Below are positions 1 through 64,000 of a DNA stretch of 64,000 nt, piece after piece. Origin of the DNA: Kordiimonas laminariae (lineage in GTDB: Bacteria > Pseudomonadota > Alphaproteobacteria > Sphingomonadales > Kordiimonadaceae); NCBI RefSeq assembly GCF_023008165.1, contig NZ_JAKQZA010000004.1, forward strand, positions 186,001 through 250,000, written 5' to 3'. A program made the position numbers and the translations under genes. The notes beneath the pieces are model-generated. The model was given only the letters and a program-made list of their open reading frames with translations, was not told the DNA's origin and did not search any database. The number at the start of each line of letters is the position of its first letter. Position 1 is the stretch's first letter.

Positions 1-411
1 ACCAACGCCTGTTGTGTTTGAACGCAGGATGCGTACAGATAACTTAATTGTATAGACGCCGACTGTTGGAAACACAGTACCAAGGCCTGTTGGAACTGTA
101 AGCTGAAGGCCGTCTGCTACAGCGCCGTCGAAATTACTGTTATTGAAATCTCTGAACCGGGCATAACGAACGCCGTTAATATCCCATCTTACGCGGAAAG
201 CTGCATAACTGGCGAGGTCACAGAGTGAAAAACCATTCACAGTGGTCCCACAAGCATCGAGAAGTAAATTATTCCCGATAGTGGTTGGGGTATAAAGGCC
301 AACATCAGTTGTGAGAATTGGGAATGTAGCTTGCGATGGTGCGCTGACAAGCAGAGAGCAACCTATTGCCGCTAAACATACTTTAACTGTTTTTATAAAA
401 TTCTTCATCAT
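1..411 (-). CDS. Secreted protein, paralogue of the downstream PEP-CTERM protein (3' end off window)
   Basis: The minus-strand frame from the ATG at 411-409 stays open for 137 codons to the window edge, so the C-terminus is missing. It begins with a signal peptide (basic start, hydrophobic stretch about residues 8-25, then S-A-P-S-Q-A before T-F-P). The mature part resembles the protein at 559-1233: both have a Y-[ST]-P-x-x-[IL]-G segment, then L-x-x-D-A-C-G-[ST]-T, then a second cysteine (F-[SC] region), then G-x-Y-T-I. The paired cysteines suggest a disulfide outside the cytoplasm. A PEP-CTERM anchor is expected past the edge but not seen. A short hairpin (417-429, CGCCT/AGGCG) covers part of the AAGG ribosome site. 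The function is unknown. Confidence 0.8.
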   Translation of the reverse strand, partial: MMKNFIKTVKVCLAAIGCSLLVSAPSQATFPILTTDVGLYTPTTIGNNLLLDACGTTVNGFSLCDLASYAAFRVRWDINGVRYARFRDFNNSNFDGAVADGLQLTVPTGLGTVFPTVGVYTIKLSVRILRSNTTGVG

Positions 412-518
412 TCATGCGCCTTTCAGGCGACCCCATATCTATATGGATTATATCCTGTTTCTTCTGAAAAATAAAGAAAATGCGGCTGTTTTGGTCAGCC
501 TGACTTGAGGCCGTAAAT

Positions 519-550
519 AAAAACAGCGCTCAAACCGGAGCGCTGTTTTT
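519..550 (-). terminator. Rho-independent terminator after the PEP-CTERM gene
   Basis: A perfect 13-bp inverted repeat (519-531 with 538-550, six-base loop) has A and T ends. It lies just past the stop codon of the minus-strand gene at 559 and separates it from the partial paralogue at 1-411. The shape could also work on the plus strand, where no gene needs it. Confidence 0.85.
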
Positions 551-558
551 AAATTTTA

Positions 559-1233
559 TTATACTAACGTTTTCCGTCTTCGCCTCATAGCTATAAGCAG
601 CGCCGGAATAAGAATAAGGGCAGTCTCTGGTTCTGGAACTGGTGCGGTAACTGATAAGCTAGCCTGCGCAAAGCTTGTATTCCGGTATCCGTTGGTTGTG
701 TATCCTGAAGTGGAACACCCAGTACCAGGGGGACCATAATGAACGCCGCCAATATTTACGCCTGGATCACACCATGCTCGCGCAACATTTCCATCAGGCA
801 GCAGGACATCATTCCAAAACTCTGGAGTGTGAATCAGAAGGCCGATAGTATAGTTACCAACTTGAGAAATAAGAGTGCCAGCTCCTGTAGAAAATGTGGG
901 TGTAAGGCCGTGTACAGCATTTGAGCCAGTATATTCAGCAAGTGTTGATGTCACGCCATTCTGGCTAATCGACCACGTGAATTCAAAATTCTCCAGAGCT
1001 GTATTGGACAGAGTACAAAAGCCATAAGAAGGCTGAGAATTTGGTGTGTGAGTGGCTCTGTGAAGAGTGGAGCCACAGGCATCAACTGTAAGATCTTCAC
1101 CAAGCGCAATGGGAGAGTAATTGTCTTGTTGCGCCAAAACATCGAAATAAAAATTGAAAGTTGCTTTGGCTTCTACTGAAATGCCGAGAGCAGAAACCAG
1201 CACACCGCAAGCTACTAAGGCTGTTTTTAACAT
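559..1233 (-). CDS. PEP-CTERM sorting domain protein
   Basis: This is a 224-residue exported protein. A signal peptide (about residues 1-23, ending V-E-A-K-A) is followed by a beta-rich region with a D-A-C-G...F-C pair of cysteines. The last 27 residues form a classic PEP-CTERM anchor: V-P-E-P, a hydrophobic helix and the basic tail R-R-R-R-K. Such tails are cut and sorted by exosortase (known for the family); no exosortase gene lies in this window. The start has a GGGG ribosome site (GGGGTCATC-ATG). The neighbour at 1-411 is a paralogue, so this is a tandem pair. A surface or extracellular matrix role is likely, with no specific function shown. Confidence 0.85.
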   Translation of the reverse strand: MLKTALVACGVLVSALGISVEAKATFNFYFDVLAQQDNYSPIALGEDLTVDACGSTLHRATHTPNSQPSYGFCTLSNTALENFEFTWSISQNGVTSTLAEYTGSNAVHGLTPTFSTGAGTLISQVGNYTIGLLIHTPEFWNDVLLPDGNVARAWCDPGVNIGGVHYGPPGTGCSTSGYTTNGYRNTSFAQASLSVTAPVPEPETALILIPALLIAMRRRRKTLV

Positions 1234-1568
1234 GATGACCCCATCAACTACTTAAATGACTAACGCGTATTTTAAGTTTAGTTATTCATACATATATTTA
1301 ATAAATATATAATGAGATAAAATTAAAAATGCAAATAATGAACTAGAGAACTTTATTTAAATGAAAATTCATTTCATAGACGGACTAGGAAGGTTGTATT
1401 GATATTTGCCCGGAAACCTTGGTGAAAGCTTTAAAGAGGCGTAAAATTAGAATAAATACCGCCCATATGTCCGTGTCAGCACTATCTTTGGCTTGAATTA
1501 TCTGTAAGATATTGTTTTAAATCTTAATTAAATATTGTTCACCCGAAATAAGTGTTGGTGGGGTTTCG
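1234..1568. other. AT-rich divergent intergenic region
   Basis: These 335 bp separate the PEP-CTERM gene (minus) from the TPR lipoprotein gene (plus) and must hold both promoters. The sequence is very AT-rich from 1255 to 1345. I see no convincing coding frame and no strong hairpin. The only recognisable site is the TTAA-N7-TTAA element listed separately. Confidence 0.6.
1517..1531. promoter_or_regulatory. Possible CtrA box upstream of the TPR lipoprotein gene
   Basis: TTAA, seven bases, TTAA lies 37 bp before the start codon at 1569. It matches the core of the CtrA consensus but lacks the trailing C, and sits in AT-rich DNA where such matches arise by chance. It is much weaker than the site at 6490. 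Confidence 0.25.
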
Positions 1569-3641
1569 ATGAAAAAACTTGGTATATTGGCAACGTGTTC
1601 CTTCATGGTTTTAGCCGCCTGTGGGTCTTCTGAAGAACAAGAACAACAGCAGCAAATAGACTTTTCTGCCTTTGACATCCCCACACTTGAAAAAATTGTT
1701 GCGGATGGAGAGCCTGTTCAGGCCATTCAAATTATTCGTGGTAAAGAGCAGCTTAATTTGGCGACGATTGAAGATTTCCTTCTATCAACAGAAATTTATA
1801 TCACGCTTCTGAACGGTGTAGCTGCTGAGGTGGAGCTTGGTAAAGCTGTGGAACTGGGCGCAGAGGGGGAGCAGGTTGATTTGTTTCGGGCACGCGTCCT
1901 TCTTTTACAGAAGAAGCTGGAAGAAGCGGAGGAGTTCTTAGCTGAAACAACGTTTACCAATGATTTAGCGTATGAAGCACTATTGCTGCGCGGGGATATT
2001 AAAAACGAACTAAGAGAGTATGAAGCTGCCAGAGGTTTTTATCAGGCTGCAGTGGATGATAAACCCGATAACTATTATGGTTATGTTGGATTAGCACAGT
2101 TGGAGTTGAATCAGGGTTTTATTGAAGATGCCTTTGCAAATGCCAGCAGGGCGAATGAGCTTCAGCCCGATGATCCGATCGTTCTTTATCTTTTGGGGTC
2201 CACAAGCCGCTATCTGTTGAAGCCAGATGAAGCAATTGCATATCTTAAGCGCGCACTAGAACTCAATGGTCAACACTATTTGGCACTTCTTGAACTCGCG
2301 GCCATCTATATCGAAAAGAATGAATTTGAAGAAGCTCGTAAGCAGCTTGATGAAGTTTATGCTCTTTCCCCAGAAGATCGGATGGCGCGTTATTACTCCG
2401 CCCTTCTGTTAGCTTCTGAAGGAAAGAATGAAGAAGCCGAAGAGCTTATGTTGCGCCTTGGGGACCTGCCGAAAATCTACCCTCCAGCAGCTCGGGTATA
2501 CGGGCACATTGCTTATCGTCTCGGCAAATATAGTACGGCGACGCCTTATTTAGAGCAGTTTCTGCGACTTTTGCCAGAAGACAGGCCTACCCGTCTTGCG
2601 CTGGCAGAATCCTATACGCGCAGAGGTAAGGCGAAAGAGGCACTTCGTCTGCTAAAAGTATTACTTGATGCAAATGAGGCTGACCTGGAGGCTAACTTGC
2701 AAGCCGCGGCCGCCGCTGGGATTATGGGGGACCGCCAGAAGGTTGGTGAATATGTAACCCGCGCTCAAAATCTGGCACAAAATGGTAGCGTTGATGATCA
2801 GGAATTAATTCGCTCGCTTGGGCGTCGTTTGGCTATCAATAACTTCCAAAAAGGTAACGATAAGGTTGCTATTGATCAATTGGAAGCAATGGCAGCTGAG
2901 GATGATAAAGACCTGTTAACACTGACATTGATGGCCAATCTCCAGATGGAGACGGGTGATCTGGAAAGTGCAGAGAAAACAACCAGTAGGCTATTAGCTG
3001 CTGCTCCGGACAGTCCTGTAGGGGCCAACCTTATGGGGTCTATCAGATATCGTCAGCGCAAAGTTGATGAAGCCCTTGAGCTTTACAACAAGGCAATTGA
3101 ACAGAATTCCGAGTATGTTTCAGCGCTTAAAAACCGAGCTCTTGTTTATCTGGTTCAGGAAAAATTCCAGGAAGCACGGGAAGATTTGGCAAAAGTGGTT
3201 GCGGCTAATCCACGAGATGCACAGGCGAGAGGTATGTTTGGTAGGGCACTCCTTGAAACCGGAGATGCCAAAGAGTCTCTGGGGCATTTTCAGGCGGCCG
3301 AGGAAGCCTTCCCGAGATCTGCTATTTTACATGCCGATCATTCAGAGGCCCTTGCAAAACTTGGATATTATTCTACAGCGATCAAACGTGCTGAGAGAGC
3401 TATTTCCTATTCAGGCGGACACGAAAAACTCAATGAATATTTAAATAACCTGATCGCTGAGTGGACGGAAATTGATAAGAAGCAACGCGAAGAAGAAGCT
3501 AAGGCAAGAGAAGAGCGTAAGGCCAAACGTGCAGAGCAACGTAAAGAGCGCCAAGAACGTTTGAAAGAAGGGCAAAAAGAAGAGGAAACCACAGATGAAG
3601 GTGATGATGAACCGCCTGCAGATGAGCCACCTCTTCACTAA
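1569..3641 (+). CDS. TPR-repeat lipoprotein, PEP-CTERM/exosortase system (PrsT-like)
   Basis: This 690-residue protein starts with a lipoprotein signal whose lipobox L-A-A-C puts the lipidated cysteine at residue 18. Nearly all the rest is tetratricopeptide repeats, with recurring A-x-x-[YL]-L...A-L-x-x-x-P units between about residues 60 and 620. The end is a very charged K/E/R coiled coil (about 635-675) and an acidic, proline-rich tail. Long TPR lipoproteins of this kind accompany PEP-CTERM/exosortase and exopolysaccharide loci (known for the PrsT family), and this one is divergent from a PEP-CTERM gene. At 690 residues it is shorter than typical PrsT (about 900), so the assignment is probable, not certain. 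A GGTGGGG ribosome site precedes the ATG. Confidence 0.7.
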   Translation: MKKLGILATCSFMVLAACGSSEEQEQQQQIDFSAFDIPTLEKIVADGEPVQAIQIIRGKEQLNLATIEDFLLSTEIYITLLNGVAAEVELGKAVELGAEGEQVDLFRARVLLLQKKLEEAEEFLAETTFTNDLAYEALLLRGDIKNELREYEAARGFYQAAVDDKPDNYYGYVGLAQLELNQGFIEDAFANASRANELQPDDPIVLYLLGSTSRYLLKPDEAIAYLKRALELNGQHYLALLELAAIYIEKNEFEEARKQLDEVYALSPEDRMARYYSALLLASEGKNEEAEELMLRLGDLPKIYPPAARVYGHIAYRLGKYSTATPYLEQFLRLLPEDRPTRLALAESYTRRGKAKEALRLLKVLLDANEADLEANLQAAAAAGIMGDRQKVGEYVTRAQNLAQNGSVDDQELIRSLGRRLAINNFQKGNDKVAIDQLEAMAAEDDKDLLTLTLMANLQMETGDLESAEKTTSRLLAAAPDSPVGANLMGSIRYRQRKVDEALELYNKAIEQNSEYVSALKNRALVYLVQEKFQEAREDLAKVVAANPRDAQARGMFGRALLETGDAKESLGHFQAAEEAFPRSAILHADHSEALAKLGYYSTAIKRAERAISYSGGHEKLNEYLNNLIAEWTEIDKKQREEEAKAREERKAKRAEQRKERQERLKEGQKEEETTDEGDDEPPADEPPLH

Positions 3642-3672
3642 TCGGTTGAATGATTTTTAAACTTCATTACAA

Positions 3673-3710
3673 AAAGCGCACTATACTTTCTTAGTGCGCT
3701 TTAGTTTTGT
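3673..3710 (+). terminator. Rho-independent terminator after the TPR lipoprotein gene
   Basis: An 11-bp perfect stem (3673-3683 with 3692-3702, eight-base loop) is followed by a T-rich stretch. It ends only about 10 bp before the next start codon, so the MFS gene is likely served by its own promoter or by readthrough. Confidence 0.8.
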
Positions 3711-3719
3711 GAAAAGAAT

Positions 3720-4892
3720 ATGCCGTTTCTATTTCTAATCATGTTTTCTGTAATGGCAGGGTTCGCTGTTCTCTTGCCCACCATTGTATATCATTTGGAG
3801 AATCTTGGCGCGACAAGTGCTGAGGCGACGCAAATTCTTGCATGCTATAGTTTTGCACAGTTTTTTAGCGGTACACTTCTTGGGCGTTTATCAGACCGGA
3901 TAGGTAGAAAGCCAGTTCTTGTTGCCGGGCTGTTTGGTGCTTTTGCTGCTTATGGGTTTCTTCATCTACATGCTTTTGACCTGGTAAGCACGTTAGCAGG
4001 GCTCGTACTCGCAGGCTTTTCATCTGGTATTGTGGCGGTAATATTTGCCTCAGTCACTGATATGACACTTCCTGAAAACCGAGCAAAGGGTATGGGAGCA
4101 ATGGGAGCCGGCATTGGTCTTGCTTTTACATTGGGACCTGCTATCGGCGCATTTCTGGGGGCGGAAAATGCTATAGAAGCAACTATTCAAACACCGGTTC
4201 TTGCATCACTAGGATTTGTGGTTTTGGGGCTTCTGAGCGCTATCAGACTGAAAATTGTTGTTCTCTCTATTGATAATCAGGAAGAAGAGATAGGCGGCTG
4301 GAAGTTGGTGGCAGCCAAGCCTGTTTTAATGCAAATGGCATTTTTGATGTTTTTGTTTACTGCTACAACAGCACTTACCGAACCTATTATGCCACTGCTG
4401 CTCGATTACCGTTATGGATGGGGACCTAAAGAGCTTGGAACTGTCTTCGGGTATGTAGGGCTGATTATCATCCTCGTTCAGGGAGGTTTAGTGGGCCCGC
4501 TTGCGAGAAGGTACGGTGAACGAAAGCTGGTGGTAACTGGTGTTTTATTACAGTTCGTTGGGCTTATGATTTTGATCTACACGCCCGTATCATTCGGTAT
4601 ATTCGTGGGATTAGCCTTCACAAGTGTTGGTGGTGCACTCTTCAATACTAATGTTCTGGCTATAGCGTCTATGCAAGCACGGGAAAGCCGACGGGGCGTA
4701 ATTCTTGGGGCGTTCCAGTCAATGATGTCTGTTGGCCGTTCAACGGGGCCATTAGTTGCGGGACTCCTGTTTACAATGAACCCAGATATGCCAATGTTTG
4801 TTGGCTCTGCGGTTTCTGTCGTCGTTTTAATGTGGCTTGGATCACTTTTATGGATTTCCCGTGAGTACTTGAAGTTGGCCTCCGATGATTGA
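3720..4892 (+). CDS. MFS transporter, TetA-like drug/metabolite exporter
   Basis: This is a 390-residue major facilitator protein with about 12 hydrophobic helices in the inner membrane. The loop-2/3 signature G-R-L-S-D-R-I-G-R-K-P is at residues 55-65, and a G-x-G-x-[AG]-x-x-[LF]-G-P-A motif-C-like stretch follows near residue 130, which points to a proton-coupled antiporter of the DHA1 group (TetA-like). The substrate cannot be read from the sequence. The start codon directly follows the previous terminator and the ribosome site is weak (GAAAAG). Its 3' end overlaps the epimerase gene by 8 bp, so the two are probably translationally coupled, which hints at export or uptake linked to peptide or amino acid turnover. 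Confidence 0.8.
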   Translation: MPFLFLIMFSVMAGFAVLLPTIVYHLENLGATSAEATQILACYSFAQFFSGTLLGRLSDRIGRKPVLVAGLFGAFAAYGFLHLHAFDLVSTLAGLVLAGFSSGIVAVIFASVTDMTLPENRAKGMGAMGAGIGLAFTLGPAIGAFLGAENAIEATIQTPVLASLGFVVLGLLSAIRLKIVVLSIDNQEEEIGGWKLVAAKPVLMQMAFLMFLFTATTALTEPIMPLLLDYRYGWGPKELGTVFGYVGLIIILVQGGLVGPLARRYGERKLVVTGVLLQFVGLMILIYTPVSFGIFVGLAFTSVGGALFNTNVLAIASMQARESRRGVILGAFQSMMSVGRSTGPLVAGLLFTMNPDMPMFVGSAVSVVVLMWLGSLLWISREYLKLASDD

Positions 4893-5868
4893 AGGAAGAG
4901 CGATCACCGAAAGTTGGGAGCTAAAAGTTCCTTTTGTTATCTCTCGATCAAGTCGAACTCATGCAACGGTTGTTTATCTCGAAATTACGAATGGTACATT
5001 TGTTGGTCGGTCCGAATGTCAGCCAAATACAAGGTATGATGAAACACCTGATAGCGTGATTGATGAGCTGAATGCGCTGTTTCCAGCTACGCTTGAAAAC
5101 CTAATGAAAGCTATTGATGGTTTGCACAGTATAGCTGCTCGAAATGCACTTGATTGCGCGCTTCTGGATCTGGAAGCGAAAATGAAGGGTGTGAGCGTTT
5201 CCGAGCGACTTCTCTTACCTCCGGCTTCTTCCGTACAATCTGTTTATACCATATCGGTCGGAACGCCTGATGATATGGCGGTTCAGGCTAAAAAATTGTT
5301 TGGTGAGGGTATTCGGTATATCAAGCTGAAACTGGCAGGTGATGGTGACGGTGAACGGGTTAAGGCTGTGAGAGCTGCTGTACCCGAGTTGAGCGTTGTA
5401 GTGGATGCGAATGAAGCTTGGAATGAACCGCTATACCGACGTTACATGCCTGTAATGGCTGCGTGTGGTGTAGAACTTGTGGAGCAACCTTTTCCTGCTG
5501 ATGCCGACCAGATATTATCAGAACTTCCCAGAGATGTTCCTGTATGTGCTGATGAAAGTTGCCATGTTGCAGCTGATGTTGCGCGGCTTAAAAATCGCTA
5601 TGATGCTGTGAATATTAAACTTGATAAGGCCGGAGGGCTGAGAGAAGGGCGCAATTTAATGCATGCAGCCCGCGCTGAAGATATGAAAGTAATGGTTGGC
5701 TGTATGCTTGGTACTAGCCTTGCTATGGCTCCCGCCTACTATCTGGCGTCACAGGCTGATTATGTTGATCTGGATGGGCCAGCGCTTCTGAAAAAAGACC
5801 GCAAAAGCGGTCTTAAAATTTCTGACGATGTAAAAATCTATTGCCCCGATGTTAAGCTCTGGGGCTAG
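4885..5868 (+). CDS. Dipeptide epimerase (L-Ala-D/L-Glu epimerase-like), enolase superfamily
   Basis: This 327-residue protein has the muconate-lactonising subgroup layout. An N-terminal capping domain comes first, then a barrel with K-x-K (K147, K149), metal ligands D174 (V-D-A-N), E200 (E-Q-P) and D223 (A-D-E-S), and a second lysine in K-L-D-K-A-G-G (245-248). The A-D-E-S and K-L-D-K-x-G-G motifs are typical of L-Ala-D/L-Glu epimerases, which recycle peptidoglycan dipeptides. Exact dipeptide specificity varies in this family and is inferred. The start overlaps the MFS gene by 8 bp. Its last 75 bases also encode a minus-strand terminator (5791-5814). Confidence 0.8.
   Translation: MIEGRAITESWELKVPFVISRSSRTHATVVYLEITNGTFVGRSECQPNTRYDETPDSVIDELNALFPATLENLMKAIDGLHSIAARNALDCALLDLEAKMKGVSVSERLLLPPASSVQSVYTISVGTPDDMAVQAKKLFGEGIRYIKLKLAGDGDGERVKAVRAAVPELSVVVDANEAWNEPLYRRYMPVMAACGVELVEQPFPADADQILSELPRDVPVCADESCHVAADVARLKNRYDAVNIKLDKAGGLREGRNLMHAARAEDMKVMVGCMLGTSLAMAPAYYLASQADYVDLDGPALLKKDRKSGLKISDDVKIYCPDVKLWG
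5791..5814 (-). terminator. Terminator for the Lrp-type gene, embedded in the epimerase coding sequence
   Basis: Read on the minus strand, an 8-bp perfect GC-containing stem (5807-5814 with 5795-5802) closes on a TTTT loop and is followed by six T residues (5796-5791). It lies 55 bp beyond the stop codon of the minus-strand gene at 5869 and inside the 3' end of the plus-strand epimerase gene, whose codons for K-K-D-R-K-S-G-L-K form the hairpin. Confidence 0.75.
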
Positions 5869-6144
5869 CTAAATTCCATCAGGGCCTGTAGCTGGCGTGT
5901 CATCGGTAAACGCGTTTAGGCCAATAATAGTATATGTATCTTTTACACCAGCCACTGTTTGTACGGTATTTGCAATAAAACGACCGATCTCCTGATCGCT
6001 TCCTAATTGAAACTGTGCAAGAAGATCGTAGTTTCCTGATGTAGAATATACGCTCCGCACCTCAGGGATGTCATCAGCAATAGTAGCAGCAACATTATAT
6101 GTTTTGCCCAATTCGCACTTAATCATCACAAATACTGTTTTCAT
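5869..6144 (-). CDS. Stand-alone Lrp/AsnC ligand-binding (RAM) domain protein
   Basis: The 91 residues match only the effector-binding half of Lrp/AsnC regulators: an alpha-beta sandwich with the typical I-P-E-V...S-G-x-Y-D-L-L-A core and the V-x-G-V-x-x-T-x-T-x-I end. No helix-turn-helix is present and there is no upstream frame that could supply one. Such free RAM domains bind amino acids and may modulate full-length regulators (family knowledge). The gene is convergent with the epimerase and abuts its stop codon exactly, and has a terminator inside that gene. A role in sensing amino acids released by dipeptide turnover is speculation. Confidence 0.8.
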   Translation of the reverse strand: MKTVFVMIKCELGKTYNVAATIADDIPEVRSVYSTSGNYDLLAQFQLGSDQEIGRFIANTVQTVAGVKDTYTIIGLNAFTDDTPATGPDGI

Positions 6145-6568
6145 TTTCGAATCCCAATGTTTGGTTTTCTATCTTCTAACCAATTGAACGGCAGTTGTGA
6201 AGGATTTGAATGTGCTTCGTAACATTTTGATAGGTAACTATTAATGTCTGATGCATAGGTGAAATTAGAAGTTTAAAATTAATTCATATCGAGTAGGTGG
6301 TCACAATATGATTACTCATTGTGTTTGCTACGTAATTAGATGTTGACGTTCCCTTCCTGTTAAATATGGTTAATCCACCTAAGTGTGTGTTTGCCGCTTT
6401 GGTATGAACTTATTTTTTGCTTACTTATTGTAAGTAAACGGTTTTATTTTTGAATTTTAATAAAATTTTTTCGAAATCGTCAGTCATTGTTAAAACTCGG
6501 TTAACGATTAGAGCATATTTTCAACGTAGGTGTGGAATTCACAATATGCGTGAAAAACGGAAGTTATT
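6145..6568. other. AT-rich promoter region ahead of the chemotaxis cluster
   Basis: These 424 bp lie between the divergent Lrp-type gene and the first gene of the chemotaxis cluster. No credible coding frame is present. It contains a canonical CtrA box near its right end (6490-6505) and a near-match with six-base spacing (6360-6373). No terminator-like hairpin is visible. The main promoter of the 13-kb cluster is probably here. Confidence 0.6.
6490..6505 (+). promoter_or_regulatory. CtrA-binding site (TTAA-N7-TTAAC)
   Basis: TTAA at 6490-6493, seven bases, then TTAAC at 6501-6505 is an exact match to the consensus of the alphaproteobacterial cell-cycle regulator CtrA. It lies 64-79 bp upstream of the ATG at 6569, a usual position for CtrA-activated promoters. 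CtrA control of motility and chemotaxis genes is well established in alphaproteobacteria; binding here is inferred. Confidence 0.65.
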
Positions 6569-6874
6569 ATGACGAATAGTCAGGATACCTCTGCGCGAGA
6601 GGTAAAGCTACCAAGGGAATTAGATCTGTTGGCAGCTGAATCTCTCAAGGAAACATTGCTTGCTGAACTGGATGAAGGTGAGGGCCTTCTTCTGGATGCA
6701 TCTGATGTTGAACGGGTATCTACCCCTTGTATCGAAGTGCTTGTCTCCGCGCAAAAAACATGTGTGGCAACAAGCCAAAGTTTCCAAATTTCTAATTCAT
6801 CTCAAGTGCTGGTTGATGCGTTTAGTGCGCTTGGTCTGGATGAACAGTTTAAAGGTTGGAGAACAATCCAATGA
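6569..6874 (+). CDS. STAS-domain protein at the head of the chemotaxis operon
   Basis: This 101-residue protein is a single STAS domain (beta-alpha fold of anti-sigma-factor antagonists). The conserved phosphorylatable site falls at S51-T52 in the motif V-S-T-P-C-I-E. A GGAAG ribosome site lies five bases before the ATG. Its TGA overlaps the cheY ATG (ATGA), so the two are translationally coupled. STAS proteins at the front of cheY-cheA operons occur in several alphaproteobacteria; their role in chemotaxis is not settled. It might also interact with the HATPase kinase encoded at 18577. Confidence 0.8.
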   Translation: MTNSQDTSAREVKLPRELDLLAAESLKETLLAELDEGEGLLLDASDVERVSTPCIEVLVSAQKTCVATSQSFQISNSSQVLVDAFSALGLDEQFKGWRTIQ

Positions 6875-7236
6875 GCAAAAAAATTCTGGCAGTAGATGAT
6901 AGTAAGACCATGCGTGACATGGTTTCATTTACACTGAAAGGCGCGGGGCATGATGTGCTTCTGGCTGATGATGGTGTGAATGCTCTATCTGCTTTGACCG
7001 GTGAAACTGTTGATCTCATTATTACTGATATCAACATGCCAAATATGAACGGAATTGAATTGGTGGAAAAGCTTCGCGCAGATCCCCGTTTCCGTGCAAC
7101 GCCTATTCTTATTCTAACAACAGAATCTGACGATGGTTTGAAGCAGCGTGGTCGTGCTGCTGGCGCTACCGGTTGGATCGTGAAGCCTTTTGTACCTGAA
7201 AAGCTTTTGAAGGTTGTTGATAAGGTTTGTGCTTAA
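6871..7236 (+). CDS. cheY: Chemotaxis response regulator CheY
   Basis: A 121-residue single receiver domain. It has the acidic pair D9-D10, phosphoacceptor D53 (I-T-D-I-N-M-P), the switch residue T83 and K105 in V-K-P-F. The aromatic switch position just before I-V-K-P is tryptophan (W102) instead of tyrosine. The start at 6871 is chosen because it overlaps the previous stop as ATGA and has GGAG nine bases upstream; an in-frame upstream ATG at 6856 would extend it into the STAS gene without a better ribosome site. When phosphorylated by CheA it should bind the flagellar motor switch. Confidence 0.92.
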   Translation: MSKKILAVDDSKTMRDMVSFTLKGAGHDVLLADDGVNALSALTGETVDLIITDINMPNMNGIELVEKLRADPRFRATPILILTTESDDGLKQRGRAAGATGWIVKPFVPEKLLKVVDKVCA

Positions 7237-7292
7237 GTTTTAACTCGTTTTAGTGCTGAGTTTCCCTGAATTTATTAATATGTAGGTGCTAG

Positions 7293-9584
7293 ATGCTTCC
7301 TGCCATGACAGATGACCCATTTGCTCAGTTTAAGCTGACATTCTTCGAAGAATGTACAGAGCTGCTGACAGATATGGAGCAAAATCTGGGGCTTGTTGAA
7401 AGCGGCAGTTTTGACAATGAAACCCTGCATGCGATTTTCCGTGCTGTTCATTCCATTAAGGCTGGTGCGGATGCATTTTCCTTTAAGCGCATGGTTGCTT
7501 TTACGCACAGATTTGAGTTTTTGCTCGATTTGCTGCGGGAAGAAAAACTGGCGGTAGATGAGCCACTTGTTGATACACTTTTTAAAAGCTTTGATGTTCT
7601 TTCTGATCTTGTAAGTTTTGCGCAGAACGGAGAAGAACCTGATGCGGAATATGGACAGGATGCGCTTGCCGCAATTGAGGGTTACCTAAGCGGCGATGTT
7701 GGAAGCCAACCAGCGGCGGAAGCAACAACAGATAAACCCGTTGTCGAAGAAAAAACGGATCAGGCTGTCGTCGAAACAGCAGATGTTCAATCGAAAGAAG
7801 AGGGCATCAACCACTTCCGTATTGAATTTACACCTAAAGAAGCGATGTATCGGCACGCTAATGAGCCACTGCTTATTATTCGTGAGCTTATGGAACTTGG
7901 CGAAATTACGACGACTATCGATACAGAACGCCTTCCAGAACTTGCCAAGCTCGAACCTGAAGATGCCTATTTCAGTTGGGTGTTTGAGCTAAAGACCCGC
8001 TACGGTCGTGATGATGTCGATGAAGTATTTGAGTTCGTTATTGATGACTGTGATCTTACTATCGTTACCCTTGGTGATGATAATGAGGTTGTAAGCGTTG
8101 ATGTGAGCCCTGGGCACGCTGGTGACGACGACGATGATTTTGGTTTCTTTGTTGATGACGAAGCCCTGAAATCCGGCGTTGTAGATGCTAACCCGAAGCC
8201 TGTTGAAGAAGTTGTAGCCGAAACCAAGCCAGCTGAAGTTAAAGCGCCTGCTGCAGCTCCAGCCGCGACAACACCTGCTGCGCCAACTGGTCCTACAGCA
8301 AAAGCCGCTATGCCAAAAAGTGCTTCTATTCGTGTTGATGTGGATAGGGTCGACCGACTTGTAAACATGGTCGGTGAGCTTGTGATCACGCAGTCAATGC
8401 TTGCGCAGGAAGTCAATAATAGTGCGATGGACCAAAGCAGCAACGTAACGAACGGTATGGAAGAGCTTTCCATGCATATCCGTGAGTTGCAGGAAAATGT
8501 AATGTCTATTCGTATGCAGCCTGTAAAATCAGTGTTTGCGCGCATGCCCAGAATTGTTCGGGATGTTTCTAAAAAAGTTGGTAAGAAGGTCAAACTCATT
8601 ACAGAAGGTGAAACAACGGAAGTTGATAAAACTGTAATTGAGGAATTGGCTGATCCGCTTACACATATGATCCGTAACTCGCTTGATCATGGTCTAGAGA
8701 CACCAGAAGAGCGGCTTGCGGCAGGTAAGGGGGAAGAAGGTACAATTCGCCTCTCTGCTGAGCATCGTGGCGGCAGAATTGTGATTGAAATCACAGATGA
8801 TGGTCGCGGGATTAACCGTGAAAAGGTTCTTTCGCTCGCCAAGGAAAAAGGTGTCGTTGCCGAGGATGCATCTTTGAGCGACGAAGAAATCGATAATCTT
8901 ATCTTTGCTCCAGGCTTTTCCACGGCAGATGAGGTTACTGACCTTTCTGGCCGCGGTGTCGGTATGGATGTGGTGCGCAGAAATATTCAGGCACTGGGTG
9001 GCCGGGTTTCCGTAACCTCTACACCAGGCGTGGGCGCTCGTTTTCAGCTAACACTTCCACTGACGCTGGCTGTACTTGATGGCATGATCGTCGGTGCATC
9101 AGATGAAAAATATGTAATTCCAATCAATAATATTATTGAAACTGTACGGCCGCCTTCTAGCGACGTGGAAACACTCATTGATGGTAACAAGGTTATCCGC
9201 ATTCGTGGTGAATATATCCGTGTAGTTTCAGTGGCGCGTATGTTTGGTGATGTGAATGCGTCAAACGATCCGTCCAAAGGGTTGGTTGTGCTTGTAGAAG
9301 CAGATGGCGGTAAGGTGATTGGCCTTCATGTTGATATGCTCGCAGGTCAGCAACAGGTAGTGATTAAGTCTCTTGAAACCAATTACCGGGCCGTTAAAGG
9401 CATTGCTTCGGCAACAATTCTTGGTGATGGCAGTGTATGCCTCATTCTGGATATTGATGCGCTCGCCCGGATGGAAGTGCCAAAAATAAAGAAACCAGAG
9501 CTGATGGCAGACAGCTTCGTTCCTAAACAGACCGAACAAACAGAGATGCCATCCGCTGAACATTTAGAAGCAGTCACTGCTTAA
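7293..9584 (+). CDS. cheA: Chemotaxis histidine kinase CheA
   Basis: At 763 residues it has the full CheA order: an HPt domain with phosphorylated H53 (A-V-H-S-I-K-A-G), a CheY/CheB-docking-like domain about 170-265, an Ala/Pro linker about 300-330, the dimerisation helices (R-V-D-R-L-V-N-M-V-G-E-L), the ATPase domain with N box M-I-R-N-S-L-D-H-G and G-x-G-V-G-M-D-V, and a C-terminal CheW-like domain. It autophosphorylates at receptor arrays and passes phosphate to CheY and CheB. The start with AGGTG upstream is used; an internal ATG at 7305 is possible. It is followed closely by cheW. Confidence 0.95.
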   Translation: MLPAMTDDPFAQFKLTFFEECTELLTDMEQNLGLVESGSFDNETLHAIFRAVHSIKAGADAFSFKRMVAFTHRFEFLLDLLREEKLAVDEPLVDTLFKSFDVLSDLVSFAQNGEEPDAEYGQDALAAIEGYLSGDVGSQPAAEATTDKPVVEEKTDQAVVETADVQSKEEGINHFRIEFTPKEAMYRHANEPLLIIRELMELGEITTTIDTERLPELAKLEPEDAYFSWVFELKTRYGRDDVDEVFEFVIDDCDLTIVTLGDDNEVVSVDVSPGHAGDDDDDFGFFVDDEALKSGVVDANPKPVEEVVAETKPAEVKAPAAAPAATTPAAPTGPTAKAAMPKSASIRVDVDRVDRLVNMVGELVITQSMLAQEVNNSAMDQSSNVTNGMEELSMHIRELQENVMSIRMQPVKSVFARMPRIVRDVSKKVGKKVKLITEGETTEVDKTVIEELADPLTHMIRNSLDHGLETPEERLAAGKGEEGTIRLSAEHRGGRIVIEITDDGRGINREKVLSLAKEKGVVAEDASLSDEEIDNLIFAPGFSTADEVTDLSGRGVGMDVVRRNIQALGGRVSVTSTPGVGARFQLTLPLTLAVLDGMIVGASDEKYVIPINNIIETVRPPSSDVETLIDGNKVIRIRGEYIRVVSVARMFGDVNASNDPSKGLVVLVEADGGKVIGLHVDMLAGQQQVVIKSLETNYRAVKGIASATILGDGSVCLILDIDALARMEVPKIKKPELMADSFVPKQTEQTEMPSAEHLEAVTA

Positions 9585-9602
9585 AAGCAAAAGGAAGTCG
9601 AC

Positions 9603-10163
9603 ATGACAGATGATGTTGCTGAAGGACAGCAGGTACCGGCGGGTTTTGATCCCCGGCTGCTTGGTAAGGCACAGTCAGATGTGGATGAGCAGGATGTTCA
9701 GCGTGGAAAGCTCGTTCAATATGTTTCGTTTAAGGTAGACGATAGCGAATACGGCATTGATATTATGGCGGTTCGTGAAATTCAGGGGTGGGTAACTGTA
9801 ACTACTCTTCCTAACACCCCTGAGTATGTACGTGGGGTTCTTAACCTGCGTGGTACTATTGTTCCGATTTTTGATTTGAGATGCCGTTTCGGTAACGGCC
9901 TCACAGACGCTACTCCCCTTCATGTTGTGATTATTGTAGCTGTTGGAGAACGCATCATGGGCCTGCTCGTAGATGCTGTATCTGACATCTTAACCATCGG
10001 TACTGAAGAAATTCTTCCTGTCCCTGAGATTGAGGCACGCTCTGATCAGCGTTTCCTTAATGGGTTGATTACTGTTCAGGACCGTATGGTGGCGCTTCTT
10101 CAAATTGAGAAGCTTTTTGATATTGACGAGCTGGTTGCTCGCGTGGGTGCTGCTGCTGAATAG
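9603..10163 (+). CDS. cheW: Chemotaxis coupling protein CheW
   Basis: A 186-residue CheW domain linking receptors to CheA. The typical core is present: Y-G-I-D-I-x-x-V-R-E-I, then G-V-L-N-L-R-G-T-I-V-P-I-F-D-L-R, and G-L-L-V-D-A-V-S-D-I. About 35 extra hydrophilic residues precede the domain. AAGGAAG stands before the ATG, and the gap to cheA is only 18 bp, so it is in the same operon. Confidence 0.93.
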   Translation: MTDDVAEGQQVPAGFDPRLLGKAQSDVDEQDVQRGKLVQYVSFKVDDSEYGIDIMAVREIQGWVTVTTLPNTPEYVRGVLNLRGTIVPIFDLRCRFGNGLTDATPLHVVIIVAVGERIMGLLVDAVSDILTIGTEEILPVPEIEARSDQRFLNGLITVQDRMVALLQIEKLFDIDELVARVGAAAE

Positions 10164-10212
10164 CAGACCACGTGGAATAGACTTTAGATTTGTAAGCCCT
10201 TAGGAGGCAAAA

Positions 10213-13131
10213 ATGGCGGATATTAGTGTTTCAAATGTGGGCGAACAGGAAACTGGTAGTTTCCTAAGTTCTGCTTCAGCGAGAGCATGGTTGATTATGA
10301 TCGTGGCTTTTGTTGTGATTGCGGTAGCATTTACAACATTCAATGAGCAACTTGGTACGTTCGGTACGCTGGCAGTTATTGCTGGTGTTATTGGTACGGC
10401 AGCCTTTTTTGTAGGCGCTAGTGGCACTGGTTCATCTGGTGGCAACGCTTTACACCTTCGAGATATGGAAGGGCAGGTTAATGCGATTAAAAAATCGCAG
10501 GCTGTTATCGAATTTAACATGGACGGTACGATCATCACCGCCAATGAAAACTTCCTGAATGCAATGGGGTATAGCCTCTTTGAAGTTCAAGGTAAGCATC
10601 ACAGCATGTTTGCTGAACCAGCTTATGCGGCAAGCGCTGAGTATCGGGCATTTTGGGAAAAGCTAGGTCGTGGCGAGTTTGAAGCTGGTGAGTTTAAACG
10701 CCTTGGTAAAGGTGGGCGTGAAGTTTGGATTCAGGCGTCTTACAACCCGATTTTTGATGAAGAAGGTCGACCGTTCAAAGTTGTGAAATATGCAGTGGAT
10801 GTAACTGACCAGAAAAAGCAGTCTGCTGACTTCGAAGGTCAGATTGAGGCCATTGGCAAATCTCAGGCCGTTATCGAATTCAACATGGATGGAACAATCA
10901 TTACCGCCAATGATAACTTCCTTCAAACCATGGGCTATGCGCTTCACGAAATTCAGGGCCAACACCACAGAATGTTTGCCGACCCAATTCTGGCAGCAAG
11001 CCCAGAATATGCAGCTTTTTGGGAAGCTTTGAACCGAGGTGAATTTGCATCTGGTGAATATAAGCGCCTTGGTAAAGGTGCTAAGGAAGTATGGATTAAC
11101 GCTTCCTATAACCCGATTATGGATTTGAATGGTAATCCGTTCAAGGTTGTGAAATATGCATCAGATATCACAGCACAAAAGCTTCAGGCTGCGAAGGATG
11201 CATTTAATGCCCGTATTAAGGTGGCACTGGATAGCGCAACAACGAATGTGATGCTTGCCGATACTAACTTCAACATCTTCTACATGAATGAAAGCATGGT
11301 AGCGATGATGAAGAATGCAGAGGCGGACCTGAAGAAGGACCTGCCGAACTTCAACGCCGATACCCTTATTGGTACTAACATTGATGGCTTCCATAAAGAC
11401 CCGAGCCACCAACGCAGTTTGGTTGGGAAACTGGACCGAACCTATGAAACGCAGATTAAAGTTGGTGGCCGCACGTTTGATTTGATTGCTAACCCTGTAA
11501 TGGGCGAAGACGGTAATCGTATTGGTACATCTGTTGAATGGGCGGATATTACCGAACGATTGGCGCGTGAGTTACTTGAAAAGAAAGAAGCTGCTCAAAA
11601 CGCACAAATCAAGCAGGCGCTTGATAAAGTAACAGCGAATGTGATGGTAGCTGATGCTGAGATGGGCATCTCTTATATGAATGAGAGCATGCAATCGATG
11701 TTTAAGACGGCGGAAACTGATATTCGTCAGGTTCTACCAAGTTTTGATGCATCAAACCTTATTGGTCAGAACCCAGATATCTTCCACCAAAATCCTGCGC
11801 ACCAACGTGGTTTGATTACAAACCTAGCTGCAACGCACAGTACTGAAATCAGTGTTGGTAGCCGGAAATTTACGCTTATTGCGAACCCTGTTCATAATGC
11901 GGAAGGCGAACGTCTTGGTACAGTTGTGGAGTGGGGTGATGTTACAGCTGAACGTAATGTTGAAAGCGAAATTAACGCAGTGGTAGATGCTGCCGTTGCA
12001 GGTGATCTCTCGCAGCGCGTTGACCTGAACGGTAAAGATGGTTTCCTTCTGAATGTGTCGAAAGGTATCAACGAATTTGCTGAAACATGTGCACAAGGCC
12101 TTGGTGATGTTGCTCATATGCTTGAAGCAATGGCGATGGGTGATCTAACCAAACGTATTACCAATGAATATCATGGTACGTTTGACGAATTAAAGCGCAA
12201 TTCTAATGAAGCAGCTGAGAAGCTTTCAGAGGCATTGTCTCAAATTTCTGTTGGTGCTGATGAAGTTAGCAATGCATCAACAGAAATCGCATCTGGAAGT
12301 GCTGATCTATCTCAGCGTACCGAACAACAAGCTTCTTCACTCGAAGAAACAGCGGCTTCTATGGAAGAAATGGAAGGTGCGGTTAAAACCAACGCAGATA
12401 ATGCCAAAGAAGCTAACTCCCGCGGTCTTGCGGCTCGTGGTGTGGCTGAAAATGGCGGCGCTGTGGTTGATAAAGCCGTATCAGCGATGTCTCGCATCGA
12501 AGAATCTTCGCAGAAGATTTCTGATATTATCGGTGTGATTGATGAGATTGCTTTCCAGACTAACCTGCTTGCATTGAATGCAGCCGTTGAGGCGGCGAGA
12601 GCAGGGGATGCCGGTAAAGGCTTTGCTGTGGTGGCGTCTGAGGTTCGGGCTCTGGCTCAACGTTCTTCTGAGGCTGCGAAGGATATTAAGTCACTCATCG
12701 TGGATAGTAACACTCAAGTTAAGGACGGTGTGGAGCTGGTAAACGAGGCTGGTACACAGCTTCGCGAAATTGTGGACTCCATTAAAACGGTAACTGAACT
12801 TGTGTCAGAGATTGCTTCTGCAAACCAGGAACAAGCCACAGGTATTGCGGAAATCAACCGTGCCGTTGCTGAAATGGACGAAATGACCCAGCAGAACTCT
12901 GCTCTGGTAGAGGAAACAGCTGCTTCTGGTCGTTCGCTCGAGGAACAAGCAGAACTCATGCGTGAGCGCGTTTCATTCTTCAGAATTGATGGCATTGAGC
13001 AGCCGAAGATTGTTTCTCCGGTTTCAAGGCCAGCCCCAAGTCAGCCGGCACCAGTGAGGGCCGCTCCGGCACCTAAGCCAACGCCTGCGGCAGCAGCGCT
13101 GGATGATGACGATGATTGGGCTGAATTCTAA
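10213..13131 (+). CDS. Methyl-accepting chemotaxis protein with four PAS domains
   Basis: This 972-residue receptor has two closely spaced membrane helices (about 25-43 and 49-68) and essentially no periplasmic domain, so it should sense from the cytoplasm. Next come two near-identical BdlA-type PAS domains (about 87-200 and 209-322), a second pair of PAS domains of another type (about 335-450 and 466-580), HAMP-like helices about 590-690, and the methyl-accepting domain with the tip [16 protein letters not shown]. The C-terminus is a Pro/Ala linker and [10 protein letters not shown]-x-x-F tails dock CheR and CheB. Redox, oxygen or energy taxis is likely by family but no cofactor is provable. 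GGAGG precedes the ATG. Confidence 0.93.
10471..11178 (+). repeat. Tandem duplication encoding PAS domains 1 and 2
   Basis: Two direct copies, 10471-10812 and 10837-11178, are offset by exactly 366 bp (122 codons) and remain clearly alike at DNA level, for example around GTTATCGAATT-AACATGGA. The similarity is strong enough to suggest a fairly recent duplication or ongoing gene conversion. Confidence 0.9.
11215..11952 (+). repeat. Tandem duplication encoding PAS domains 3 and 4
   Basis: A second pair, starting at 11215 and 11608, is offset by 393 bp (131 codons). It is more diverged than PAS1/PAS2 but keeps the same motifs, including N-V-M-[LV]-A-D, Y-M-N-E-S-M and L-I-A-N-P-V. The receptor therefore carries two independently duplicated sensor modules. 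Confidence 0.85.
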
Positions 13132-13157
13132 GAACTGTTTGATTTAGATTGAAGAAG

Positions 13158-13175
13158 AGCGGGGTACGCCCCGCT
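13158..13175 (+). terminator. Hairpin between the receptor gene and cheR
   Basis: A 7-bp GC-rich stem (13158-13164 with 13169-13175) closes on TACG. The following sequence has only a broken T-run (TTGCTTATTTT), so it may act as a partial terminator or mRNA stabiliser that lowers expression of cheR and the genes after it. Confidence 0.45.
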
Positions 13176-13195
13176 TGCTTATTTTGATGGGGTAG

Positions 13196-14059
13196 ATGGA
13201 ATTCATGACTAATCGCGAATTTACATTTCGAAAATCTGAATTTAATGCGCTGCGTGAAATTGTTTATGCGCGTACAGGAATTCACCTTAAAGAAACCAAA
13301 TTCGAAATGGTTTACAGCCGTCTGGCTCGTAGAATTCGCGCGCTTAAAATGCAGGATTTCGCTGAATATCTTGAATATATTAAAAGTCCGGAAGGTGATG
13401 CGGAAGCTGGTGATTTTGTTAATGCAATGACAACGAACCTAACGCGGTTTTTCCGTGAGGGTCATCATTTTCAGTATCTCCGCAATGATGTCATCAAGCC
13501 AAAAGTTGAAGGTGCAAGAAGAGGACTGTTTGACCGAAAGCTACGCATCTGGTCTGCTGGATGTTCTTCGGGCATGGAACCTTATTCAATTGCTATGACG
13601 GTGAAGGCTTCATTGCCATCCAATGAAAAGTGGGATGTAAAAATCCTCGCTACCGATATTGATACCAATATGTTGAATACTGGTAGAGCTGGGCTCTACC
13701 GCGACCGTGACTGTGAAAGTATCCCACCTAAGCTTCTAAAGCGGTTTGTAGATATTCAGCCGGACGGTAAAGGGCAGATGAATAGCGATCTGCGATCGTT
13801 GATTAGCTTTAAGTATCTTAATTTGATGGAAAGTTGGCCAATTAAGGGGCCATTTGATGCTATTTTTTGCCGGAATGTGATGATTTATTTTGACGTTCCC
13901 ACCCAACAGAAGCTTGTTACGCGTTATATGGATTTACTTGGGCCTGAAGGCTTGATTTTTGTTGGGCACGCGGAAGCTCTGGTTGCCAACCACCCCTCCC
14001 TAATTTCTGTTGGTCGATCCAGTTTCCGGGTAGCTGATGATTATAGGAAGAGCGCATAA
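13196..14059 (+). CDS. cheR: Chemotaxis protein methyltransferase CheR
   Basis: Up to 287 residues. An N-terminal helical receptor-binding domain (about 10-85) is followed by the SAM methyltransferase fold: I-W-S-A-G-C-S-S-G-M-E-P-Y-S is the SAM motif and F-C-R-N-V-M-I-Y-F-D the conserved late motif. The SAM motif has M where most CheRs have E (G-E-E-P-Y-S). It methylates glutamates of receptors, and the receptor W-A-E-F tail could tether it. Two starts are possible, ATG 13196 or ATG 13205; the second has GGA close before it. The stop overlaps the cheD start (TAATG). Confidence 0.93.
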   Translation: MEFMTNREFTFRKSEFNALREIVYARTGIHLKETKFEMVYSRLARRIRALKMQDFAEYLEYIKSPEGDAEAGDFVNAMTTNLTRFFREGHHFQYLRNDVIKPKVEGARRGLFDRKLRIWSAGCSSGMEPYSIAMTVKASLPSNEKWDVKILATDIDTNMLNTGRAGLYRDRDCESIPPKLLKRFVDIQPDGKGQMNSDLRSLISFKYLNLMESWPIKGPFDAIFCRNVMIYFDVPTQQKLVTRYMDLLGPEGLIFVGHAEALVANHPSLISVGRSSFRVADDYRKSA

Positions 14060-14694
14060 TGGCTGTAACAACAAACGAACGCAGGCTCGCTGCTAGAAAT
14101 CAGCCTGAAATTAAGCGATATTTTGATAGTAAATATAAGCATATGGTTGTGAAGCTCTTGCCGGGTGATCATTATGTTTCCGGTGAGCCCAGCGAAATGT
14201 TGGTGACCGTGTTGGGTAGCTGTGTTGCGGCATGCATTCGAGATCCTGAAACCGGTATTGGCGGTATGAACCATTTCATGCTGCCTGCTGGTGATGCGAA
14301 TAGCTGGAGTGCTCTTAACGCAGCCATGCGCTACGGCAACCATGCAATGGAAGTGCTTATCAACGAAATGATGCGGCTTGGCTGCCCGCGCGAGAGAATG
14401 GAAGTTAAAGTATTCGGGGGCGCAAATGTTATCGGTGCTGGTGGGGATGTAGGCCACCGGAATGCAACGTTTGTGGAAGAGTATTTGGCAAATGAAGGCT
14501 TCACGCCAGCGGCAGTGGATTTACGCGGCAGTTATGGGCGGCGTATTCATTATTTCCCGGCTACTGGAAAGGTGAAACGGCTTTTGCTCAGAAGAGCATC
14601 AGATCGTAAGGTCTTCTCAAGTGAAAGCAAATACCAACAAAATATGAAACCGTCGGAAGAATCTTCTGGTGGTGATATTGAGTTATTTGATTAG
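14059..14694 (+). CDS. cheD: Chemoreceptor glutamine deamidase CheD
   Basis: The 211-residue protein has the CheD catalytic pair C55 (V-L-G-S-C-V) and H72 (M-N-H-F-M-L-P), 17 residues apart as in the characterised enzyme. It deamidates receptor glutamines to methylatable glutamates. Start and stop overlap cheR and nearly touch cheB. The C-terminal extension after about residue 180 is not part of the fold and ends in D-I-E-L-F-D, very like the tail of the receptor-like protein at 15818-17014. CheD is known to interact with CheC or CheY in other bacteria, so a docking role is plausible. Confidence 0.93.
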   Translation: MAVTTNERRLAARNQPEIKRYFDSKYKHMVVKLLPGDHYVSGEPSEMLVTVLGSCVAACIRDPETGIGGMNHFMLPAGDANSWSALNAAMRYGNHAMEVLINEMMRLGCPRERMEVKVFGGANVIGAGGDVGHRNATFVEEYLANEGFTPAAVDLRGSYGRRIHYFPATGKVKRLLLRRASDRKVFSSESKYQQNMKPSEESSGGDIELFD

Positions 14695-14703
14695 AGATTT
14701 TGG

Positions 14704-15744
14704 ATGTCTGAGAAGAAAATAAGAGTATTGATTTGTGATGATTCCGCTCTCGTAAGGCAGATACTGAATAGTGTTTTTGAGAGTGATCCTCAGATTGAAG
14801 TGGTGGGAACTGCTTCTAATCCTTTGATTGCACGTCAAAAAATTAAACAACTCAACCCTGATGTGCTTACGCTCGATATTGAGATGCCAGAAATGGATGG
14901 TCTCACCTTCTTAGAGAAAATCATGACGCTTCGCCCGATGCCTGTTGTTATGATTTCTTCTCTAACACAGCAGGGAACCGCTCAAACCCTTCGTGCTTTG
15001 GAACTTGGCGTGTGTGATATTGTTGGTAAGCCAACAAGTGATCTTCAGACCAACTTCCAGACGATGAAGCATGAAATCATCACAAAGGTAAAGGCCGCGG
15101 CAACTGCACGTATTCGTCCTCCTATGGCAATGCGACGTGAAGAAAAAACGGCAAGTAAAGGCCGTTCCGCAGTTGAACTTATTGCTTTCGGCGCCTCAAC
15201 AGGCGGGGTTGTGGCATTAAAAGAAGTGTTACCTGAATTTCCGATCGATAGTCCGCCTATCGTTATTGTTCAGCATATGCCGGAAGCATACACTCCCGGG
15301 TTCGCTGAACGCCTTGATATTGCAGCCAGAGTGAACGTCGTTGAATCTGAAGACGGTATGGAACTTAAGCCCGGCTGTGCATATCTGGCGAATGGCGGAC
15401 AGCATATGAAAATCGTGAAGCGTGGCACGAAAATGTATATCGAACAGTGCGATACCGAAGCTGTTTCCGGGCACAGGCCAAGTGTTGATGTAACCTTTGA
15501 ATCCATTGCTGAAAATATTAAAGGCAAAGTGGTTGCTTCAATCCTTACAGGTATGGGCCGTGATGGTGCCCGAGGTATGCTTGCTCTTCGTAGAGCAGGG
15601 GCTCTGACCATTGGTCAATCCGAAGATACTTGCGTGGTGTATGGCATGCCGCGAGTGGCATTTGAAGTTGGCGGGGTGGAGAAGGTGCTACCCCTTTCCA
15701 AGATCGGGACAGAGGTTCAAAAAGCTTGCTGGCCAGGGGCTTAA
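14704..15744 (+). CDS. cheB: Receptor methylesterase/deamidase CheB
   Basis: A 346-residue two-domain protein: a receiver (D12-D13, phosphoacceptor D58, K109) joined by a linker (about 125-155) to the methylesterase domain with the triad S165 (G-A-S-T-G-G), H191 (V-Q-H-M-P) and D287 (G-M-G-R-D-G-A). CheA phosphorylates the receiver, which releases esterase activity on receptors. The gap from cheD is 9 bp. After cheB a 73-bp gap precedes the next gene. Confidence 0.95.
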   Translation: MSEKKIRVLICDDSALVRQILNSVFESDPQIEVVGTASNPLIARQKIKQLNPDVLTLDIEMPEMDGLTFLEKIMTLRPMPVVMISSLTQQGTAQTLRALELGVCDIVGKPTSDLQTNFQTMKHEIITKVKAAATARIRPPMAMRREEKTASKGRSAVELIAFGASTGGVVALKEVLPEFPIDSPPIVIVQHMPEAYTPGFAERLDIAARVNVVESEDGMELKPGCAYLANGGQHMKIVKRGTKMYIEQCDTEAVSGHRPSVDVTFESIAENIKGKVVASILTGMGRDGARGMLALRRAGALTIGQSEDTCVVYGMPRVAFEVGGVEKVLPLSKIGTEVQKACWPGA

Positions 15745-15817
15745 TTAATCTGGCTTTGTTAACCTTATGATAAGGCTAAGTTGTAAGTATAGAACAATAA
15801 TTTAAATCGGATACAAC

Positions 15818-17014
15818 ATGTCATCAATTAATAGCTTGGAAACACAACCAGTGCCTGAAGGCGTTTCAGCTAGCATTTCGGAAGGTAGATCTTTGGAGGC
15901 GTCTCTAAAGAAATGGTTGGAACTGCGCCATATTCTAGGCCGTAGTTATTCAACATTGGGTGGTGAAATTGATTTGGTTGCAGCGCTTGTTGCAACAAGC
16001 ACTGATGAACTTTCAGAGTTGTTTCATAATCTTGTAGGAAATGCTCAAAGCCAGAGCCAGAGTATGGAGCAGATTATTCATTCTGCTTCCCGTATCACAC
16101 TGGATAGCGAAGAACTCACTTTGCAGGAAGTTGTAGGCTTTCTGGAAGAGGTTTTCTCCGAAGGTATTATGAATGTGCTTGAGCTTGCACAAACGGCTAT
16201 GAGCCTTGTGTATGCGCTTGATGATGTTGTGATCGATGTAAATGAAGTTGTTAAAAACATCAAAGAGATCGAGCAGATCAACAAACAAACTAACCTTCTG
16301 GCCCTGAATGCGAAGATTGAAGCAACGCGGGCAGGCGAAGCAGGTAAAGGCTTTGGTGTTGTTGCCGATGAAGTGCGACAACTCTCTAAAGATATTAATA
16401 ATATGTCCACTACTCTGAGAACCAGAGTTGATGCGGTTCATAAGGGTATTGAGAACGGACACGAAAAGCTTCAATCCATTGCCAGCCTTGATATGAGCAG
16501 CAACCTTCAAGCTAAAGACCGTATTGAAGGTATGATGCATGCTCTTATTTCTCAGAATGAAGACTTTACCCGTCGTCTTGAACACTCAACAGAGCTTTCC
16601 AGGCAGCTGCAAAATGATATGTCGTCCGTTATTCAGAAGTTCCAGTTCCAGGATAGAGCACAACAGCAGCTTGATAGTATCAAGATTACAATGGGTGTTT
16701 TAAATGATATCACAGAAGACTTGGCCGTAGAGACCATTACGGAGAACAGCATTGAGGATGTTGAAAATACGTCTGAAAATATGCAGGGCTGGGTCGATAC
16801 AGTAATTAAAAAATGTACACTTGGAGAAGTGCGTCAGCGTTTTGTACAGGGTGTGTTGCTAAGTACTGATGGTAGTAATAAGATTGTTGAAATTTCAAAC
16901 GCATCCGATGATGATGACGAGATTGAGATGTTTGATGCTGCTTTAGGGGATATCAGTCAACCATCCGCTAGCTTAGATGATGAAGACGATGACGATAACA
17001 TTGAGCTATTTTAG
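15818..17014 (+). CDS. Soluble receptor-like chemotaxis protein with a CheZ-like D-x-x-x-Q motif
   Basis: This 398-residue protein has no membrane helix, no sensor domain and is mostly helical. Residues about 151-190 match the tip of the methyl-accepting domain ([17 protein letters not shown] then V-V-A-D-E-V-R). Residues 275-284 read [10 protein letters not shown], with D279-x-x-x-Q283 in the same spacing and context (F-Q-D-x-x-x-Q) as the catalytic pair of CheZ, the CheY-P phosphatase. The tail has two acidic-hydrophobic repeats, D4-E-I-E-M-F (364-372) and D4-N-I-E-L-F (390-398), like the CheY-binding end of CheZ. It may be a soluble receptor, a CheY-P phosphatase, or both. No cheZ or cheC is otherwise visible. 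Confidence 0.75.
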
Positions 17015-17031
17015 ATTGGGAGAAAGTCACG

Positions 17032-17331
17032 ATGGATTATAAAATTAATAATAACGGCGGTAGTGCAACGGTAGTTTTTTCTGGCGATATTACGTTTTCA
17101 GAAAATGTAAGTTTCCGCCAACTGTTGAAAGATATTGCTGAACAGCAAGTCGAGAGCTGTGTTTTTGATCTTTCTTCAGTAGATATGGTGGATTCCGCAG
17201 GCCTTGGTATGTTTTTGATTGCCCGCGAGCAAGCAGAAACAGCCGGGTGGAAGCTTTCCGTATCTGGTGCACAAGGCCATGTTGCAAGCATGTTAAAGCT
17301 TACAAAGCTATCTGATTTACTTGATGGTTAA
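17032..17331 (+). CDS. STAS-domain anti-sigma factor antagonist (RsbV/SpoIIAA-like)
   Basis: The 99 residues form one STAS domain with the canonical phosphoserine site S55 in V-D-S-A-G-L-G, far closer to the RsbV/SpoIIAA consensus than the first STAS protein of this cluster. In the partner-switch scheme it would be phosphorylated by the HATPase at 18577 and dephosphorylated by the PP2C at 17364. It follows the D-x-x-x-Q protein by 17 bp with GGGAGAAAG as ribosome site, so it belongs to the same transcript. Confidence 0.88.
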   Translation: MDYKINNNGGSATVVFSGDITFSENVSFRQLLKDIAEQQVESCVFDLSSVDMVDSAGLGMFLIAREQAETAGWKLSVSGAQGHVASMLKLTKLSDLLDG

Positions 17332-17363
17332 GCTTTTGGAATTTTGCAGCTTGGTAAGTGTGT

Positions 17364-18584
17364 ATGAATAGCTCTGAAAATAGCTCGGTCAGCGGTAATG
17401 ATCGTGACCAGGAGTTGGTTGCAGGCGTAAAAGCCGCAAAAATCCTTATTATTGATGATATGGCACTGATGAGAAAAATCATCGGTGTCTGCCTTACTCG
17501 CGGAGGGTATGAGAACCTTCTTTATGCGGAAGATGGTGAAGAAGCTCTTCAAATGGTGGAAGAGCATAATCCAGATATCCTTATTCTCGATTTGAATATG
17601 CCGAAGGTGAATGGCTATGAAGTATGCCATGCACTTCGAGCAAATGAGAAATATAAAAGCCTACCAATTCTAGTGCAGTCTGCTTCTGAAACTGATGAAG
17701 AGAGAGTGCAGGTTTTTGCTTCTGGTGCTACAGACTTCGTTTCCAAACCTATCAACCAGCCAGAATTGCTTGCACGAGTGCAAATGCATCTCGAGAATAA
17801 GTTAATGATCCATAGCCTTTCAGATTTCCGAAAACGCATGGAAACAGAATTGGTTATGGCACGCGAAATGCAGCAATCTTTGCTGCCTGAACGGCCTGTT
17901 ATCAAAGAAATTGAAAAACGTACCAACGCCACAATTGAGAGCTTTTATCGAGCTTCTTTTGAATTGGGCGGCGATCTTTGGGGATGTTGGGAACTGCCCG
18001 ATAATAAAATTGGCATCTATGTTCTCGATATTACAGGACACGGTGTGGGCTCGGCTCTTAATACCTTCAGGGTGCATGCTACAATGGCGCGTTTCAAACG
18101 CTCAAAGAATGATCCTGCTGCCTTTTTAACTGATTTGAACCGCGTTCTGCAGCCAAGTTTCCCGCTGGGGCAGTTTGCGACCATGTTTTACGGCGTGCTT
18201 GATTGTGCCACTCATGAATTGACGTATGCAGGCGCAGGTGCGCCAAGACCAATGGTTATATCTGGTGATGATGTTCGTTTGCTGGACAGTAGCGGTTACC
18301 CGGTTGGGATTGCGCGGAAGCCTGAATATGTAAATCTCAAAGATAAACTGCTGCCCGGCGAAAGTCTTTTCTGTTATTCAGATGTGCTAGTTGAGGCTCC
18401 TCAGGAGGAGGGCGGCTTCCTAGGTGAAGAAGGATTGGTTTCCTGGGTTAAAGAACTTTCTAAGGAAGTTGAACGACCTAAATTGGTGTCACGTTTGCTC
18501 AAACGTTTCTTTTCTGTTCAATCTGATTTGCTACCTGATGATTTAACAGCGGTGGCGATACACAGAAAGGATGTTGATGAATAG
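17364..18584 (+). CDS. Response regulator with PP2C (SpoIIE/RsbU-type) phosphatase domain
   Basis: The 406-residue protein joins a receiver domain (D31-D32, phosphoacceptor D76, K in S-K-P-I), a short coiled coil (about 145-180, ending M-Q-Q-S-L-L-P), and a PP2C-type serine phosphatase domain with metal aspartates in G-G-D-L, D-I-T-G-H-G, Y-S-D and P-D-D-L-T. The expected role is phosphorylation-controlled dephosphorylation of the STAS antagonist. I choose ATG 17364 because GGTAAG lies five bases upstream; a GTG six bases earlier is possible. CheA is an obvious candidate phosphodonor, by context only. Confidence 0.88.
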   Translation: MNSSENSSVSGNDRDQELVAGVKAAKILIIDDMALMRKIIGVCLTRGGYENLLYAEDGEEALQMVEEHNPDILILDLNMPKVNGYEVCHALRANEKYKSLPILVQSASETDEERVQVFASGATDFVSKPINQPELLARVQMHLENKLMIHSLSDFRKRMETELVMAREMQQSLLPERPVIKEIEKRTNATIESFYRASFELGGDLWGCWELPDNKIGIYVLDITGHGVGSALNTFRVHATMARFKRSKNDPAAFLTDLNRVLQPSFPLGQFATMFYGVLDCATHELTYAGAGAPRPMVISGDDVRLLDSSGYPVGIARKPEYVNLKDKLLPGESLFCYSDVLVEAPQEEGGFLGEEGLVSWVKELSKEVERPKLVSRLLKRFFSVQSDLLPDDLTAVAIHRKDVDE

Positions 18585-19488
18585 TTTGGGGGTCACTAGC
18601 CGTAAGCCTTCTGTTGCGTTCTTCTCTAGTGTCGAGGGGGACTTTACGGAACTTTCTGCTGAGCTTAATGTGGATAAGTATCAGGTTATCGAGATATCTG
18701 ATCTTATCGAACTGAAAAAAGTTGCTCATGATAAATCCTGCAATTTGAGCGCTCTGGTTTTCTCAACAGCCCAAGGGATTGAGGAAGCGGAAAAGATTAT
18801 TGAGCAGCTGGACCTCAATTATATGGAAATTGGTGGGCCTGTTATTGCTGCCGTAAGAGAAGAAGAGCAGCAAAATGAAGAGGCTCTTTTAAATCTGGGG
18901 GTTACAAAGGTGTTCCAGCGCAGGCTGGGTATTGAAGCTCTCAATCTAGTACTTTCCATTGAGATCGATGAATTCGAACGCATTTGTAAATTGCGAGAAG
19001 AGCTGCAGCGCCGTGCCTCTGCTATTGGGCAAATTGTTGATGGCACTTTCCGGTTTAAAACCCGCCGTGAAGCACAGAATTTGGCAACGATGCTTTCGCT
19101 TACCTGCCCGAATCCTATGCCTATTGCGATAGGCCTAACGGAATTGTTGATCAATAGCGTTGAACATGGCTGCTTAGGTATTGGGCACGATGAAAAAGGT
19201 GCACTTATTGAAACAGGCACATTGGCGGACGAAATTGATCGCCGCCGAGCCAGCCCAGAATATTGTGATAAATGCGTTGTTGTTAAGTTCGAGCGTAAGC
19301 AGAATTGTTTGATTTTTGACGTGTCGGATGATGGTGACGGGTTTGATTACAAATCCTATATCGCGGCTGATAAAGGGCACCTTAAAAAGCATGGACGCGG
19401 TATTATGATGGCTAAGGGCTGCTTTGAAGAACTGGAATATTTTGGTAACGGAAATCGTGTGCGCGCAGTACACCGTTTTGGGTATTAA
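18577..19488 (+). CDS. Pseudo-receiver plus HATPase (RsbW-like) regulatory kinase
   Basis: About 303 residues. The first ~130 look like a receiver fold in which the acidic pair, phosphoacceptor (S in L-V-F-S) and lysine are all replaced, so it should not be phosphorylated. A linker leads to a GHKL ATPase with N box E-L-L-I-N-S-V-E-H-G, G1 box D-D-G-D-G-F-D and G2 box H-G-R-G-I-M-M. This fits an anti-sigma-type serine kinase acting on the STAS protein. ATG 18577 is chosen because AAGG lies six bases upstream; it overlaps the phosphatase gene by 8 bp. Its stop shares the TTAA tetranucleotide with the stop of the convergent LysR gene. Confidence 0.82.
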   Translation: MNSLGVTSRKPSVAFFSSVEGDFTELSAELNVDKYQVIEISDLIELKKVAHDKSCNLSALVFSTAQGIEEAEKIIEQLDLNYMEIGGPVIAAVREEEQQNEEALLNLGVTKVFQRRLGIEALNLVLSIEIDEFERICKLREELQRRASAIGQIVDGTFRFKTRREAQNLATMLSLTCPNPMPIAIGLTELLINSVEHGCLGIGHDEKGALIETGTLADEIDRRRASPEYCDKCVVVKFERKQNCLIFDVSDDGDGFDYKSYIAADKGHLKKHGRGIMMAKGCFEELEYFGNGNRVRAVHRFGY

Positions 19489-20378
19489 TCCCCTGAAAAT
19501 TTATGCTTGTCTCGTTGAAGTTCCTCTGCAATGAAATCATAAACTGCTCTTATCCTTGCGCTCCGGCGTAGATCAGAGTGGCAAACCAGCCAAATATCAG
19601 CATTAAATACTACAAAACCATCAAACAAACGCACTAAATTGGGGTCATCATGGGCGACAAACCAACTGCATGCCCCAACCCCTAATCCTTTTTGAACAGC
19701 AGCTGATAAGGCAACAAGGCTATTTGCGCGAATAGCGGGGGTAAGAGCAGGGCGATCCGTTGCAACTCTGCCCTTGCTTGTGCGAGCCATAATAAATTCA
19801 TCTGGCATGATGTTTTCGTGATGCTTCAGGTCACTCAAAACCTCTGGCTTACCGTGCTCAGCAATATAGTCTTTGCTGGCATAATAACTGTAATTCAGTG
19901 TGACTGTTTTTTTGGCGATCAGATCATTTTGCTGCGGCCGGAACATACGGAGCGCGATATCTGCTTCTCTGCGTAAAAGATCTGTCGCTTCATTATCAAT
20001 TTTAATTTCAATGGATATACCCGGATACGCTTTCCTGAGTTTCTTTGCTGTTTTCAAAAGCCACTCAACGCCAATAATTTCAATGCAGGAAATGACGACG
20101 GTGCCCTTAAGGCTGCTATCATGGCCGGTAATTAGCCGCTCTGCTGCATGTATGTCATCTCGCATATGTCTGGCGTGCTCAATAAGCTCTTCGCCAAGTG
20201 CTGTCAGTTCAAGGCCATTCCGATTTCGTGCAAATAGATCGGCAGTGGAGTTTTCTTCCAGCGTGGCCAGCCTTCTTGATAGAGTGGGTTGGCTTACTTT
20301 CAATTTTCTGGCCGCAGCCGAGAGGCTGCCTTCTTCTGCGATTGCCAGAAAATATTTCAGATCATCCCAGTTTAACAT
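19485..20378 (-). CDS. LysR-family transcriptional regulator
   Basis: About 297 residues: an N-terminal winged helix-turn-helix (F-L-A-I-A-E-E-G-S-L-S-A-A-A-R-K-L, then Q-P-T-L-S-R-R-L) and a C-terminal effector-binding domain. ATG at 20378 is chosen because GGCGGGAAAC precedes it and the DNA-binding domain begins right there; an upstream ATG at 20411 would add 11 residues reaching into the likely operator. It is divergent from the TPR/MAPEG pair and probably regulates it and itself. The 3' end overlaps the convergent kinase gene by four bases. Confidence 0.9.
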   Translation of the reverse strand: MLNWDDLKYFLAIAEEGSLSAAARKLKVSQPTLSRRLATLEENSTADLFARNRNGLELTALGEELIEHARHMRDDIHAAERLITGHDSSLKGTVVISCIEIIGVEWLLKTAKKLRKAYPGISIEIKIDNEATDLLRREADIALRMFRPQQNDLIAKKTVTLNYSYYASKDYIAEHGKPEVLSDLKHHENIMPDEFIMARTSKGRVATDRPALTPAIRANSLVALSAAVQKGLGVGACSWFVAHDDPNLVRLFDGFVVFNADIWLVCHSDLRRSARIRAVYDFIAEELQRDKHKFSGD

Positions 20379-20405
20379 GTTTCCCGCCTTTGAAATTTTA
20401 TATCT

Positions 20406-20419
20406 ATTCAAAAATGAAT
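20406..20419. promoter_or_regulatory. Candidate LysR operator (ATTCA-N4-TGAAT)
   Basis: A perfect dyad ATTCA-AAAA-TGAAT lies 28 bp before the LysR start and about 105 bp before the TPR gene. Position and symmetry suit autoregulation by a LysR protein. The surrounding DNA is AT-rich, so chance is possible. Confidence 0.4.
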
Positions 20420-20523
20420 ATTTAATATTATAATTTCAACAGTTTTATTCACAAATGTTGATATTATTTTTGTTCTGTCACTCGCATCTCCCCATTCGCG
20501 AGTTTGTAAGGCAGGAGAGAAAA

Positions 20524-21003
20524 ATGAATACCACCCTTAAATCTATCTTGGTTGCAACATCGCTAGTTCTATCATTTGGCGCCGTTGCTGCTGATAACAT
20601 TAAAACGTTACATATTCGGGAAAATCATCAGTTCTCAAAGGGGCAAAATGCCCTTCAGGCTGGTGAATTAACTAAAGCACGGAGTTATTTTAAGCGTGCG
20701 CTTAGGTCCAACTTGGCCCTGAACTATCAGGTTGCGGCCTATAATAATCTTTGTGCCATTGGATATGCGACAGGTAGCCATGATGAAGCACTGAAGGCTT
20801 GTATAAATGTGTTAAAGCTTGACCGTAATTTTTGGCAGGCCCATGTAAATATGGGCAATATCTACAAAGCAGCAGGTGATTTGGAAGCGGCGGAAACGGC
20901 TTATAAATCAGCACATGCTATTAATCCAACTAGTCAGACTATACAAACCGCCCTATCTTCCCTTCAAGATACTCGAACAAAACAGTTTTCGGAGAATAGA
21001 TAA
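20524..21003 (+). CDS. Exported small TPR protein
   Basis: A 159-residue protein with a clear signal peptide (about residues 1-23, ending A-V-A-A) and about three tetratricopeptide repeats (around 35-140) containing two cysteines. ATG 20524 is chosen because GGCAGGAGAG precedes it; the upstream in-frame ATG at 20455 would place 23 unlikely residues before the signal. Its stop TAA touches the next ATG, so it is coupled to the MAPEG gene. The function is unknown; TPRs suggest protein contacts in the periplasm. Confidence 0.8.
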   Translation: MNTTLKSILVATSLVLSFGAVAADNIKTLHIRENHQFSKGQNALQAGELTKARSYFKRALRSNLALNYQVAAYNNLCAIGYATGSHDEALKACINVLKLDRNFWQAHVNMGNIYKAAGDLEAAETAYKSAHAINPTSQTIQTALSSLQDTRTKQFSENR

Positions 21004-21408
21004 ATGACTGAGGCTCTCTTTTACCCTATGGCTGCGCAGGCCTTTCTGATTTTTGCAGTCGTCATTCTTCTGGCAAAACGGCGCTTTACCGCTATTGCCA
21101 GACAAGAAAGTGATTTGAAATATTTCAAGTTCTTTCAGGGTTCTGGAGAGCCTGAACATGTAACTGCTGTACAGCGTAATATGATCAACCAGTTTGAAAT
21201 GCCGATGCTGTTTTTCTTCGGTTGTTTGGCGGCAACGGTTTTTGGACGTGTTGATGATGTGTTGTGGGCAGCAAGCTGGGTATATGTTGGGCTGCGCGGC
21301 CTTCACGTAATGGTCCATGCAGGCTCTAATAACGTGAAGCTCAGAGCCCTTGTATGGATGCTTAGTAACTTTGCTTTGCTATTCTTCTGGGTTTGGATGG
21401 TGCTTTAG
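21004..21408 (+). CDS. MAPEG-family membrane protein
   Basis: 134 residues with about four hydrophobic helices. The MAPEG signature is seen as A-V-Q-R-N-M-I-N-Q-F-E-M-P (about 58-70), giving the N-x-x-[EQ]-x-x-P pattern of glutathione-dependent or eicosanoid-type enzymes, and R-x-x-H-V near the end. Bacterial members are mostly uncharacterised, so substrate is unknown. It starts immediately after the TPR gene. The last codon region overlaps the convergent HMG-CoA lyase gene by TTAG. Confidence 0.8.
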   Translation: MTEALFYPMAAQAFLIFAVVILLAKRRFTAIARQESDLKYFKFFQGSGEPEHVTAVQRNMINQFEMPMLFFFGCLAATVFGRVDDVLWAASWVYVGLRGLHVMVHAGSNNVKLRALVWMLSNFALLFFWVWMVL

Positions 21409-22325
21409 GCTTGAGGGACAGGGAAGCCACCTGCCTGAGAAACTGCTGATGGAGCAGGGCGTCCCAGGATGGTTTCAATCCATTTTGCCAGCTCAATCAC
21501 CTTATCCAGTTCAATACCTGTTTGAACACCGGATTGGGATAGAAGATACAGTAAATCTTCTGTCCCGATATTACCTGTAGCGCGCGGTGCAAACGGACAC
21601 CCGCCAAGACCCGCAACAGAGCTATCAAGCACGGTGGCACCGCCTTTGTAGGCTGCCCATGCATTAGCTATCCCCGTGTTGCGTGTATTGTGGAAGTGGG
21701 CTCTGAGCGGAATGTGCGGCACTGCATCTTTGATGCTTGCGAGTATATCTTCCACCTGATTTGGTATGCCTACGCCGATTGTATCAGCAATAGCGATTTC
21801 GCGTGGTTCAAACTCTGCGAGCTCTTTGGCCATATCGAGTACCGTGGAAGCTTGAACCTTACCTTCAAAAGGGCAGCCAAAGGCTGTAGAAACTGTAACC
21901 TGTGCACCAACGCCATCATTTTTTGCAAGCTTCATAATGGCGCCAGCTTCCTGAATAGTTTCAGCGCGGTTTTGCCCTTGGTTCTTTTGTCCGAATGTAT
22001 CTGACGCTGTCACTACACAGCCTACTTCATCAACGCCGCGTTTGTTGCCTTCACGTGTTGCGAGGGCGCGAAGATAGCCTCGTTTGTTAAGTACGAGGCC
22101 GATGTATTCGATATCAGGGTTATCAGGGAGATCGGCAATAACAGCTTCAGCGTCCGCCATTTGGGGAACAAGTTTTGGATGTACAAAGCTTGCTACTTCA
22201 AGTCGGCGGATACCTGCATCAACCGCTTTGTTGATGAGGTTTACTTTATGCTCGGTAGAAAAATGAACTTTTTCGTTTTGCAAGCCATCACGAGCGCCAA
22301 CTTCAACAATTTCAATGGTTTTCAT
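21405..22325 (-). CDS. mvaB: Hydroxymethylglutaryl-CoA lyase
   Basis: 306 residues forming a DRE-TIM barrel: V-G-A-R-D-G-L-Q-N-E near the N-terminus, G-C-P-F-E-G in the middle and the active-site cysteine loop G-L-G-G-C-P-F-A-P-R-A-T-G-N near residue 260. It splits HMG-CoA to acetoacetate and acetyl-CoA, the last step of leucine breakdown. ATG 22325 is chosen for the AAGGA site upstream and because the family begins there. Other leucine-pathway genes are not adjacent; acyl-CoA dehydrogenases lie elsewhere in the window. Confidence 0.92.
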   Translation of the reverse strand: MKTIEIVEVGARDGLQNEKVHFSTEHKVNLINKAVDAGIRRLEVASFVHPKLVPQMADAEAVIADLPDNPDIEYIGLVLNKRGYLRALATREGNKRGVDEVGCVVTASDTFGQKNQGQNRAETIQEAGAIMKLAKNDGVGAQVTVSTAFGCPFEGKVQASTVLDMAKELAEFEPREIAIADTIGVGIPNQVEDILASIKDAVPHIPLRAHFHNTRNTGIANAWAAYKGGATVLDSSVAGLGGCPFAPRATGNIGTEDLLYLLSQSGVQTGIELDKVIELAKWIETILGRPAPSAVSQAGGFPVPQA

Positions 22326-22443
22326 ACTGACAATCCTTTTAACAACATGGCCTTTCCCTACCATAAAATTTAATTTTCAGAAATATTTCGAAAAAAAATT
22401 GTAAGCTTTTTTTATAGTCGCTGACTTTAAGGGGGACACTTTA

Positions 22444-23907
22444 ATGGCGAGGAGCATTAAGTTGAAGTTTATAACTCGAGGTACGACAGCGAGCCTTTTG
22501 GCCTTTGCAGCGCTAACGCCTGTAACAGCCCAGGAGGCTCAACAACATAAGAAATTGCAGATGGAGCCATGCTTCGTCAGCGGAATTACCCGCGGAACCA
22601 AGTGTGGCACGATCGAACTGCCAGTGAACTATAACCAGCCAAATGGTGAGACAGTATCTATTCATGTTGCAATTGCGGAAGTACGCAACACGGAAAAAGA
22701 AGCTGATCCACTCTTTATTCTTGCAGGTGGCCCGGGGCAGGCTGCTGGAGAATATGGCGCGCTCGTAAAGCTGGCTTTTTCTGGTATCAGAGAAAAACGA
22801 GATATCGTAATGATCGATCAGCGCGGTACAGGCAAGTCATATGGCATGAACTGCGAGATGGATGAAAATGTTACTTCCATGGATGAAACGCTTGAGGAAC
22901 TTGGCAAGTGTCATGCGGGAATGAAGTTGGATACGCGACAATTCTCTATGGAAAATGTGCTCCGCGATATGGATACCATTCGTGAAGAACTAGGATACGA
23001 TAAAATCAACCTGTGGGGCGCTTCTTGGGGTACTCGTACGGCTGATGCGTATATCAAGCAATATCCGCAGCATGTGCGTAGCATGGTATTGGACGGCATT
23101 CTTCCATCTGATATAGCGCTCTTTGAAACTGCTCCCAAAAGTGCACAACGTGCGCTCGAGAAAATTATCGAAGAGTGTGAAGCTCAAAGTAGCTGCAATG
23201 AAGAGTTTCCAAATTTCCGGGCTCAGGTATTTGACCTGATGGAAAAGGCCGCGAATGGTGAACTGCACTATAAAGGGTTAAACCCGATTTCTGGCAAAAT
23301 GATTGATATGCAGGTTGAGCTTACAATGGCGGTTGAAAGCCTGCGGTCTGTTATGTACCGAGCTGATGGCACAACGCTGTTGCCATTCGTTGTAAATGAG
23401 GCTTCTAACGGAAACATTTTCCCAATGTTGTCCCCTCTCTTCGGCAGCGGCGGCGGTGGTATGTATATCGGGGCTACCCTTTCCATGCTTTGTGGCGATG
23501 AAGTTTCCCGCGTAACACCAGAAGAAGCGAAAGCGGCTGGTGAAGGTAGTTTTGCTAGAGATAGCTATTACGGCGTATGGTCTCAGATGTGTACCAAGTG
23601 GAATTATGAAGTGCCAACATGGGATTATAAAACTCCGGTAGATACAGATATCCCAACGCTGGTTCTCTCTGGTAACCTCGATCCAATCACACCTCCTGAG
23701 TTCGGTGACCACTATATGAAAGGTGTTTCAAACGGGCGCCATATTGTGGTTCAGGGAACTGGCCACAACGCGAGCTTTACTGCTTGTATGCCGGAACTTA
23801 TGACTGAATTTATAACCACTCTTGATGCGGAAGCGCTTGATACAAGCTGTCTGGATCATTTGAAGCGTATGCCGATTATCATCGGTGCAAACGGCAACGT
23901 GAAGTAG
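22444..23907 (+). CDS. Exported alpha/beta hydrolase, peptidase S33 (tripeptidyl aminopeptidase-like)
   Basis: 487 residues with a signal peptide (about 1-29, ending V-T-A-Q). The oxyanion motif G-G-P-G is at 95-98, nucleophile S194 in W-G-A-S-W-G, D413 in G-N-L-D-P-I-T-P and H441 in G-T-G-H-N, with a TAP-like C-terminal region. The family removes N-terminal residues or tripeptides or hydrolyses esters. GGGGGA precedes the ATG. Only 11 bp separate it from the ABC ATPase gene, so the three genes form an operon, which suggests the exporter and the hydrolase deal with one compound or stress. Confidence 0.85.
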   Translation: MARSIKLKFITRGTTASLLAFAALTPVTAQEAQQHKKLQMEPCFVSGITRGTKCGTIELPVNYNQPNGETVSIHVAIAEVRNTEKEADPLFILAGGPGQAAGEYGALVKLAFSGIREKRDIVMIDQRGTGKSYGMNCEMDENVTSMDETLEELGKCHAGMKLDTRQFSMENVLRDMDTIREELGYDKINLWGASWGTRTADAYIKQYPQHVRSMVLDGILPSDIALFETAPKSAQRALEKIIEECEAQSSCNEEFPNFRAQVFDLMEKAANGELHYKGLNPISGKMIDMQVELTMAVESLRSVMYRADGTTLLPFVVNEASNGNIFPMLSPLFGSGGGGMYIGATLSMLCGDEVSRVTPEEAKAAGEGSFARDSYYGVWSQMCTKWNYEVPTWDYKTPVDTDIPTLVLSGNLDPITPPEFGDHYMKGVSNGRHIVVQGTGHNASFTACMPELMTEFITTLDAEALDTSCLDHLKRMPIIIGANGNVK

Positions 23908-23918
23908 GGGGAAGACTT

Positions 23919-24662
23919 ATGATTTCTGTTGAAAATATTTCTAAATCCTACGGTGACGTACAAGCTGTGAAAGGCATGACGTTTCAAGCGCAGGATGCTC
24001 AGATAACTACACTGTTAGGGGCGAATGGTTCAGGTAAAACAACTACACTTCGTTCTATTTCAGGTTTGTTGAAGCAGGACGGTGGTGCCGTGAAAGTAGA
24101 TGGTATTGATGTAAAGCAAGATACCATTGCAGCACAAAGACGCCTCGGTGTATTCCCTGATAGTTTTGGCCTTTATACACGCCTCACCACGCGTGAGCAT
24201 ATGGAATACTTTGCTGAGCTTCATGGTCTTCACGGTTCTGCATTAGACGCTGCTGTATCTGAAGTTTCCGAGCGTCTTAACCTTGAGGATATTCTGGACC
24301 GACGTACTGAAGGTTTCAGCCAAGGGCAGCGTATGAAGGTGGCTCTATCGCGGGCAATTATGCATAAACCACAGAATATTGTACTTGATGAACCAACACG
24401 TGGTCTGGATGTGATGAATATCCGCTTGCTGCGCCATATTCTTCAGGAACTTAAAGATGCTGGGCACTGTGTACTTCTTTCCAGCCACGTTATGGCAGAG
24501 GTAGAAATTCTTTCTGACCATGTGGTGATGATGGCCGACGGTGTTGTATGCGCCGAAGGTAGCCCTCTGGAACTGATTTCAAAATCAGGCCAGCCAAATC
24601 TTGAGGAAGCATTTGTTGTTCTAACAGGTCAAAAAGACCATCAGGAAAGGAATGTAGCATGA
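23919..24662 (+). CDS. ABC transporter ATP-binding protein, NatA-like
   Basis: 247 residues with Walker A G-A-N-G-S-G-K-T-T, signature F-S-Q-G-Q-R-M-K, Walker B I-V-L-D-E-P-T-R-G-L-D and the switch histidine in L-S-S-H-V-M. It powers the permease encoded next, whose start overlaps its stop as ATGA. The pair matches the NatAB type of Na+ or drug exporters; substrate is inferred from family only. Confidence 0.9.
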   Translation: MISVENISKSYGDVQAVKGMTFQAQDAQITTLLGANGSGKTTTLRSISGLLKQDGGAVKVDGIDVKQDTIAAQRRLGVFPDSFGLYTRLTTREHMEYFAELHGLHGSALDAAVSEVSERLNLEDILDRRTEGFSQGQRMKVALSRAIMHKPQNIVLDEPTRGLDVMNIRLLRHILQELKDAGHCVLLSSHVMAEVEILSDHVVMMADGVVCAEGSPLELISKSGQPNLEEAFVVLTGQKDHQERNVA

Positions 24663-25828
24663 TCGCTCAGGCCTTAGCAGTTTATAAAAAAGAGATGCGG
24701 GATATGTTGCGCGATCGTCGTATGTTGATCGCAGCCTTTTCCTTTGCCCTTCTTGGGCCAGCTTTTATGGGTTTTATTGCCTTCCTTACAAAGGAAGATG
24801 ATCCAGTTGAAGTGAAGATTACCGCTGCAGTTAGTTATATGGAACAAGCACCTGGTTTGGTTGCTTTTATGGAACGGGAAGGGCTTGTTGTTTCCCCATA
24901 TACTGGCGACAAAGTCGGTGAAGCCTTACCTGAGGGCGCTGATGCTCTTGTGATGTTACCATCAACATATGCTGAAGATTTGAAATCGGGTAATCCTGTT
25001 TCAGTTCAGGTGTTTACAGATGAAAGTTCACGTAAAGGACTTGAACGTGGCCGTACGATTATGGGCCTTGTTGAGGGATATAACAGTTATCTAACTGTTC
25101 ACCGGATGACAGCGCGCGGTATACCGACTTCGCTACTAACATCCGTGGTGCCTTCGCGTCATGATATCTCGGAAAAGCATCTGGCAGTGCAGTTGCTTGG
25201 TGATGGTTTGGCGATGATGTTTATTCTGGCAACATTCGTAGGCGGCTTATCTGTGGCTGTTGATACCCTTGCGGGGGAACGCGAGCGCCATAGCATGCAG
25301 CCACTATTAGCACAGCCTGTTACTTCTATGGCCGTTATACTTGGTAAACTTGGGATGGTGTCCAGCTTTAGTATCATTGGTACAGTGTTAATGGTGACAA
25401 CAACAATGACGACTATGTCATTCATCCCTGCGGAAATGTTACCTCTTTCCATCTACATTGATGCATCAACAATCACTCTTTTGCTGATGCAGCTTATTCC
25501 GTTTGCGATTTTCATTGCAGCTTGTCAGCTCTTTATCAGCATTCAGGTGAAGAGCTTCAAAGAAGGACAGAGTTATATCTCGATGTTCATGTTTGTGCCG
25601 ATGTTTGTGGCTTATCTTAAGATATATGGCAGTGCTAAACTGCCACCAGTTGCGAACTATTTCCCGGTGATGACTGATATGGAAAGCATTAGCAGCCTGT
25701 TGTTCACTGGTGAATTTGCAGCGACTAACTTCTTTATCTCAGTTGCAATTAGTGTTGTAGGAGCATTGGTGCTTACGTGGTTTACATCGCGTAAACTGCA
25801 GAGCGAAGTACTCTTGGACGCAGCGTAA
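24659..25828 (+). CDS. ABC transporter permease, NatB-like
   Basis: 389 residues with one N-terminal membrane helix (about 22-42), a large extracytoplasmic domain (about 43-175) and five or six C-terminal helices, the ABC-2 exporter layout. The N-terminus K-K-E-M-R-D-M-L-R-D-R-R is the usual coupling segment. Overlap with the ATPase gene is four bases. A strong terminator follows, closing the operon. Confidence 0.88.
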   Translation: MIAQALAVYKKEMRDMLRDRRMLIAAFSFALLGPAFMGFIAFLTKEDDPVEVKITAAVSYMEQAPGLVAFMEREGLVVSPYTGDKVGEALPEGADALVMLPSTYAEDLKSGNPVSVQVFTDESSRKGLERGRTIMGLVEGYNSYLTVHRMTARGIPTSLLTSVVPSRHDISEKHLAVQLLGDGLAMMFILATFVGGLSVAVDTLAGERERHSMQPLLAQPVTSMAVILGKLGMVSSFSIIGTVLMVTTTMTTMSFIPAEMLPLSIYIDASTITLLLMQLIPFAIFIAACQLFISIQVKSFKEGQSYISMFMFVPMFVAYLKIYGSAKLPPVANYFPVMTDMESISSLLFTGEFAATNFFISVAISVVGALVLTWFTSRKLQSEVLLDAA

Positions 25829-25835
25829 AATAATA

Positions 25836-25870
25836 AAAAGCCAGTTACCTGTTGTAGCTGGCTTTTCTTT
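25836..25870 (+). terminator. Rho-independent terminator of the hydrolase-ABC operon
   Basis: A stem of 13 pairs including one G-T wobble (25836-25848 with 25854-25866), five-base loop, ends in TTTTCTTTT. It lies just after the permease stop and separates the sigma factor gene. Confidence 0.9.
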
Positions 25871-25922
25871 TCTGGTAGATGCAGTTTTATATTCTATCAC
25901 TGCTTGGATGTGTATTTAAGAT

Positions 25923-26405
25923 ATGAATTTCAAAGGGATACTTCAGGAGCATAGCGCTATGCTTGGCCGTATCGTCTCATCTTATGAGGCTGATAAGGCT
26001 TTGCAACAGGAGCTTATGCAGGAAGTATCATTGGCGCTTTGGCAAGCGCTACCAAAATTCAAAGGCGAGGGAAGCATGAAGGGATATATTGCCCGTATTG
26101 CTCAGAACCGCTGTATTTCACATGTAAGTAAAGCCGTAAAACAGCCGAAAAGCGCTGAACTTGATACGAATATCCCGTGTGGGAGCGCCTCTATTGTTGA
26201 AACTCTTGAGAAAGACCAGCAGCGCCGATTGCTTCTGAATGCCGTGCGGCAACTACCTCTTTCACTCAGAGAGGTTACGACACTTGCTCTTGAAGGGTTC
26301 TCTCACCGGGAAATCGGTGAGGCACTGAATATCAGTGAAAATAACGCGATGGTGCGTTTCAGTCGTGCGAAGGCCGAGTTGAAGAAAGCTTTGGCAAGAG
26401 GATAG
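25923..26405 (+). CDS. ECF-type RNA polymerase sigma factor
   Basis: 160 residues with sigma region 2 (about 15-75, including L-W-Q-A-L-P-K-F-K-G and Y-I-A-R-I-A-Q-N-R) and region 4 (about 105-155, L-P-L-S-L-R-E-V-T-T-L-A-L-E-G-F-S-H-R-E-I-G). It would direct RNA polymerase to a small regulon. The membrane protein gene begins three bases after its stop, the usual layout of a sigma/anti-sigma pair. The ribosome site is weak. It is not an EcfG-type general stress sigma by context, since no NepR or PhyR gene is near. Confidence 0.87.
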   Translation: MNFKGILQEHSAMLGRIVSSYEADKALQQELMQEVSLALWQALPKFKGEGSMKGYIARIAQNRCISHVSKAVKQPKSAELDTNIPCGSASIVETLEKDQQRRLLLNAVRQLPLSLREVTTLALEGFSHREIGEALNISENNAMVRFSRAKAELKKALARG

Positions 26406-26408
26406 ACC

Positions 26409-27044
26409 ATGACAGACAATAATAATGATATGAAACCGATGAACGACGATATGCCAGAGTGGGATGACCTGCAGGAGATGTGGCAGGAACAAAGCCCTGA
26501 TATTGATATGGGTAAACTAGCTCGTAACGCTCGCTTTGTATGGTGGCGTATGCGTTTCAATTTCATTACTGAGGTTGCAGCTTGTATCTTTGGTTTGGCT
26601 GTTTTCGCTACCTTCTTTGATATCAACTCTCTTGCGACTACGCTGTTTGCCATCTTTGGGGTCAGCTTCTGTATTATAAGCTTGTGGGGCGCAGTTTATA
26701 TCCGCCGTGGTGCTTGGGGTAAGCCTGACGATACGGCGCTTTCTCTTCTCAAATTACAGGTTGCAAGAGCAGAATCTGCGATTAGGTATATTGTTGTAAA
26801 CAAATATATGAGCTACGGCTCAATAGTGATATTGGCTCTCGGTTATTGGGTCATATATGAAGAACACGGCACGCTTCTGCCCACTGGTAATGATCCTTTC
26901 AAGTACTTCTTTCACGGCGTATTGATCGGCCTTGGTATTACAGCCCTGTTATACCCGGTTTTCGGTGGGTTTTATATTCGTAAAAAAGAAGCGTTGATCG
27001 CTGAACTTCAAGCACGCATAGATGAACTTACTGAGCTCACCTAA
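26409..27044 (+). CDS. Four-helix membrane protein, probable anti-sigma partner
   Basis: 211 residues. A soluble acidic N-terminus (about 1-50, W-D-D-L-Q-E-M-W) is followed by four membrane helices (about 54-72, 76-94, 136-152, 165-186) and a short C-terminal coiled coil. It lacks the H-x-x-x-C-x-x-C zinc motif of classic anti-sigma domains. Coupling to the sigma gene suggests it binds the sigma factor through its N-terminal segment; this is inference. The 3' end overlaps the convergent mnmC gene by CTAA. Confidence 0.65.
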   Translation: MTDNNNDMKPMNDDMPEWDDLQEMWQEQSPDIDMGKLARNARFVWWRMRFNFITEVAACIFGLAVFATFFDINSLATTLFAIFGVSFCIISLWGAVYIRRGAWGKPDDTALSLLKLQVARAESAIRYIVVNKYMSYGSIVILALGYWVIYEEHGTLLPTGNDPFKYFFHGVLIGLGITALLYPVFGGFYIRKKEALIAELQARIDELTELT

Positions 27045-28909
27045 ACTTTCTTACCTCTAATGGTTTGCCGCACCATATAGCGTATCGGGTGCAAGCGTTC
27101 CTGCACCGGAATAGGCATAGGAACTGGATCCCCGCATATCAGTGCCGCAAGATATTCAGCAGCCAGTGGTGCTTGCTGATATCCTTTAGAACCAAATCCC
27201 GTCATAACATAGAGACCCTCTTGATATGGTATTTGGCCCTCTATTTTCGCCTTTGATGTTTTAGCGAGCGGTTCAATAAGGTTTTTTGCTGCATCCCAAT
27301 CTGGTACAGGGCCGATGAAGGGCAGATAATCTGGAGATGTCGCTCGCAAGCTCTTCCAGGGTTTTGTTGAGGGGGCCGGATCGAAGGTTATACCGGTATT
27401 ATCTTTTAATTTTTCAAAGATTGCAGCTGTGCTCTCATCGCTTGAGGTCAAGCTAGTACTTGCTTCAAAGGTAGATCCAATGGTTTGCGCCCCAGTGATC
27501 GGTGCAGTCACATATCCGCCAAACGCTGTGCTGGTTTGGGGCAGGGCATTATCTTGGTCTACCACCTCAATTTGTCCGGCCTTGGCTGTTAAACCCAGAT
27601 GATCGCCTACTAAATCAAAAGCAGGAGTATTTGGTCCTGTTGCCAGAATAACCGCGTCAAATTCATAGGTCTGCTTTGCTGTCTTAAGGAGCCATTTATC
27701 TTTTTTTGTAGCATGTTCAACGGTTTCAGTAATAACCCTGATATCATTTGTAAGACTGGAAAGGGCTGTTTTGGTCGATAACGAGCCTGATTTAGGGTAT
27801 ACGAGCGCTTCATCTTCAAGTTTTAACCAGTCCTTGTCCCATCCAAGTTTGTTTGCCAACTGAGAGAGCCTCTCTCGCTCTTCGGTGTCTTTGCTAACTA
27901 GTTTTACACCTTTGTTTTCAGCAAATGCCGCCACGTATGGTGGATAGCTGCAGGCATGAATGAAGGCAGAAGTAATGAAGCGTTCGGCAGGTTGTTCTCC
28001 AAGCTGAAAAGCAGGAGCCATAATCGCAGCTGGCACGTTGCTGCCAGTTGGTGAGGCATCTTTAAAAAGGGTAACATTACGCCCTTTACGTTGAAGGGCT
28101 GAAGCCAATGCTGAACCTGCAATCCCTCCACCAATAATAGCTATTTCACCTTTTGGTGCTGGCTTTGTAGCCTGCATCCAGTGTGCTCGCTTCGGTTCGA
28201 TCTGCTGAATGTGCTTATCAAAGATGCCGACTAATCTTTCGCGTTTACGGCCGTATCCCTTAGTTTTATCAACTATGAAGCCTCGATCCCTAAGGCCGCG
28301 TTTAACGAAACCAGCGGCAGTGAATGTTGCGAATTTTGTGCCCGGTATTGAAAGACGGGCGATCTGATCGAACACATCATCAGACCACATATCAGGGTTT
28401 TTAGCCGGGGCAAAACCATCAAGAAACCAGCCGTTAACAGTGGCATCAAGTTCGCTATAACATTTGGCGCTGTCCCCAAACATGAGGAGCAACTCGATTT
28501 TTCCGTCTTCAAAATAGCGGTGATGAAACCCTTCAGAAGGTGCGGGCCACGCAGCACAGAGCGCTTGGGAAAACTCTGCAAGCTCAGGGAAGGTAGCATG
28601 AGCTTTTCTAAGAGCCTCTTCAGAAAGCGGATATCCTTCTACTGAGATAAAGGTAAGTCTGCCTTTGGCGCCTGAGGCGAGAAAAGCTTTGTAGGTGGCA
28701 AGAAAGTTCAAGCCAGTGCCAAATCCTGTTTCTGCGATGACAAAATGCTCAGTATCCATCCATACATCAGGAGCGCCAATACCTTTCAGGAAAACAAAAT
28801 CAGTTTCTGAAAGGCCATCTTCCTCTGAGTAATAAACATCACCAAACGCTGGAGCCATGGGGGCATTGCCGCGCCATTCCAGAGATGCTTCACTGAGTTT
28901 TTTTACCAT
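27041..28909 (-). CDS. mnmC: Bifunctional tRNA 5-methylaminomethyl-2-thiouridine biosynthesis protein MnmC
   Basis: About 622 residues. The N-terminal half is a SAM methyltransferase (E-T-G-F-G-T-G-L-N-F-L and D-G-F-A-P-A-K-N-P-D-M-W). The C-terminal half is an FAD-dependent oxidoreductase (I-I-G-G-G-I-A-G-S-A-L) that removes the carboxymethyl group. Together they finish mnm5s2U at tRNA wobble position 34. ATG 28909 is chosen because AGG lies six bases before it; an ATG at 28921 would add four residues. The downstream end overlaps the four-helix protein gene by one antiparallel stop. Confidence 0.93.
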   Translation of the reverse strand: MVKKLSEASLEWRGNAPMAPAFGDVYYSEEDGLSETDFVFLKGIGAPDVWMDTEHFVIAETGFGTGLNFLATYKAFLASGAKGRLTFISVEGYPLSEEALRKAHATFPELAEFSQALCAAWPAPSEGFHHRYFEDGKIELLLMFGDSAKCYSELDATVNGWFLDGFAPAKNPDMWSDDVFDQIARLSIPGTKFATFTAAGFVKRGLRDRGFIVDKTKGYGRKRERLVGIFDKHIQQIEPKRAHWMQATKPAPKGEIAIIGGGIAGSALASALQRKGRNVTLFKDASPTGSNVPAAIMAPAFQLGEQPAERFITSAFIHACSYPPYVAAFAENKGVKLVSKDTEERERLSQLANKLGWDKDWLKLEDEALVYPKSGSLSTKTALSSLTNDIRVITETVEHATKKDKWLLKTAKQTYEFDAVILATGPNTPAFDLVGDHLGLTAKAGQIEVVDQDNALPQTSTAFGGYVTAPITGAQTIGSTFEASTSLTSSDESTAAIFEKLKDNTGITFDPAPSTKPWKSLRATSPDYLPFIGPVPDWDAAKNLIEPLAKTSKAKIEGQIPYQEGLYVMTGFGSKGYQQAPLAAEYLAALICGDPVPMPIPVQERLHPIRYMVRQTIRGKKV

Positions 28910-29030
28910 AACAGACCTCATTTTTGCTTTTTAATACTCGGTCATTGGGCTTTTGTCTGCTTTGAATTAGATAAACAATAAGGAAAATTACCCAGCTATA
29001 CGCTGGGACTGGAAGGTAAAGGGGGATTGT

Positions 29031-29555
29031 ATGCTGTATTCACTTGAGGGCGTGACACCTGAAATTGCGAAAACTGGGTGGACTGCTCCAACAGCAACAG
29101 TGATTGGTAATGTTAGCTTGGCTGAAGAAGCCAGTATTTGGTTCAATTGCACCATCAGAGGCGATAATGATCCGATCAATATCGGCAGCCGAAGCAACAT
29201 CCAAGATAACAGCGTACTTCACACGGATATTGGTGCACCCATCAATATCGGGGAGGGGGTAACAGTTGGCCATAAAGTAATGCTTCATGGCTGTACGATC
29301 GGCGAAAACACTCTAATCGGGATGGGGAGCACGATCCTGAACCACGCAAAAATCGGCGCCAATTCTATTGTCGGTGCCAATAGCTTAGTAACAGAAGGAA
29401 AAGAGTTTCCAGAGAATGTTTTAATCGTTGGTAGTCCTGCTCGCGTAGTGCGCGAACTTAAGCCAGAAGAGCTTGAAATGATTAAGAAATCTGCTCATGT
29501 CTATGTAGAGAATGCGAAGCGTTTTCAAACAGGGCTGAAAGAAGTGAAGATTTAG
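29031..29555 (+). CDS. Gamma carbonic anhydrase-family hexapeptide-repeat protein
   Basis: 174 residues, a left-handed beta-helix of hexapeptide repeats with the three zinc histidines typical of the family in L-H-T-D, V-G-H-K and M-L-H-G-C. Family members hydrate CO2 or are inactive relatives such as PaaY (thioesterase). The complete histidine set supports metal binding. It is divergent from mnmC across 121 bp. Confidence 0.88.
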   Translation: MLYSLEGVTPEIAKTGWTAPTATVIGNVSLAEEASIWFNCTIRGDNDPINIGSRSNIQDNSVLHTDIGAPINIGEGVTVGHKVMLHGCTIGENTLIGMGSTILNHAKIGANSIVGANSLVTEGKEFPENVLIVGSPARVVRELKPEELEMIKKSAHVYVENAKRFQTGLKEVKI

Positions 29556-29620
29556 CTAGATAGTTCACAAGTTTCGCTTTAAAGGTTAGGTTTGTCTGTA
29601 CCGTAGTATGCGAGGGGCGT

Positions 29621-30568
29621 GTGTCCGATATTAATAATTTGCGCCATTTGGAGCTTAAATCTCGGGAAGAGATTGCAAGCAAGATTGGGCGAATAATTGC
29701 ATCAGATTCATCTGCCTCCGATAAAGAGGCCGCGTTTGAACTCGCGCGTACCTTAGTTGAAGATGCTGCGGTCTCTGTTAGATCCGCTCTTGCTGCGGAA
29801 CTACGTGTCTGTAATTTCCTGCCCCCTGAATTAGTCTCATCACTCGTTAATGATGTTGATGAAATATCATTGCCGTTTCTTGTGGCGTCAGATGCTATGG
29901 ATGATGAGTTTCTAGAGGATATTATCCGCAATTGTGGAGATAATGCGCAGGAAGCTGTTGCTACGAGGCAAGGTATTTCTGAGGCAGTCAGTTATGCGAT
30001 TTGTGATGTCGCTTGTAAATCAGCTGTTGAAATCCTCATGGAAAATGAGACAGCAGAAGTTTCTGAGCGCGGCAGTGAACGTGTTATGGAGCGTTTCCCG
30101 GAAGAGCGCAGTTTGTTGGAAAAACTTTCTCAGCGTTCTGATTTGCCAGCCGATTTGGCAGAACGCATTATTTTCAAGGTTTCACGGCAGTTCGGGGAAT
30201 ATCTGGTTAAGAAGTTCCGTATTTCTACAGATTATGCATCCTATTTGGCGTCTATCGTAAATCGGCAGGTGTTTAACCAAACGCTGGAAATGGCCCCGCT
30301 TTCAGAGGTGGAAAACTACCTCAAACAATTACGTGGTGAAAATGCGCTGAATTCTGACGTTCTTTTGAATTATATGCAGAGCCGAAATGTGCGACTGTTC
30401 ACAGCAGCAATAGCGGTATTAATTGATAAGCCCTTTTCAAGCGTAGAACCTGTTCTTGCTCGCGGCGATAAAAAGATAATGGCCCGCCTTTTTGAAACAG
30501 CTGGTTTTTCTAAATCTGTTGTTGGTGTGCTGTTGATTGCTTACGAAAGGTTGTTGCGGGGGCACTAA
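29621..30568 (+). CDS. DUF2336-domain protein
   Basis: 315 residues, almost all helical and acidic, matching the DUF2336 family common in alphaproteobacteria and of unknown function. The pattern resembles HEAT-like helical repeats (for example L-A-R-T-L-V-E-D-A-A-V-S-V-R near residue 50 and L-S-Q-R-S-D-L-P near 170). The start is GTG with GAGGGG upstream. It lies 16 bp before the aminotransferase gene. No enzymatic motif is visible. Confidence 0.75.
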   Translation: MSDINNLRHLELKSREEIASKIGRIIASDSSASDKEAAFELARTLVEDAAVSVRSALAAELRVCNFLPPELVSSLVNDVDEISLPFLVASDAMDDEFLEDIIRNCGDNAQEAVATRQGISEAVSYAICDVACKSAVEILMENETAEVSERGSERVMERFPEERSLLEKLSQRSDLPADLAERIIFKVSRQFGEYLVKKFRISTDYASYLASIVNRQVFNQTLEMAPLSEVENYLKQLRGENALNSDVLLNYMQSRNVRLFTAAIAVLIDKPFSSVEPVLARGDKKIMARLFETAGFSKSVVGVLLIAYERLLRGH

Positions 30569-30584
30569 ATAATTGGAGTGAGTT

Positions 30585-31727
30585 TTGACTATTTCCTGCC
30601 AGCGCCATCTTTTCGATATTCCTTCTGATATTTGTTACCTTAACGCATCTTACATGACGCCGCTCACCCTTAAGCAGGCGGAAGTGGGCGAGGCTGCCCT
30701 CAAACGATGCATGCAGCCCTGGACCGTGAGCCCTCAGGACTTTTTCGATACTGTCCAGCCGGTGAAGGACCTTTCAGCCCGAATGTTTGGGGTTAATCCT
30801 GAAGATATGGCTGTTATTCCTTCGGTGAGTTACGGCATCGCAAGCGCCGCGAAAAACATTAAACTGGAAGCCGGACAGAAGATTATCCTTCTCGAACATC
30901 AATTTCCCTCAAATGTCTATGAATGGCGTGATTTAGCTGAAGCACAGGAAGCTTCAATTATCACTGTTCCAACACCTGAAAACCATGATTGGACTTCCGC
31001 AATTCTTGAGGTGCTTGCTGAAGAAGGAGAGGCTGCTGGTTTGTTGGCGCTCGCAAATGTGCATTGGTCATCTGGCGCTCTTTTCGATCTGAAAGCTATC
31101 TCTGTTGAGTGCAGAAAAAATGGTGTTTCGCTTGTGCTGGACCTTACCCAATCAGCAGGCGCAGTCCCAATTAATCTGTCGGAAATTGATCCCGATTTCG
31201 CGGTGATTGGTAGCTATAAATGGATGATGGGCCCATATAGCATGGGGGTCATGTATGTACCGCCACGTAACCAGCAAGGCAGGCCGCTTGAACAGAACTG
31301 GATCGCCCGTAAAGATAGTGAAAATTTCAGCCAACTTGTTGACTATAAAGATGGGTATCAACCGGGTGCCACGCGGTTTGATATGGGGGAGAAATCCAAC
31401 TTTATTCTAAGCCCTGTTTATGCAGAAGGTATTCGTCAGCTTCTTGAGTGGGGTGTGGAAAATATCGCAACTTCAATTGATGCGCTGAATATGAAGCTTG
31501 CTGCTATTTGTGTAGCTGCCGGATTTGAGCCAATTGAAACAGCATACCGATCACCAAATATTTTGGGAGTTCACGTGGGAAAGCGTGCAGATGAAGTGCT
31601 TGGTAAACTTAAAGAAAACAATATTTCGGCTGGTATCCGCGGGGACATGTTGCGCCTTGCTCCACACCTATGGGTGAATGAAAATGACCTCGATCGTTTT
31701 GAAAGTGTTTTTAAAAGCTTGAAATAG
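30585..31727 (+). CDS. Class V aminotransferase (PLP enzyme)
   Basis: 380 residues of a fold type I PLP enzyme: S-Y-G-I-A-S-A phosphate-binding stretch, D in L-D-L-T-Q-S-A-G, and the Schiff-base lysine in G-S-Y-K-W-M-M-G. It is near kynureninase/cysteine desulfurase/isopenicillin epimerase-like members, so the substrate is open. The start is TTG preceded by GGAGTGAG. Nothing in the context tells the pathway. Confidence 0.82.
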   Translation: MTISCQRHLFDIPSDICYLNASYMTPLTLKQAEVGEAALKRCMQPWTVSPQDFFDTVQPVKDLSARMFGVNPEDMAVIPSVSYGIASAAKNIKLEAGQKIILLEHQFPSNVYEWRDLAEAQEASIITVPTPENHDWTSAILEVLAEEGEAAGLLALANVHWSSGALFDLKAISVECRKNGVSLVLDLTQSAGAVPINLSEIDPDFAVIGSYKWMMGPYSMGVMYVPPRNQQGRPLEQNWIARKDSENFSQLVDYKDGYQPGATRFDMGEKSNFILSPVYAEGIRQLLEWGVENIATSIDALNMKLAAICVAAGFEPIETAYRSPNILGVHVGKRADEVLGKLKENNISAGIRGDMLRLAPHLWVNENDLDRFESVFKSLK

Positions 31728-31836
31728 TCTGTTTCGATCTGAAGCGTTGTTTCAAAATGGCACATATTTCGATTAAAATATCTGTAGTTTTTTGAAACGT
31801 GTCTAATTAAGGTATTGATATATATGGTTTTTATTT

Positions 31837-31863
31837 TTGGCACGCTTAATGCTGTTATATAAG
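31837..31863 (+). promoter_or_regulatory. Possible promoter of the candidate small RNA
   Basis: TTGGCA (31837-31842) and TATAAG (31858-31863) are separated by 15 bp, shorter than the optimal 17. They would start transcription just before the first hairpin of the candidate RNA. Confidence 0.3.
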
Positions 31864-31981
31864 TGTCTTGGAAATCTTTGCCTGAGGTGACAAGACGTGA
31901 TTTGAAGAGCCTGCTTCCATTTTGCCTGAGTGGAGCAGGCTCGACTTATCAGCGGGCAGGAGCAATCCTGTCCGTTTTTTT
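31864..31981 (+). ncRNA. Candidate small RNA with three hairpins and repeated loop motif
   Basis: The 315-bp gap between the aminotransferase and acyltransferase genes has no reading frame worth calling but holds three ordered hairpins. HP1: GTCTTG/CAAGAC (31865-31870, 31891-31896). HP2: nine-pair GAGCCTGCT/AGCAGGCTC (31907-31915, 31934-31942), with three further pairs inside. HP3: nine pairs (31953-31961, 31966-31974), a GCAA tetraloop, then seven T. The loops of HP1 and HP2 both hold TTTGCCTGAG (31877-31886, 31921-31930). HP3 is 226 bp from the upstream stop codon, so it more likely ends its own transcript. I do not recognise a known RNA family; a leader for the acyltransferase gene is the alternative. 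Confidence 0.45.
31953..31981 (+). terminator. Rho-independent terminator with GNRA loop
   Basis: Nine-pair stem with one G-T wobble, GCAA tetraloop and a run of seven T. It lies 61 bp before the acyltransferase start and ends the candidate RNA or a long transcript from the aminotransferase gene. Confidence 0.85.
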
Positions 31982-32042
31982 ATTGCCAAATCCCTGTGCA
32001 GTAGAATAGCTTCCCTCGCTCGGGGGAAGTGAAGGAAGTTCC

Positions 32043-32627
32043 GTGAAAAGAAAACTAATCTACGACAACGGTTTTTTCCGTGGTCTTTTGCATGTGATTG
32101 CGAAAGCGTTTCTTAGGGTGACTGGATGGACCGTAATTGGGGAAGCACCAAACGATAAAAAATATGTGGTGATCGCAGGGCCTCACACCAGTAACTGGGA
32201 TTTCCCTCTCTTTATTGCTGTTGCTGGATATTTAAAGCTTAGGCCTTCTTTCCTTGGAAAAGATAGTTTGTTTAAGGGGCTGCACGGTAGGTTTTTCTAC
32301 TATATGGGCGGTATCCCTGTTTACAGGGAAGGACCGGAAGCTGCTGATATTGTAGATCAGGCGATAAGAGCTTTTGCTGGTAATGATGAACTGATTTTAG
32401 GTATTGCGCCAGAAGGTACCAGGTCAAAGGTAGAAAAGTTAAAATCAGGTTTTTACCGGATTGCAGAAGGGGCTGGGGTGCCTATTCATATGGCCTATCT
32501 GGATAGTGAAAAGAAAGAAATTGGTTTTGGTCCGCGGTATGTACCTTCTGGGGATATGGCGAAGGATATGGAAGAAATCTACCAGTTTTACAAAAGCAAA
32601 CCCGGTGTAAAGCCAAGGAATAACTAA
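32043..32627 (+). CDS. Lysophospholipid acyltransferase-family protein
   Basis: 194 residues. The acyltransferase motifs are H-T-S-N-W-D (block I, H-x4-D), G-G-I-P-V-Y-R (block III-like) and A-P-E-G-T-R-S (block for phosphate binding). It probably transfers an acyl chain to a 1-acyl-glycerophosphate or related lipid at the inner membrane. It belongs to the short family sometimes called glycerol acyltransferase, not classical PlsC. The start is GTG with GAAGGAAG upstream. Its stop overlaps the convergent FAD oxidase gene by CTAA. Confidence 0.82.
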   Translation: MKRKLIYDNGFFRGLLHVIAKAFLRVTGWTVIGEAPNDKKYVVIAGPHTSNWDFPLFIAVAGYLKLRPSFLGKDSLFKGLHGRFFYYMGGIPVYREGPEAADIVDQAIRAFAGNDELILGIAPEGTRSKVEKLKSGFYRIAEGAGVPIHMAYLDSEKKEIGFGPRYVPSGDMAKDMEEIYQFYKSKPGVKPRNN

Positions 32628-34039
32628 AATAAAGAACCCGGATTCATTATACCTTTTGGATCAATTGCTTGTTTGATTGCTTTCATCATGGAAAGCGCCG
32701 TGTTTGATTTGGTTCTGGCCAGTTCTTCCCGTTTAAGTGTGCCAATACCGTGTTCCGCCGAAATAGAACCACCATACTTGATCGTGAGATCATGAATAAG
32801 CCTGTTCATTTCTTCCCAGTTGGCTAAATACTCAGCTTTATCAGCGCCTTCCGGCTGCATTACATTAAAGTGGAGGTTTCCGTCCCCTAAATGCCCGAAA
32901 GGGGTAGGGCGACAGCTAGGGAAATGTTCCGCAAGCAGGGCTGTGGCTTCCTCAATGAAGGCGGGGATTTTGGAAACTGGTACAGAAATGTCGTGCTTGA
33001 TACTGCCGCCGACATATTTCTGGGCCTCTGACATGCTTTCTCTGAGTTTCCAGAATGCTGAGGTTTGAGTTTCTGATTGAGCAACAGCACCGTCCTTAAT
33101 AAGTCCTTGTTCAAAGGCCTTTGCCACCCAGTCATCCATGCTTTCTGTAAGAAGTTTGTCTGCTGCGCTGGTTGCTACTTCCATCAGTACATACCAGTTA
33201 CATGCTGTATCCAGCGGGTTCTGTGTCCCTTCAATATGCTCAAGGACAAACTCTAACCCTGTATGCGGCAAGATTTCAAAAACGGAAACCCGGTCGCCAG
33301 ATGCCGTGCGGGCGCTTGAAAACAATGAAAGAGCATCTTGTGGTGTGTTAACACCCAGCCAGAATGTATGTTTCTGCATTTCAGCGGGATATAATTTGAA
33401 GGTGATACGGGTGATAACGCCCAAAGTGCCCTCCGCACCGATAAGGAGCTGGTTAAGCGCATAGCCGGTGTTGTCTTTTCTGAGCGATGAAAGATCACTG
33501 AAAACCTCACCGTTTGGCAGTACAGCTTCAAGGCCAAGTGTTAATGCACGTGTAGTGCCGTAACGAATAACATGCACACCACCAGCGTTTGTAGATACAA
33601 TGCCTCCCGCTGTACAGCTTCCCTCGGAGGCGAGTGACAATGGAAACAGAAGTCCGTGTTCTGCTGCCGCTGACTGGATGGCGCTAACGGTTACACCTGC
33701 ATCAACGGTGACCGAGAAATCTTCAGCATCCACACTGATATGTTTGTTAAGGCGTTTGGTGCTGAGAATAACTTCATTGCGACCTTCAAGGCCTGCAATA
33801 CCCCCACCAACAAGGCCAGTATTACCGCCTTGCGGTACAATAGCGATGTGGTGTTCATCACAGTAACGAACGATATTTCGTACGTCTTCTGTGCTGGATG
33901 GCATCAAGAGGATAGGGGCCTTGCCAATAAATTTATCCCGCCATTCTCTTACATGAGGGTAGATAGCTTCCTGATCTATTGTTGTGCCTTTGGCCCCCAA
34001 CATATCCGTAAAAGCATCTATATGGCGTTGGTCTAACAT
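32624..34039 (-). CDS. FAD-binding oxidoreductase, D-2-hydroxyacid dehydrogenase type
   Basis: 471 residues of the vanillyl-alcohol oxidase/GlcD group. The FAD domain has P-Q-G-G-N-T-G-L-V-G-G and the C-terminus has the conserved H-G-D-G-N-L-H-like run (G-H-L-G-D-G-N-L-H-F) and S-A-E-H-G-I-G. Best fits are D-2-hydroxyglutarate or D-lactate dehydrogenase; the choice cannot be made by eye. The ATG overlaps the stop of the upstream t6A gene (TGATG), so it is translated from the same mRNA. Confidence 0.85.
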   Translation of the reverse strand: MLDQRHIDAFTDMLGAKGTTIDQEAIYPHVREWRDKFIGKAPILLMPSSTEDVRNIVRYCDEHHIAIVPQGGNTGLVGGGIAGLEGRNEVILSTKRLNKHISVDAEDFSVTVDAGVTVSAIQSAAAEHGLLFPLSLASEGSCTAGGIVSTNAGGVHVIRYGTTRALTLGLEAVLPNGEVFSDLSSLRKDNTGYALNQLLIGAEGTLGVITRITFKLYPAEMQKHTFWLGVNTPQDALSLFSSARTASGDRVSVFEILPHTGLEFVLEHIEGTQNPLDTACNWYVLMEVATSAADKLLTESMDDWVAKAFEQGLIKDGAVAQSETQTSAFWKLRESMSEAQKYVGGSIKHDISVPVSKIPAFIEEATALLAEHFPSCRPTPFGHLGDGNLHFNVMQPEGADKAEYLANWEEMNRLIHDLTIKYGGSISAEHGIGTLKREELARTKSNTALSMMKAIKQAIDPKGIMNPGSLF

Positions 34040-34995
34040 CAATTGTTCCTTGGGGCGGCGGCTCGTTCCAGCCGGTCATTAAGGGCAATACCAATACCGT
34101 GATTGGGAATGGATGTAACGGCGATAGTTTTTGTATTCTTCGCGTCGGCTTCTCTGAGCATATTAAACAGGTTTCTTGCAGCTTCGGCAAAGTCACCGCT
34201 TGGGCTCAGATTAATGTCACAATCTACATCACCAAACCCAATCAATGTCTCGCCTTCTTTTCTTTCTGAAGCATTTAGGCGAACAGCGGAATTAGGGGCA
34301 TAGTGGCTTTTAAGCTGGCCCGGTGCAGTAATCGTACTGTCTTCCCGGTTATGCACTGCCATGCCCATGGTCTCGGCGATATCTTCAGCCGTTAATGTAC
34401 CGGGGCGGAGCAGTGTGAGTTTATCACCTTCCACGCCGATGATGGTGGATTCAATGCCCACATTGGTAGAACCTCCATCAATAATCATTGCGATCTTACC
34501 ACCTAAGCCTTCTTCCACATCTTTTGCTGTGGTTGGTGATAGCTTCCCCGACGGGTTTGCACTTGGTGCGGCGATAGGGCGATCAAGGCTTTCAATGATA
34601 CCGCGTGTGGTTTCATTATCAGGGCAACGTACTGCTAGAGTAGGTAGTTTGGCGGAAACAGTATCAGAAATACCGTTTTCATCACGGCGCGGCAGAACCA
34701 GCGTAAGAGGACCCGGCCAATAGTGATTCATCAGTTTTTGTGCATTTTCGTTAACGTAAACGTAATGATCAGCCATCTGAATCGAAGAAACATGGCAAAT
34801 AAGAGGATTACTTGAAGGTCTGCCTTTTGCGGTATAAATTTGCTGCACCGCAATATCATTGAGAGCATCTGCCGCTACGCCGTAAACAGTTTCGGTGGGA
34901 ATAGCCACCAATTCACCAGCAATTAATTGTTCGACAGCGCGCGAAATCGCCCCATCTTCACTGGAGAATACGACTTGAGTTTTCTTTGTTGCCAT
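34039..34995 (-). CDS. tsaC: L-threonylcarbamoyladenylate synthase (Sua5 type)
   Basis: About 318 residues: a YrdC/TsaC catalytic domain with P-T-E-T-V-Y-G-V-A-A and K-G-R-P-S-S-N-P-L, followed by the Sua5-specific C-terminal domain (about 210-318). It makes threonylcarbamoyl-AMP for the t6A modification of tRNAs reading ANN codons. ATG 34995 is preferred over a TTG six bases upstream because GAG lies eight bases before it. It is divergent from the acyl-CoA dehydrogenase across 124 bp. Confidence 0.9.
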   Translation of the reverse strand: MATKKTQVVFSSEDGAISRAVEQLIAGELVAIPTETVYGVAADALNDIAVQQIYTAKGRPSSNPLICHVSSIQMADHYVYVNENAQKLMNHYWPGPLTLVLPRRDENGISDTVSAKLPTLAVRCPDNETTRGIIESLDRPIAAPSANPSGKLSPTTAKDVEEGLGGKIAMIIDGGSTNVGIESTIIGVEGDKLTLLRPGTLTAEDIAETMGMAVHNREDSTITAPGQLKSHYAPNSAVRLNASERKEGETLIGFGDVDCDINLSPSGDFAEAARNLFNMLREADAKNTKTIAVTSIPNHGIGIALNDRLERAAAPRNN

Positions 34996-35119
34996 GCACA
35001 AATCTCAACTGAGGGACAAGGATTACATCAATTCTAACGGCCACAGAGCCGGATACAGGTTTATTATGCTGATAGGCCAGCTGTAAAGGGCTGGCAATGC
35101 CTTTGTAGGAAGTTTGCAC

Positions 35120-36916
35120 ATGAGCGAATATCGCGCACCACTTGAAGAAATCACTTTTGCTCTGGAAACTGCTGGTGGAATGGCTGACTGGACAAGCCTT
35201 CCTGGCTGTGAAGAAGCGGGGCCTGAACTAGCCTCTGCAGTTCTTGAGGAAGCAGGAAAACTGGCATCAGAAGTTATCTCGCCCACAAACAAGGTCGGTG
35301 ATCTTGAAGGTGCTGTTCTGCAGGATGATGGTACAGTAAAAACACCAGATGTCTTCAAACCAATGCAACAGTCATTTGTTGAAGGTGGATGGCCGACACT
35401 TGCTGCAAATCCTGCATTTGGTGGGCAGGGGCTTCCGAATGCTCTCGCTATTGCTGTTACTGAAATGATGACATCTGCAAACATGGCCTATAGCCTTCAG
35501 CAGATGCTGACGAGCGGTGCGATTGAAGCCATTGAAGCACATGCCACTGCTGAACAGTGTGAAAAATACCTTCCCAAAATGGTGTCTGGCGAATGGACGG
35601 GTGCCATGAACCTTACTGAACCAAGTGCAGGTTCTGATGTAGGGGCTCTAAGAAGTAAGGCAGAGCGCCTGCCTGATGGCTCATATAAAGTTAAAGGCCA
35701 GAAAATTTTCATTACATGGGGTGATCATGATCTAGCAGAAAACGTGATCCATCTCGTGCTCGCACGGTTACCGGATTCGCCTGCTGGCACTAAAGGCATT
35801 TCTATGTTCCTTGTACCTAAATTCCATGTAAATGACGACGGTAGCCTTGGCGAACGTAATGATGTGAAGGTTGCAAGTCTTGAGCATAAGCTCGGCATCC
35901 ATGCAAGCCCAACATGTGTGATGGCTTTTGGCGAAGAAGATAATTGTATCGGCTATCTGGTTGGTGAAGAAAATCAAGGCATGCGCAATATGTTCACCAT
36001 GATGAACCATGCGCGTATTCAGGTTGGCCTTGAAGGTGTTGCTATTTCAGAGCGCGCTTATCAGCAAGCAGTTTGGTATGCGAACGACCGTGTTCAGTCA
36101 GCAGCGATTGGATCACCCTCTCGCGAGCCGGTCACTATTATCCACCATCCGGATGTTCGCCGTATGCTGATGACTATGCGCGCGCAAACGGAAGCATGCC
36201 GAGCTATTGTTTACCGAAATGTTTGGGCGCTGGACCGTGCTCATAAAGCGGAAAGTGAAGAGGAACGCCGCCGAGGTGCTGCTGAAGCGGATTTGCTCAC
36301 GCCAATTTCCAAAAGTTACTCCACAGATATTGGTGTTGAAATGTCGTCTCTTGGTGTGCAGGTGCATGGCGGCATGGGCTTTGTTGAAGAAACGGGTGCT
36401 GCACAGCATTATCGGGATAGCCGGATTGCGCCAATTTATGAAGGTACCAACGGTATTCAAGCGCTTGACCTGGTTGGCCGTAAATTGCGCGCTGATGGTG
36501 GTGTGCACTGGCAGGGTCTGATTGCTGAAATGGAAGCATTTATCAGCGCCCTTGGTGGGAAAATGGCAGGCAGTAAAGCTGGCCTTGCTGCTGGTGTGGC
36601 AGCGCTTAAGGCTGCGGCTGATGTGCTTGTTGCAAACGGGAATGAAGGCATGGTTGAAACAGCTGCAGCTGCAACACCATATTTGCGCTTGTTTGGCACT
36701 GTCCTTGGCGGTTATATGCTCACTAAACAGGCTGTTGAAGCAGAGCGCAGGTTGGATGCCGGGGAAGGTAATCCCCAATTCCTGAATGCGAAGATGACAA
36801 CAGCGACATTTTTTGTTGAGCAGTTAGTGCCGCAAGCGGTGGCGCTGCTGGAGAATGTGAAAGCGGGTTCTGCATCCATGATGGCAATGGATAACGAAGC
36901 ATTCGTCCGTAACTAA
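35120..36916 (+). CDS. Long acyl-CoA dehydrogenase with extra C-terminal domain
   Basis: 598 residues, about 200 more than a standard member. The core has N-L-T-E-P-S-A-G-S-D-V-G-A-L (FAD/substrate loop) and the catalytic glutamate region I-Y-E-G-T-N-G-I-Q-A-L-D-L (about 445-457). The last ~120 residues are the helical C-terminal extension found in this long class. It oxidises acyl-CoA to enoyl-CoA with FAD and an electron-transfer flavoprotein. ATG 35120 has AGGAAG seven bases upstream. The MBL hydrolase gene follows by 28 bp. Confidence 0.92.
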   Translation: MSEYRAPLEEITFALETAGGMADWTSLPGCEEAGPELASAVLEEAGKLASEVISPTNKVGDLEGAVLQDDGTVKTPDVFKPMQQSFVEGGWPTLAANPAFGGQGLPNALAIAVTEMMTSANMAYSLQQMLTSGAIEAIEAHATAEQCEKYLPKMVSGEWTGAMNLTEPSAGSDVGALRSKAERLPDGSYKVKGQKIFITWGDHDLAENVIHLVLARLPDSPAGTKGISMFLVPKFHVNDDGSLGERNDVKVASLEHKLGIHASPTCVMAFGEEDNCIGYLVGEENQGMRNMFTMMNHARIQVGLEGVAISERAYQQAVWYANDRVQSAAIGSPSREPVTIIHHPDVRRMLMTMRAQTEACRAIVYRNVWALDRAHKAESEEERRRGAAEADLLTPISKSYSTDIGVEMSSLGVQVHGGMGFVEETGAAQHYRDSRIAPIYEGTNGIQALDLVGRKLRADGGVHWQGLIAEMEAFISALGGKMAGSKAGLAAGVAALKAAADVLVANGNEGMVETAAAATPYLRLFGTVLGGYMLTKQAVEAERRLDAGEGNPQFLNAKMTTATFFVEQLVPQAVALLENVKAGSASMMAMDNEAFVRN

Positions 36917-36944
36917 TATTCTAAAATACCGAGGGCCAAGATAT

Positions 36945-38144
36945 ATGACCGAACAGGATAATCTGGAGAAACCAGAAGCCAAGGCGCAACAGGTTGCGGA
37001 CCATAGAACCGCACCACAAACATGGTCGCGTGGTGATGAAAATCTGGATTACCCTTTTGGCGAAGATGTACCTGATGCTGAGAATACCTTTGAAATAGCA
37101 AAAGGCGTGCACTGGGCGCGAATACCGCTTCCTTGGTCGCTTGACCATATCAACGTTTATTTGTTCGATGAAGGTGATGGCTGGACTGTTGTAGATACCG
37201 GCTCACGCGGTGATCGAGGCAGGGAAGCTTGGGAGCAGCTTGAAAACGGGTTGATGGGCGGCAGGCCAATCAAACGTATCATTGCTACCCACCTGCATCC
37301 TGATCATTTGGGGCTGGCAGGCTGGCTTGTTGAACGTCACGGCGCTGAATTCTGTATTACGCAAACTGAATATCTGATGGCACAACATCTGTGGATGAGT
37401 GCAAGCAGTGATTTTCCAGACGAAGAAATAGATTTCTTCTTTAAGGCTGGTGTGAACCCCGATCTTGAACAAATGATCCGCTCCGCGGGTTTCGGGAATT
37501 TTAAAAAAGGTGTTCACAAACTACCATACCAGTACACACGTCTTGAAGATGGCAGTGAAATCACCATTGGTGGCAGGCGGTGGCGTGTGCTCGTTGGAAG
37601 AGGGCACTCGCCGGAGCATGCCTGCCTTCTCTGTATCGATGAACCGTTGATGATCTCTGGTGATCAAATTTTGCCGCAGATTACCTCTAATGTTTCCGTT
37701 TACGCTCGTGAGCCTATGGCAAACCCTCTCGGACACTGGATCGCCAGCCTTGAACGAATGAAGCAAATCAAGGCTGACCCTCTGGTAATGCCGTCCCACG
37801 GCCCTGTGTTCAGGAACCTGCATAACCGGCTTGATACACTAGTGAACAGCCATATTGGTAAGCTTGAAAAACTGTACGAATGGTGCGCTGAAAGCCGAAG
37901 CCCGGTAGATACATTCCCAGCACTTTTTAAACGCAAAATCACTGGGTTTGATTTCTTTATGGCGCTGGGCGAAGCGATTGCGCATTTGCATCTGCTTGAG
38001 GCCTTGGGCCTGCTTGAGCGTGACTTTGATGGTAGTGTTTATAGCTTTAAGGCGTCGGGAAACATGGAAGTGACAGATATTGTTGCTGCAACTCTACAGC
38101 TTCCCGGTATGGCACTTAGAAAAATTGAAGAAGCTCTCTCTTAA
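36945..38144 (+). CDS. MBL-fold metallo-hydrolase
   Basis: 399 residues. Metal ligands lie in T-H-L-H-P-D-H-L-G (H-x-H-x-D-H), G-H-S-P-E-H, S-G-D and P-S-H-G, the full set for two metals. A helical/winged C-terminal domain of about 100 residues follows, as in LACTB2-type members that act on thioesters or nucleic acids. The position after a long acyl-CoA dehydrogenase suggests a thioesterase-like role; not proven. Confidence 0.85.
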   Translation: MTEQDNLEKPEAKAQQVADHRTAPQTWSRGDENLDYPFGEDVPDAENTFEIAKGVHWARIPLPWSLDHINVYLFDEGDGWTVVDTGSRGDRGREAWEQLENGLMGGRPIKRIIATHLHPDHLGLAGWLVERHGAEFCITQTEYLMAQHLWMSASSDFPDEEIDFFFKAGVNPDLEQMIRSAGFGNFKKGVHKLPYQYTRLEDGSEITIGGRRWRVLVGRGHSPEHACLLCIDEPLMISGDQILPQITSNVSVYAREPMANPLGHWIASLERMKQIKADPLVMPSHGPVFRNLHNRLDTLVNSHIGKLEKLYEWCAESRSPVDTFPALFKRKITGFDFFMALGEAIAHLHLLEALGLLERDFDGSVYSFKASGNMEVTDIVAATLQLPGMALRKIEEALS

Positions 38145-38233
38145 TAGCTCCGAAACTGCTTTACTGCATGTGGTGAACAGTCCTATATAGGCATCTGAAT
38201 ATATGGGCCTTTCATAACTATTAGGGGATATAG

Positions 38234-38491
38234 ATGAGCGACGTGCAAATCGGCGGAAAAGCTATTGCAGATCTTTCTTTTGAAGAAGCAATGGGCGCGC
38301 TGGAGCAAGTGGTGGCAAAACTGGAATCAGGGAATGCACCGCTGGAGCAATCTATTGACCTTTATACACAAGGCACACAGTTGAAAGCGCACTGCGAAGC
38401 AAAGCTCAAGGATGCGCAGGCAAAAATCGAGAAAATCACTCTGGATGAAAATGGCACCGCCGCTGGCACACAGCCATTTGATGTGGAATAG
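38234..38491 (+). CDS. xseB: Exodeoxyribonuclease VII small subunit
   Basis: 85 residues with the family core F-E-E-A-M-x-x-L-E-x-V-V-x-x-L-E-x-G...L-E-x-S-I-x-L-Y. It coats the large subunit XseA (not in this window) of the nuclease that trims single-stranded DNA. The start has AGGGGA upstream. It opens the block xseB-ispA-dxs-tlyA, a frequent order in alphaproteobacteria. Upstream, 38182-38191 is a 10-bp palindrome (CCTATATAGG) in the probable promoter zone. Confidence 0.93.
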   Translation: MSDVQIGGKAIADLSFEEAMGALEQVVAKLESGNAPLEQSIDLYTQGTQLKAHCEAKLKDAQAKIEKITLDENGTAAGTQPFDVE

Positions 38492-38500
38492 GCCAAATCC

Positions 38501-39391
38501 GTGGAAGCAGCATTAAAGCAGGCACTTTCGGCAACTTCCGTTGCTGTTGAGAAAGTTCTGGACCCTATTCTGAGGGTACCGGATGGTCCTGAGGCAAAAG
38601 TATATGAGGCGATGCGACACGCTGTGTTTAACGGCGGTAAACGGCTTCGCCCGTTATTGGTTCTGGCGAGCGCTGAACTGTTTGGAGTTGAACGTTCCTG
38701 TGCGCTCCGCGTAGCGGCAGCTATTGAATGTGTTCACTGTTATTCGCTTGTGCATGATGATCTGCCTGCTATGGACGATGATGACTTGCGCCGCGGCAAG
38801 CCAACTGTTCATGTCGCGTTTGATGAAGCGACAGCTATTCTTGCGGGTGATGCACTTCTTACTATTGCTTTTGAAATTCTTTCTGATGAGAAAACTCATC
38901 CAGATCCACGTGTCCGCGTAGAACTTGTTAAAGCACTTTCAAAAGCTGCTGGAGCGGCGGGTATGGTTGGTGGCCAGATGATTGATCTATCCGCGGAAGA
39001 TCATGATCTTTCCGAGCATGATGTGTTCCGCTTGCAGAATATGAAAACTGGCGCGCTGATTAGTTTTGCATCTGAGGCAGGAGCCATTATGGCGCGCGCC
39101 AGCAAACAAGCGCACGCCAGCCTACAGGGTTATGCCCGTGATGTGGGACTAGCGTTTCAGATTGCTGATGACCTTCTCGATGTGGAAGGTACAGAAGAAG
39201 AGGTTGGCAAGGCTGTTGGCAAAGATGAGGGGGCAGGGAAGGCAACTCTTGTGGGCATTCTGGGTATTGAACGCGCACGCCAGCAAGCCCAGATATTAGC
39301 AGATCAGGCTATTGATCATTTATCGGATTTCGACGATAAAGCCCTGCTTTTGCGTGCTGTGGCGCATTTTGCTATAAATCGTCGCACTTGA
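38501..39391 (+). CDS. ispA: Polyprenyl synthetase, farnesyl diphosphate synthase
   Basis: 296 residues with the first aspartate motif D-D-L-P-A-M-D-D-D-D (about 87-96) and the second D-D-L-L-D (about 224-228), plus G-G-K-R-L-R-P near the N-terminus. It condenses IPP and DMAPP to C15 diphosphate for isoprenoid lipids and quinones. The start is GTG, nine bases after xseB. It is next to dxs, first enzyme of the precursor pathway. Confidence 0.92.
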   Translation: MEAALKQALSATSVAVEKVLDPILRVPDGPEAKVYEAMRHAVFNGGKRLRPLLVLASAELFGVERSCALRVAAAIECVHCYSLVHDDLPAMDDDDLRRGKPTVHVAFDEATAILAGDALLTIAFEILSDEKTHPDPRVRVELVKALSKAAGAAGMVGGQMIDLSAEDHDLSEHDVFRLQNMKTGALISFASEAGAIMARASKQAHASLQGYARDVGLAFQIADDLLDVEGTEEEVGKAVGKDEGAGKATLVGILGIERARQQAQILADQAIDHLSDFDDKALLLRAVAHFAINRRT

Positions 39392-39464
39392 TAGGCCCTA
39401 AGCAAAAGTAGTAATAATAAATATAAGCAGAGACGAAAAGATCGCTGCAATGAAGGATTGAAAG

Positions 39465-41399
39465 TTGAGCGTACGCCCCGATACACCTTTGCTGGATAAG
39501 GTTCCAACACCCGAAGAGCTTAGAAAACTGCCGAAAGAACAGCTACAGGAATTAGCTGATGAACTTCGTGCGGAGATGATTAGCGCTGTTTCAACGACTG
39601 GAGGCCATTTTGGGGCAGGCCTTGGTGTTGTTGAACTTACAGTAGCACTGCATTATGTGTTTAACACGCCGGAGGATCGTTTGATCTGGGATGTAGGTCA
39701 TCAGGCCTATCCGCATAAAATTCTTACTGGTCGCCGCGATAAAATTCGCACCATTCGCCAGCCAGAAGGCCTTTCGCCTTTTACCAAGCGTGGTGAAAGC
39801 GATTACGATCCGTTCGGCGCAGGGCATTCATCAACGTCTATTAGTGCCGCACTTGGTATGGCTGTTGCCAACAAAATGGCTGACAAACCAGGTAAGGCTA
39901 TCGCAGTTATTGGTGATGGTTCCATGAGTGCCGGTATGGCGTATGAAGCCATGAACAATGCCAAACAGGCTGGCAATCAGCTTGTTGTTATCTTGAATGA
40001 TAATGATATGTCGATCGCCCCCGCTGTTGGTGGCTTGAGTGCATATCTCGCTAAAATCATCAGCTCCAAACCATTTATGGAAATGCGCGACTGGGGCAAG
40101 AAGATGATTGAGCTTCTACCACGCCCACTTGCTGATCGTGCCCGTCAGGCGGAGGAATATGCCCGCGGAATGGCAACAGGCGGTGGTACGCTGTTTGATG
40201 AACTTGGTTTCTATTATGTTGGCCCGATTGATGGCCACAATATGGATCACCTTTTGCCTGTGCTTGAGAATGTTCGCGATGCCATTGATGGTCCGATCCT
40301 TGTGCACGTGGTAACGGAAAAAGGTAAAGGCCATCCGTTTACTGAGCCTAATGTTGAAAAATACCATGCGGTGCCACAGTTTGATGTGGTGACAAAAGAG
40401 CGTAAGAAATCAACACCAAAAGCGCCAACTTACACCAATATCTTTGCTGAAGAACTTATCCATCAGGCTGGTAAGGATGATAAGATCGTAGCGATCACTG
40501 CTGCGATGCCATCTGGTACGGGGCTTGATAAATTTGAAAAAGCTTATCCAGACCGCATGTTCGATGTAGGCATTGCCGAGCAGCACGCTGTTACATTCGC
40601 GGCGGGTTTGGCAGCAGAAGGCTATAAGCCATTTGCAACTATTTATTCCACGTTCCTGCAGCGTGCCTATGACCAAGTAGTGCATGATGTAGCGGTACAA
40701 AAACTTCCTGTGCGCTTTGCTATTGACCGCGCTGGTCTCGTGGGTGCTGACGGCCCAACACACGCGGGCTCTTTTGATGTAACGTATCTTGCAAGCTTAC
40801 CGCATATGGTGGTGATGGCAGCTGCTGATGAAGCTGAACTTAAGCATATGATTGCGACAGCAGCATCGATTGACGATCGTCCTTCTGCGGTACGTTACCC
40901 GCGCGGTGAAGGCCTCGGTGTTGAAGTTCCAGCGGAAGGTACTGTTCTCGAAATTGGTAAAGGCCGTATTGTTAAAAAAGGTACATTTGTTGCGATTGTT
41001 TCTCTTGGTGCACGCCTTGGCGAAGCATTAAAAGCTGCGGAAGACCTGGAAAGCCGAGGGCTTTCCACAACAGTGGCTGATGCTCGCTTCGCGAAGCCTG
41101 TTGATGAACAAATGCTGCGTGATTTGGCTGCAAGCCATGATCTGCTTCTAACAGTGGAAGAAGGTTCCATCGGCGGCTTCGGTGCACACGTGATGGATTT
41201 CCTTGCGGGTGAGGGCATCCTTGATGGGCACCTTAAGGTACGTGCGCTTAAGCTTCCAGATGCGTTCCAGGATCACGGTAAGCCAGATGACATGTATGAA
41301 GAAGCAGGCCTGAATGCTTCCGGTATTGTTGAAGCTGTTCTTAAGGCGCTTGGCCGTAATGATGTTGGGCGGTCTAAAACAGCAGCTGGCGCTGAATAA
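39465..41399 (+). CDS. dxs: 1-deoxy-D-xylulose-5-phosphate synthase
   Basis: 644 residues, normal for Dxs. It has [10 protein letters not shown], the thiamine diphosphate motif [16 protein letters not shown], and the transketolase-type [11 protein letters not shown]. It condenses pyruvate and glyceraldehyde-3-phosphate at the head of the MEP pathway. The start is TTG with AAGGA upstream. Coupled with ispA and tlyA in one direction. Confidence 0.95.
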
Positions 41400-41413
41400 C
41401 TGAAAGATACACC

Positions 41414-42160
41414 ATGAGCGGAAAGACCCGTGCAGATGTAGCGCTCGTTGATCGCGGGCTTGTTGAATCGCGAGCCAAGGCGCAGGCGCTGATTATGGCG
41501 GGCGTTGTTTTCTCCGGCGAGATAAAAATCCTAAAAGCGGGCCAGCAAATCAAGGAAGGCCAAGCTCTTGAGGTGCGCGGAAAAGACCATGACTGGGTAA
41601 GCCGTGGTGGGCTTAAGCTTGAAAAAGGCCTTAAAGAATTTATTGTCGAACCAAGGGGTTACACAGTTATTGATGTAGGTTCTTCCACTGGCGGTTTTAC
41701 AGATGTTTCGCTTCAGAATGGTGCAGAGAAAGTGTTCGCCGTTGATGTAGGCCACGGCCAGCTTGCCTGGAAACTACGAAATGATGACCGGGTTGTGGTG
41801 CTTGAACGCACAAATGCTCGCTATTTGACAGAGGAAGAAATCACCGAACCAGTTGATATGGTGGTGTGTGACGCCAGTTTTATTTCCCTTCGTACGGTGC
41901 TTCCAGCAGCCATGGGTTTTGTGAAACCGGGTGGTAAGCTGATTGCTCTTATTAAACCACAATTTGAAGTGGGCAAAGAGAATGTAGGCAAGGGCGGCGT
42001 GGTACGCGACCCGGCCCTTCACCAGATGGTATGTGATGAAACCCGCGATTGGCTTGATGGCCTTGAAGACTGGAACGCAGTCGGGATAACTGAAAGTCCC
42101 ATCAAAGGACCTGAAGGTAATATTGAATTCCTGATTTATGGTGAGAAAATCGGTGGCTGA
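41414..42160 (+). CDS. tlyA: TlyA-type rRNA 2'-O-methyltransferase
   Basis: 248 residues: an N-terminal S4 RNA-binding domain (about 5-65) and an FtsJ-like SAM domain with D-V-G-S-S-T-G-G-F-T-D and K-P-Q-F-E. Family members methylate ribose of 16S or 23S rRNA (also annotated as hemolysin A). Its end overlaps the next gene, also an RNA methyltransferase. Confidence 0.9.
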   Translation: MSGKTRADVALVDRGLVESRAKAQALIMAGVVFSGEIKILKAGQQIKEGQALEVRGKDHDWVSRGGLKLEKGLKEFIVEPRGYTVIDVGSSTGGFTDVSLQNGAEKVFAVDVGHGQLAWKLRNDDRVVVLERTNARYLTEEEITEPVDMVVCDASFISLRTVLPAAMGFVKPGGKLIALIKPQFEVGKENVGKGGVVRDPALHQMVCDETRDWLDGLEDWNAVGITESPIKGPEGNIEFLIYGEKIGG

Positions 42161-43418
42161 TACACTTTCCATTGAAATTACATCTCTTGGTGCTCAGGGG
42201 GACGGTGTAGGCAGTAGCGGTGACGTGCCTGTTTATGTAGCAAACACCGTACCGGGTGATAAAGTCACTGCTGAAGTTCAAGAAACCAAGCGGAACGGCA
42301 TTTACGCGGAGTTGGTGTCGATTAATGAGCCAAGCGTGCACCGTGTGGAGCCTGTTTGTAGCCACTTTGGCAAGTGTGGCGGATGCCAGCTTCAGTATCT
42401 GGAAAGCGATTTTTATAAAAACTGGGTGAAAGAACGCGCTGTTATGGCGCTCGCACATCACGGTTTTGGCGGATCATTAGTGCGTGACCCGGTTATTACG
42501 CCGGAAGGTAGCCGCAGACGCGTGGCGCTAAAGGCGCTTAAGCTTGGCAACAGTACTGTTCTCGGCTTTAACGCACATAAAAGCCACCAGATCATTGATC
42601 TTAAAGAATGTTTTGTTGCTCGACGTGAAATTACCAGCCTTCTGAAACCGCTTCGTAGCGTGCTCAATACAGTGCTTAAAGTGCGTAATCAGGCAGAAGT
42701 TCATTTAACTCAAACGGCTACTGGCATTGATATGCTTGTTGATGCGCCTATTGAGCTTGATCTGGCCGCGCGTGAAGCGCTTGTAGATTTCGCGAATGAA
42801 CATGATTTAGCAGCGATCCACTGGCGTGATCAGGGCTTTCTTGATCCTGTGATCATCCGCCGCAATCCTGTAATGGATATGGCGGGCGCTATGGTAGGAC
42901 TTAATCCTGCATCTTTCATTCAGGCGAGTGACGAGGGGGAAAATGCACTTGTCGCTGCAGTTGTTGAAGCATGCGAAGGATATGGCCGTGTGGCTGATCT
43001 TTTCTGCGGAATGGGCACTTTCACATTCCCTCTCGCCAAAGATCATCAGGTGTTAGCGGTTGAAGGCGCGAAGCAGCCGCTGGACAGCTTGCAGGCAGGT
43101 GCTAATTTTGCGACAGGCTTTAAGCAGATTATTGCCAAGCACAGAGATTTGTTCCGTAGGCCAATGACAGGTAAAGAACTCGCAGGGTTTGAAGCTGTTG
43201 TGTTCGATCCGCCAAGAGCTGGTGCAAAAGAACAAGCGCAGGAACTAGCAAACTCGGATGTGAAACGAATTGTAGCGGTTTCTTGCAACCCCAACACCTT
43301 TAGCCGTGATGCACGTTTTCTTGCGGATGGAGGCTATACGCTTGAATATGTGGTGCCGGTAGATCAATTTTTATGGTCACCGCATCTTGAGCTTGTTGGG
43401 GTGTTTACAAAATCCTAA
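42153..43418 (+). CDS. rlmD: 23S rRNA (uracil-5)-methyltransferase, RlmD/TrmA family
   Basis: About 421 residues: TRAM domain (about 1-55), an iron-sulfur cluster motif C-x5-C-x2-C (C-S-H-F-G-K-C-G-G-C) with a fourth cysteine in E-C-F-V, and a SAM methyltransferase domain with the catalytic S-C-N-P-N-T-F near the end. It methylates U at C5, probably in 23S rRNA. The start could be ATG 42138 or GTG 42153; the latter has GGTGAG seven bases upstream. The gene overlaps tlyA. The exact RNA target (RlmD, RlmC or TrmA) is not certain. Confidence 0.8.
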   Translation: MADTLSIEITSLGAQGDGVGSSGDVPVYVANTVPGDKVTAEVQETKRNGIYAELVSINEPSVHRVEPVCSHFGKCGGCQLQYLESDFYKNWVKERAVMALAHHGFGGSLVRDPVITPEGSRRRVALKALKLGNSTVLGFNAHKSHQIIDLKECFVARREITSLLKPLRSVLNTVLKVRNQAEVHLTQTATGIDMLVDAPIELDLAAREALVDFANEHDLAAIHWRDQGFLDPVIIRRNPVMDMAGAMVGLNPASFIQASDEGENALVAAVVEACEGYGRVADLFCGMGTFTFPLAKDHQVLAVEGAKQPLDSLQAGANFATGFKQIIAKHRDLFRRPMTGKELAGFEAVVFDPPRAGAKEQAQELANSDVKRIVAVSCNPNTFSRDARFLADGGYTLEYVVPVDQFLWSPHLELVGVFTKS

Positions 43419-44371
43419 TTATTCAGGCTTTCGATAAATTCCTTTGCAATACGGGCGGATTCTTCCGGGATTTCTTCCATGGGTACATGACCTACACTAT
43501 CAAAGGTAATGAGGGTACTGTTTGGCATGCGTTTATGCATTTCAATTCCGGCTTCGACTGGGATGAGCAGGTCTTTCTCCCCCCAAAGTAGAAGCGTGGG
43601 TAGGTTAATTTTTGAGACAGGCAGATCGCCACGATTTTCTCTATAGCTACCAAAACGTTTGCTGGTTGCCGCACGGTTGCCCGGCAGCCGGGCTAGTTCC
43701 CAATAACGATCAATCATTTCTTCGGTGATTTTGCTCTGGTCTACAAAACCTTTCTTCAAGCCTTCTTCCACAATGCTGCGCGGGGTGATGTTCAGTAATA
43801 TCCAGTCTGTGTACCAACGGCCAGCAAGCTCAAAAGCGAGAGGGCGATCAACTTTGCTGCCTTCAGGGGCTGAAATACCAGCGGGATCAACGAGCACTAA
43901 GGCTTTCAAGTCCTGTGGGTACATAAGTGCATACTGCAGGCTGGTGCCGCCACCCATACTACTGCCGCCGATGATGAATTTATCAATATTCATTGCGGCT
44001 TTGAATTCTCGGAGGAAATTCACAAATGCGCCGTATGTATAGCTATCAGCAGGTGTTGGGCCCGTTAGCCCGTGGCCCGGTAGATCAACAGTATAAATCA
44101 AATAGTCGCTGCTGAGAATTTCAACCCAGTCTTCCCATGCATGAAGTGATGAATTGGACCCGTGAATAAGCACAAGGGTTTCACCATTTTCATTGCCTTG
44201 CTTCCTGTAGTGCGCATAAGCGCCTGATGGGAGTTCGATAAAATCAGAAGCACCAGTTGCGTATTTGTTAACCAGTTCGTGACGGGGGATATCTGGTGTC
44301 CAGAAAATAACCACTACTGCGCCAACGATTAAAATAAGAACTGCAAAGAGATATTTAAGAACCTGCTTCAT
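43415..44371 (-). CDS. Membrane-anchored alpha/beta hydrolase
   Basis: 318 residues with an uncleaved-looking N-terminal helix (about 7-25) and an alpha/beta-hydrolase domain: oxyanion H-G-S-N-S-S, nucleophile S138 in G-G-S-S-M-G-G, acid in W-G-E-K-D and histidine in V-G-H-V-P. It is likely a lipase, esterase or haloalkane-type hydrolase facing the periplasm. It is the last gene of the minus-strand run from 48263; a 65-bp gap separates it from aroC. Its stop overlaps the rRNA methyltransferase stop by CTAA. Confidence 0.85.
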   Translation of the reverse strand: MKQVLKYLFAVLILIVGAVVVIFWTPDIPRHELVNKYATGASDFIELPSGAYAHYRKQGNENGETLVLIHGSNSSLHAWEDWVEILSSDYLIYTVDLPGHGLTGPTPADSYTYGAFVNFLREFKAAMNIDKFIIGGSSMGGGTSLQYALMYPQDLKALVLVDPAGISAPEGSKVDRPLAFELAGRWYTDWILLNITPRSIVEEGLKKGFVDQSKITEEMIDRYWELARLPGNRAATSKRFGSYRENRGDLPVSKINLPTLLLWGEKDLLIPVEAGIEMHKRMPNSTLITFDSVGHVPMEEIPEESARIAKEFIESLNN

Positions 44372-44436
44372 ACCTTCCCCCTATGAATAGAAGAAAGATT
44401 ACACAGATTTCCTAAAAGCTCAAATTTGCTAGTAGG

Positions 44437-45510
44437 CTAACCGCATTGTGCGCGGTGCAGCATCATATGATCAGCAAGAACAATAGCCATCATCGCTTCA
44501 GCAATTGGTACAGCGCGGATACCAACACATGGATCATGACGACCTTTGGTTACCACATCAATGCTTTCACCGCTGCTGCTTACGCTCTTACGCGGTGTGA
44601 GGATAGAACTGGTTGGCTTTACAGAGAAACGAGCCACAATTGGCTGGCCTGTTGAAATACCGCCAAGGATACCACCTGCGTGGTTTGCCCCAAACACTGG
44701 TTTACCGTCAGGCCCAGGGTGCATTTCATCGGCGTTTTCTTCGCCGGTGAGGCAGGCTGCGTTCATGCCTTCGCCAATTTCAACGCCTTTTGCAGCATTA
44801 ATGCTCATAAGGCCAGAAGCCAGATCAGCATCCAGCTTACTGTAAATTGGTGCACCCCAGCCAGCGGGAACACCCTCTGCAACCACTTCAACCACAGCGC
44901 CGATAGAACTGCCTGCTTTGCGAATAGCTTCCAGTTCAGTTGCCCATTCCTCGGCTGTTACAGGATCAGGACAGAAAAATGGGTTTTTCCGTACTTCATC
45001 CCAATCAAGCCGGTCGCGGTCAATTTTATGGCTACCCATTTGCACCATGCCAGCGCGGATTTTGATACCTTCGCCCAGCGCTTTTCTAGCGACAGCACCA
45101 GCTGCAACACGGGCAGCAGTCTCTCGCGCGCTTGAACGGCCACCACCACGGTAATCACGGATACCGTACTTGGTAGTGTAGGTATAATCAGCATGGCCCG
45201 GACGGTAGGTTTCAGCAATATTGCCGTAATCTTTTGAGCGCTGGTCTACATTTTCGATCATCAACTGAATTGGCGTGCCGGTGGTTTTGCCTTCAAATAC
45301 ACCGGAAAGGATTTTTACAGCGTCGGGTTCCCGGCGCTGCGTTGTATATTTGGATTGTCCTGGTTTACGTTCGTCCAGATACTTTTGGATATCGGCTTCT
45401 GAAAGGTCGAGCATTGGTGGCACGCCATCAACGGTGCAGCCAAGGGCAGGGCCGTGGCTTTCGCCCCAAGTGGTGAAGCGGAATAGTTTCCCAAAAGTAT
45501 TGAACGACAT
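44437..45510 (-). CDS. aroC: Chorismate synthase
   Basis: 357 residues with the three family signatures: [10 protein letters not shown] near residue 16, R-P-G-H-A-D-Y-T-Y...[12 protein letters not shown] about 105-135, and R-x-D-P-C near the end in the form R-H-D-P-C-V. With reduced FMN it converts EPSP to chorismate, the branch point for aromatic amino acids. It follows fabI by 8 bp. Confidence 0.96.
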
Positions 45511-45518
45511 AAAACTAC

Positions 45519-46334
45519 TTAATCCAGAAGATTGATGAATTCTTTCATGTGTGCATCGTCATTAACCATGCATGTAGTGTTGAAACCAGCATCCACATAG
45601 TGTGTTTCGCCAGTAACACCGCTTGAAAGATCAGAAAGAAGATAAAGGCCAGAACCTGCTACATCATCAAGCGTGATGTTGCGGCGCAGTGGTGCGTTTG
45701 CTTCGTTGTATTTCAAAAGCATGCGGAAATCACCAACACCAGAAGCTGCCAGGGTTTTCATAGGGCCAGCTGAAAGTGTGTTTACGCGAATACCTTTTTC
45801 ACCAAGGTCTTTCGCCATATAGCGTGTGCTTGCTTCAAGAGCAGCTTTGGCAACACCCATCACGTTATAGTGCGGGATTGCTTTCTGTGAACCATAATAG
45901 GAAAGGGTCAGCATGCTGCCGCCGTTTGCCATCATTTTTTCTGCGCGCTGGGCAACGGCTACGAAGCTGTAGGCAGAGATGTTCATTGTCATCAGGAAGT
46001 TATCAAGCGTTGTATCAACATAACGGCCGCGAAGCTCTGACTTGTCAGAATAACCAATCGCATGCACGATGAAATCGATATTATCCCATTTTTCTTTCAG
46101 CTTATCGAACATAGCATCAATAGATGCTCCGTCAGATACATCACATTCAGCGAGGAAATCAGAGCCAAGGGATCCAGCGAGTGGAGCAACACGTTTTTTC
46201 AGTGCTTCACCCTGGTATGAGAAAGCAAGCTCTGCGCCTTGTTCTGCACATGCTTTTGCAATGCCCCAAGCCATCGAGCGATCATTGGCAACGCCCATAA
46301 TCAGCCCGCGTTTTCCTTCCATCAATTTTGTCAT
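45519..46334 (-). CDS. fabI: Enoyl-[acyl-carrier-protein] reductase FabI
   Basis: 271 residues of the SDR fold: N-terminal [13 protein letters not shown], active-site Y156 and K163 (Y-N-V-M-G-V-A-K), numbered exactly as in the E. coli enzyme. It performs the NADH-dependent last step of fatty acid elongation. ATG 46334 is chosen because GGGA lies five bases before it; an upstream frame to 46385 would add 17 residues lacking family similarity. Same direction as brkB and aroC. Confidence 0.95.
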
Positions 46335-46397
46335 GACAGTCCCATTTATTGTTTCGGTTATCTGCTGTTTGATAATGTACACCAAGGGATTGATTGG

Positions 46398-47303
46398 TCA
46401 AACAGCATCAGATTCCGATTTTTCGCTTTCCGTATCGGAATCCTCAGTTTCATGAGGGGTTTTAATGCTATTTTTTTCAAAAGTATAGGCAGCATTAAGC
46501 TCTCCGCCCAAAATAAAGCCAATACTTATGAGAAAACAGAAAAGTTGTAGGATAACCACACCAGCGAGTGAACCGTAGGTTACGTCATAGTTTCCTGCAT
46601 ACTTCAGGTAAACCGAAAGACCTTTTGCTGTGCCAAAGAGCATAAGCAACGAAAATATGGTACCAGGCAGGTGAGAGGGCTTTTTTACTCTTCTTGGTGT
46701 AAGCGAAAAATAAGCAAAATGTAGCCCGAGCATCAATAGAAGGGGGCTGACCAGCAAGCTGAGATATCGCCATATTTCGTTAATGCCGTCTGTAGCGGCA
46801 TCGGGAAACAGGCTTGTGAAAGCTTTAATAAGTGGCGGACCAAGTACAAGGGTAGACATTGCTGCAATAACGGCAATACCACCAAAGATAACCACACCAA
46901 GGCTTTCCAGGCGGCGAATAATGATAGAACGTGCGTATTCCTTGCCGTAGGCTTTGATTAGCACACCGCGTGCTGCTTCAACAACAGCGGCTGCTGTCCA
47001 GATAGCAAAAAGGATAGAACCTGTCAGGATTTCGCGGCCTGTGTTTTTCACAACGCCTTGAATAGGGCCATCAATTACCTTGGAAACTTCAGGTGGAAGT
47101 ACATCCAGCATGAAGGCAATGCCTTCCAGACCGCGTTCTGTTTGCCCGAGAAAACCTGAAAGCGAGATTAAAAAGATAATGAAAGGAAACATGGAAAGCA
47201 TGGTTAGGAAGGCCATGTTTCCCGCTGCTGCAAGTGCATCATTTTGCATAAAGAGCTTTAAGGCCCTTTGCCAGATATTCAGATGTTTTTTCAGCAGATC
47301 CAT
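46398..47303 (-). CDS. YihY/BrkB-family inner membrane protein
   Basis: 301 residues with about six membrane helices and the YihY core (A-L-A-A-A-G-N-M-A-F, G-S-L-A-G-V-V-I-L-Q-L-F-C-F-L-I, G-G-E-L-N-A). The C-terminus is acidic and Ser-rich. The function is unknown; once called ribonuclease BN, that assignment is not supported. It starts 6 bp after the DnaJ-like gene ends. Confidence 0.85.
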   Translation of the reverse strand: MDLLKKHLNIWQRALKLFMQNDALAAAGNMAFLTMLSMFPFIIFLISLSGFLGQTERGLEGIAFMLDVLPPEVSKVIDGPIQGVVKNTGREILTGSILFAIWTAAAVVEAARGVLIKAYGKEYARSIIIRRLESLGVVIFGGIAVIAAMSTLVLGPPLIKAFTSLFPDAATDGINEIWRYLSLLVSPLLLMLGLHFAYFSLTPRRVKKPSHLPGTIFSLLMLFGTAKGLSVYLKYAGNYDVTYGSLAGVVILQLFCFLISIGFILGGELNAAYTFEKNSIKTPHETEDSDTESEKSESDAV

Positions 47304-47309
47304 ACAGCT

Positions 47310-48263
47310 TTATCCAAGCCCGGCTTTTTTCCGAATATTCTCACCGTGCTTTTTGCCCCATTCCTTAATCATGCGTTCCAGTTCCGCATCTCTTTCATTA
47401 GGTAGAGTGATTTTAAGAGACACATACATATTGCCAACGGTATCGCCTTTTTTCACACCTTTACCTTTAAGGCGCAAGCGTTTCCCCGTGCTGCTGTTCT
47501 TTGGAATGCGGATGGTTAGCCTGCCGCTCGGTGTAGGAACCTGAATATCACCGCCAAGCACTGCCTCATCAAGCGAGATAGGAAGCTCGAGGTGAATATC
47601 ATTGCCTTCACGGGTATAATAGGGGTGATCAGCCACATGTACTTCGACAAGTGCATCACCTTTAGGAGCACCACCTACACCAGGGCCACCTTGGCCAGAT
47701 AGTCTGATAACCTGCCCACTTTTAATACCTGCCGGGATTTTAATGTCCACATGGCGGTTATCATTCAGTTTAAGCCGACGGGTGCCGCCCTTGATCGCTT
47801 CTTCGAAGCCGATGGTTACTTCATAACTGATGTTCAGGCCTTGTGAGCGACCAGCGGATTTATAAGGGTTTGTTTTTGCGCTAGATGAACGCTTTTCTTT
47901 TTTGCCGCGACCAGTGAAGCTGAAAAAATCAGAAAAGATATCTTCCGCATCATCGAAGCCAAAAGAGCCGCGCCTGCGCGTGCCACCAGCAAATCCTGAG
48001 CCGCCGCCAAAGCCACCTTGTGGCCCGGAATGAACTCTTTGATTACCATTTTCATCAATTTCGCCGCGGTCATATTTCGCGCGCTGATCAGCATCGCCTA
48101 AAATATTATAGGCGGCAGAAACCTCTTTAAAGCGTTCAGCAATCTTCTGATCGTCTTTATTTCGGTCAGGATGGTATTTTTTTGCCAGGGACCGATAGGC
48201 TTTTTTAATTTCCTCGTCAGAGGCGCCCTTACTTATCCCCAATCGATTATATAGGTCGCTCAT
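47310..48263 (-). CDS. DnaJ-family co-chaperone without zinc finger (CbpA-like)
   Basis: 317 residues. A J domain with H-P-D (K-K-Y-H-P-D-R-N, about 29-36), a Gly/Phe-rich linker (about 75-100), and the C-terminal client-binding domains (about 130-310). The four C-x-x-C-x-G-x-G repeats of true DnaJ are missing, so it is the CbpA/class II type. It stimulates DnaK. It heads the minus-strand run dnaJ-like, brkB, fabI, aroC, hydrolase, and the ribosome site is weak. Confidence 0.9.
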   Translation of the reverse strand: MSDLYNRLGISKGASDEEIKKAYRSLAKKYHPDRNKDDQKIAERFKEVSAAYNILGDADQRAKYDRGEIDENGNQRVHSGPQGGFGGGSGFAGGTRRRGSFGFDDAEDIFSDFFSFTGRGKKEKRSSSAKTNPYKSAGRSQGLNISYEVTIGFEEAIKGGTRRLKLNDNRHVDIKIPAGIKSGQVIRLSGQGGPGVGGAPKGDALVEVHVADHPYYTREGNDIHLELPISLDEAVLGGDIQVPTPSGRLTIRIPKNSSTGKRLRLKGKGVKKGDTVGNMYVSLKITLPNERDAELERMIKEWGKKHGENIRKKAGLG

Positions 48264-48413
48264 ATATGCTGTATCAAACCGTAGAACTGATTACTTCGTA
48301 CATCTCTATGCCCAATATAATAGGCTTATTGCCGCATACAATAAAATCATGCGACTTGCGCATTTTTTTTAAGCTATTAAATGTTAACGAGTGGTTACGA
48401 GGAGTTAGCATAA

Positions 48414-49016
48414 ATGACACAAAAGATGGTTGCATTCGGGAAACCGTTTGAAACGCTTGCTGAATGGCTCAGTGAAGCGGAGAAAAAAGAACTGAATGAT
48501 CCGACCGCTATGGCGCTTGCTACAGTGAACGAACGGGGTATGCCAAGTGTTCGTATGGTGCTTCTAAAAGGCGCAGATGAAAATGGCCTTGTGTTTTATA
48601 CTAACCTTGAAAGCCGCAAGGGGCAGGAATTGAGAGCTAACCCTAATGCTGCTCTCTTGTTCCACTGGAAAAGCTTGAGACGGCAAATAAGGGTGGAAGG
48701 CGCTGTTGAGCCCGTTACACCTGAGGAAGCGGATATTTATTTTGCAAGCCGTGCGCGGGCAAGCCGTATTGGTGCGTGGGCGTCTAAGCAGTCGTCCGAG
48801 ATGGAAGGTCGTTTCGAATTTGAAGCTGCGATCGCCAAATATACTGCCAAGTTCGGAGCGGGCGATATTCCACGCCCTGAATTCTGGTCAGGCTTTAGGT
48901 TGAAGCCGAAATATTTTGAATTCTGGAACGATAAGATGTTCCGTCTTCATGAACGCAAAACCTATACGCTTAATGATGATGAAAAGGGTTGGGAGCAAGG
49001 CGAGATTTATCCCTGA
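48414..49016 (+). CDS. pdxH: Pyridoxamine 5'-phosphate oxidase
   Basis: 200 residues matching PdxH: R-M-V-L-L-K-G (FMN), F-Y-T-N-L-E-S-R-K-G, S-R-I-G-A-W-A-S-x-Q-S and the C-terminal P-E-F-W-S-G-F-R-L-K-P, R-L-H-E-R. It oxidises PNP or PMP to pyridoxal phosphate using FMN. GAGGAG lies 12 bases before the ATG. It is divergent from the DnaJ-like gene across 150 bp of AT-rich DNA. Confidence 0.94.
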   Translation: MTQKMVAFGKPFETLAEWLSEAEKKELNDPTAMALATVNERGMPSVRMVLLKGADENGLVFYTNLESRKGQELRANPNAALLFHWKSLRRQIRVEGAVEPVTPEEADIYFASRARASRIGAWASKQSSEMEGRFEFEAAIAKYTAKFGAGDIPRPEFWSGFRLKPKYFEFWNDKMFRLHERKTYTLNDDEKGWEQGEIYP

Positions 49017-49129
49017 TATTATTAGGTAATTCTATCAAATATGAATTTTTTCATGTTTTTGACTTTCCTCTGGATTGAACTAATTTCCTGTGAATATACT
49101 CATACGGAAACAGGGGAAGGGGAGTTCCG

Positions 49130-50581
49130 ATGGATGATATTCAGTTTCTTGAAACTTCAGCAGATGTAATTGCTGAAAAGCTTGCAAAACAGCGTGCAGC
49201 CTATCTTGCTGAAGGGGGAGTTTCATCCGCGGTTCGGAAAGATCGCCTTCGCCGCGCGCAGGATTGCCTTTTTAATCATAAAGATGAGTTCATTAAATTA
49301 ATTTCTGATGATTTTGGGAACCGCTCCGCTGAAACCACGTTGTTTGCTGATGTAGCGGCGAGCGCTGGCGCACTCCGTGACGCTATCAAGCATGTTGATC
49401 GGTGGATGAAGCCTTCTAAGCGTTCACTTCAGTTTCCGCTTGGCCTGTTGGGGGCAAAGGCTGCTGTTGTGCCGCAGCCAAAAGGCGTTGTTGGCCTTAT
49501 CACCCCTTGGAACTTCCCGCTTACGATGGTTTTTGTGCCGCTTGCGCAGATGTTGGCTGCTGGTAACCGGGTGATGATCAAGCCGTCTGAAGCCACACCG
49601 CGCACATCAAAATTCCTCGCGGAAGTTGTTGCCAAATATTTTGATGAGACTGAAGTAACGGTAATTACGGGTTCAGTACCTACAAGTCAGGCCTTTTCAA
49701 GCCAACCATTTGACCACTTGATGTTCACGGGCGCACCGGCTGTGGGTAAACTGATTATGCGAGCAGCTAGCGAGAACCTTACGCCTGTAACGCTTGAACT
49801 TGGCGGTAAAAGCCCGGTTGTGGTGGGCAAAAGTGCTGATCTTTCTATGGTGGCGGAGCGTGTGGCGACCATGAAGCATATGAATGCGGGCCAGATCTGC
49901 CTTGCGCCAGATTATGTGAATATTGATAAAGCTCGGCGTGATGAATTTGTAGATGTTTACACCAAGAAGGTAGAAAGCATGTACCCGGCCATGCTTTCAA
50001 ATGATCAATATACCTCTATCATCAGCAAGCGGCACCGGGAGCGTCTTGAAGGTTATATTGAAGATGCCCGCGAGAAGGGCGCAGATGTACGCATTATTAA
50101 TCCAGCAGACGAGGATTTTGCTGGCCAAAATCAAGCCAACAAACTGCCTTCTGCCCTTATCCTCGATCCTTCTGAGAATATGAAGGTTATGCAGGAAGAA
50201 ATTTTTGGCCCGATCTTACCTGTACGCACATATGAAAGCACAAGTGAAGTGATTGAGTATGTGAATGATCATGAACGCCCACTGGCTCTCTATTATTTCG
50301 GGCAGGATGCCGCGGAAGAGCATGAAGTGCTTACACGTACGACATCTGGCGGTGTAACAGTGAATGATGTTCTTTGGCACGGTGCCCATGAGACACTACC
50401 GTTCGGCGGAGTAGGTAACAGTGGTATTGGCCATTATCACGGTTATGAAGGTTTCCTTGAATTTAGCCACCAGAAATCCGTGCTCAAGCATCCAAAACTT
50501 AGTATTGGTAATCTGCTTGGGGTGGTGCCACCATATACGAGCAAACTTACCAAAAATATTGAGCGCCAATTGAAACGCTAG
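49130..50581 (+). CDS. Aldehyde dehydrogenase, coniferyl aldehyde dehydrogenase type
   Basis: 483 residues of the ALDH fold with E223 (T-L-E-L-G-G-K) and catalytic C257 (G-Q-I-C-L-A-P), and the NAD motif F-T-G-A-P-A-V-G-K. The A-P-D-Y after the cysteine and P-F-G-G-V-G-N-S-G-I-G-x-Y-H-G agree with CalB-like, class 3 ALDHs that take aromatic or fatty aldehydes. The leader 49017-49129 has a dyad ATGAA-TTTT-TTCAT. The alcohol dehydrogenase gene follows by 9 bp, suggesting an alcohol to acid route. Confidence 0.88.
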   Translation: MDDIQFLETSADVIAEKLAKQRAAYLAEGGVSSAVRKDRLRRAQDCLFNHKDEFIKLISDDFGNRSAETTLFADVAASAGALRDAIKHVDRWMKPSKRSLQFPLGLLGAKAAVVPQPKGVVGLITPWNFPLTMVFVPLAQMLAAGNRVMIKPSEATPRTSKFLAEVVAKYFDETEVTVITGSVPTSQAFSSQPFDHLMFTGAPAVGKLIMRAASENLTPVTLELGGKSPVVVGKSADLSMVAERVATMKHMNAGQICLAPDYVNIDKARRDEFVDVYTKKVESMYPAMLSNDQYTSIISKRHRERLEGYIEDAREKGADVRIINPADEDFAGQNQANKLPSALILDPSENMKVMQEEIFGPILPVRTYESTSEVIEYVNDHERPLALYYFGQDAAEEHEVLTRTTSGGVTVNDVLWHGAHETLPFGGVGNSGIGHYHGYEGFLEFSHQKSVLKHPKLSIGNLLGVVPPYTSKLTKNIERQLKR

Positions 50582-50590
50582 GGGGAATGT

Positions 50591-51742
50591 GTGCCTGAGT
50601 TTGGTTTTAACAGTGTTGGCTCTGTCCTGATTGAGGATGGGGCCGCTTCCCGTTTAGGGGAAATCCTGAAAGCTCGTTTTGAGCTTGAGAATATTATGCT
50701 GGTAACTGACAAGTGTCTTGTGGACCTAGGCCTTGTTGAACCCGTTGTGAAATCGCTTGAAACCGCTGGTATTCCAGTGATTGTGTTTGATGAAGTAGAG
50801 GCTGATCCTTCTGAAGCAACGGTTAAAAAAGCTGCGCTCAAGGCAAAATCCTTCGGTGTTGACGGTGTAATCGGTTTTGGTGGTGGTAGCCCTATGGATG
50901 TTGCCAAGCTTGTCTCTGTTCTGGTGAAAGGTGAGCAAGAGCTTTCCGAGATGTATGGCGTTGATCAGGTTAGAGTATGTAAAGTTCCGCTTATTCAAAT
51001 CCCAACAACCGCGGGGACAGGTTCAGAAGTAACGTCTGTTTCTATCATCACGACAGGTGAAAACACCAAAATGGGTGTTGTAAGCAGCCGGATTATGGCT
51101 GATCTCGCCGTGCTTGATGCCACGCTTACATGTGGTTTGCCCGCGCATATAACTGCGGCTACGGGCATTGATGCCATGGTGCATGCAATTGAAGCTTACA
51201 CAACAGCTATCAAGAAAAACCCCATGTCTGATGCGCTCGCTAAAGAGGCACTTCAACTTCTTGGTGGGAATATCGTTGAGGCCTGTAAAAACGGCAATAA
51301 TGTGGATGCAAGACGCGCTATGCTTACGGGTGCTATGATGGCTGGTGTTTCTTTTGCGAATGCGCCAGTAGGGGCAGTGCATGCACTGGCTTACCCGCTC
51401 GGTGGGCAATTCCATATTCCGCACGGGCTTTCAAATTCACTGGTATTACCGCATGTACTGAAATTCAATACGCCGAAAGCTGATCATCTTTATGCAGAAC
51501 TTGCGGATGTAGTTGGGTTGGCGGGCGTCACCAATATGCAGAAAACTATCGAATTTATTAAATGGCTTGATGATATCGCAGAGGCGGTGGGTATTGAACG
51601 GCGCTTAAGAGATGTTCGCATTCCTGAAAGCGCTATTGAAGGCCTTGCAGAAGACGCAATGAAGCAAACACGCTTGCTGGTGAATAATCCCCGTGAGGTA
51701 ACGCTCAGTGATGCCCGCGCAATTTATGAGGCCGCGTGGTGA
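50591..51742 (+). CDS. Iron-containing alcohol dehydrogenase
   Basis: 383 residues of the group III dehydrogenases. The N-terminal NAD domain has G-G-G-S-P-M-D-V-A-K; metal ligands are in D-A-M-V-H-A-I-E, V-H-A-L-A-Y-P and H-I-P-H-G. It starts with GTG after GGGGGAA. It stands between aldehyde dehydrogenase and thioesterase genes, so it probably supplies aldehyde for its neighbour. The substrate is not evident. Confidence 0.88.
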   Translation: MPEFGFNSVGSVLIEDGAASRLGEILKARFELENIMLVTDKCLVDLGLVEPVVKSLETAGIPVIVFDEVEADPSEATVKKAALKAKSFGVDGVIGFGGGSPMDVAKLVSVLVKGEQELSEMYGVDQVRVCKVPLIQIPTTAGTGSEVTSVSIITTGENTKMGVVSSRIMADLAVLDATLTCGLPAHITAATGIDAMVHAIEAYTTAIKKNPMSDALAKEALQLLGGNIVEACKNGNNVDARRAMLTGAMMAGVSFANAPVGAVHALAYPLGGQFHIPHGLSNSLVLPHVLKFNTPKADHLYAELADVVGLAGVTNMQKTIEFIKWLDDIAEAVGIERRLRDVRIPESAIEGLAEDAMKQTRLLVNNPREVTLSDARAIYEAAW

Positions 51743-52182
51743 GTGATAAAACAATAAAACGGCCACTTTCTGCTTATCCTCATGTAGCTGATATTCAAAC
51801 CCGCTGGATGGATAATGATGTTTACGGCCATGTGAACAACGTTGTTTACTACAGCTTCTTTGATACGGCTGTGAATGAAATGCTCATCAAAGCTGGTGTG
51901 CTCGATATTCATAAAGGTAAAGTCATTGGGCTGGTGATTGAAACCAAGTGTGAATATTTCGCGCCAGTTGAGTTTCCTGAGGGCCTTAAAGCAGGCGTAG
52001 CTATATCCCATTTGGGCAATAGCAGTGTGCGCTATGAGATCGGCCTTTTTAAGGAAAATAGCGAGGAAGCCGTAGCGCAAGGACATTTTGTTCATGTTTA
52101 TGTGGACAGATCGTCTCGTCGCCCCACTTCATTACCAAAGGACCTGCGTTCGCTGTTGGAGACACTCCTCCTAGCGGCGTAA
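51739..52182 (+). CDS. Hotdog-fold acyl-CoA thioesterase
   Basis: About 147 residues of the 4HBT/YbgC family: D-I-Q-T-R-W-M-D-N-D-V-Y-G-H-V-N-N, with the active-site aspartate in that stretch. It hydrolyses acyl- or hydroxybenzoyl-CoA. The start GTG 51739 overlaps the alcohol dehydrogenase stop (GTGA); another GTG lies just before it at 51736. Position suggests release of a product acid or CoA recycling. Confidence 0.82.
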   Translation: MSDKTIKRPLSAYPHVADIQTRWMDNDVYGHVNNVVYYSFFDTAVNEMLIKAGVLDIHKGKVIGLVIETKCEYFAPVEFPEGLKAGVAISHLGNSSVRYEIGLFKENSEEAVAQGHFVHVYVDRSSRRPTSLPKDLRSLLETLLLAA

Positions 52183-52203
52183 ACCACTGATTGGGAGGGA
52201 AGT

Positions 52204-53007
52204 TTGGACGTTAAAGGTAAAGTTGTCGTTGTAACAGGCGGCGCGAGCGGTATTGGTACGGCTCTGTGTAAAAAGTTCGCTGCTGAAGGTGCAAAAGCTG
52301 TTGCGGTAGCTGATCTGGATTATGATGGCGCATCAAGTGTAGCTGATGAAATTGGCGCACAGGCCAAAGCGTACCGTCTTGATGTAACGGATCAGGAAGC
52401 TGTGCAAAGCATGGTGGATGATTTTGAAGCCGCTCAGGGCCCAATTGATATGTATGTATCAAATGCGGGTATTATCTTTTCTGATGCACCAGACTGGACA
52501 ACAATTTCCCAAACGAATGAACAGTGGCAAAAAATCTGGGAAGTGAACGTGTTTGCGCACATTCTTGCTTGCCGCGCTGTGTTGCCGCAGATGATTGAGC
52601 GGAAAAGTGGGGCTTTCATTGTAACGGCTTCAGCTGCCGGCCTTCTTAGCCAGATTGGCGATACATCCTATTCCACGACAAAGCATGCAGCCGTTGGTTT
52701 CGCAGAAAGTATGGCGATCTCCCACGGTGATGACGGTATCTACGTGGCGTGCCTGTGCCCGCAGGCCGTTAAATCCAAAATGACGGCAGATGCGGAAGAT
52801 AGCTCTGCAGCGGTCGACGGTGTGATGGAAGCAGATGAGTTTGCAAACCGTGTGTATGCGCAGATGCAGGAAGGCCGCTTTATGATCCGTCCGCACGATA
52901 CTGTGGAAGGATACTTCCAAGCCAAAGCAGCGGATTATGACCGCTGGATTGGCGGTATGCGTAAGTTCCGCCGTAATCAGATGCAAGCAACCGGTAAGCC
53001 GATTTAG
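52204..53007 (+). CDS. Short-chain dehydrogenase/reductase
   Basis: 267 residues of the classical SDR fold: T-G-G-A-S-G-I-G (NAD(P)), N-A-G, active-site S then Y-S-T-T-K (Y-x3-K). The C-terminal third is longer than usual and may bind a bulky substrate. The start is TTG after GGGAGG. It is followed by a second SDR gene 11 bp downstream. It likely oxidises a hydroxy group within the catabolic operon. Confidence 0.87.
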   Translation: MDVKGKVVVVTGGASGIGTALCKKFAAEGAKAVAVADLDYDGASSVADEIGAQAKAYRLDVTDQEAVQSMVDDFEAAQGPIDMYVSNAGIIFSDAPDWTTISQTNEQWQKIWEVNVFAHILACRAVLPQMIERKSGAFIVTASAAGLLSQIGDTSYSTTKHAAVGFAESMAISHGDDGIYVACLCPQAVKSKMTADAEDSSAAVDGVMEADEFANRVYAQMQEGRFMIRPHDTVEGYFQAKAADYDRWIGGMRKFRRNQMQATGKPI

Positions 53008-53018
53008 GAGTATTGATA

Positions 53019-53786
53019 ATGGATTATACAAAATTAATGGATTTCACCGGCAAGGTGGTTTTTGTCTCTGGTTCTTCTCGTGGTATCGGCGAAGCGCTTG
53101 TACGTGCGTTTGCGGCAAATGGGGCGCGAGTTATTGTATCTTCCCGTGATCAGGCGGCTTGTGATGCGGTGGCGGAAAGCATTCGCGCTGATGGTGGTGA
53201 TGCAAAAGCAAAAGCGGCGCATGCAGGAAAAATGGAAGATGTAGCGGCTGTATTTGACTGGATTAAAGAAGAATACGGCCAGCTTGATGTGCTCGTGAAC
53301 TGTGGCGGTACAAACCCGTTCTACGGCCCAATTGCTGATACCCCAGAAGCAGCATTTGATAAAACCATTGATGTGAACCTTAAGGGCCCATTCTATCTCT
53401 CTTCAGAAGCCGTGAAGATGATGAAAGAAGCAGGTAAAGGCGCAATTGTGAATGTGGCGTCTATCAACGGTATTACACCCGGCCACCTTCAAGGCATTTA
53501 TTCCATGACTAAATCCGCCATGATTAACATGACGAAGGCGTTTGCTCGTGAATATGGTCATGATGGTATCCGCGTAAACGCAATTTGCCCGGGCCTTGTT
53601 GAAACGAAGATGACAGAAGTATTCACATCAAATGATGAAATGCTTCAGAAGTTTACAAACCAGTTCCCAATTCCACGTGCAGGCCAGCCTCATGATATGG
53701 TGGGTGGTGTGCTTTATCTGGCATCAGATGCAGCAGCCTTTACAACAGGCACTACACTAGTGATGGACGGCGGCGTAACAGCATAA
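53019..53786 (+). CDS. Short-chain dehydrogenase/reductase (FabG-like)
   Basis: 255 residues: S-G-S-S-R-G-I-G nucleotide motif (S in place of the usual T), N-C-G-G instead of N-A-G, active-site Y-S-M-T-K, and a C-terminal G-T-T-L-V-M-D-G-G. The N-C-G-G variant is seen in some SDRs that act on acyl-CoA. ATG 53019 follows GGAG by eight bases. It lies 9 bp before the kinase gene, the arrangement known from ACAD10/11-type loci. Confidence 0.87.
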   Translation: MDYTKLMDFTGKVVFVSGSSRGIGEALVRAFAANGARVIVSSRDQAACDAVAESIRADGGDAKAKAAHAGKMEDVAAVFDWIKEEYGQLDVLVNCGGTNPFYGPIADTPEAAFDKTIDVNLKGPFYLSSEAVKMMKEAGKGAIVNVASINGITPGHLQGIYSMTKSAMINMTKAFAREYGHDGIRVNAICPGLVETKMTEVFTSNDEMLQKFTNQFPIPRAGQPHDMVGGVLYLASDAAAFTTGTTLVMDGGVTA

Positions 53787-53795
53787 GGAACTGAT

Positions 53796-54866
53796 ATGTC
53801 TGAACTTAATAAAACCGTTGCTGTACGAGAAGGTGAGGAACTGGATGCTGGATTGATTGATGGCATCCTGAAGGAGCGCATTGAAGGCCTTGAAGGTACA
53901 CCTGAAATTCGCCAGTTCGCGAGCGGTCAGTCAAACCTTACATATTCAATCGCCTATGCGAACAGAAGCCTTGTATTGCGCCGGCCACCGTTTGGTACAG
54001 TACCAAAATCAGGCCACAGTATGATCCGCGAATATAGCGTGATGAATGCGCTGAAGCCTGTTTACGGCGCGGTTCCAAATACGCACTTCCATGTGCCGGC
54101 TGAAGGCAGCCCGTTAGGTGCCGAGTTTTATGTGATGGATCTTGTGGCCGGCCGTAAGCTCGAGCGTAAAATTCCTGCTGAATGGAATTTTACCACAGAA
54201 GACACACGCAAGCTTGGGCTTTCGTTCTTCGATAAGCTTATTGAGCTGCATAAGGTTGATTTCAAAGCTATTGGGCTGGGTGATTTCGGCCGGCCGGAAG
54301 GCTATGTTGAGCGACAGGTTCTTGGCTGGAACAAGCGCTACGAAAAAGCCATGACCGATGATGTACAGGATTTTGCTGACGTTCGGAAATGGCTTGAAGA
54401 AAATATGCCGAAGGCTGAAGTAGGGCATTCTATCCTGCACGGTGATTACCGTTTGGATAACGTGATCCTGTGTGAAGAAAACCCTTTTGAAATCAAAGCT
54501 GTACTTGATTGGGAAATCAGTGCACTGGGTGACCCATTGATGGATCTTGGTAATACTTTGGCCTACTGGACACAGGCTGATGATCCAGAAGGTATGAAAG
54601 CCATGTCGATGCAGCCAAGTTTCGCTGAAGGTATGCCGACACGCGCTGAAATTTGCGAAATCTATGCTCGTGAAACGGGCTATGATCTCAGCAATTTCAA
54701 TTATTACTATGTTTACGGTGTATTCCGCCTGGCGGTGATTTTGCAGCAGATTTACTACCGTTATTTCCACGGGCAGACCAAAAACAAGAACTTCGCTGGT
54801 TTTGGTGTACAGGTGGATATCCTCGGTAACTATGCTCGTCAGCTCATCGAAAAACCGGGTATGTAG
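53796..54866 (+). CDS. APH-family phosphotransferase, ACAD10/11-type kinase
   Basis: 356 residues of the aminoglycoside phosphotransferase fold: L-V-L-R-R-P-P-F-G (nucleotide), catalytic H-G-D-Y-R-L-D-N and metal-binding L-D-W-E-I-S-A-L-G-D-P. This subgroup is the separate kinase homologous to the N-terminal part of animal ACAD10/11, and related to LvaA, which phosphorylates 4-hydroxyacyl-CoA for dehydration (family knowledge). An ACAD11-like dehydrogenase is encoded at 62491. A terminator follows. Antibiotic resistance is unlikely in this setting. Confidence 0.82.
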   Translation: MSELNKTVAVREGEELDAGLIDGILKERIEGLEGTPEIRQFASGQSNLTYSIAYANRSLVLRRPPFGTVPKSGHSMIREYSVMNALKPVYGAVPNTHFHVPAEGSPLGAEFYVMDLVAGRKLERKIPAEWNFTTEDTRKLGLSFFDKLIELHKVDFKAIGLGDFGRPEGYVERQVLGWNKRYEKAMTDDVQDFADVRKWLEENMPKAEVGHSILHGDYRLDNVILCEENPFEIKAVLDWEISALGDPLMDLGNTLAYWTQADDPEGMKAMSMQPSFAEGMPTRAEICEIYARETGYDLSNFNYYYVYGVFRLAVILQQIYYRYFHGQTKNKNFAGFGVQVDILGNYARQLIEKPGM

Positions 54867-54888
54867 ACAGCTATTAATCGTAAGTAAA

Positions 54889-54920
54889 AAAGGCGGTACT
54901 CAATGAGTGCCGCCTTTCTT
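54889..54920. terminator. Bidirectional terminator between kinase and tesB genes
   Basis: A 13-pair stem with one wobble (54889-54901 with 54905-54917, three-base loop), A-run on one side and T-run on the other. It can end the plus-strand operon from 49130 and the minus-strand tesB transcript. Confidence 0.88.
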
Positions 54921-54942
54921 GTATCTGCTCTTTTTTTGTGCG

Positions 54943-55827
54943 TTATTTGCCTGAAAGCTTTTCTTTTTCCTCGTTGGTCAGGCGCAATAGGCCTTCCTGT
55001 GAGGTAGAAGCAAGGAGCCGACCGTCACGTGCATATAGCGCACCGCGGGCGAGGGCTCGGCCTTTGCCGCTCCAGTAACCTTCGGTTTTATAGAATACCC
55101 AATCATCTACGCGGAAATTCTCCCGGTGGAACCAGATAGCATGATCAAGACTCGCCACAGTTTTAAGGCGCTTATCACGCGGAATAATAGCGTGTGGGCG
55201 CATACTGGCTGATATCAAACCAAAATCAGAAACATAAGCGAGTAAACGGTCGTGGAGTAGTTGCTCATCACCGATTGGTTCTTTCATTTTGAACCAGAAA
55301 CCAGTTACCGGATCTTTTGGTTCAGGCTTCAGGATATCCATCCGGTCAATAGAGCGCATTTCAACAGGCAGGAACGCTGAGTTGGGCCTTGATTTACCAA
55401 GCTCTTTCATAACCCGCTCGTAATAAGCTTCGTCACTCTCTAGGTCATCAGGGCCCGGTACGTCACTCAGATCAATCTGGTGTTCCATACCCACTTCGCC
55501 CACATGGAAAGAGGCGGCGAGTGTGAAAATTGCCTGCCCGTTCTGGATAGCGTTTACACGCCGTGTAACAAAGCTTCTGCCGTCCCTGATTGGGTCAACA
55601 TCATAGATGATAGGCTGGCCCGCTATACCCGGACGGATGAAATAGTTATGGAGCGAATGCAGACGGAACTCAGGGTCCACTGTTTGTGTGGCGGCGTCCA
55701 TCGCCTGCGCAATCACATGGCCACCAAACACGTGCTTATTGGGCCATTCATTTGGATCACCTCTAAAGAGGAGATTATCGAGACGTTCAATTTCTAAGCC
55801 ATCAAGAATAGCTTTAACGTTAGACAT
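54943..55827 (-). CDS. tesB: Acyl-CoA thioesterase II (TesB)
   Basis: 294 residues with the double-hotdog TesB layout: F-G-G-H-V-I-A-Q-A near residue 36, S-L-H-N-Y-F-I-R-P-G, and the catalytic-site region A-S-L-D-H-A-I-W-F-H-R near 225. It hydrolyses medium and long acyl-CoAs. It is the last gene of the minus-strand run MATE, aldolase, tesB, 20 bp after the aldolase gene. Confidence 0.93.
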   Translation of the reverse strand: MSNVKAILDGLEIERLDNLLFRGDPNEWPNKHVFGGHVIAQAMDAATQTVDPEFRLHSLHNYFIRPGIAGQPIIYDVDPIRDGRSFVTRRVNAIQNGQAIFTLAASFHVGEVGMEHQIDLSDVPGPDDLESDEAYYERVMKELGKSRPNSAFLPVEMRSIDRMDILKPEPKDPVTGFWFKMKEPIGDEQLLHDRLLAYVSDFGLISASMRPHAIIPRDKRLKTVASLDHAIWFHRENFRVDDWVFYKTEGYWSGKGRALARGALYARDGRLLASTSQEGLLRLTNEEKEKLSGK

Positions 55828-55847
55828 AAAATTCCTTAACTCGGGGA

Positions 55848-56627
55848 TTAATCGCGGAAACTTGGGTCAAGACGGTCCATTTTCCGGAGAAGTGCAGGCC
55901 ATGTGAAATTATCGGCACCGTTAGCGCCAGCTACCACCAGCAGATCGCGCAAGGCATTGTTCAGTGCGTCTTCGCTCATGCTGTAAAGCTCCTGACCTGT
56001 GCTTTCAGTGAGGATTTGGATTTTACAGGCTTTCTCAAGGAAATACATAAGCTCAAAGGCTTTTGCCACGCTATCACCAACAGTTAGCGTGCCGTGGTTC
56101 CTTAAAACCAAGGCATTCTTTTCACCCATATCAGCTACTAGGCGTTCTTTTTCGCCGTCATTTACAGCGAAGCCTTCATAATCATGATAGGCCACATTGG
56201 CCCACGCAGGAATGGAACTTTGGCAAAGAAGCTTAAGGCCTTCTTTCTGGTTGGAAACAGCTACGCCGTAGTCTGTGTGCAGATGAAGCACACAGTTGGC
56301 ATCATCTCTTGCCTCATGGATTGCACTATGGATCACGAAGCCAGCGGCGTTCGGAATGTGAGGTGTATCCATCAACACATTACCGTTCAGATCCACCTTA
56401 ATCAGGCTGGAGGCCGTGATTTCATCAAACATTAGCCCTAGGGGGTTAATAAGAAAATGGTGATCGGTATTAGGGATACGAGCGGAGATATGGGTGTAAA
56501 TCAAATCATCCCAGCCAAAATGCGCCACAAGACGGTAGGCTGCAGCTAGGTTTACTCGTGCTTCCCATTCTTCAGCTGAAACTTGATCTTTTACCGAGTT
56601 AATTTCCAAAATTCCCGGTTTTGCCAT
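55848..56627 (-). CDS. Class II aldolase/adducin-family protein
   Basis: 259 residues with the class II fold. The zinc histidines are in L-H-L-H-T (two) and L-R-N-H-G (one), and the Y-T-H-I-S-A-R-I motif is near residue 44. Relatives include fuculose-phosphate aldolase and many uncharacterised members. The start has a perfect AGGAGG five bases before the ATG, the strongest ribosome site in the window. The substrate is unknown. Confidence 0.85.
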   Translation of the reverse strand: MAKPGILEINSVKDQVSAEEWEARVNLAAAYRLVAHFGWDDLIYTHISARIPNTDHHFLINPLGLMFDEITASSLIKVDLNGNVLMDTPHIPNAAGFVIHSAIHEARDDANCVLHLHTDYGVAVSNQKEGLKLLCQSSIPAWANVAYHDYEGFAVNDGEKERLVADMGEKNALVLRNHGTLTVGDSVAKAFELMYFLEKACKIQILTESTGQELYSMSEDALNNALRDLLVVAGANGADNFTWPALLRKMDRLDPSFRD

Positions 56628-56720
56628 GATAACCTCCTGTCCCCAATTCCTAAGACTGTGCCACTATAAATGACATTCATTAAAAAGGTAGGCTGAATTG
56701 AAAAAAGGTCCAGCAGGTGG

Positions 56721-58127
56721 TTATTCTTCTGGGTGCTCGACGGCATAGGCTCTAACAGGCTCTCGACCAACGCCAGCAACAGATTGAACGGCAAGGGGAA
56801 GGTGTTTGCCTGCTGCCTCCAGCCATGCGGTAGAGCGGAACCTGAGAACAAGTAGAAGTGCCTTGATGGCATAATCAGCGATGATAACCGCATACATTAT
56901 TTCTACGCTATACCCCATATAGGCAACGGCAAAGCCAATGGACAGACGCCCGACAATCATACCTGCAAAGGTTACGAACAGGGGATAACGCGTGTCACCC
57001 GCGCCCCTAAGCGCTCCACCGATTGCGAATTCAATCGCCATCAATGGCTGTATAATCGCTAGGATCAGGATGAAGTATTCTGTGTGAGCACGTACTTCTG
57101 GGTCGATTGACAGCATAGCGGCCAGAGGTGTTTTGAGAGCGTATGTGATAAGCGCCATAATAGTCATGCAAATGATGGCGAGCCTCATAGTCATCCAGCC
57201 GTTGGCGATAGCACCCTCGGGATCAAGTGCCCCCAGATGCTGGCCGGATAGCGTTGCACTTGCCGTGCCGAAACCAAGGCCCACCACGATGCATACACTC
57301 AGCACCGTGATGCCGATACCGTAGGCTGCAAACGCGGCGGTGCCGTAACCAGCGACTAGCATCATAAAGAGGAGGAAGCTTGATTGGATAAGGATTTGCT
57401 CTAGCGCAGCGGGGGCGCCGATTTGAATAAGCTGGCTAAGGCGGTCTTTATTAAATGCTTCACTGGGTTTTGGCTTCAGCACATAGCTGCGCGTTAGCCA
57501 GTGAAGGAAAAACCACAAAAGTACCAGACCTTGACCTAAGCCTGTGCCCCACGGAATGCCTGAAATGCCCAGTTCAGGTAACCCAAACTTGCCGTAAAGA
57601 AATGCGTAGGACCCGAGAATACCCAGGATCGTGGAATATGCAGTGAAAACAAGAGGTCGCATTACATCTCCAATCGCACGAAAACTGGTGGCGATTGTGA
57701 GTGTGATTGCGAAGACAATATTCAAGATAGCAGTTGGGCGGATGTAATCAGCAGCCATTTTACTGGATGCAGGATCTAGTTTGAAAAGCCCGACCATTTG
57801 ATCAGCACATAGATAGGTAACAGTGCCGAGTATAATAGAAATGAGTATAGAAAGAGAGAGCGAGCTGGTTGTGGCTGCTGAGGCTTCGCTGGTATCCTCA
57901 GCCCCCCATGCTCGGGCGACAACGGCGGTTGTTGCCACTGAAAGTGCCATAGCTGCAGCCATTAAAAGGAAATGAATGCGTCCACCTGTTACAACAGCAG
58001 CGCTGGCTTCAGAACCAAGAGGTGCAACAATCCACAAGTGTGCGAATGAAATCGAAACCATCAGGATATTGCTGATGATGTTCGGCCCTGCCAGTTGCCA
58101 GACTTTCCTGTAAGATAATTGATCCAT
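56721..58127 (-). CDS. MATE-family efflux transporter
   Basis: About 468 residues in 12 membrane helices, with the MATE N-half pattern (P-N-I-I-S-N-I-L-M-V, V-A-R-A-W-G-A) and repeat in the C-half (A-S-A-T-L-S-G-Q-H-L-G-A). It exports organic cations or drugs with H+ or Na+. ATG 58127 is chosen as the family begins here; a TTG at 58172 is possible. Neither has a clear ribosome site. It runs in the same direction as the aldolase and tesB genes. Confidence 0.87.
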   Translation of the reverse strand: MDQLSYRKVWQLAGPNIISNILMVSISFAHLWIVAPLGSEASAAVVTGGRIHFLLMAAAMALSVATTAVVARAWGAEDTSEASAATTSSLSLSILISIILGTVTYLCADQMVGLFKLDPASSKMAADYIRPTAILNIVFAITLTIATSFRAIGDVMRPLVFTAYSTILGILGSYAFLYGKFGLPELGISGIPWGTGLGQGLVLLWFFLHWLTRSYVLKPKPSEAFNKDRLSQLIQIGAPAALEQILIQSSFLLFMMLVAGYGTAAFAAYGIGITVLSVCIVVGLGFGTASATLSGQHLGALDPEGAIANGWMTMRLAIICMTIMALITYALKTPLAAMLSIDPEVRAHTEYFILILAIIQPLMAIEFAIGGALRGAGDTRYPLFVTFAGMIVGRLSIGFAVAYMGYSVEIMYAVIIADYAIKALLLVLRFRSTAWLEAAGKHLPLAVQSVAGVGREPVRAYAVEHPEE

Positions 58128-58406
58128 AAAACTGGATGAACTTTCACATATATACTGCGATAAAATACTCAAAAGAACATTAGCTTAAAATGACTTAGTT
58201 CGAATGTGATGGGTGTCACAGAATTTCTTCAAAAATCTGGAAGGGCGTTATTCTGCGGCCTTTACGGCACTATGGCTTTGCTAGGGCTGTGCTGGATTTT
58301 GTCAAATACAAAAAATTATGTCTTTTAACCTTGAAGCGACGCCTAATCGCCTTACCCCTTATATGCGGATTGAATTTGGCCGAAGATCGGCGAGTGGGAG
58401 GGTAAT

Positions 58407-59588
58407 ATGAGTGATTTAGAGGCGTTTCGTAGCGAAACCCGTGCCTGGCTGGAAGAAAATTGCCCGGCAACCATGCGAAGCGGAGTAGGGGAATCCCTCA
58501 CAAGCGGCGAAGGCGATATTTGCTGGGGTGGGCGTAAATTCCAGTTTAAATCAGAAGATCAGAAGCTTTGGCTTGAACGTATGGGCTCTCGCGGTTGGAC
58601 AGTGCCAACATGGCCTACCGAATATGGTGGCGGTGGCCTTTCAAAGGATGAAGCGAAAATCCTTCAGGAAGAACTGCGCCGTATTAAAGCGAAACCAGCG
58701 CTTGTTTCTTTCGGTATCTGGATGCTTGGCCCTGCGCTGCTTAAATTCGGAACACATGAGCAAAAGCTTGAGCATCTTCCAAAAATCGCACGCGGTGAAA
58801 TTCGCTGGTGTCAGGGGTATTCTGAACCAAACGCCGGGTCTGACTTGGCGTCATTGGCGACAAAGGCTGAGGATAAAGGCGACCATTATATCGTAAATGG
58901 TCAAAAAGTATGGACATCATACGCGGATCAGGCGGATTGGATTTTCTGTCTTGTACGTACCAACCCTGATGACAAGCATAATGGTATCAGCTTTGTACTT
59001 TTCGATATGGAAAGTGAAGGCGTTTCCACAAAACCAATTCAGTTGATCTCCGGTTACTCACCATTCTGCGAAACATTCTTTGATAATGTAACTGTATCTA
59101 AAACGAACCTTGTTGGTGAAGAAAACAAGGGCTGGACGATCGCCAAATATCTTCTCACTCACGAGCGCACCGGTATCAGCGATATGGGTATGCCAGCGCC
59201 GCTCAACAGCCTTGCAGTTGAAAAATTAGGTACAGTTGATGGTGAGTTGGAAGACAAAATGCTTCACCACCAGATCGCAGAGCATGAAATTGACGCTGCT
59301 TCTTTTGTGTTCACTATGGAGCGCGCGAAGGATGAAGCCAAAGCTGGCGGTGATATGGGGGCCTTTTCTTCCATGCTTAAAGGCTACGGTACAGAAATTA
59401 ATAAAGCCCGTCATGAACTTATCGTGAAAGTAAACGGCTCTGATGCCTTCGAATGGGAAGGTCAATTCTCAAACAATGGCGAAATTGCAAGAAGCTGGCT
59501 ACGTACGAAGGCCAACTCAATTGAAGGCGGTACCACAGAGGTACAGCTGAATATCATTGCAAAACGCATTCTAGATTTGCCGGCGTAA
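58407..59588 (+). CDS. Acyl-CoA dehydrogenase, catalytic subunit of an adjacent pair
   Basis: 393 residues with Y-S-E-P-N-A-G-S-D-L-A-S (FAD loop) and C-terminal I-E-G-G-T-T-E-V-Q-L-N-I-I-A-K-R, which keeps a glutamate where the catalytic base of the family sits. Start GGGAGGG upstream. The next gene, 15 bp on, encodes a partner lacking that residue, which resembles heterotetrameric (alpha2-beta2) dehydrogenases for bulky or steroid-like side chains. The substrate is inferred from this only. Confidence 0.88.
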   Translation: MSDLEAFRSETRAWLEENCPATMRSGVGESLTSGEGDICWGGRKFQFKSEDQKLWLERMGSRGWTVPTWPTEYGGGGLSKDEAKILQEELRRIKAKPALVSFGIWMLGPALLKFGTHEQKLEHLPKIARGEIRWCQGYSEPNAGSDLASLATKAEDKGDHYIVNGQKVWTSYADQADWIFCLVRTNPDDKHNGISFVLFDMESEGVSTKPIQLISGYSPFCETFFDNVTVSKTNLVGEENKGWTIAKYLLTHERTGISDMGMPAPLNSLAVEKLGTVDGELEDKMLHHQIAEHEIDAASFVFTMERAKDEAKAGGDMGAFSSMLKGYGTEINKARHELIVKVNGSDAFEWEGQFSNNGEIARSWLRTKANSIEGGTTEVQLNIIAKRILDLPA

Positions 59589-59603
59589 GGGGGAGTTTGA
59601 CCA

Positions 59604-60740
59604 ATGGCTATGATTTTGAATGAAGAGCAGCAACTGCTGAAAGAATCTGCAGAAGGCTTCTTTAACGAAAAAGCACCAATTTCCCAGCTGCGTCAGCTTC
59701 GTGATGATAAAGACGAGACAGGCTATTCGAAACAGCTTTGGACCGAAATGTCAGAAATGGGGTTTGCGGGCCTTCTTATTGATGAAGACCACGGCGGCAC
59801 AGGTTTTGGCGTGATGGGGGCAGGCATTGTTGCGGAAGCAATGGGAAGAACGCTTTCCGCATCACCGTATTTTGCCAGCTCTATCGTTGGTGCATCTCTT
59901 ATTAAAGCAGCAGGAAATGATACGCAGAAATCTACGTTGTTGCCTGCAATCGCCGCTGGGGAGACAATTGTTACGCTCGCTGTTGATGAAACAAGCACAC
60001 ACAATCCCGAACGTACTTCTGTAAAAGCTACATCGGCGGAAGGCGGTTATGTGCTGAACGGCATGAAAACATTTGTACCTGAAGGCCATGTGGCTGATCA
60101 GATCATCGTCCTTGCCCGCACATCTGGTGATGCGGGTGGTGCGAACGGTTTAAGCCTGTTCCTTGTTGATCGCCGTGCCGCTGGTGTGATTGCGGACCGT
60201 ACAGTGATGTCAGATAGCCGTAACTGGGCGAAAATTACGCTTGAGGGTGTGAAAGTTTCTGCCGAAAACCTTCTTGGTGAAGAAGGTGCAGCGATGAAAG
60301 CACTGGGACCAGTGCTTGATAAAGCAAATATCATTCTGGCATCTGAACTGCTTGGTATTGCGCAGGAATGCCTAGACCGTACAGTTGCTTATCTTCAGGA
60401 GCGTAAGCAGTTTGGTGTACTAATTGGCTCTTTCCAGGGGCTTCAGCACCGCGCAGCTCAGCTTTTCAGTGAAATTGAAGTAACACGCTCTGCGGTCATG
60501 AAAGCGCAGCAGATGGCAGAGATGGGCGGCGATGTAAGTTGGTTTGCAAGCCTTGCAAAAGCAAAAGCCTCTAAAACGGCTGAACTTGCTACGAATGAAG
60601 CTATTCAAATGCACGGCGGCATCGGCATGACAGATGAATTTGATATCGGTTTCTTTATCAAACGTGCCCGTGTTGCGCAGACACTTTATGGCGGTTTCAA
60701 TTACCACGCAGACCGTTTCGCACGCACTAGCGGTTATTAA
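59604..60740 (+). CDS. Acyl-CoA dehydrogenase-like, probable non-catalytic beta subunit
   Basis: 378 residues with normal acyl-CoA dehydrogenase domains (M-H-G-G-I-G-M-T near residue 335) but the usual Y-E-G-T catalytic loop reads T-L-Y-G-G-F-N, without glutamate. The N-terminal sequence L-L-K-E-S-A is typical of these beta-type subunits. It is therefore probably the partner of the subunit encoded immediately upstream, supplying FAD-binding surface. The acyl-CoA ligase gene follows 11 bp later. Confidence 0.83.
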   Translation: MAMILNEEQQLLKESAEGFFNEKAPISQLRQLRDDKDETGYSKQLWTEMSEMGFAGLLIDEDHGGTGFGVMGAGIVAEAMGRTLSASPYFASSIVGASLIKAAGNDTQKSTLLPAIAAGETIVTLAVDETSTHNPERTSVKATSAEGGYVLNGMKTFVPEGHVADQIIVLARTSGDAGGANGLSLFLVDRRAAGVIADRTVMSDSRNWAKITLEGVKVSAENLLGEEGAAMKALGPVLDKANIILASELLGIAQECLDRTVAYLQERKQFGVLIGSFQGLQHRAAQLFSEIEVTRSAVMKAQQMAEMGGDVSWFASLAKAKASKTAELATNEAIQMHGGIGMTDEFDIGFFIKRARVAQTLYGGFNYHADRFARTSGY

Positions 60741-60751
60741 GGGGGAAATAG

Positions 60752-62488
60752 ATGCTTGATGCACTGGAATTGCCGGAAGTTGATCCAGCTACACCGATAG
60801 ATACCGTTATGCGCGGCCTTTGTGCGCCGGGTATGCCGTTTGAAACTGTTGAGCAGGAAATAGACGGTATCACGCATACGGTTTTTAAAAACCAGCCGCC
60901 AACGATGCGTGAAGTACTCATGATGCTGATGGCTCATGATGAGAAGGAGTTTCTCGTTTACGGAGATACTCGTCTTAGCTTTAAGGAAACACTGGCGCGC
61001 GCTACGCAGCTATCACAGGCGCTTGTTGATGATCTGGGCGTGAAAAAGGGCGACCGTGTCGCGCTTGCAATGCGTAACTATCCTGAATGGCCAATCGCTT
61101 ATATGGCGATTGTGGGCTCCGGCGGTATTGCCGTGTTGATGAACGCTTGGTGGACCGAAGAAGAAATGTCGTGGGCCATGAATGATTGCGGTGCCAAAGT
61201 TGCTGTTTGTGACGGTGAACGTGCGAACCGCCTTGGTGCATACATCAGCGATAATCCTGATACACAGGTTCTTGTTGCACGGGATGAAATCGAAGAGACA
61301 GCAAATATCCGCCGGATGGAACCATTTCTTGAAGGAAAATCACCATTTGTATGGCCTTCCATTCCCATGGAAGCTGATGATCCGTGCCAGATGCTTTACA
61401 CATCGGGCTCAACAGGCTTTCCAAAGGGAGCATATTCAAGCCACCGTGCTGTGAATGCCGTTCTCTTTAACTGGATTGTTGTGGCGCTTTCGCTCAAAAT
61501 GCTTGGCCGTACGAACCCTGATCCTGATTTTCAGCCTATTATGCTGGTTGCTGTACCGTTTTTCCATGTAACGGGGCTTATGCCAGTTCTTATGGTTTCC
61601 GCTATTGCGGGCCGTAAGCTTGTGTTGATGCACAAGTGGGATGTGGAAATGGCGTTCCAGATGATTGATGCTGAGGGTGTGACTTCATTTACGGGTGTGC
61701 CGACTATGTCGTATGATATGGCGGCGTCCCCGCTTCGTAAAAATTACGATTTGTCTACGCTTGTTGATATCGGTGGCGGTGGTGCCGCACGCCCACCAGA
61801 GCATGTAAAACTTATCAAAGAAGCTTTTAAGGAAAGTAGCCCTGGGATTGGGTACGGCCTTACAGAAACAGGTTCGCTTGGTGCGCTTCTTTCTGGTGAA
61901 GAATATGTGGAACGCCCAAATAGTGTGGGTAAAGCAACACCTCCGATGGTAAGCGTGAAAATCGCTGGCGCGGACGGTGCACCGCTCGCTAATTATGAGC
62001 GTGGTGAAATTTGCATCAAATCCGTTACCAACGTGAAAGGTTATTGGAATAACCAGGAAGCCACAGACCGTGCATTCAAAGACGGTTGGATGCATACAGG
62101 TGACGTTGGTTACATCGACGATGAAGGATATATTTTTATCGTTGACCGTATGAAAGATATCATCATCCGTGGTGGTGAAAATATTAGCTCCCTTGAAGTG
62201 GAAGGTGTGTTGCATGCACATGCAAAAGTGGAAGACGTAATGGTCTTTTCGCTTCCTTGTCCGCACTTGGGTGAAATTGTGGGGGCTGCGATTGTGCCTG
62301 GGGAAGCAGGTGTGAACGCGGCAGAAATTCTGAACGAAGCGAAAGCGCACCTTGCGGCCTTTAAGATTCCTGAAAAAGTATGGATCAGAGAAGAGCCAAT
62401 GCCGCTTATCGCTTCCGGTAAAATTGATAGAAAAGCAGTGAAAGCCCATTACCAGGAAATGTGGCAAACTGAACAAGAGGGGAATTAA
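60752..62488 (+). CDS. Acyl-CoA synthetase (AMP-forming ligase)
   Basis: 578 residues. The P-loop is Y-T-S-G-S-T-G-F-P-K-G, and later motifs are G-Y-G-L-T-E-T-G and W-M-H-T-G-D-V-G-Y, with the C-terminal lysine in G-K-I-D-R-K. It activates a carboxylic acid to its CoA thioester, the entry reaction for the nearby dehydrogenases. Nothing fixes the acid: long-chain, branched or steroid-like are all possible. It sits 2 bp before the ACAD11-like gene. Confidence 0.9.
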   Translation: MLDALELPEVDPATPIDTVMRGLCAPGMPFETVEQEIDGITHTVFKNQPPTMREVLMMLMAHDEKEFLVYGDTRLSFKETLARATQLSQALVDDLGVKKGDRVALAMRNYPEWPIAYMAIVGSGGIAVLMNAWWTEEEMSWAMNDCGAKVAVCDGERANRLGAYISDNPDTQVLVARDEIEETANIRRMEPFLEGKSPFVWPSIPMEADDPCQMLYTSGSTGFPKGAYSSHRAVNAVLFNWIVVALSLKMLGRTNPDPDFQPIMLVAVPFFHVTGLMPVLMVSAIAGRKLVLMHKWDVEMAFQMIDAEGVTSFTGVPTMSYDMAASPLRKNYDLSTLVDIGGGGAARPPEHVKLIKEAFKESSPGIGYGLTETGSLGALLSGEEYVERPNSVGKATPPMVSVKIAGADGAPLANYERGEICIKSVTNVKGYWNNQEATDRAFKDGWMHTGDVGYIDDEGYIFIVDRMKDIIIRGGENISSLEVEGVLHAHAKVEDVMVFSLPCPHLGEIVGAAIVPGEAGVNAAEILNEAKAHLAAFKIPEKVWIREEPMPLIASGKIDRKAVKAHYQEMWQTEQEGN

Positions 62489-62490
62489 GT

Positions 62491-63723
62491 ATGAATTTAG
62501 GTCTTTCTCCACGCGCAACTGAGCTGCGCGATAAGGTCCGTAACTTTATCGAAACACATGTAGTGCCTGTTGAAGATGAATATCATCACGAAATTGGCAA
62601 AGGCGGCAGCCGCTGGGAATTCACTCCGCGGATGACGGAAATCCTTGAAACACTGAAGGCACAAGCGAAAAAAGACGGTCTTTGGAACTTCTGGCTGACA
62701 GATTCAGAAGAAGGTTACGGCCTTACAACTGTTGAATATGCTTATCTGGCCGAAGAAATGGGTCGTTCGCATATCGCTGCAGAAGCGTTTAACTGTAGCG
62801 CGCCAGATACTGGTAACATGGAAGTAATTGAGCGGTACGGCACCGATGAGCATAAAGAAAAATGGCTGAAGCCGCTTCTTGAAGGTAAAATTCGTTCTGC
62901 TTACCTGATGACAGAGCCTGATGTAGCATCTTCAGACGCTACAAATCTTGAAATGAGTGCAAAGCTTGATGGTGATCACTATGTGCTTAATGGCGAGAAA
63001 TATTGGGCTTCTGGCGCTGGCGACCCACGCTGTGCAGTTTATGTTGTAATGGTGAAAACGGGTGATGAAGATACACCTCGTAAGAACCGCCATAGCATGA
63101 TCTTTGTGGAGGCTGGTACGCCGGGTATTGAAATCCTGCGTCCAATGATGGTGTTTGGTCATGATGATGCACCGCACGGGCATATGCACATTCGTTTCAC
63201 TGATGTGAAAGTACCAAAAGAAAACCTCGTTCTTGGTGAAGGTCGTGGTTTTGAAGTATCCCAAGGCCGCTTGGGCCCAGGCCGTATTCACCACTGTATG
63301 CGTTCTATTGGTGCTGCTGAGCGTGCGCTTGATCTACTCTGTAAGCGCGCAACAACACGTGAAGCGTTTGGTCGCCCGCTTGCGAAACTTGGCGCTAACT
63401 ATGATATCATCGCGGAAGCACGTATCAGCATTGAGATGACCCGTCTGCTATGCCTGAAGGCTGCTTATATGATGGATACAATCGGCACGCAGGCTGCACA
63501 GCCTTATATCTCGCAGATCAAGGTGCAGGCACCTCGCATGGCGCTCGAAGTGATCGACGAGGCGATGCAAATGCATGGCGGCCGCGGTATTAGCCAGGAT
63601 TTCCCGCTTGCATCTATGTGGCACGGCCAGCGTACGCTTCGTTTCGCGGACGGGCCAGATGCCGTGCACCGGATGGTGATTGCGCGTACTGAGTTGAAGA
63701 AATACCGTTCGAACAGCGTGTAA
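62491..63723 (+). CDS. Acyl-CoA dehydrogenase, ACAD10/11 type
   Basis: 410 residues very like the dehydrogenase domain of ACAD11: C-S-A-P-D-T-G-N-M-E-V, M-T-E-P-D-V-A-S-S-D-A-T-N, G-R-L-G-P-G-R-I-H-H-C-M-R, and A-D-G-P-D near the end. It lacks the kinase domain fused to it in animals; a separate kinase is encoded at 53796. Together they could handle 4-hydroxyacyl-CoA. Translation probably follows from the ligase gene (2-bp gap). Confidence 0.88.
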   Translation: MNLGLSPRATELRDKVRNFIETHVVPVEDEYHHEIGKGGSRWEFTPRMTEILETLKAQAKKDGLWNFWLTDSEEGYGLTTVEYAYLAEEMGRSHIAAEAFNCSAPDTGNMEVIERYGTDEHKEKWLKPLLEGKIRSAYLMTEPDVASSDATNLEMSAKLDGDHYVLNGEKYWASGAGDPRCAVYVVMVKTGDEDTPRKNRHSMIFVEAGTPGIEILRPMMVFGHDDAPHGHMHIRFTDVKVPKENLVLGEGRGFEVSQGRLGPGRIHHCMRSIGAAERALDLLCKRATTREAFGRPLAKLGANYDIIAEARISIEMTRLLCLKAAYMMDTIGTQAAQPYISQIKVQAPRMALEVIDEAMQMHGGRGISQDFPLASMWHGQRTLRFADGPDAVHRMVIARTELKKYRSNSV

Positions 63724-63731
63724 GCCTGCCG

Positions 63732-64000
63732 ATGGATATTTCCAAACTTTATAATATTGAAGGTAAAGTCGCTCTCGTAACAGGGGGCGGCTCAGGTATC
63801 GGAGCGATGGCAACTGAGGCGCTCGTAAGAGCAGGCTGTAAGGTTTATATCGCTTCTCGCCGCCTTGATAGCTGCTTGGCGATTGCTGATGAACTGAATG
63901 CAATTGGTCCGGGGCGTGTGATTGCGCTCTCCGCTGATCTTTCAACAGGTGAGGGGACAGAAGAACTGGCAAACCACCTGAAGAGTGTGGAACCAGAACT
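63732..64000 (+). CDS. Short-chain dehydrogenase/reductase (N-terminal part, cut by the window edge)
   Basis: The frame from ATG 63732 runs open to the right edge (89 codons and two bases). It encodes the N-terminal Rossmann fold with V-T-G-G-G-S-G-I-G-A-M-A and A-S-R-R specificity loop (Arg pair suggests NADP preference). The gene is 8 bp after the ACAD11-like gene and in line with it, so it extends the same operon. The catalytic part is beyond the edge. Confidence 0.88.
   Translation, partial: MDISKLYNIEGKVALVTGGGSGIGAMATEALVRAGCKVYIASRRLDSCLAIADELNAIGPGRVIALSADLSTGEGTEELANHLKSVEPE

What the first reader, a model, noticed from the sequence alone, without database searches (positions are those of the whole stretch)
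31864..31981. Candidate small RNA showing the same 10-mer in two successive hairpin loops
An otherwise gene-free gap holds three hairpins, the last a textbook terminator with a GCAA loop and seven T. The first two present an identical TTTGCCTGAG in their loops. Repeated single-stranded motifs at hairpin tips are a design used by several alphaproteobacterial sRNAs to pair with many ribosome sites, and by some riboswitches for loop-loop contact. I recognise no known family (not 6S, SRP RNA or guanidine-II).
Basis: partly seen in the sequence, partly recalled or inferred. Interest (0 to 1): 0.82.

Follow-up and report, generated by a model that had tools for sequence, protein, structure and literature searches.

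The report
Sigma-54 small RNA targeting Tad pili
In the marine bacterium Kordiimonas, a conserved small RNA shows the same short sticky sequence in two hairpin loops and appears to pair with the start sites of many genes that build one surface pilus, which would let a single signal switch off the whole attachment machine.

Summary
Window 31864-31981 folds as described (z -6) and matches no Rfam family. I accept homologues in 28 of 98 genomes searched, own included: 19 of 19 of the genus, 7 of 10 other family members, 2 more distant. Stems covary while the loop core TTGCCTGA is nearly fixed. The loop complement CAGGCAA is concentrated at translation starts of the tad (Flp pilus) locus: 24 in 17 RNA-positive loci, against a mean of 1.8 over the 210 arrangements of its letters. 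A second RNA with the same promoter layout (loop GCTGCCA) matches the flp pilin ribosome site; both sides changed together in two of 12 genomes, one fails; in four genomes it also carries the first RNA's motif. Best reading: a sigma-54-dependent sRNA silencing tad pilus genes. Expression, direction of effect, Hfq and the activator are untested.

The parts
31730..31746 (+). weak copy of the enhancer palindrome TGTNYCANNNTGRNACA (3 mismatches)
   Evidence: best three copies upstream of the window's RNA: 0, 3 and 4 mismatches; letters checked
31748..31764 (+). exact copy of the enhancer palindrome, TGTTTCAAAATGGCACA
   Evidence: only exact match in the window; only exact place in the own genome; the backwards control also had one place there
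31783..31799 (+). weak third palindrome copy (4 mismatches)
   Evidence: letters checked
31808..31820 (+). IHF-like site TAAGGTATTGATA (consensus recalled, not from a call)
   Evidence: an IHF-like site in 21 of 25 loci with the promoter
31838..31852 (+). sigma-54 type -24/-12 promoter TGGCAC-GCTTA-ATGC (form recalled); predicted transcription start 31864
   Evidence: matching promoter in 25 of 27 loci examined; the covariance model R1 did not include it
31864..31981 (+). the small RNA gene (sRNA1)
31865..31896 (+). hairpin 1
   Evidence: covariation
31877..31886 (+). loop 1 motif TTTGCCTGAG
   Evidence: conserved core TTGCCTGA
31907..31942 (+). hairpin 2
   Evidence: covariation
31921..31930 (+). 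loop 2 motif TTTGCCTGAG
31952..31981 (+). intrinsic terminator: stem 31952-31975 with GCAA loop, then T run
   Evidence: covarying helix 3

Best explanation
The feature is a trans-acting small RNA of about 118 nt (sRNA1) in Kordiimonas and relatives. Its gene has a sigma-54 type promoter, three enhancer-like palindromes and usually an IHF-like site, so it should be transcribed only when an as yet unidentified enhancer-binding protein is active (inferred). The RNA shows the seed UUUGCCUGAG in two hairpin loops. Each loop can pair with CAGGCAA-type sites at or just around the start codons of several genes of the tad (Flp pilus) locus; in the window's own genome the strongest are the tadG-like gene, cpaA and tadA. 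Pairing there should block ribosome binding and silence pilus assembly (inferred). A second RNA with the same promoter layout (sRNA2, loop GCUGCCA) appears to cover the flp pilin ribosome site. Shown here: conservation, covariation, promoter layout, concentration of complements at tad translation starts, and joint changes of sRNA2 loop and flp leader in two genomes. Inferred: transcription, sigma-54 dependence, direction of the effect, need for Hfq.
For: Nearly fixed loops with covarying stems: over 10 sequences hairpin 1 makes 46 of 60 pairs against a shuffled mean of 35.9 (5 of 10000 shuffles as high) and hairpin 2 makes 54 of 60 against 37.1 (0 of 10000); 27 sequences give a covariation score of 0.460 against 0.245 shuffled (0 of 500), on an alignment fitted to the model. 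Promoter: 25 of 27 loci match the -24/-12 pattern, and in 25 of 25 the three best palindromes beat all 200 shuffles (the palindrome was first read off a part of these same loci). Targets: CAGGCAA has 24 near-start occurrences in 17 RNA-positive tad loci, rank 1 of the 210 arrangements of its letters (mean 1.77, sd 2.32; next highest 9), and the highest raw near-start count of all 16384 7-mers; pilus strand 84 against other strand 29. Two family members without the RNA (G024, G025) have 0 near-start sites. In the own genome the loop pairs with the tadG-like gene, cpaA and tadA at -13.7 to -13.8 kcal/mol, better than the best of 56 control starts (-12.5). Pfam confirms most genes of that locus. 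Doubled sites, fitting two loops, are seen at several tad gene starts. sRNA2 of G006, G014, G008 and G009 also carries TTGCCTGA, and sRNA2 loop and flp leader have both changed in G023 and G017.
Against: No expression data exist here. By enrichment over the rest of the locus CAGGCAA ranks 14th of 16384, not first; several words above it look like conserved start sequences. Near-start CAGGCAA was counted in 12 of 17 RNA-positive genomes; G012, G006, G042, G023 and G026 scored 0, and G006 and G026 also scored 0 with the 6-mer CAGGCA, in part because start calls are mechanical. The negative controls are small: G024 plus G025 offer 1858 near-start positions, where about 2 sites would be expected at the positive rate, and the 56 window genes with 0 sites would give about 1 at the background rate. 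Genomes are related, so sites are not independent events. Most exact 10-mer sites are not at starts: 13 of 99 are. G001 sRNA2 pairs with its flp over only 6 bp. No sRNA2 was found beside the marker gene in 8 of 30 genomes (G019, G020, G022, G025, G026, G027, G034, G042). In the own genome TadE, cpaC, cpaE, tadC and flp have no strong sRNA1 site.
Confidence: 0.8

Rival explanations
1. The loops act on the glycine riboswitch: UUUUGCCUGAG is the exact complement of CUCAGGCAAAA in the first aptamer upstream of a gcvT-like gene, so the RNA might lock the riboswitch.
For: The own genome has the 11-nt complement. The tandem RF00504 riboswitch is present in 11 of 11 genomes searched, with the exact core in 9 of 11.
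Against: That core is part of a widespread aptamer, so its conservation is not evidence for pairing. In G018 it reads CTCAGGCAGAAGG (a G-U pair) and in G034 CTCAGGCCAAAGG (a mismatch) although both keep the RNA loops. It is one of 13 near-start sites among 99, and has no counterpart to the multi-gene tad pattern.
Confidence: 0.05
2. A protein-binding decoy RNA (CsrA/RsmA or Crc/Hfq sponge type, recalled) that presents the motif to a protein rather than to mRNAs.
For: Near-identical motif in two loops; sigma-54 control as recalled for CrcZ-type RNAs.
Against: No GGA core in the loops. The complementary sequence is concentrated at the starts of one pathway's genes and on the sense strand, which a decoy does not predict.
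Confidence: 0.06
3. Same RNA and same targets, but pairing activates translation or stabilises the tad mRNAs instead of silencing them.
For: The direction cannot be read from sequence; some sites lie 20-30 nt upstream of the start codon.
Against: Many sites lie within about 15 nt of the start codon or in the first codons, and the sRNA2 complement abuts or covers the flp SD-like GGAG, positions typical of repression.
Confidence: 0.12
4. A cis-acting leader or attenuator of the downstream acyltransferase gene.
For: It lies directly upstream on the same strand in the window, and the acyltransferase follows in 14 of 25 loci (13, G017).
Against: It ends in a strong terminator. In G003, G006, G014, G020 and G027 an FAD-oxidase gene on the opposite strand follows the RNA directly and no acyltransferase is found within 1.5 kb, yet RNA and promoter remain.
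Confidence: 0.02

Closest known systems
alpha-r14 family / NfeR1 of Sinorhizobium meliloti (PMC10746234, passages seen)
   Same: Trans-acting sRNA of three hairpins with an identical ultraconserved motif in unpaired regions while stems diverge; redundant seeds pair at translation initiation regions and silence
   Different: Its motif is CCUCCUCCC, an anti-Shine-Dalgarno sequence, against UUUGCCUGAG here; it is activated by LsrB; the targets named in the passages are transporters and ntrB, not a pilus locus; no Rfam match links the two
GlmY with QseF/GlrR (PMC8745638, passages seen)
   Same: A small RNA gene with three putative upstream activator sites, IHF sites and a sigma-54 promoter (overlapping sigma-70 there)
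   Different: Activator site is TGTCN10GACA; here a 17-nt palindrome TGTNYCANNNTGRNACA. GlmY is described as a decoy in the GlmZ/RapZ pathway (abstract start)
Qrr sRNAs of Vibrio and CrcZ of Pseudomonas (recalled, not looked up)
   Same: Sigma-54-dependent regulatory RNAs under an enhancer-binding protein
   Different: As recalled, different seeds and targets

Membership tests
sigma-54-dependent small RNA genes (general class) | -24/-12 promoter TGGCAY-N5-NTGC at the right distance from the RNA | tested here: met
   25 of 27 loci; L229 and L241 missed the pattern
sigma-54-dependent small RNA genes (general class) | enhancer sites upstream | tested here: met
   25 of 25 loci with the promoter: three palindromes better than 200 of 200 shuffles each; the motif was read off part of these loci
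sigma-54-dependent small RNA genes (general class) | transcription lost without rpoN or the activator | not testable with these tools
   no expression data
trans-acting seed-pairing sRNA | conserved seed complementary to translation starts of several genes | tested here: met
trans-acting seed-pairing sRNA | compensatory change between seed and target | tested here: inconclusive
   the sRNA1 core varies too little to test; for sRNA2-flp, G023 and G017 agree and G001 does not
trans-acting seed-pairing sRNA | Hfq dependence | not tested
   no search for hfq was made
alpha-r14 / NfeR1 | CCUCCUCCC motif in each of three hairpins | tested here: not met
   loops carry TTTGCCTGAG
GlmY / GlrR regulon | TGTCN10GACA activator sites | tested here: not met
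   the conserved sites are 17-nt palindromes TGTNYCANNNTGRNACA
any Rfam 15 family | match at gathering score | tested here: not met
   0 matches in the window; only two weak matches far below their gathering scores in 31700-32100

The most novel reading that the evidence does not exclude
Two small RNAs with the same promoter layout jointly control one pilus machine: copies of the same short seed site are scattered over the start sites of many genes of the tad locus, and the seeds are interchangeable hairpin modules that have moved between the two RNAs during evolution. This would be operon-wide silencing by a distributed RNA code rather than by one leader site.
Probability: 0.55. Interest if true: 0.78.

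Novelty: new variant of a known kind. Interest (0 to 1): 0.7.

Why it matters
Tad pili are attachment organelles (general knowledge), and in the library searches no listed title or abstract beginning described a small RNA that controls them in Alphaproteobacteria. A sigma-54 RNA that hits many start sites of one pilus locus gives a testable route by which a cell could stop building the organelle at once, including from mRNA already made. The seeds shared by two RNAs also offer a natural system for studying how sRNA target sets evolve.

Tried and rejected
Rfam search: nothing. Direct DNA search for homologues found the identical copy in G013, one short true match in G011 and further short matches, because the stems diverge; the loop pattern and then the covariance model solved this.

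A class-wide sample of 385 genomes gave 5 genomes with hits at E up to 0.01, of which only the own genome shows loops and promoter; that search used strict filters.

The glycine-riboswitch idea came first and was demoted once the tad pattern appeared. PrsR was considered as activator because one palindrome in G034 lies upstream of a sigma-54 type promoter and a PEP-CTERM gene, but the PrsR model passes its cut-off in 1 of 11 genomes (G034), so the Kordiimonas activator remains unknown. The palindrome near a PEP-CTERM gene in G020 (L251) has no sigma-54 type promoter by my pattern.

The genes in G003 contig C6 with such sites (L354, L355) first looked like tad genes; their neighbourhood does not look like a tad locus (ORF list), so I do not count them. 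Model R3 for the second RNA was built with a poor consensus structure and was not used.

In one search the loops of 15 genomes were collected and 12 compared: G003 was dropped (its flp leader was not captured and its loop was taken from a wrong place), and G007 and G008 had no tad locus fetched. G012's sRNA2 was taken from L290, 1.5 kb upstream of the marker gene, and G024's, which has no promoter match, was located by a typed fragment. In one search the position for G010 was miscomputed; one search shows it does have sRNA2 with two CTGCCA loops.

Full report
What is there. Window 31864-31981 holds three hairpins; the first two carry TTTGCCTGAG and the third is a terminator. The 10-mer occurs only at these two places in the window. 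The fold is far more stable than shuffled sequence (z -6.05), and no Rfam family matches. The genus is Kordiimonas: G012 contig C19 has the same length (603855) as a Kordiimonas marina record, and contigs of G006 and G018 have the lengths of uncultured Kordiimonas records that hold the same RNA.

Conservation. The two-copy pattern is found in 11 of 98 genomes (own included) and its reversed control in 0. A covariance model of the RNA alone, R1, finds 34 of 98 genomes at E up to 0.1. I accept 28: 19 of 19 genomes of the genus (G013 is an identical copy), 7 of 10 other members of the family (G019, G020, G021, G023, G026, G027, G028), and G034 and G042 from other families. The other six hits are weak; of these I inspected G075 (L242) and G022 (L244), which lack the anatomy, and did not inspect G041, G072, G077 and G093. 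Of 385 genomes sampled across the class, none but the own genome has a convincing copy. Stems change in a paired manner: on 10 sequences and on 27 sequences (an alignment fitted to the model) give scores well above shuffled and slid controls. The loop core TTGCCTGA hardly varies.

Promoter. Upstream of the RNA lies TGGCAY-N5-NTGC, the -24/-12 form of a sigma-54 promoter (form recalled). It was not part of model R1, yet 25 of 27 loci have it. In the window it spans 31838-31852, which places the start at 31864. Further upstream, 25 of 25 of these loci carry three copies of a palindrome TGTNYCANNNTGRNACA (0 of 200 shuffles as good in each), and 21 of 25 an IHF-like site; the palindrome was first read off part of these loci. 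In the window the three copies have 0, 3 and 4 mismatches. Over 10 whole genomes the exact palindrome occurs at 21 places and the backwards control at 2. This is the layout of an enhancer-dependent promoter. The activator is unknown: a model of PrsR reaches its cut-off in 1 of 11 genomes (G034), while each of the 11 has 5 to 9 related proteins.

Not a leader. The upstream neighbour matches the window's aminotransferase in 7 of 25 loci and the next window gene further up in 11. The acyltransferase follows in 14 of 25 (13, G017). In five others (G003, G006, G014, G020, G027) the FAD-oxidase gene, on the opposite strand, follows the RNA directly and no acyltransferase is found within 1.5 kb.

Targets. 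I listed places of CTCAGGCAAA, the complement of the 10-mer, in several genomes and examined 99 outside the RNA itself: all in G000 and G034; all but the riboswitch site in G011, G012, G001 and G003; 8 of 21 in G005; none in G006, G007, G013 and G018. Of these, 13 are near a start codon, 53 inside a gene in sense, 32 inside a gene in antisense, 1 intergenic. Two of the 13 lie in tad loci (cpaC in G034, tadG-like in G011), which suggested the Flp pilus locus.

I then fetched 20-kb (G034 and G042: 18-19 kb) tad loci of 19 of the 29 genomes in which cpaC was found and asked about the 7-mer CAGGCAA, fixed beforehand by the loop. In 17 RNA-positive loci it occurs 84 times on the pilus strand and 29 times on the other. 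In windows -35 to +22 around mechanically called starts it occurs 24 times, in 12 of 17 genomes. That is the largest raw count of all 7-mers, and the largest among the 210 arrangements of the same letters (mean 1.77, next 9). By ratio to the rest of the locus it ranks 14th of 16384. Two family members without the RNA, G024 and G025, have none near starts, and 56 genes of the window have none; these controls are small, with about 2 and 1 expected. The sites stand at different distances from the start in different genomes and are often doubled, so they are not simply one inherited sequence. In the own genome, where Pfam names most genes of the locus (tadG and cpaE are named by position and weak similarity), the tadG-like gene, cpaA and tadA have sites of -13.7 to -13.8 kcal/mol against a best of -12.5 among 56 control starts. 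cpaA and tadA carry two sites each.

A sister RNA. The palindrome search led to a second RNA-like gene, in the own genome between a solute-binding protein gene (modA-like by eye) and a metallo-beta-lactamase-fold gene, again with palindromes, a sigma-54 type promoter, hairpins and terminator, whose loops read GCTGCCA. It is found beside the marker gene, or 1.5 kb from it in G012, in 22 of 30 genomes. Its loop complements the flp pilin leader TTGGCAGCTGGAG. Of 12 genomes compared, own-genome complementarity is 7-12 bp in 11 and 6 bp in G001. In G023 (CCAGCTACCAA) and G017 (CGACTGCCA) loop and leader have changed together: 11 and 9 bp with the own partner against 6 with the consensus partner. 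G001 shares the changed leader of G017 but not the changed loop. In G006 and G014 the second RNA has TTTGCCTGAG between its hairpins, and in G008 and G009 TTGCCTGA in a hairpin, so the seed of the first RNA is shared.

How it most likely works. An enhancer-binding protein activates both RNAs through sigma-54; sRNA1 pairs with starts of tadG, cpaA, tadA and others, and sRNA2 with flp; ribosomes are blocked and pilus building stops. Conservation, covariation, promoter layout and placement of complements are shown. Transcription, direction of the effect, need for Hfq and the signal are inferred or unknown.

Known work. The closest design is the alpha-r14 family (NfeR1), three hairpins with an identical anti-Shine-Dalgarno motif (PMC10746234, passages); the motif and targets differ. 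GlmY has a comparable promoter layout (PMC8745638, passages), with a different activator site. A PEP-CTERM gene with an RpoN promoter and a predicted enhancer is described in PMC9850573 (passages). Searches of the held library for small RNAs with Flp/tad, Kordiimonas, sigma54-dependent sRNA in Alphaproteobacteria and Tad pili with sRNA listed nothing that describes this; of those I saw listings and abstract beginnings only, and the library lacks most subscription papers.

Noticed in passing
own genome G000:C20:159472-159609 (L289:1482-1619); also L256, L263, L261, L262: Second sigma-54 type RNA gene (sRNA2) with palindromes and GCTGCCA loops in one to three hairpins; in many genomes its terminator hairpin has a C-rich loop (GCCCCACCTCAATCCGC or CCCCCTTTCCC types) that could be a third seed.
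   Followed up: partly
own genome G000:C20:346940-347124 (L163, L178): Tandem glycine riboswitch (RF00504) upstream of a gcvT-like gene; its first aptamer contains the exact 11-nt complement of the sRNA1 loop; probably coincidence.
   Followed up: partly
L250 (G034:C1, palindrome at locus 1501): The same palindrome lies upstream of a sigma-54 type promoter and a gene for a protein with a PEP-CTERM sorting domain (TIGR02595 above cut-off); G034 also has a protein above the PrsR cut-off.
   Followed up: partly
linkers of sRNA1 and sRNA2, e.g. L238, L225, L231, L430, L447: A recurring TTTYGAGTA-like element in the linkers of both RNAs, several copies in G008 (read by eye); possibly a third shared seed or a protein site.
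   Followed up: no
L412 (G003 contig C6), 7843 and 10131-10169: Sites complementary to the loop at the starts of a ParA-like gene and, doubled, a lipoprotein-like gene (both named by eye) outside the tad locus; possible extra targets.
   Followed up: no
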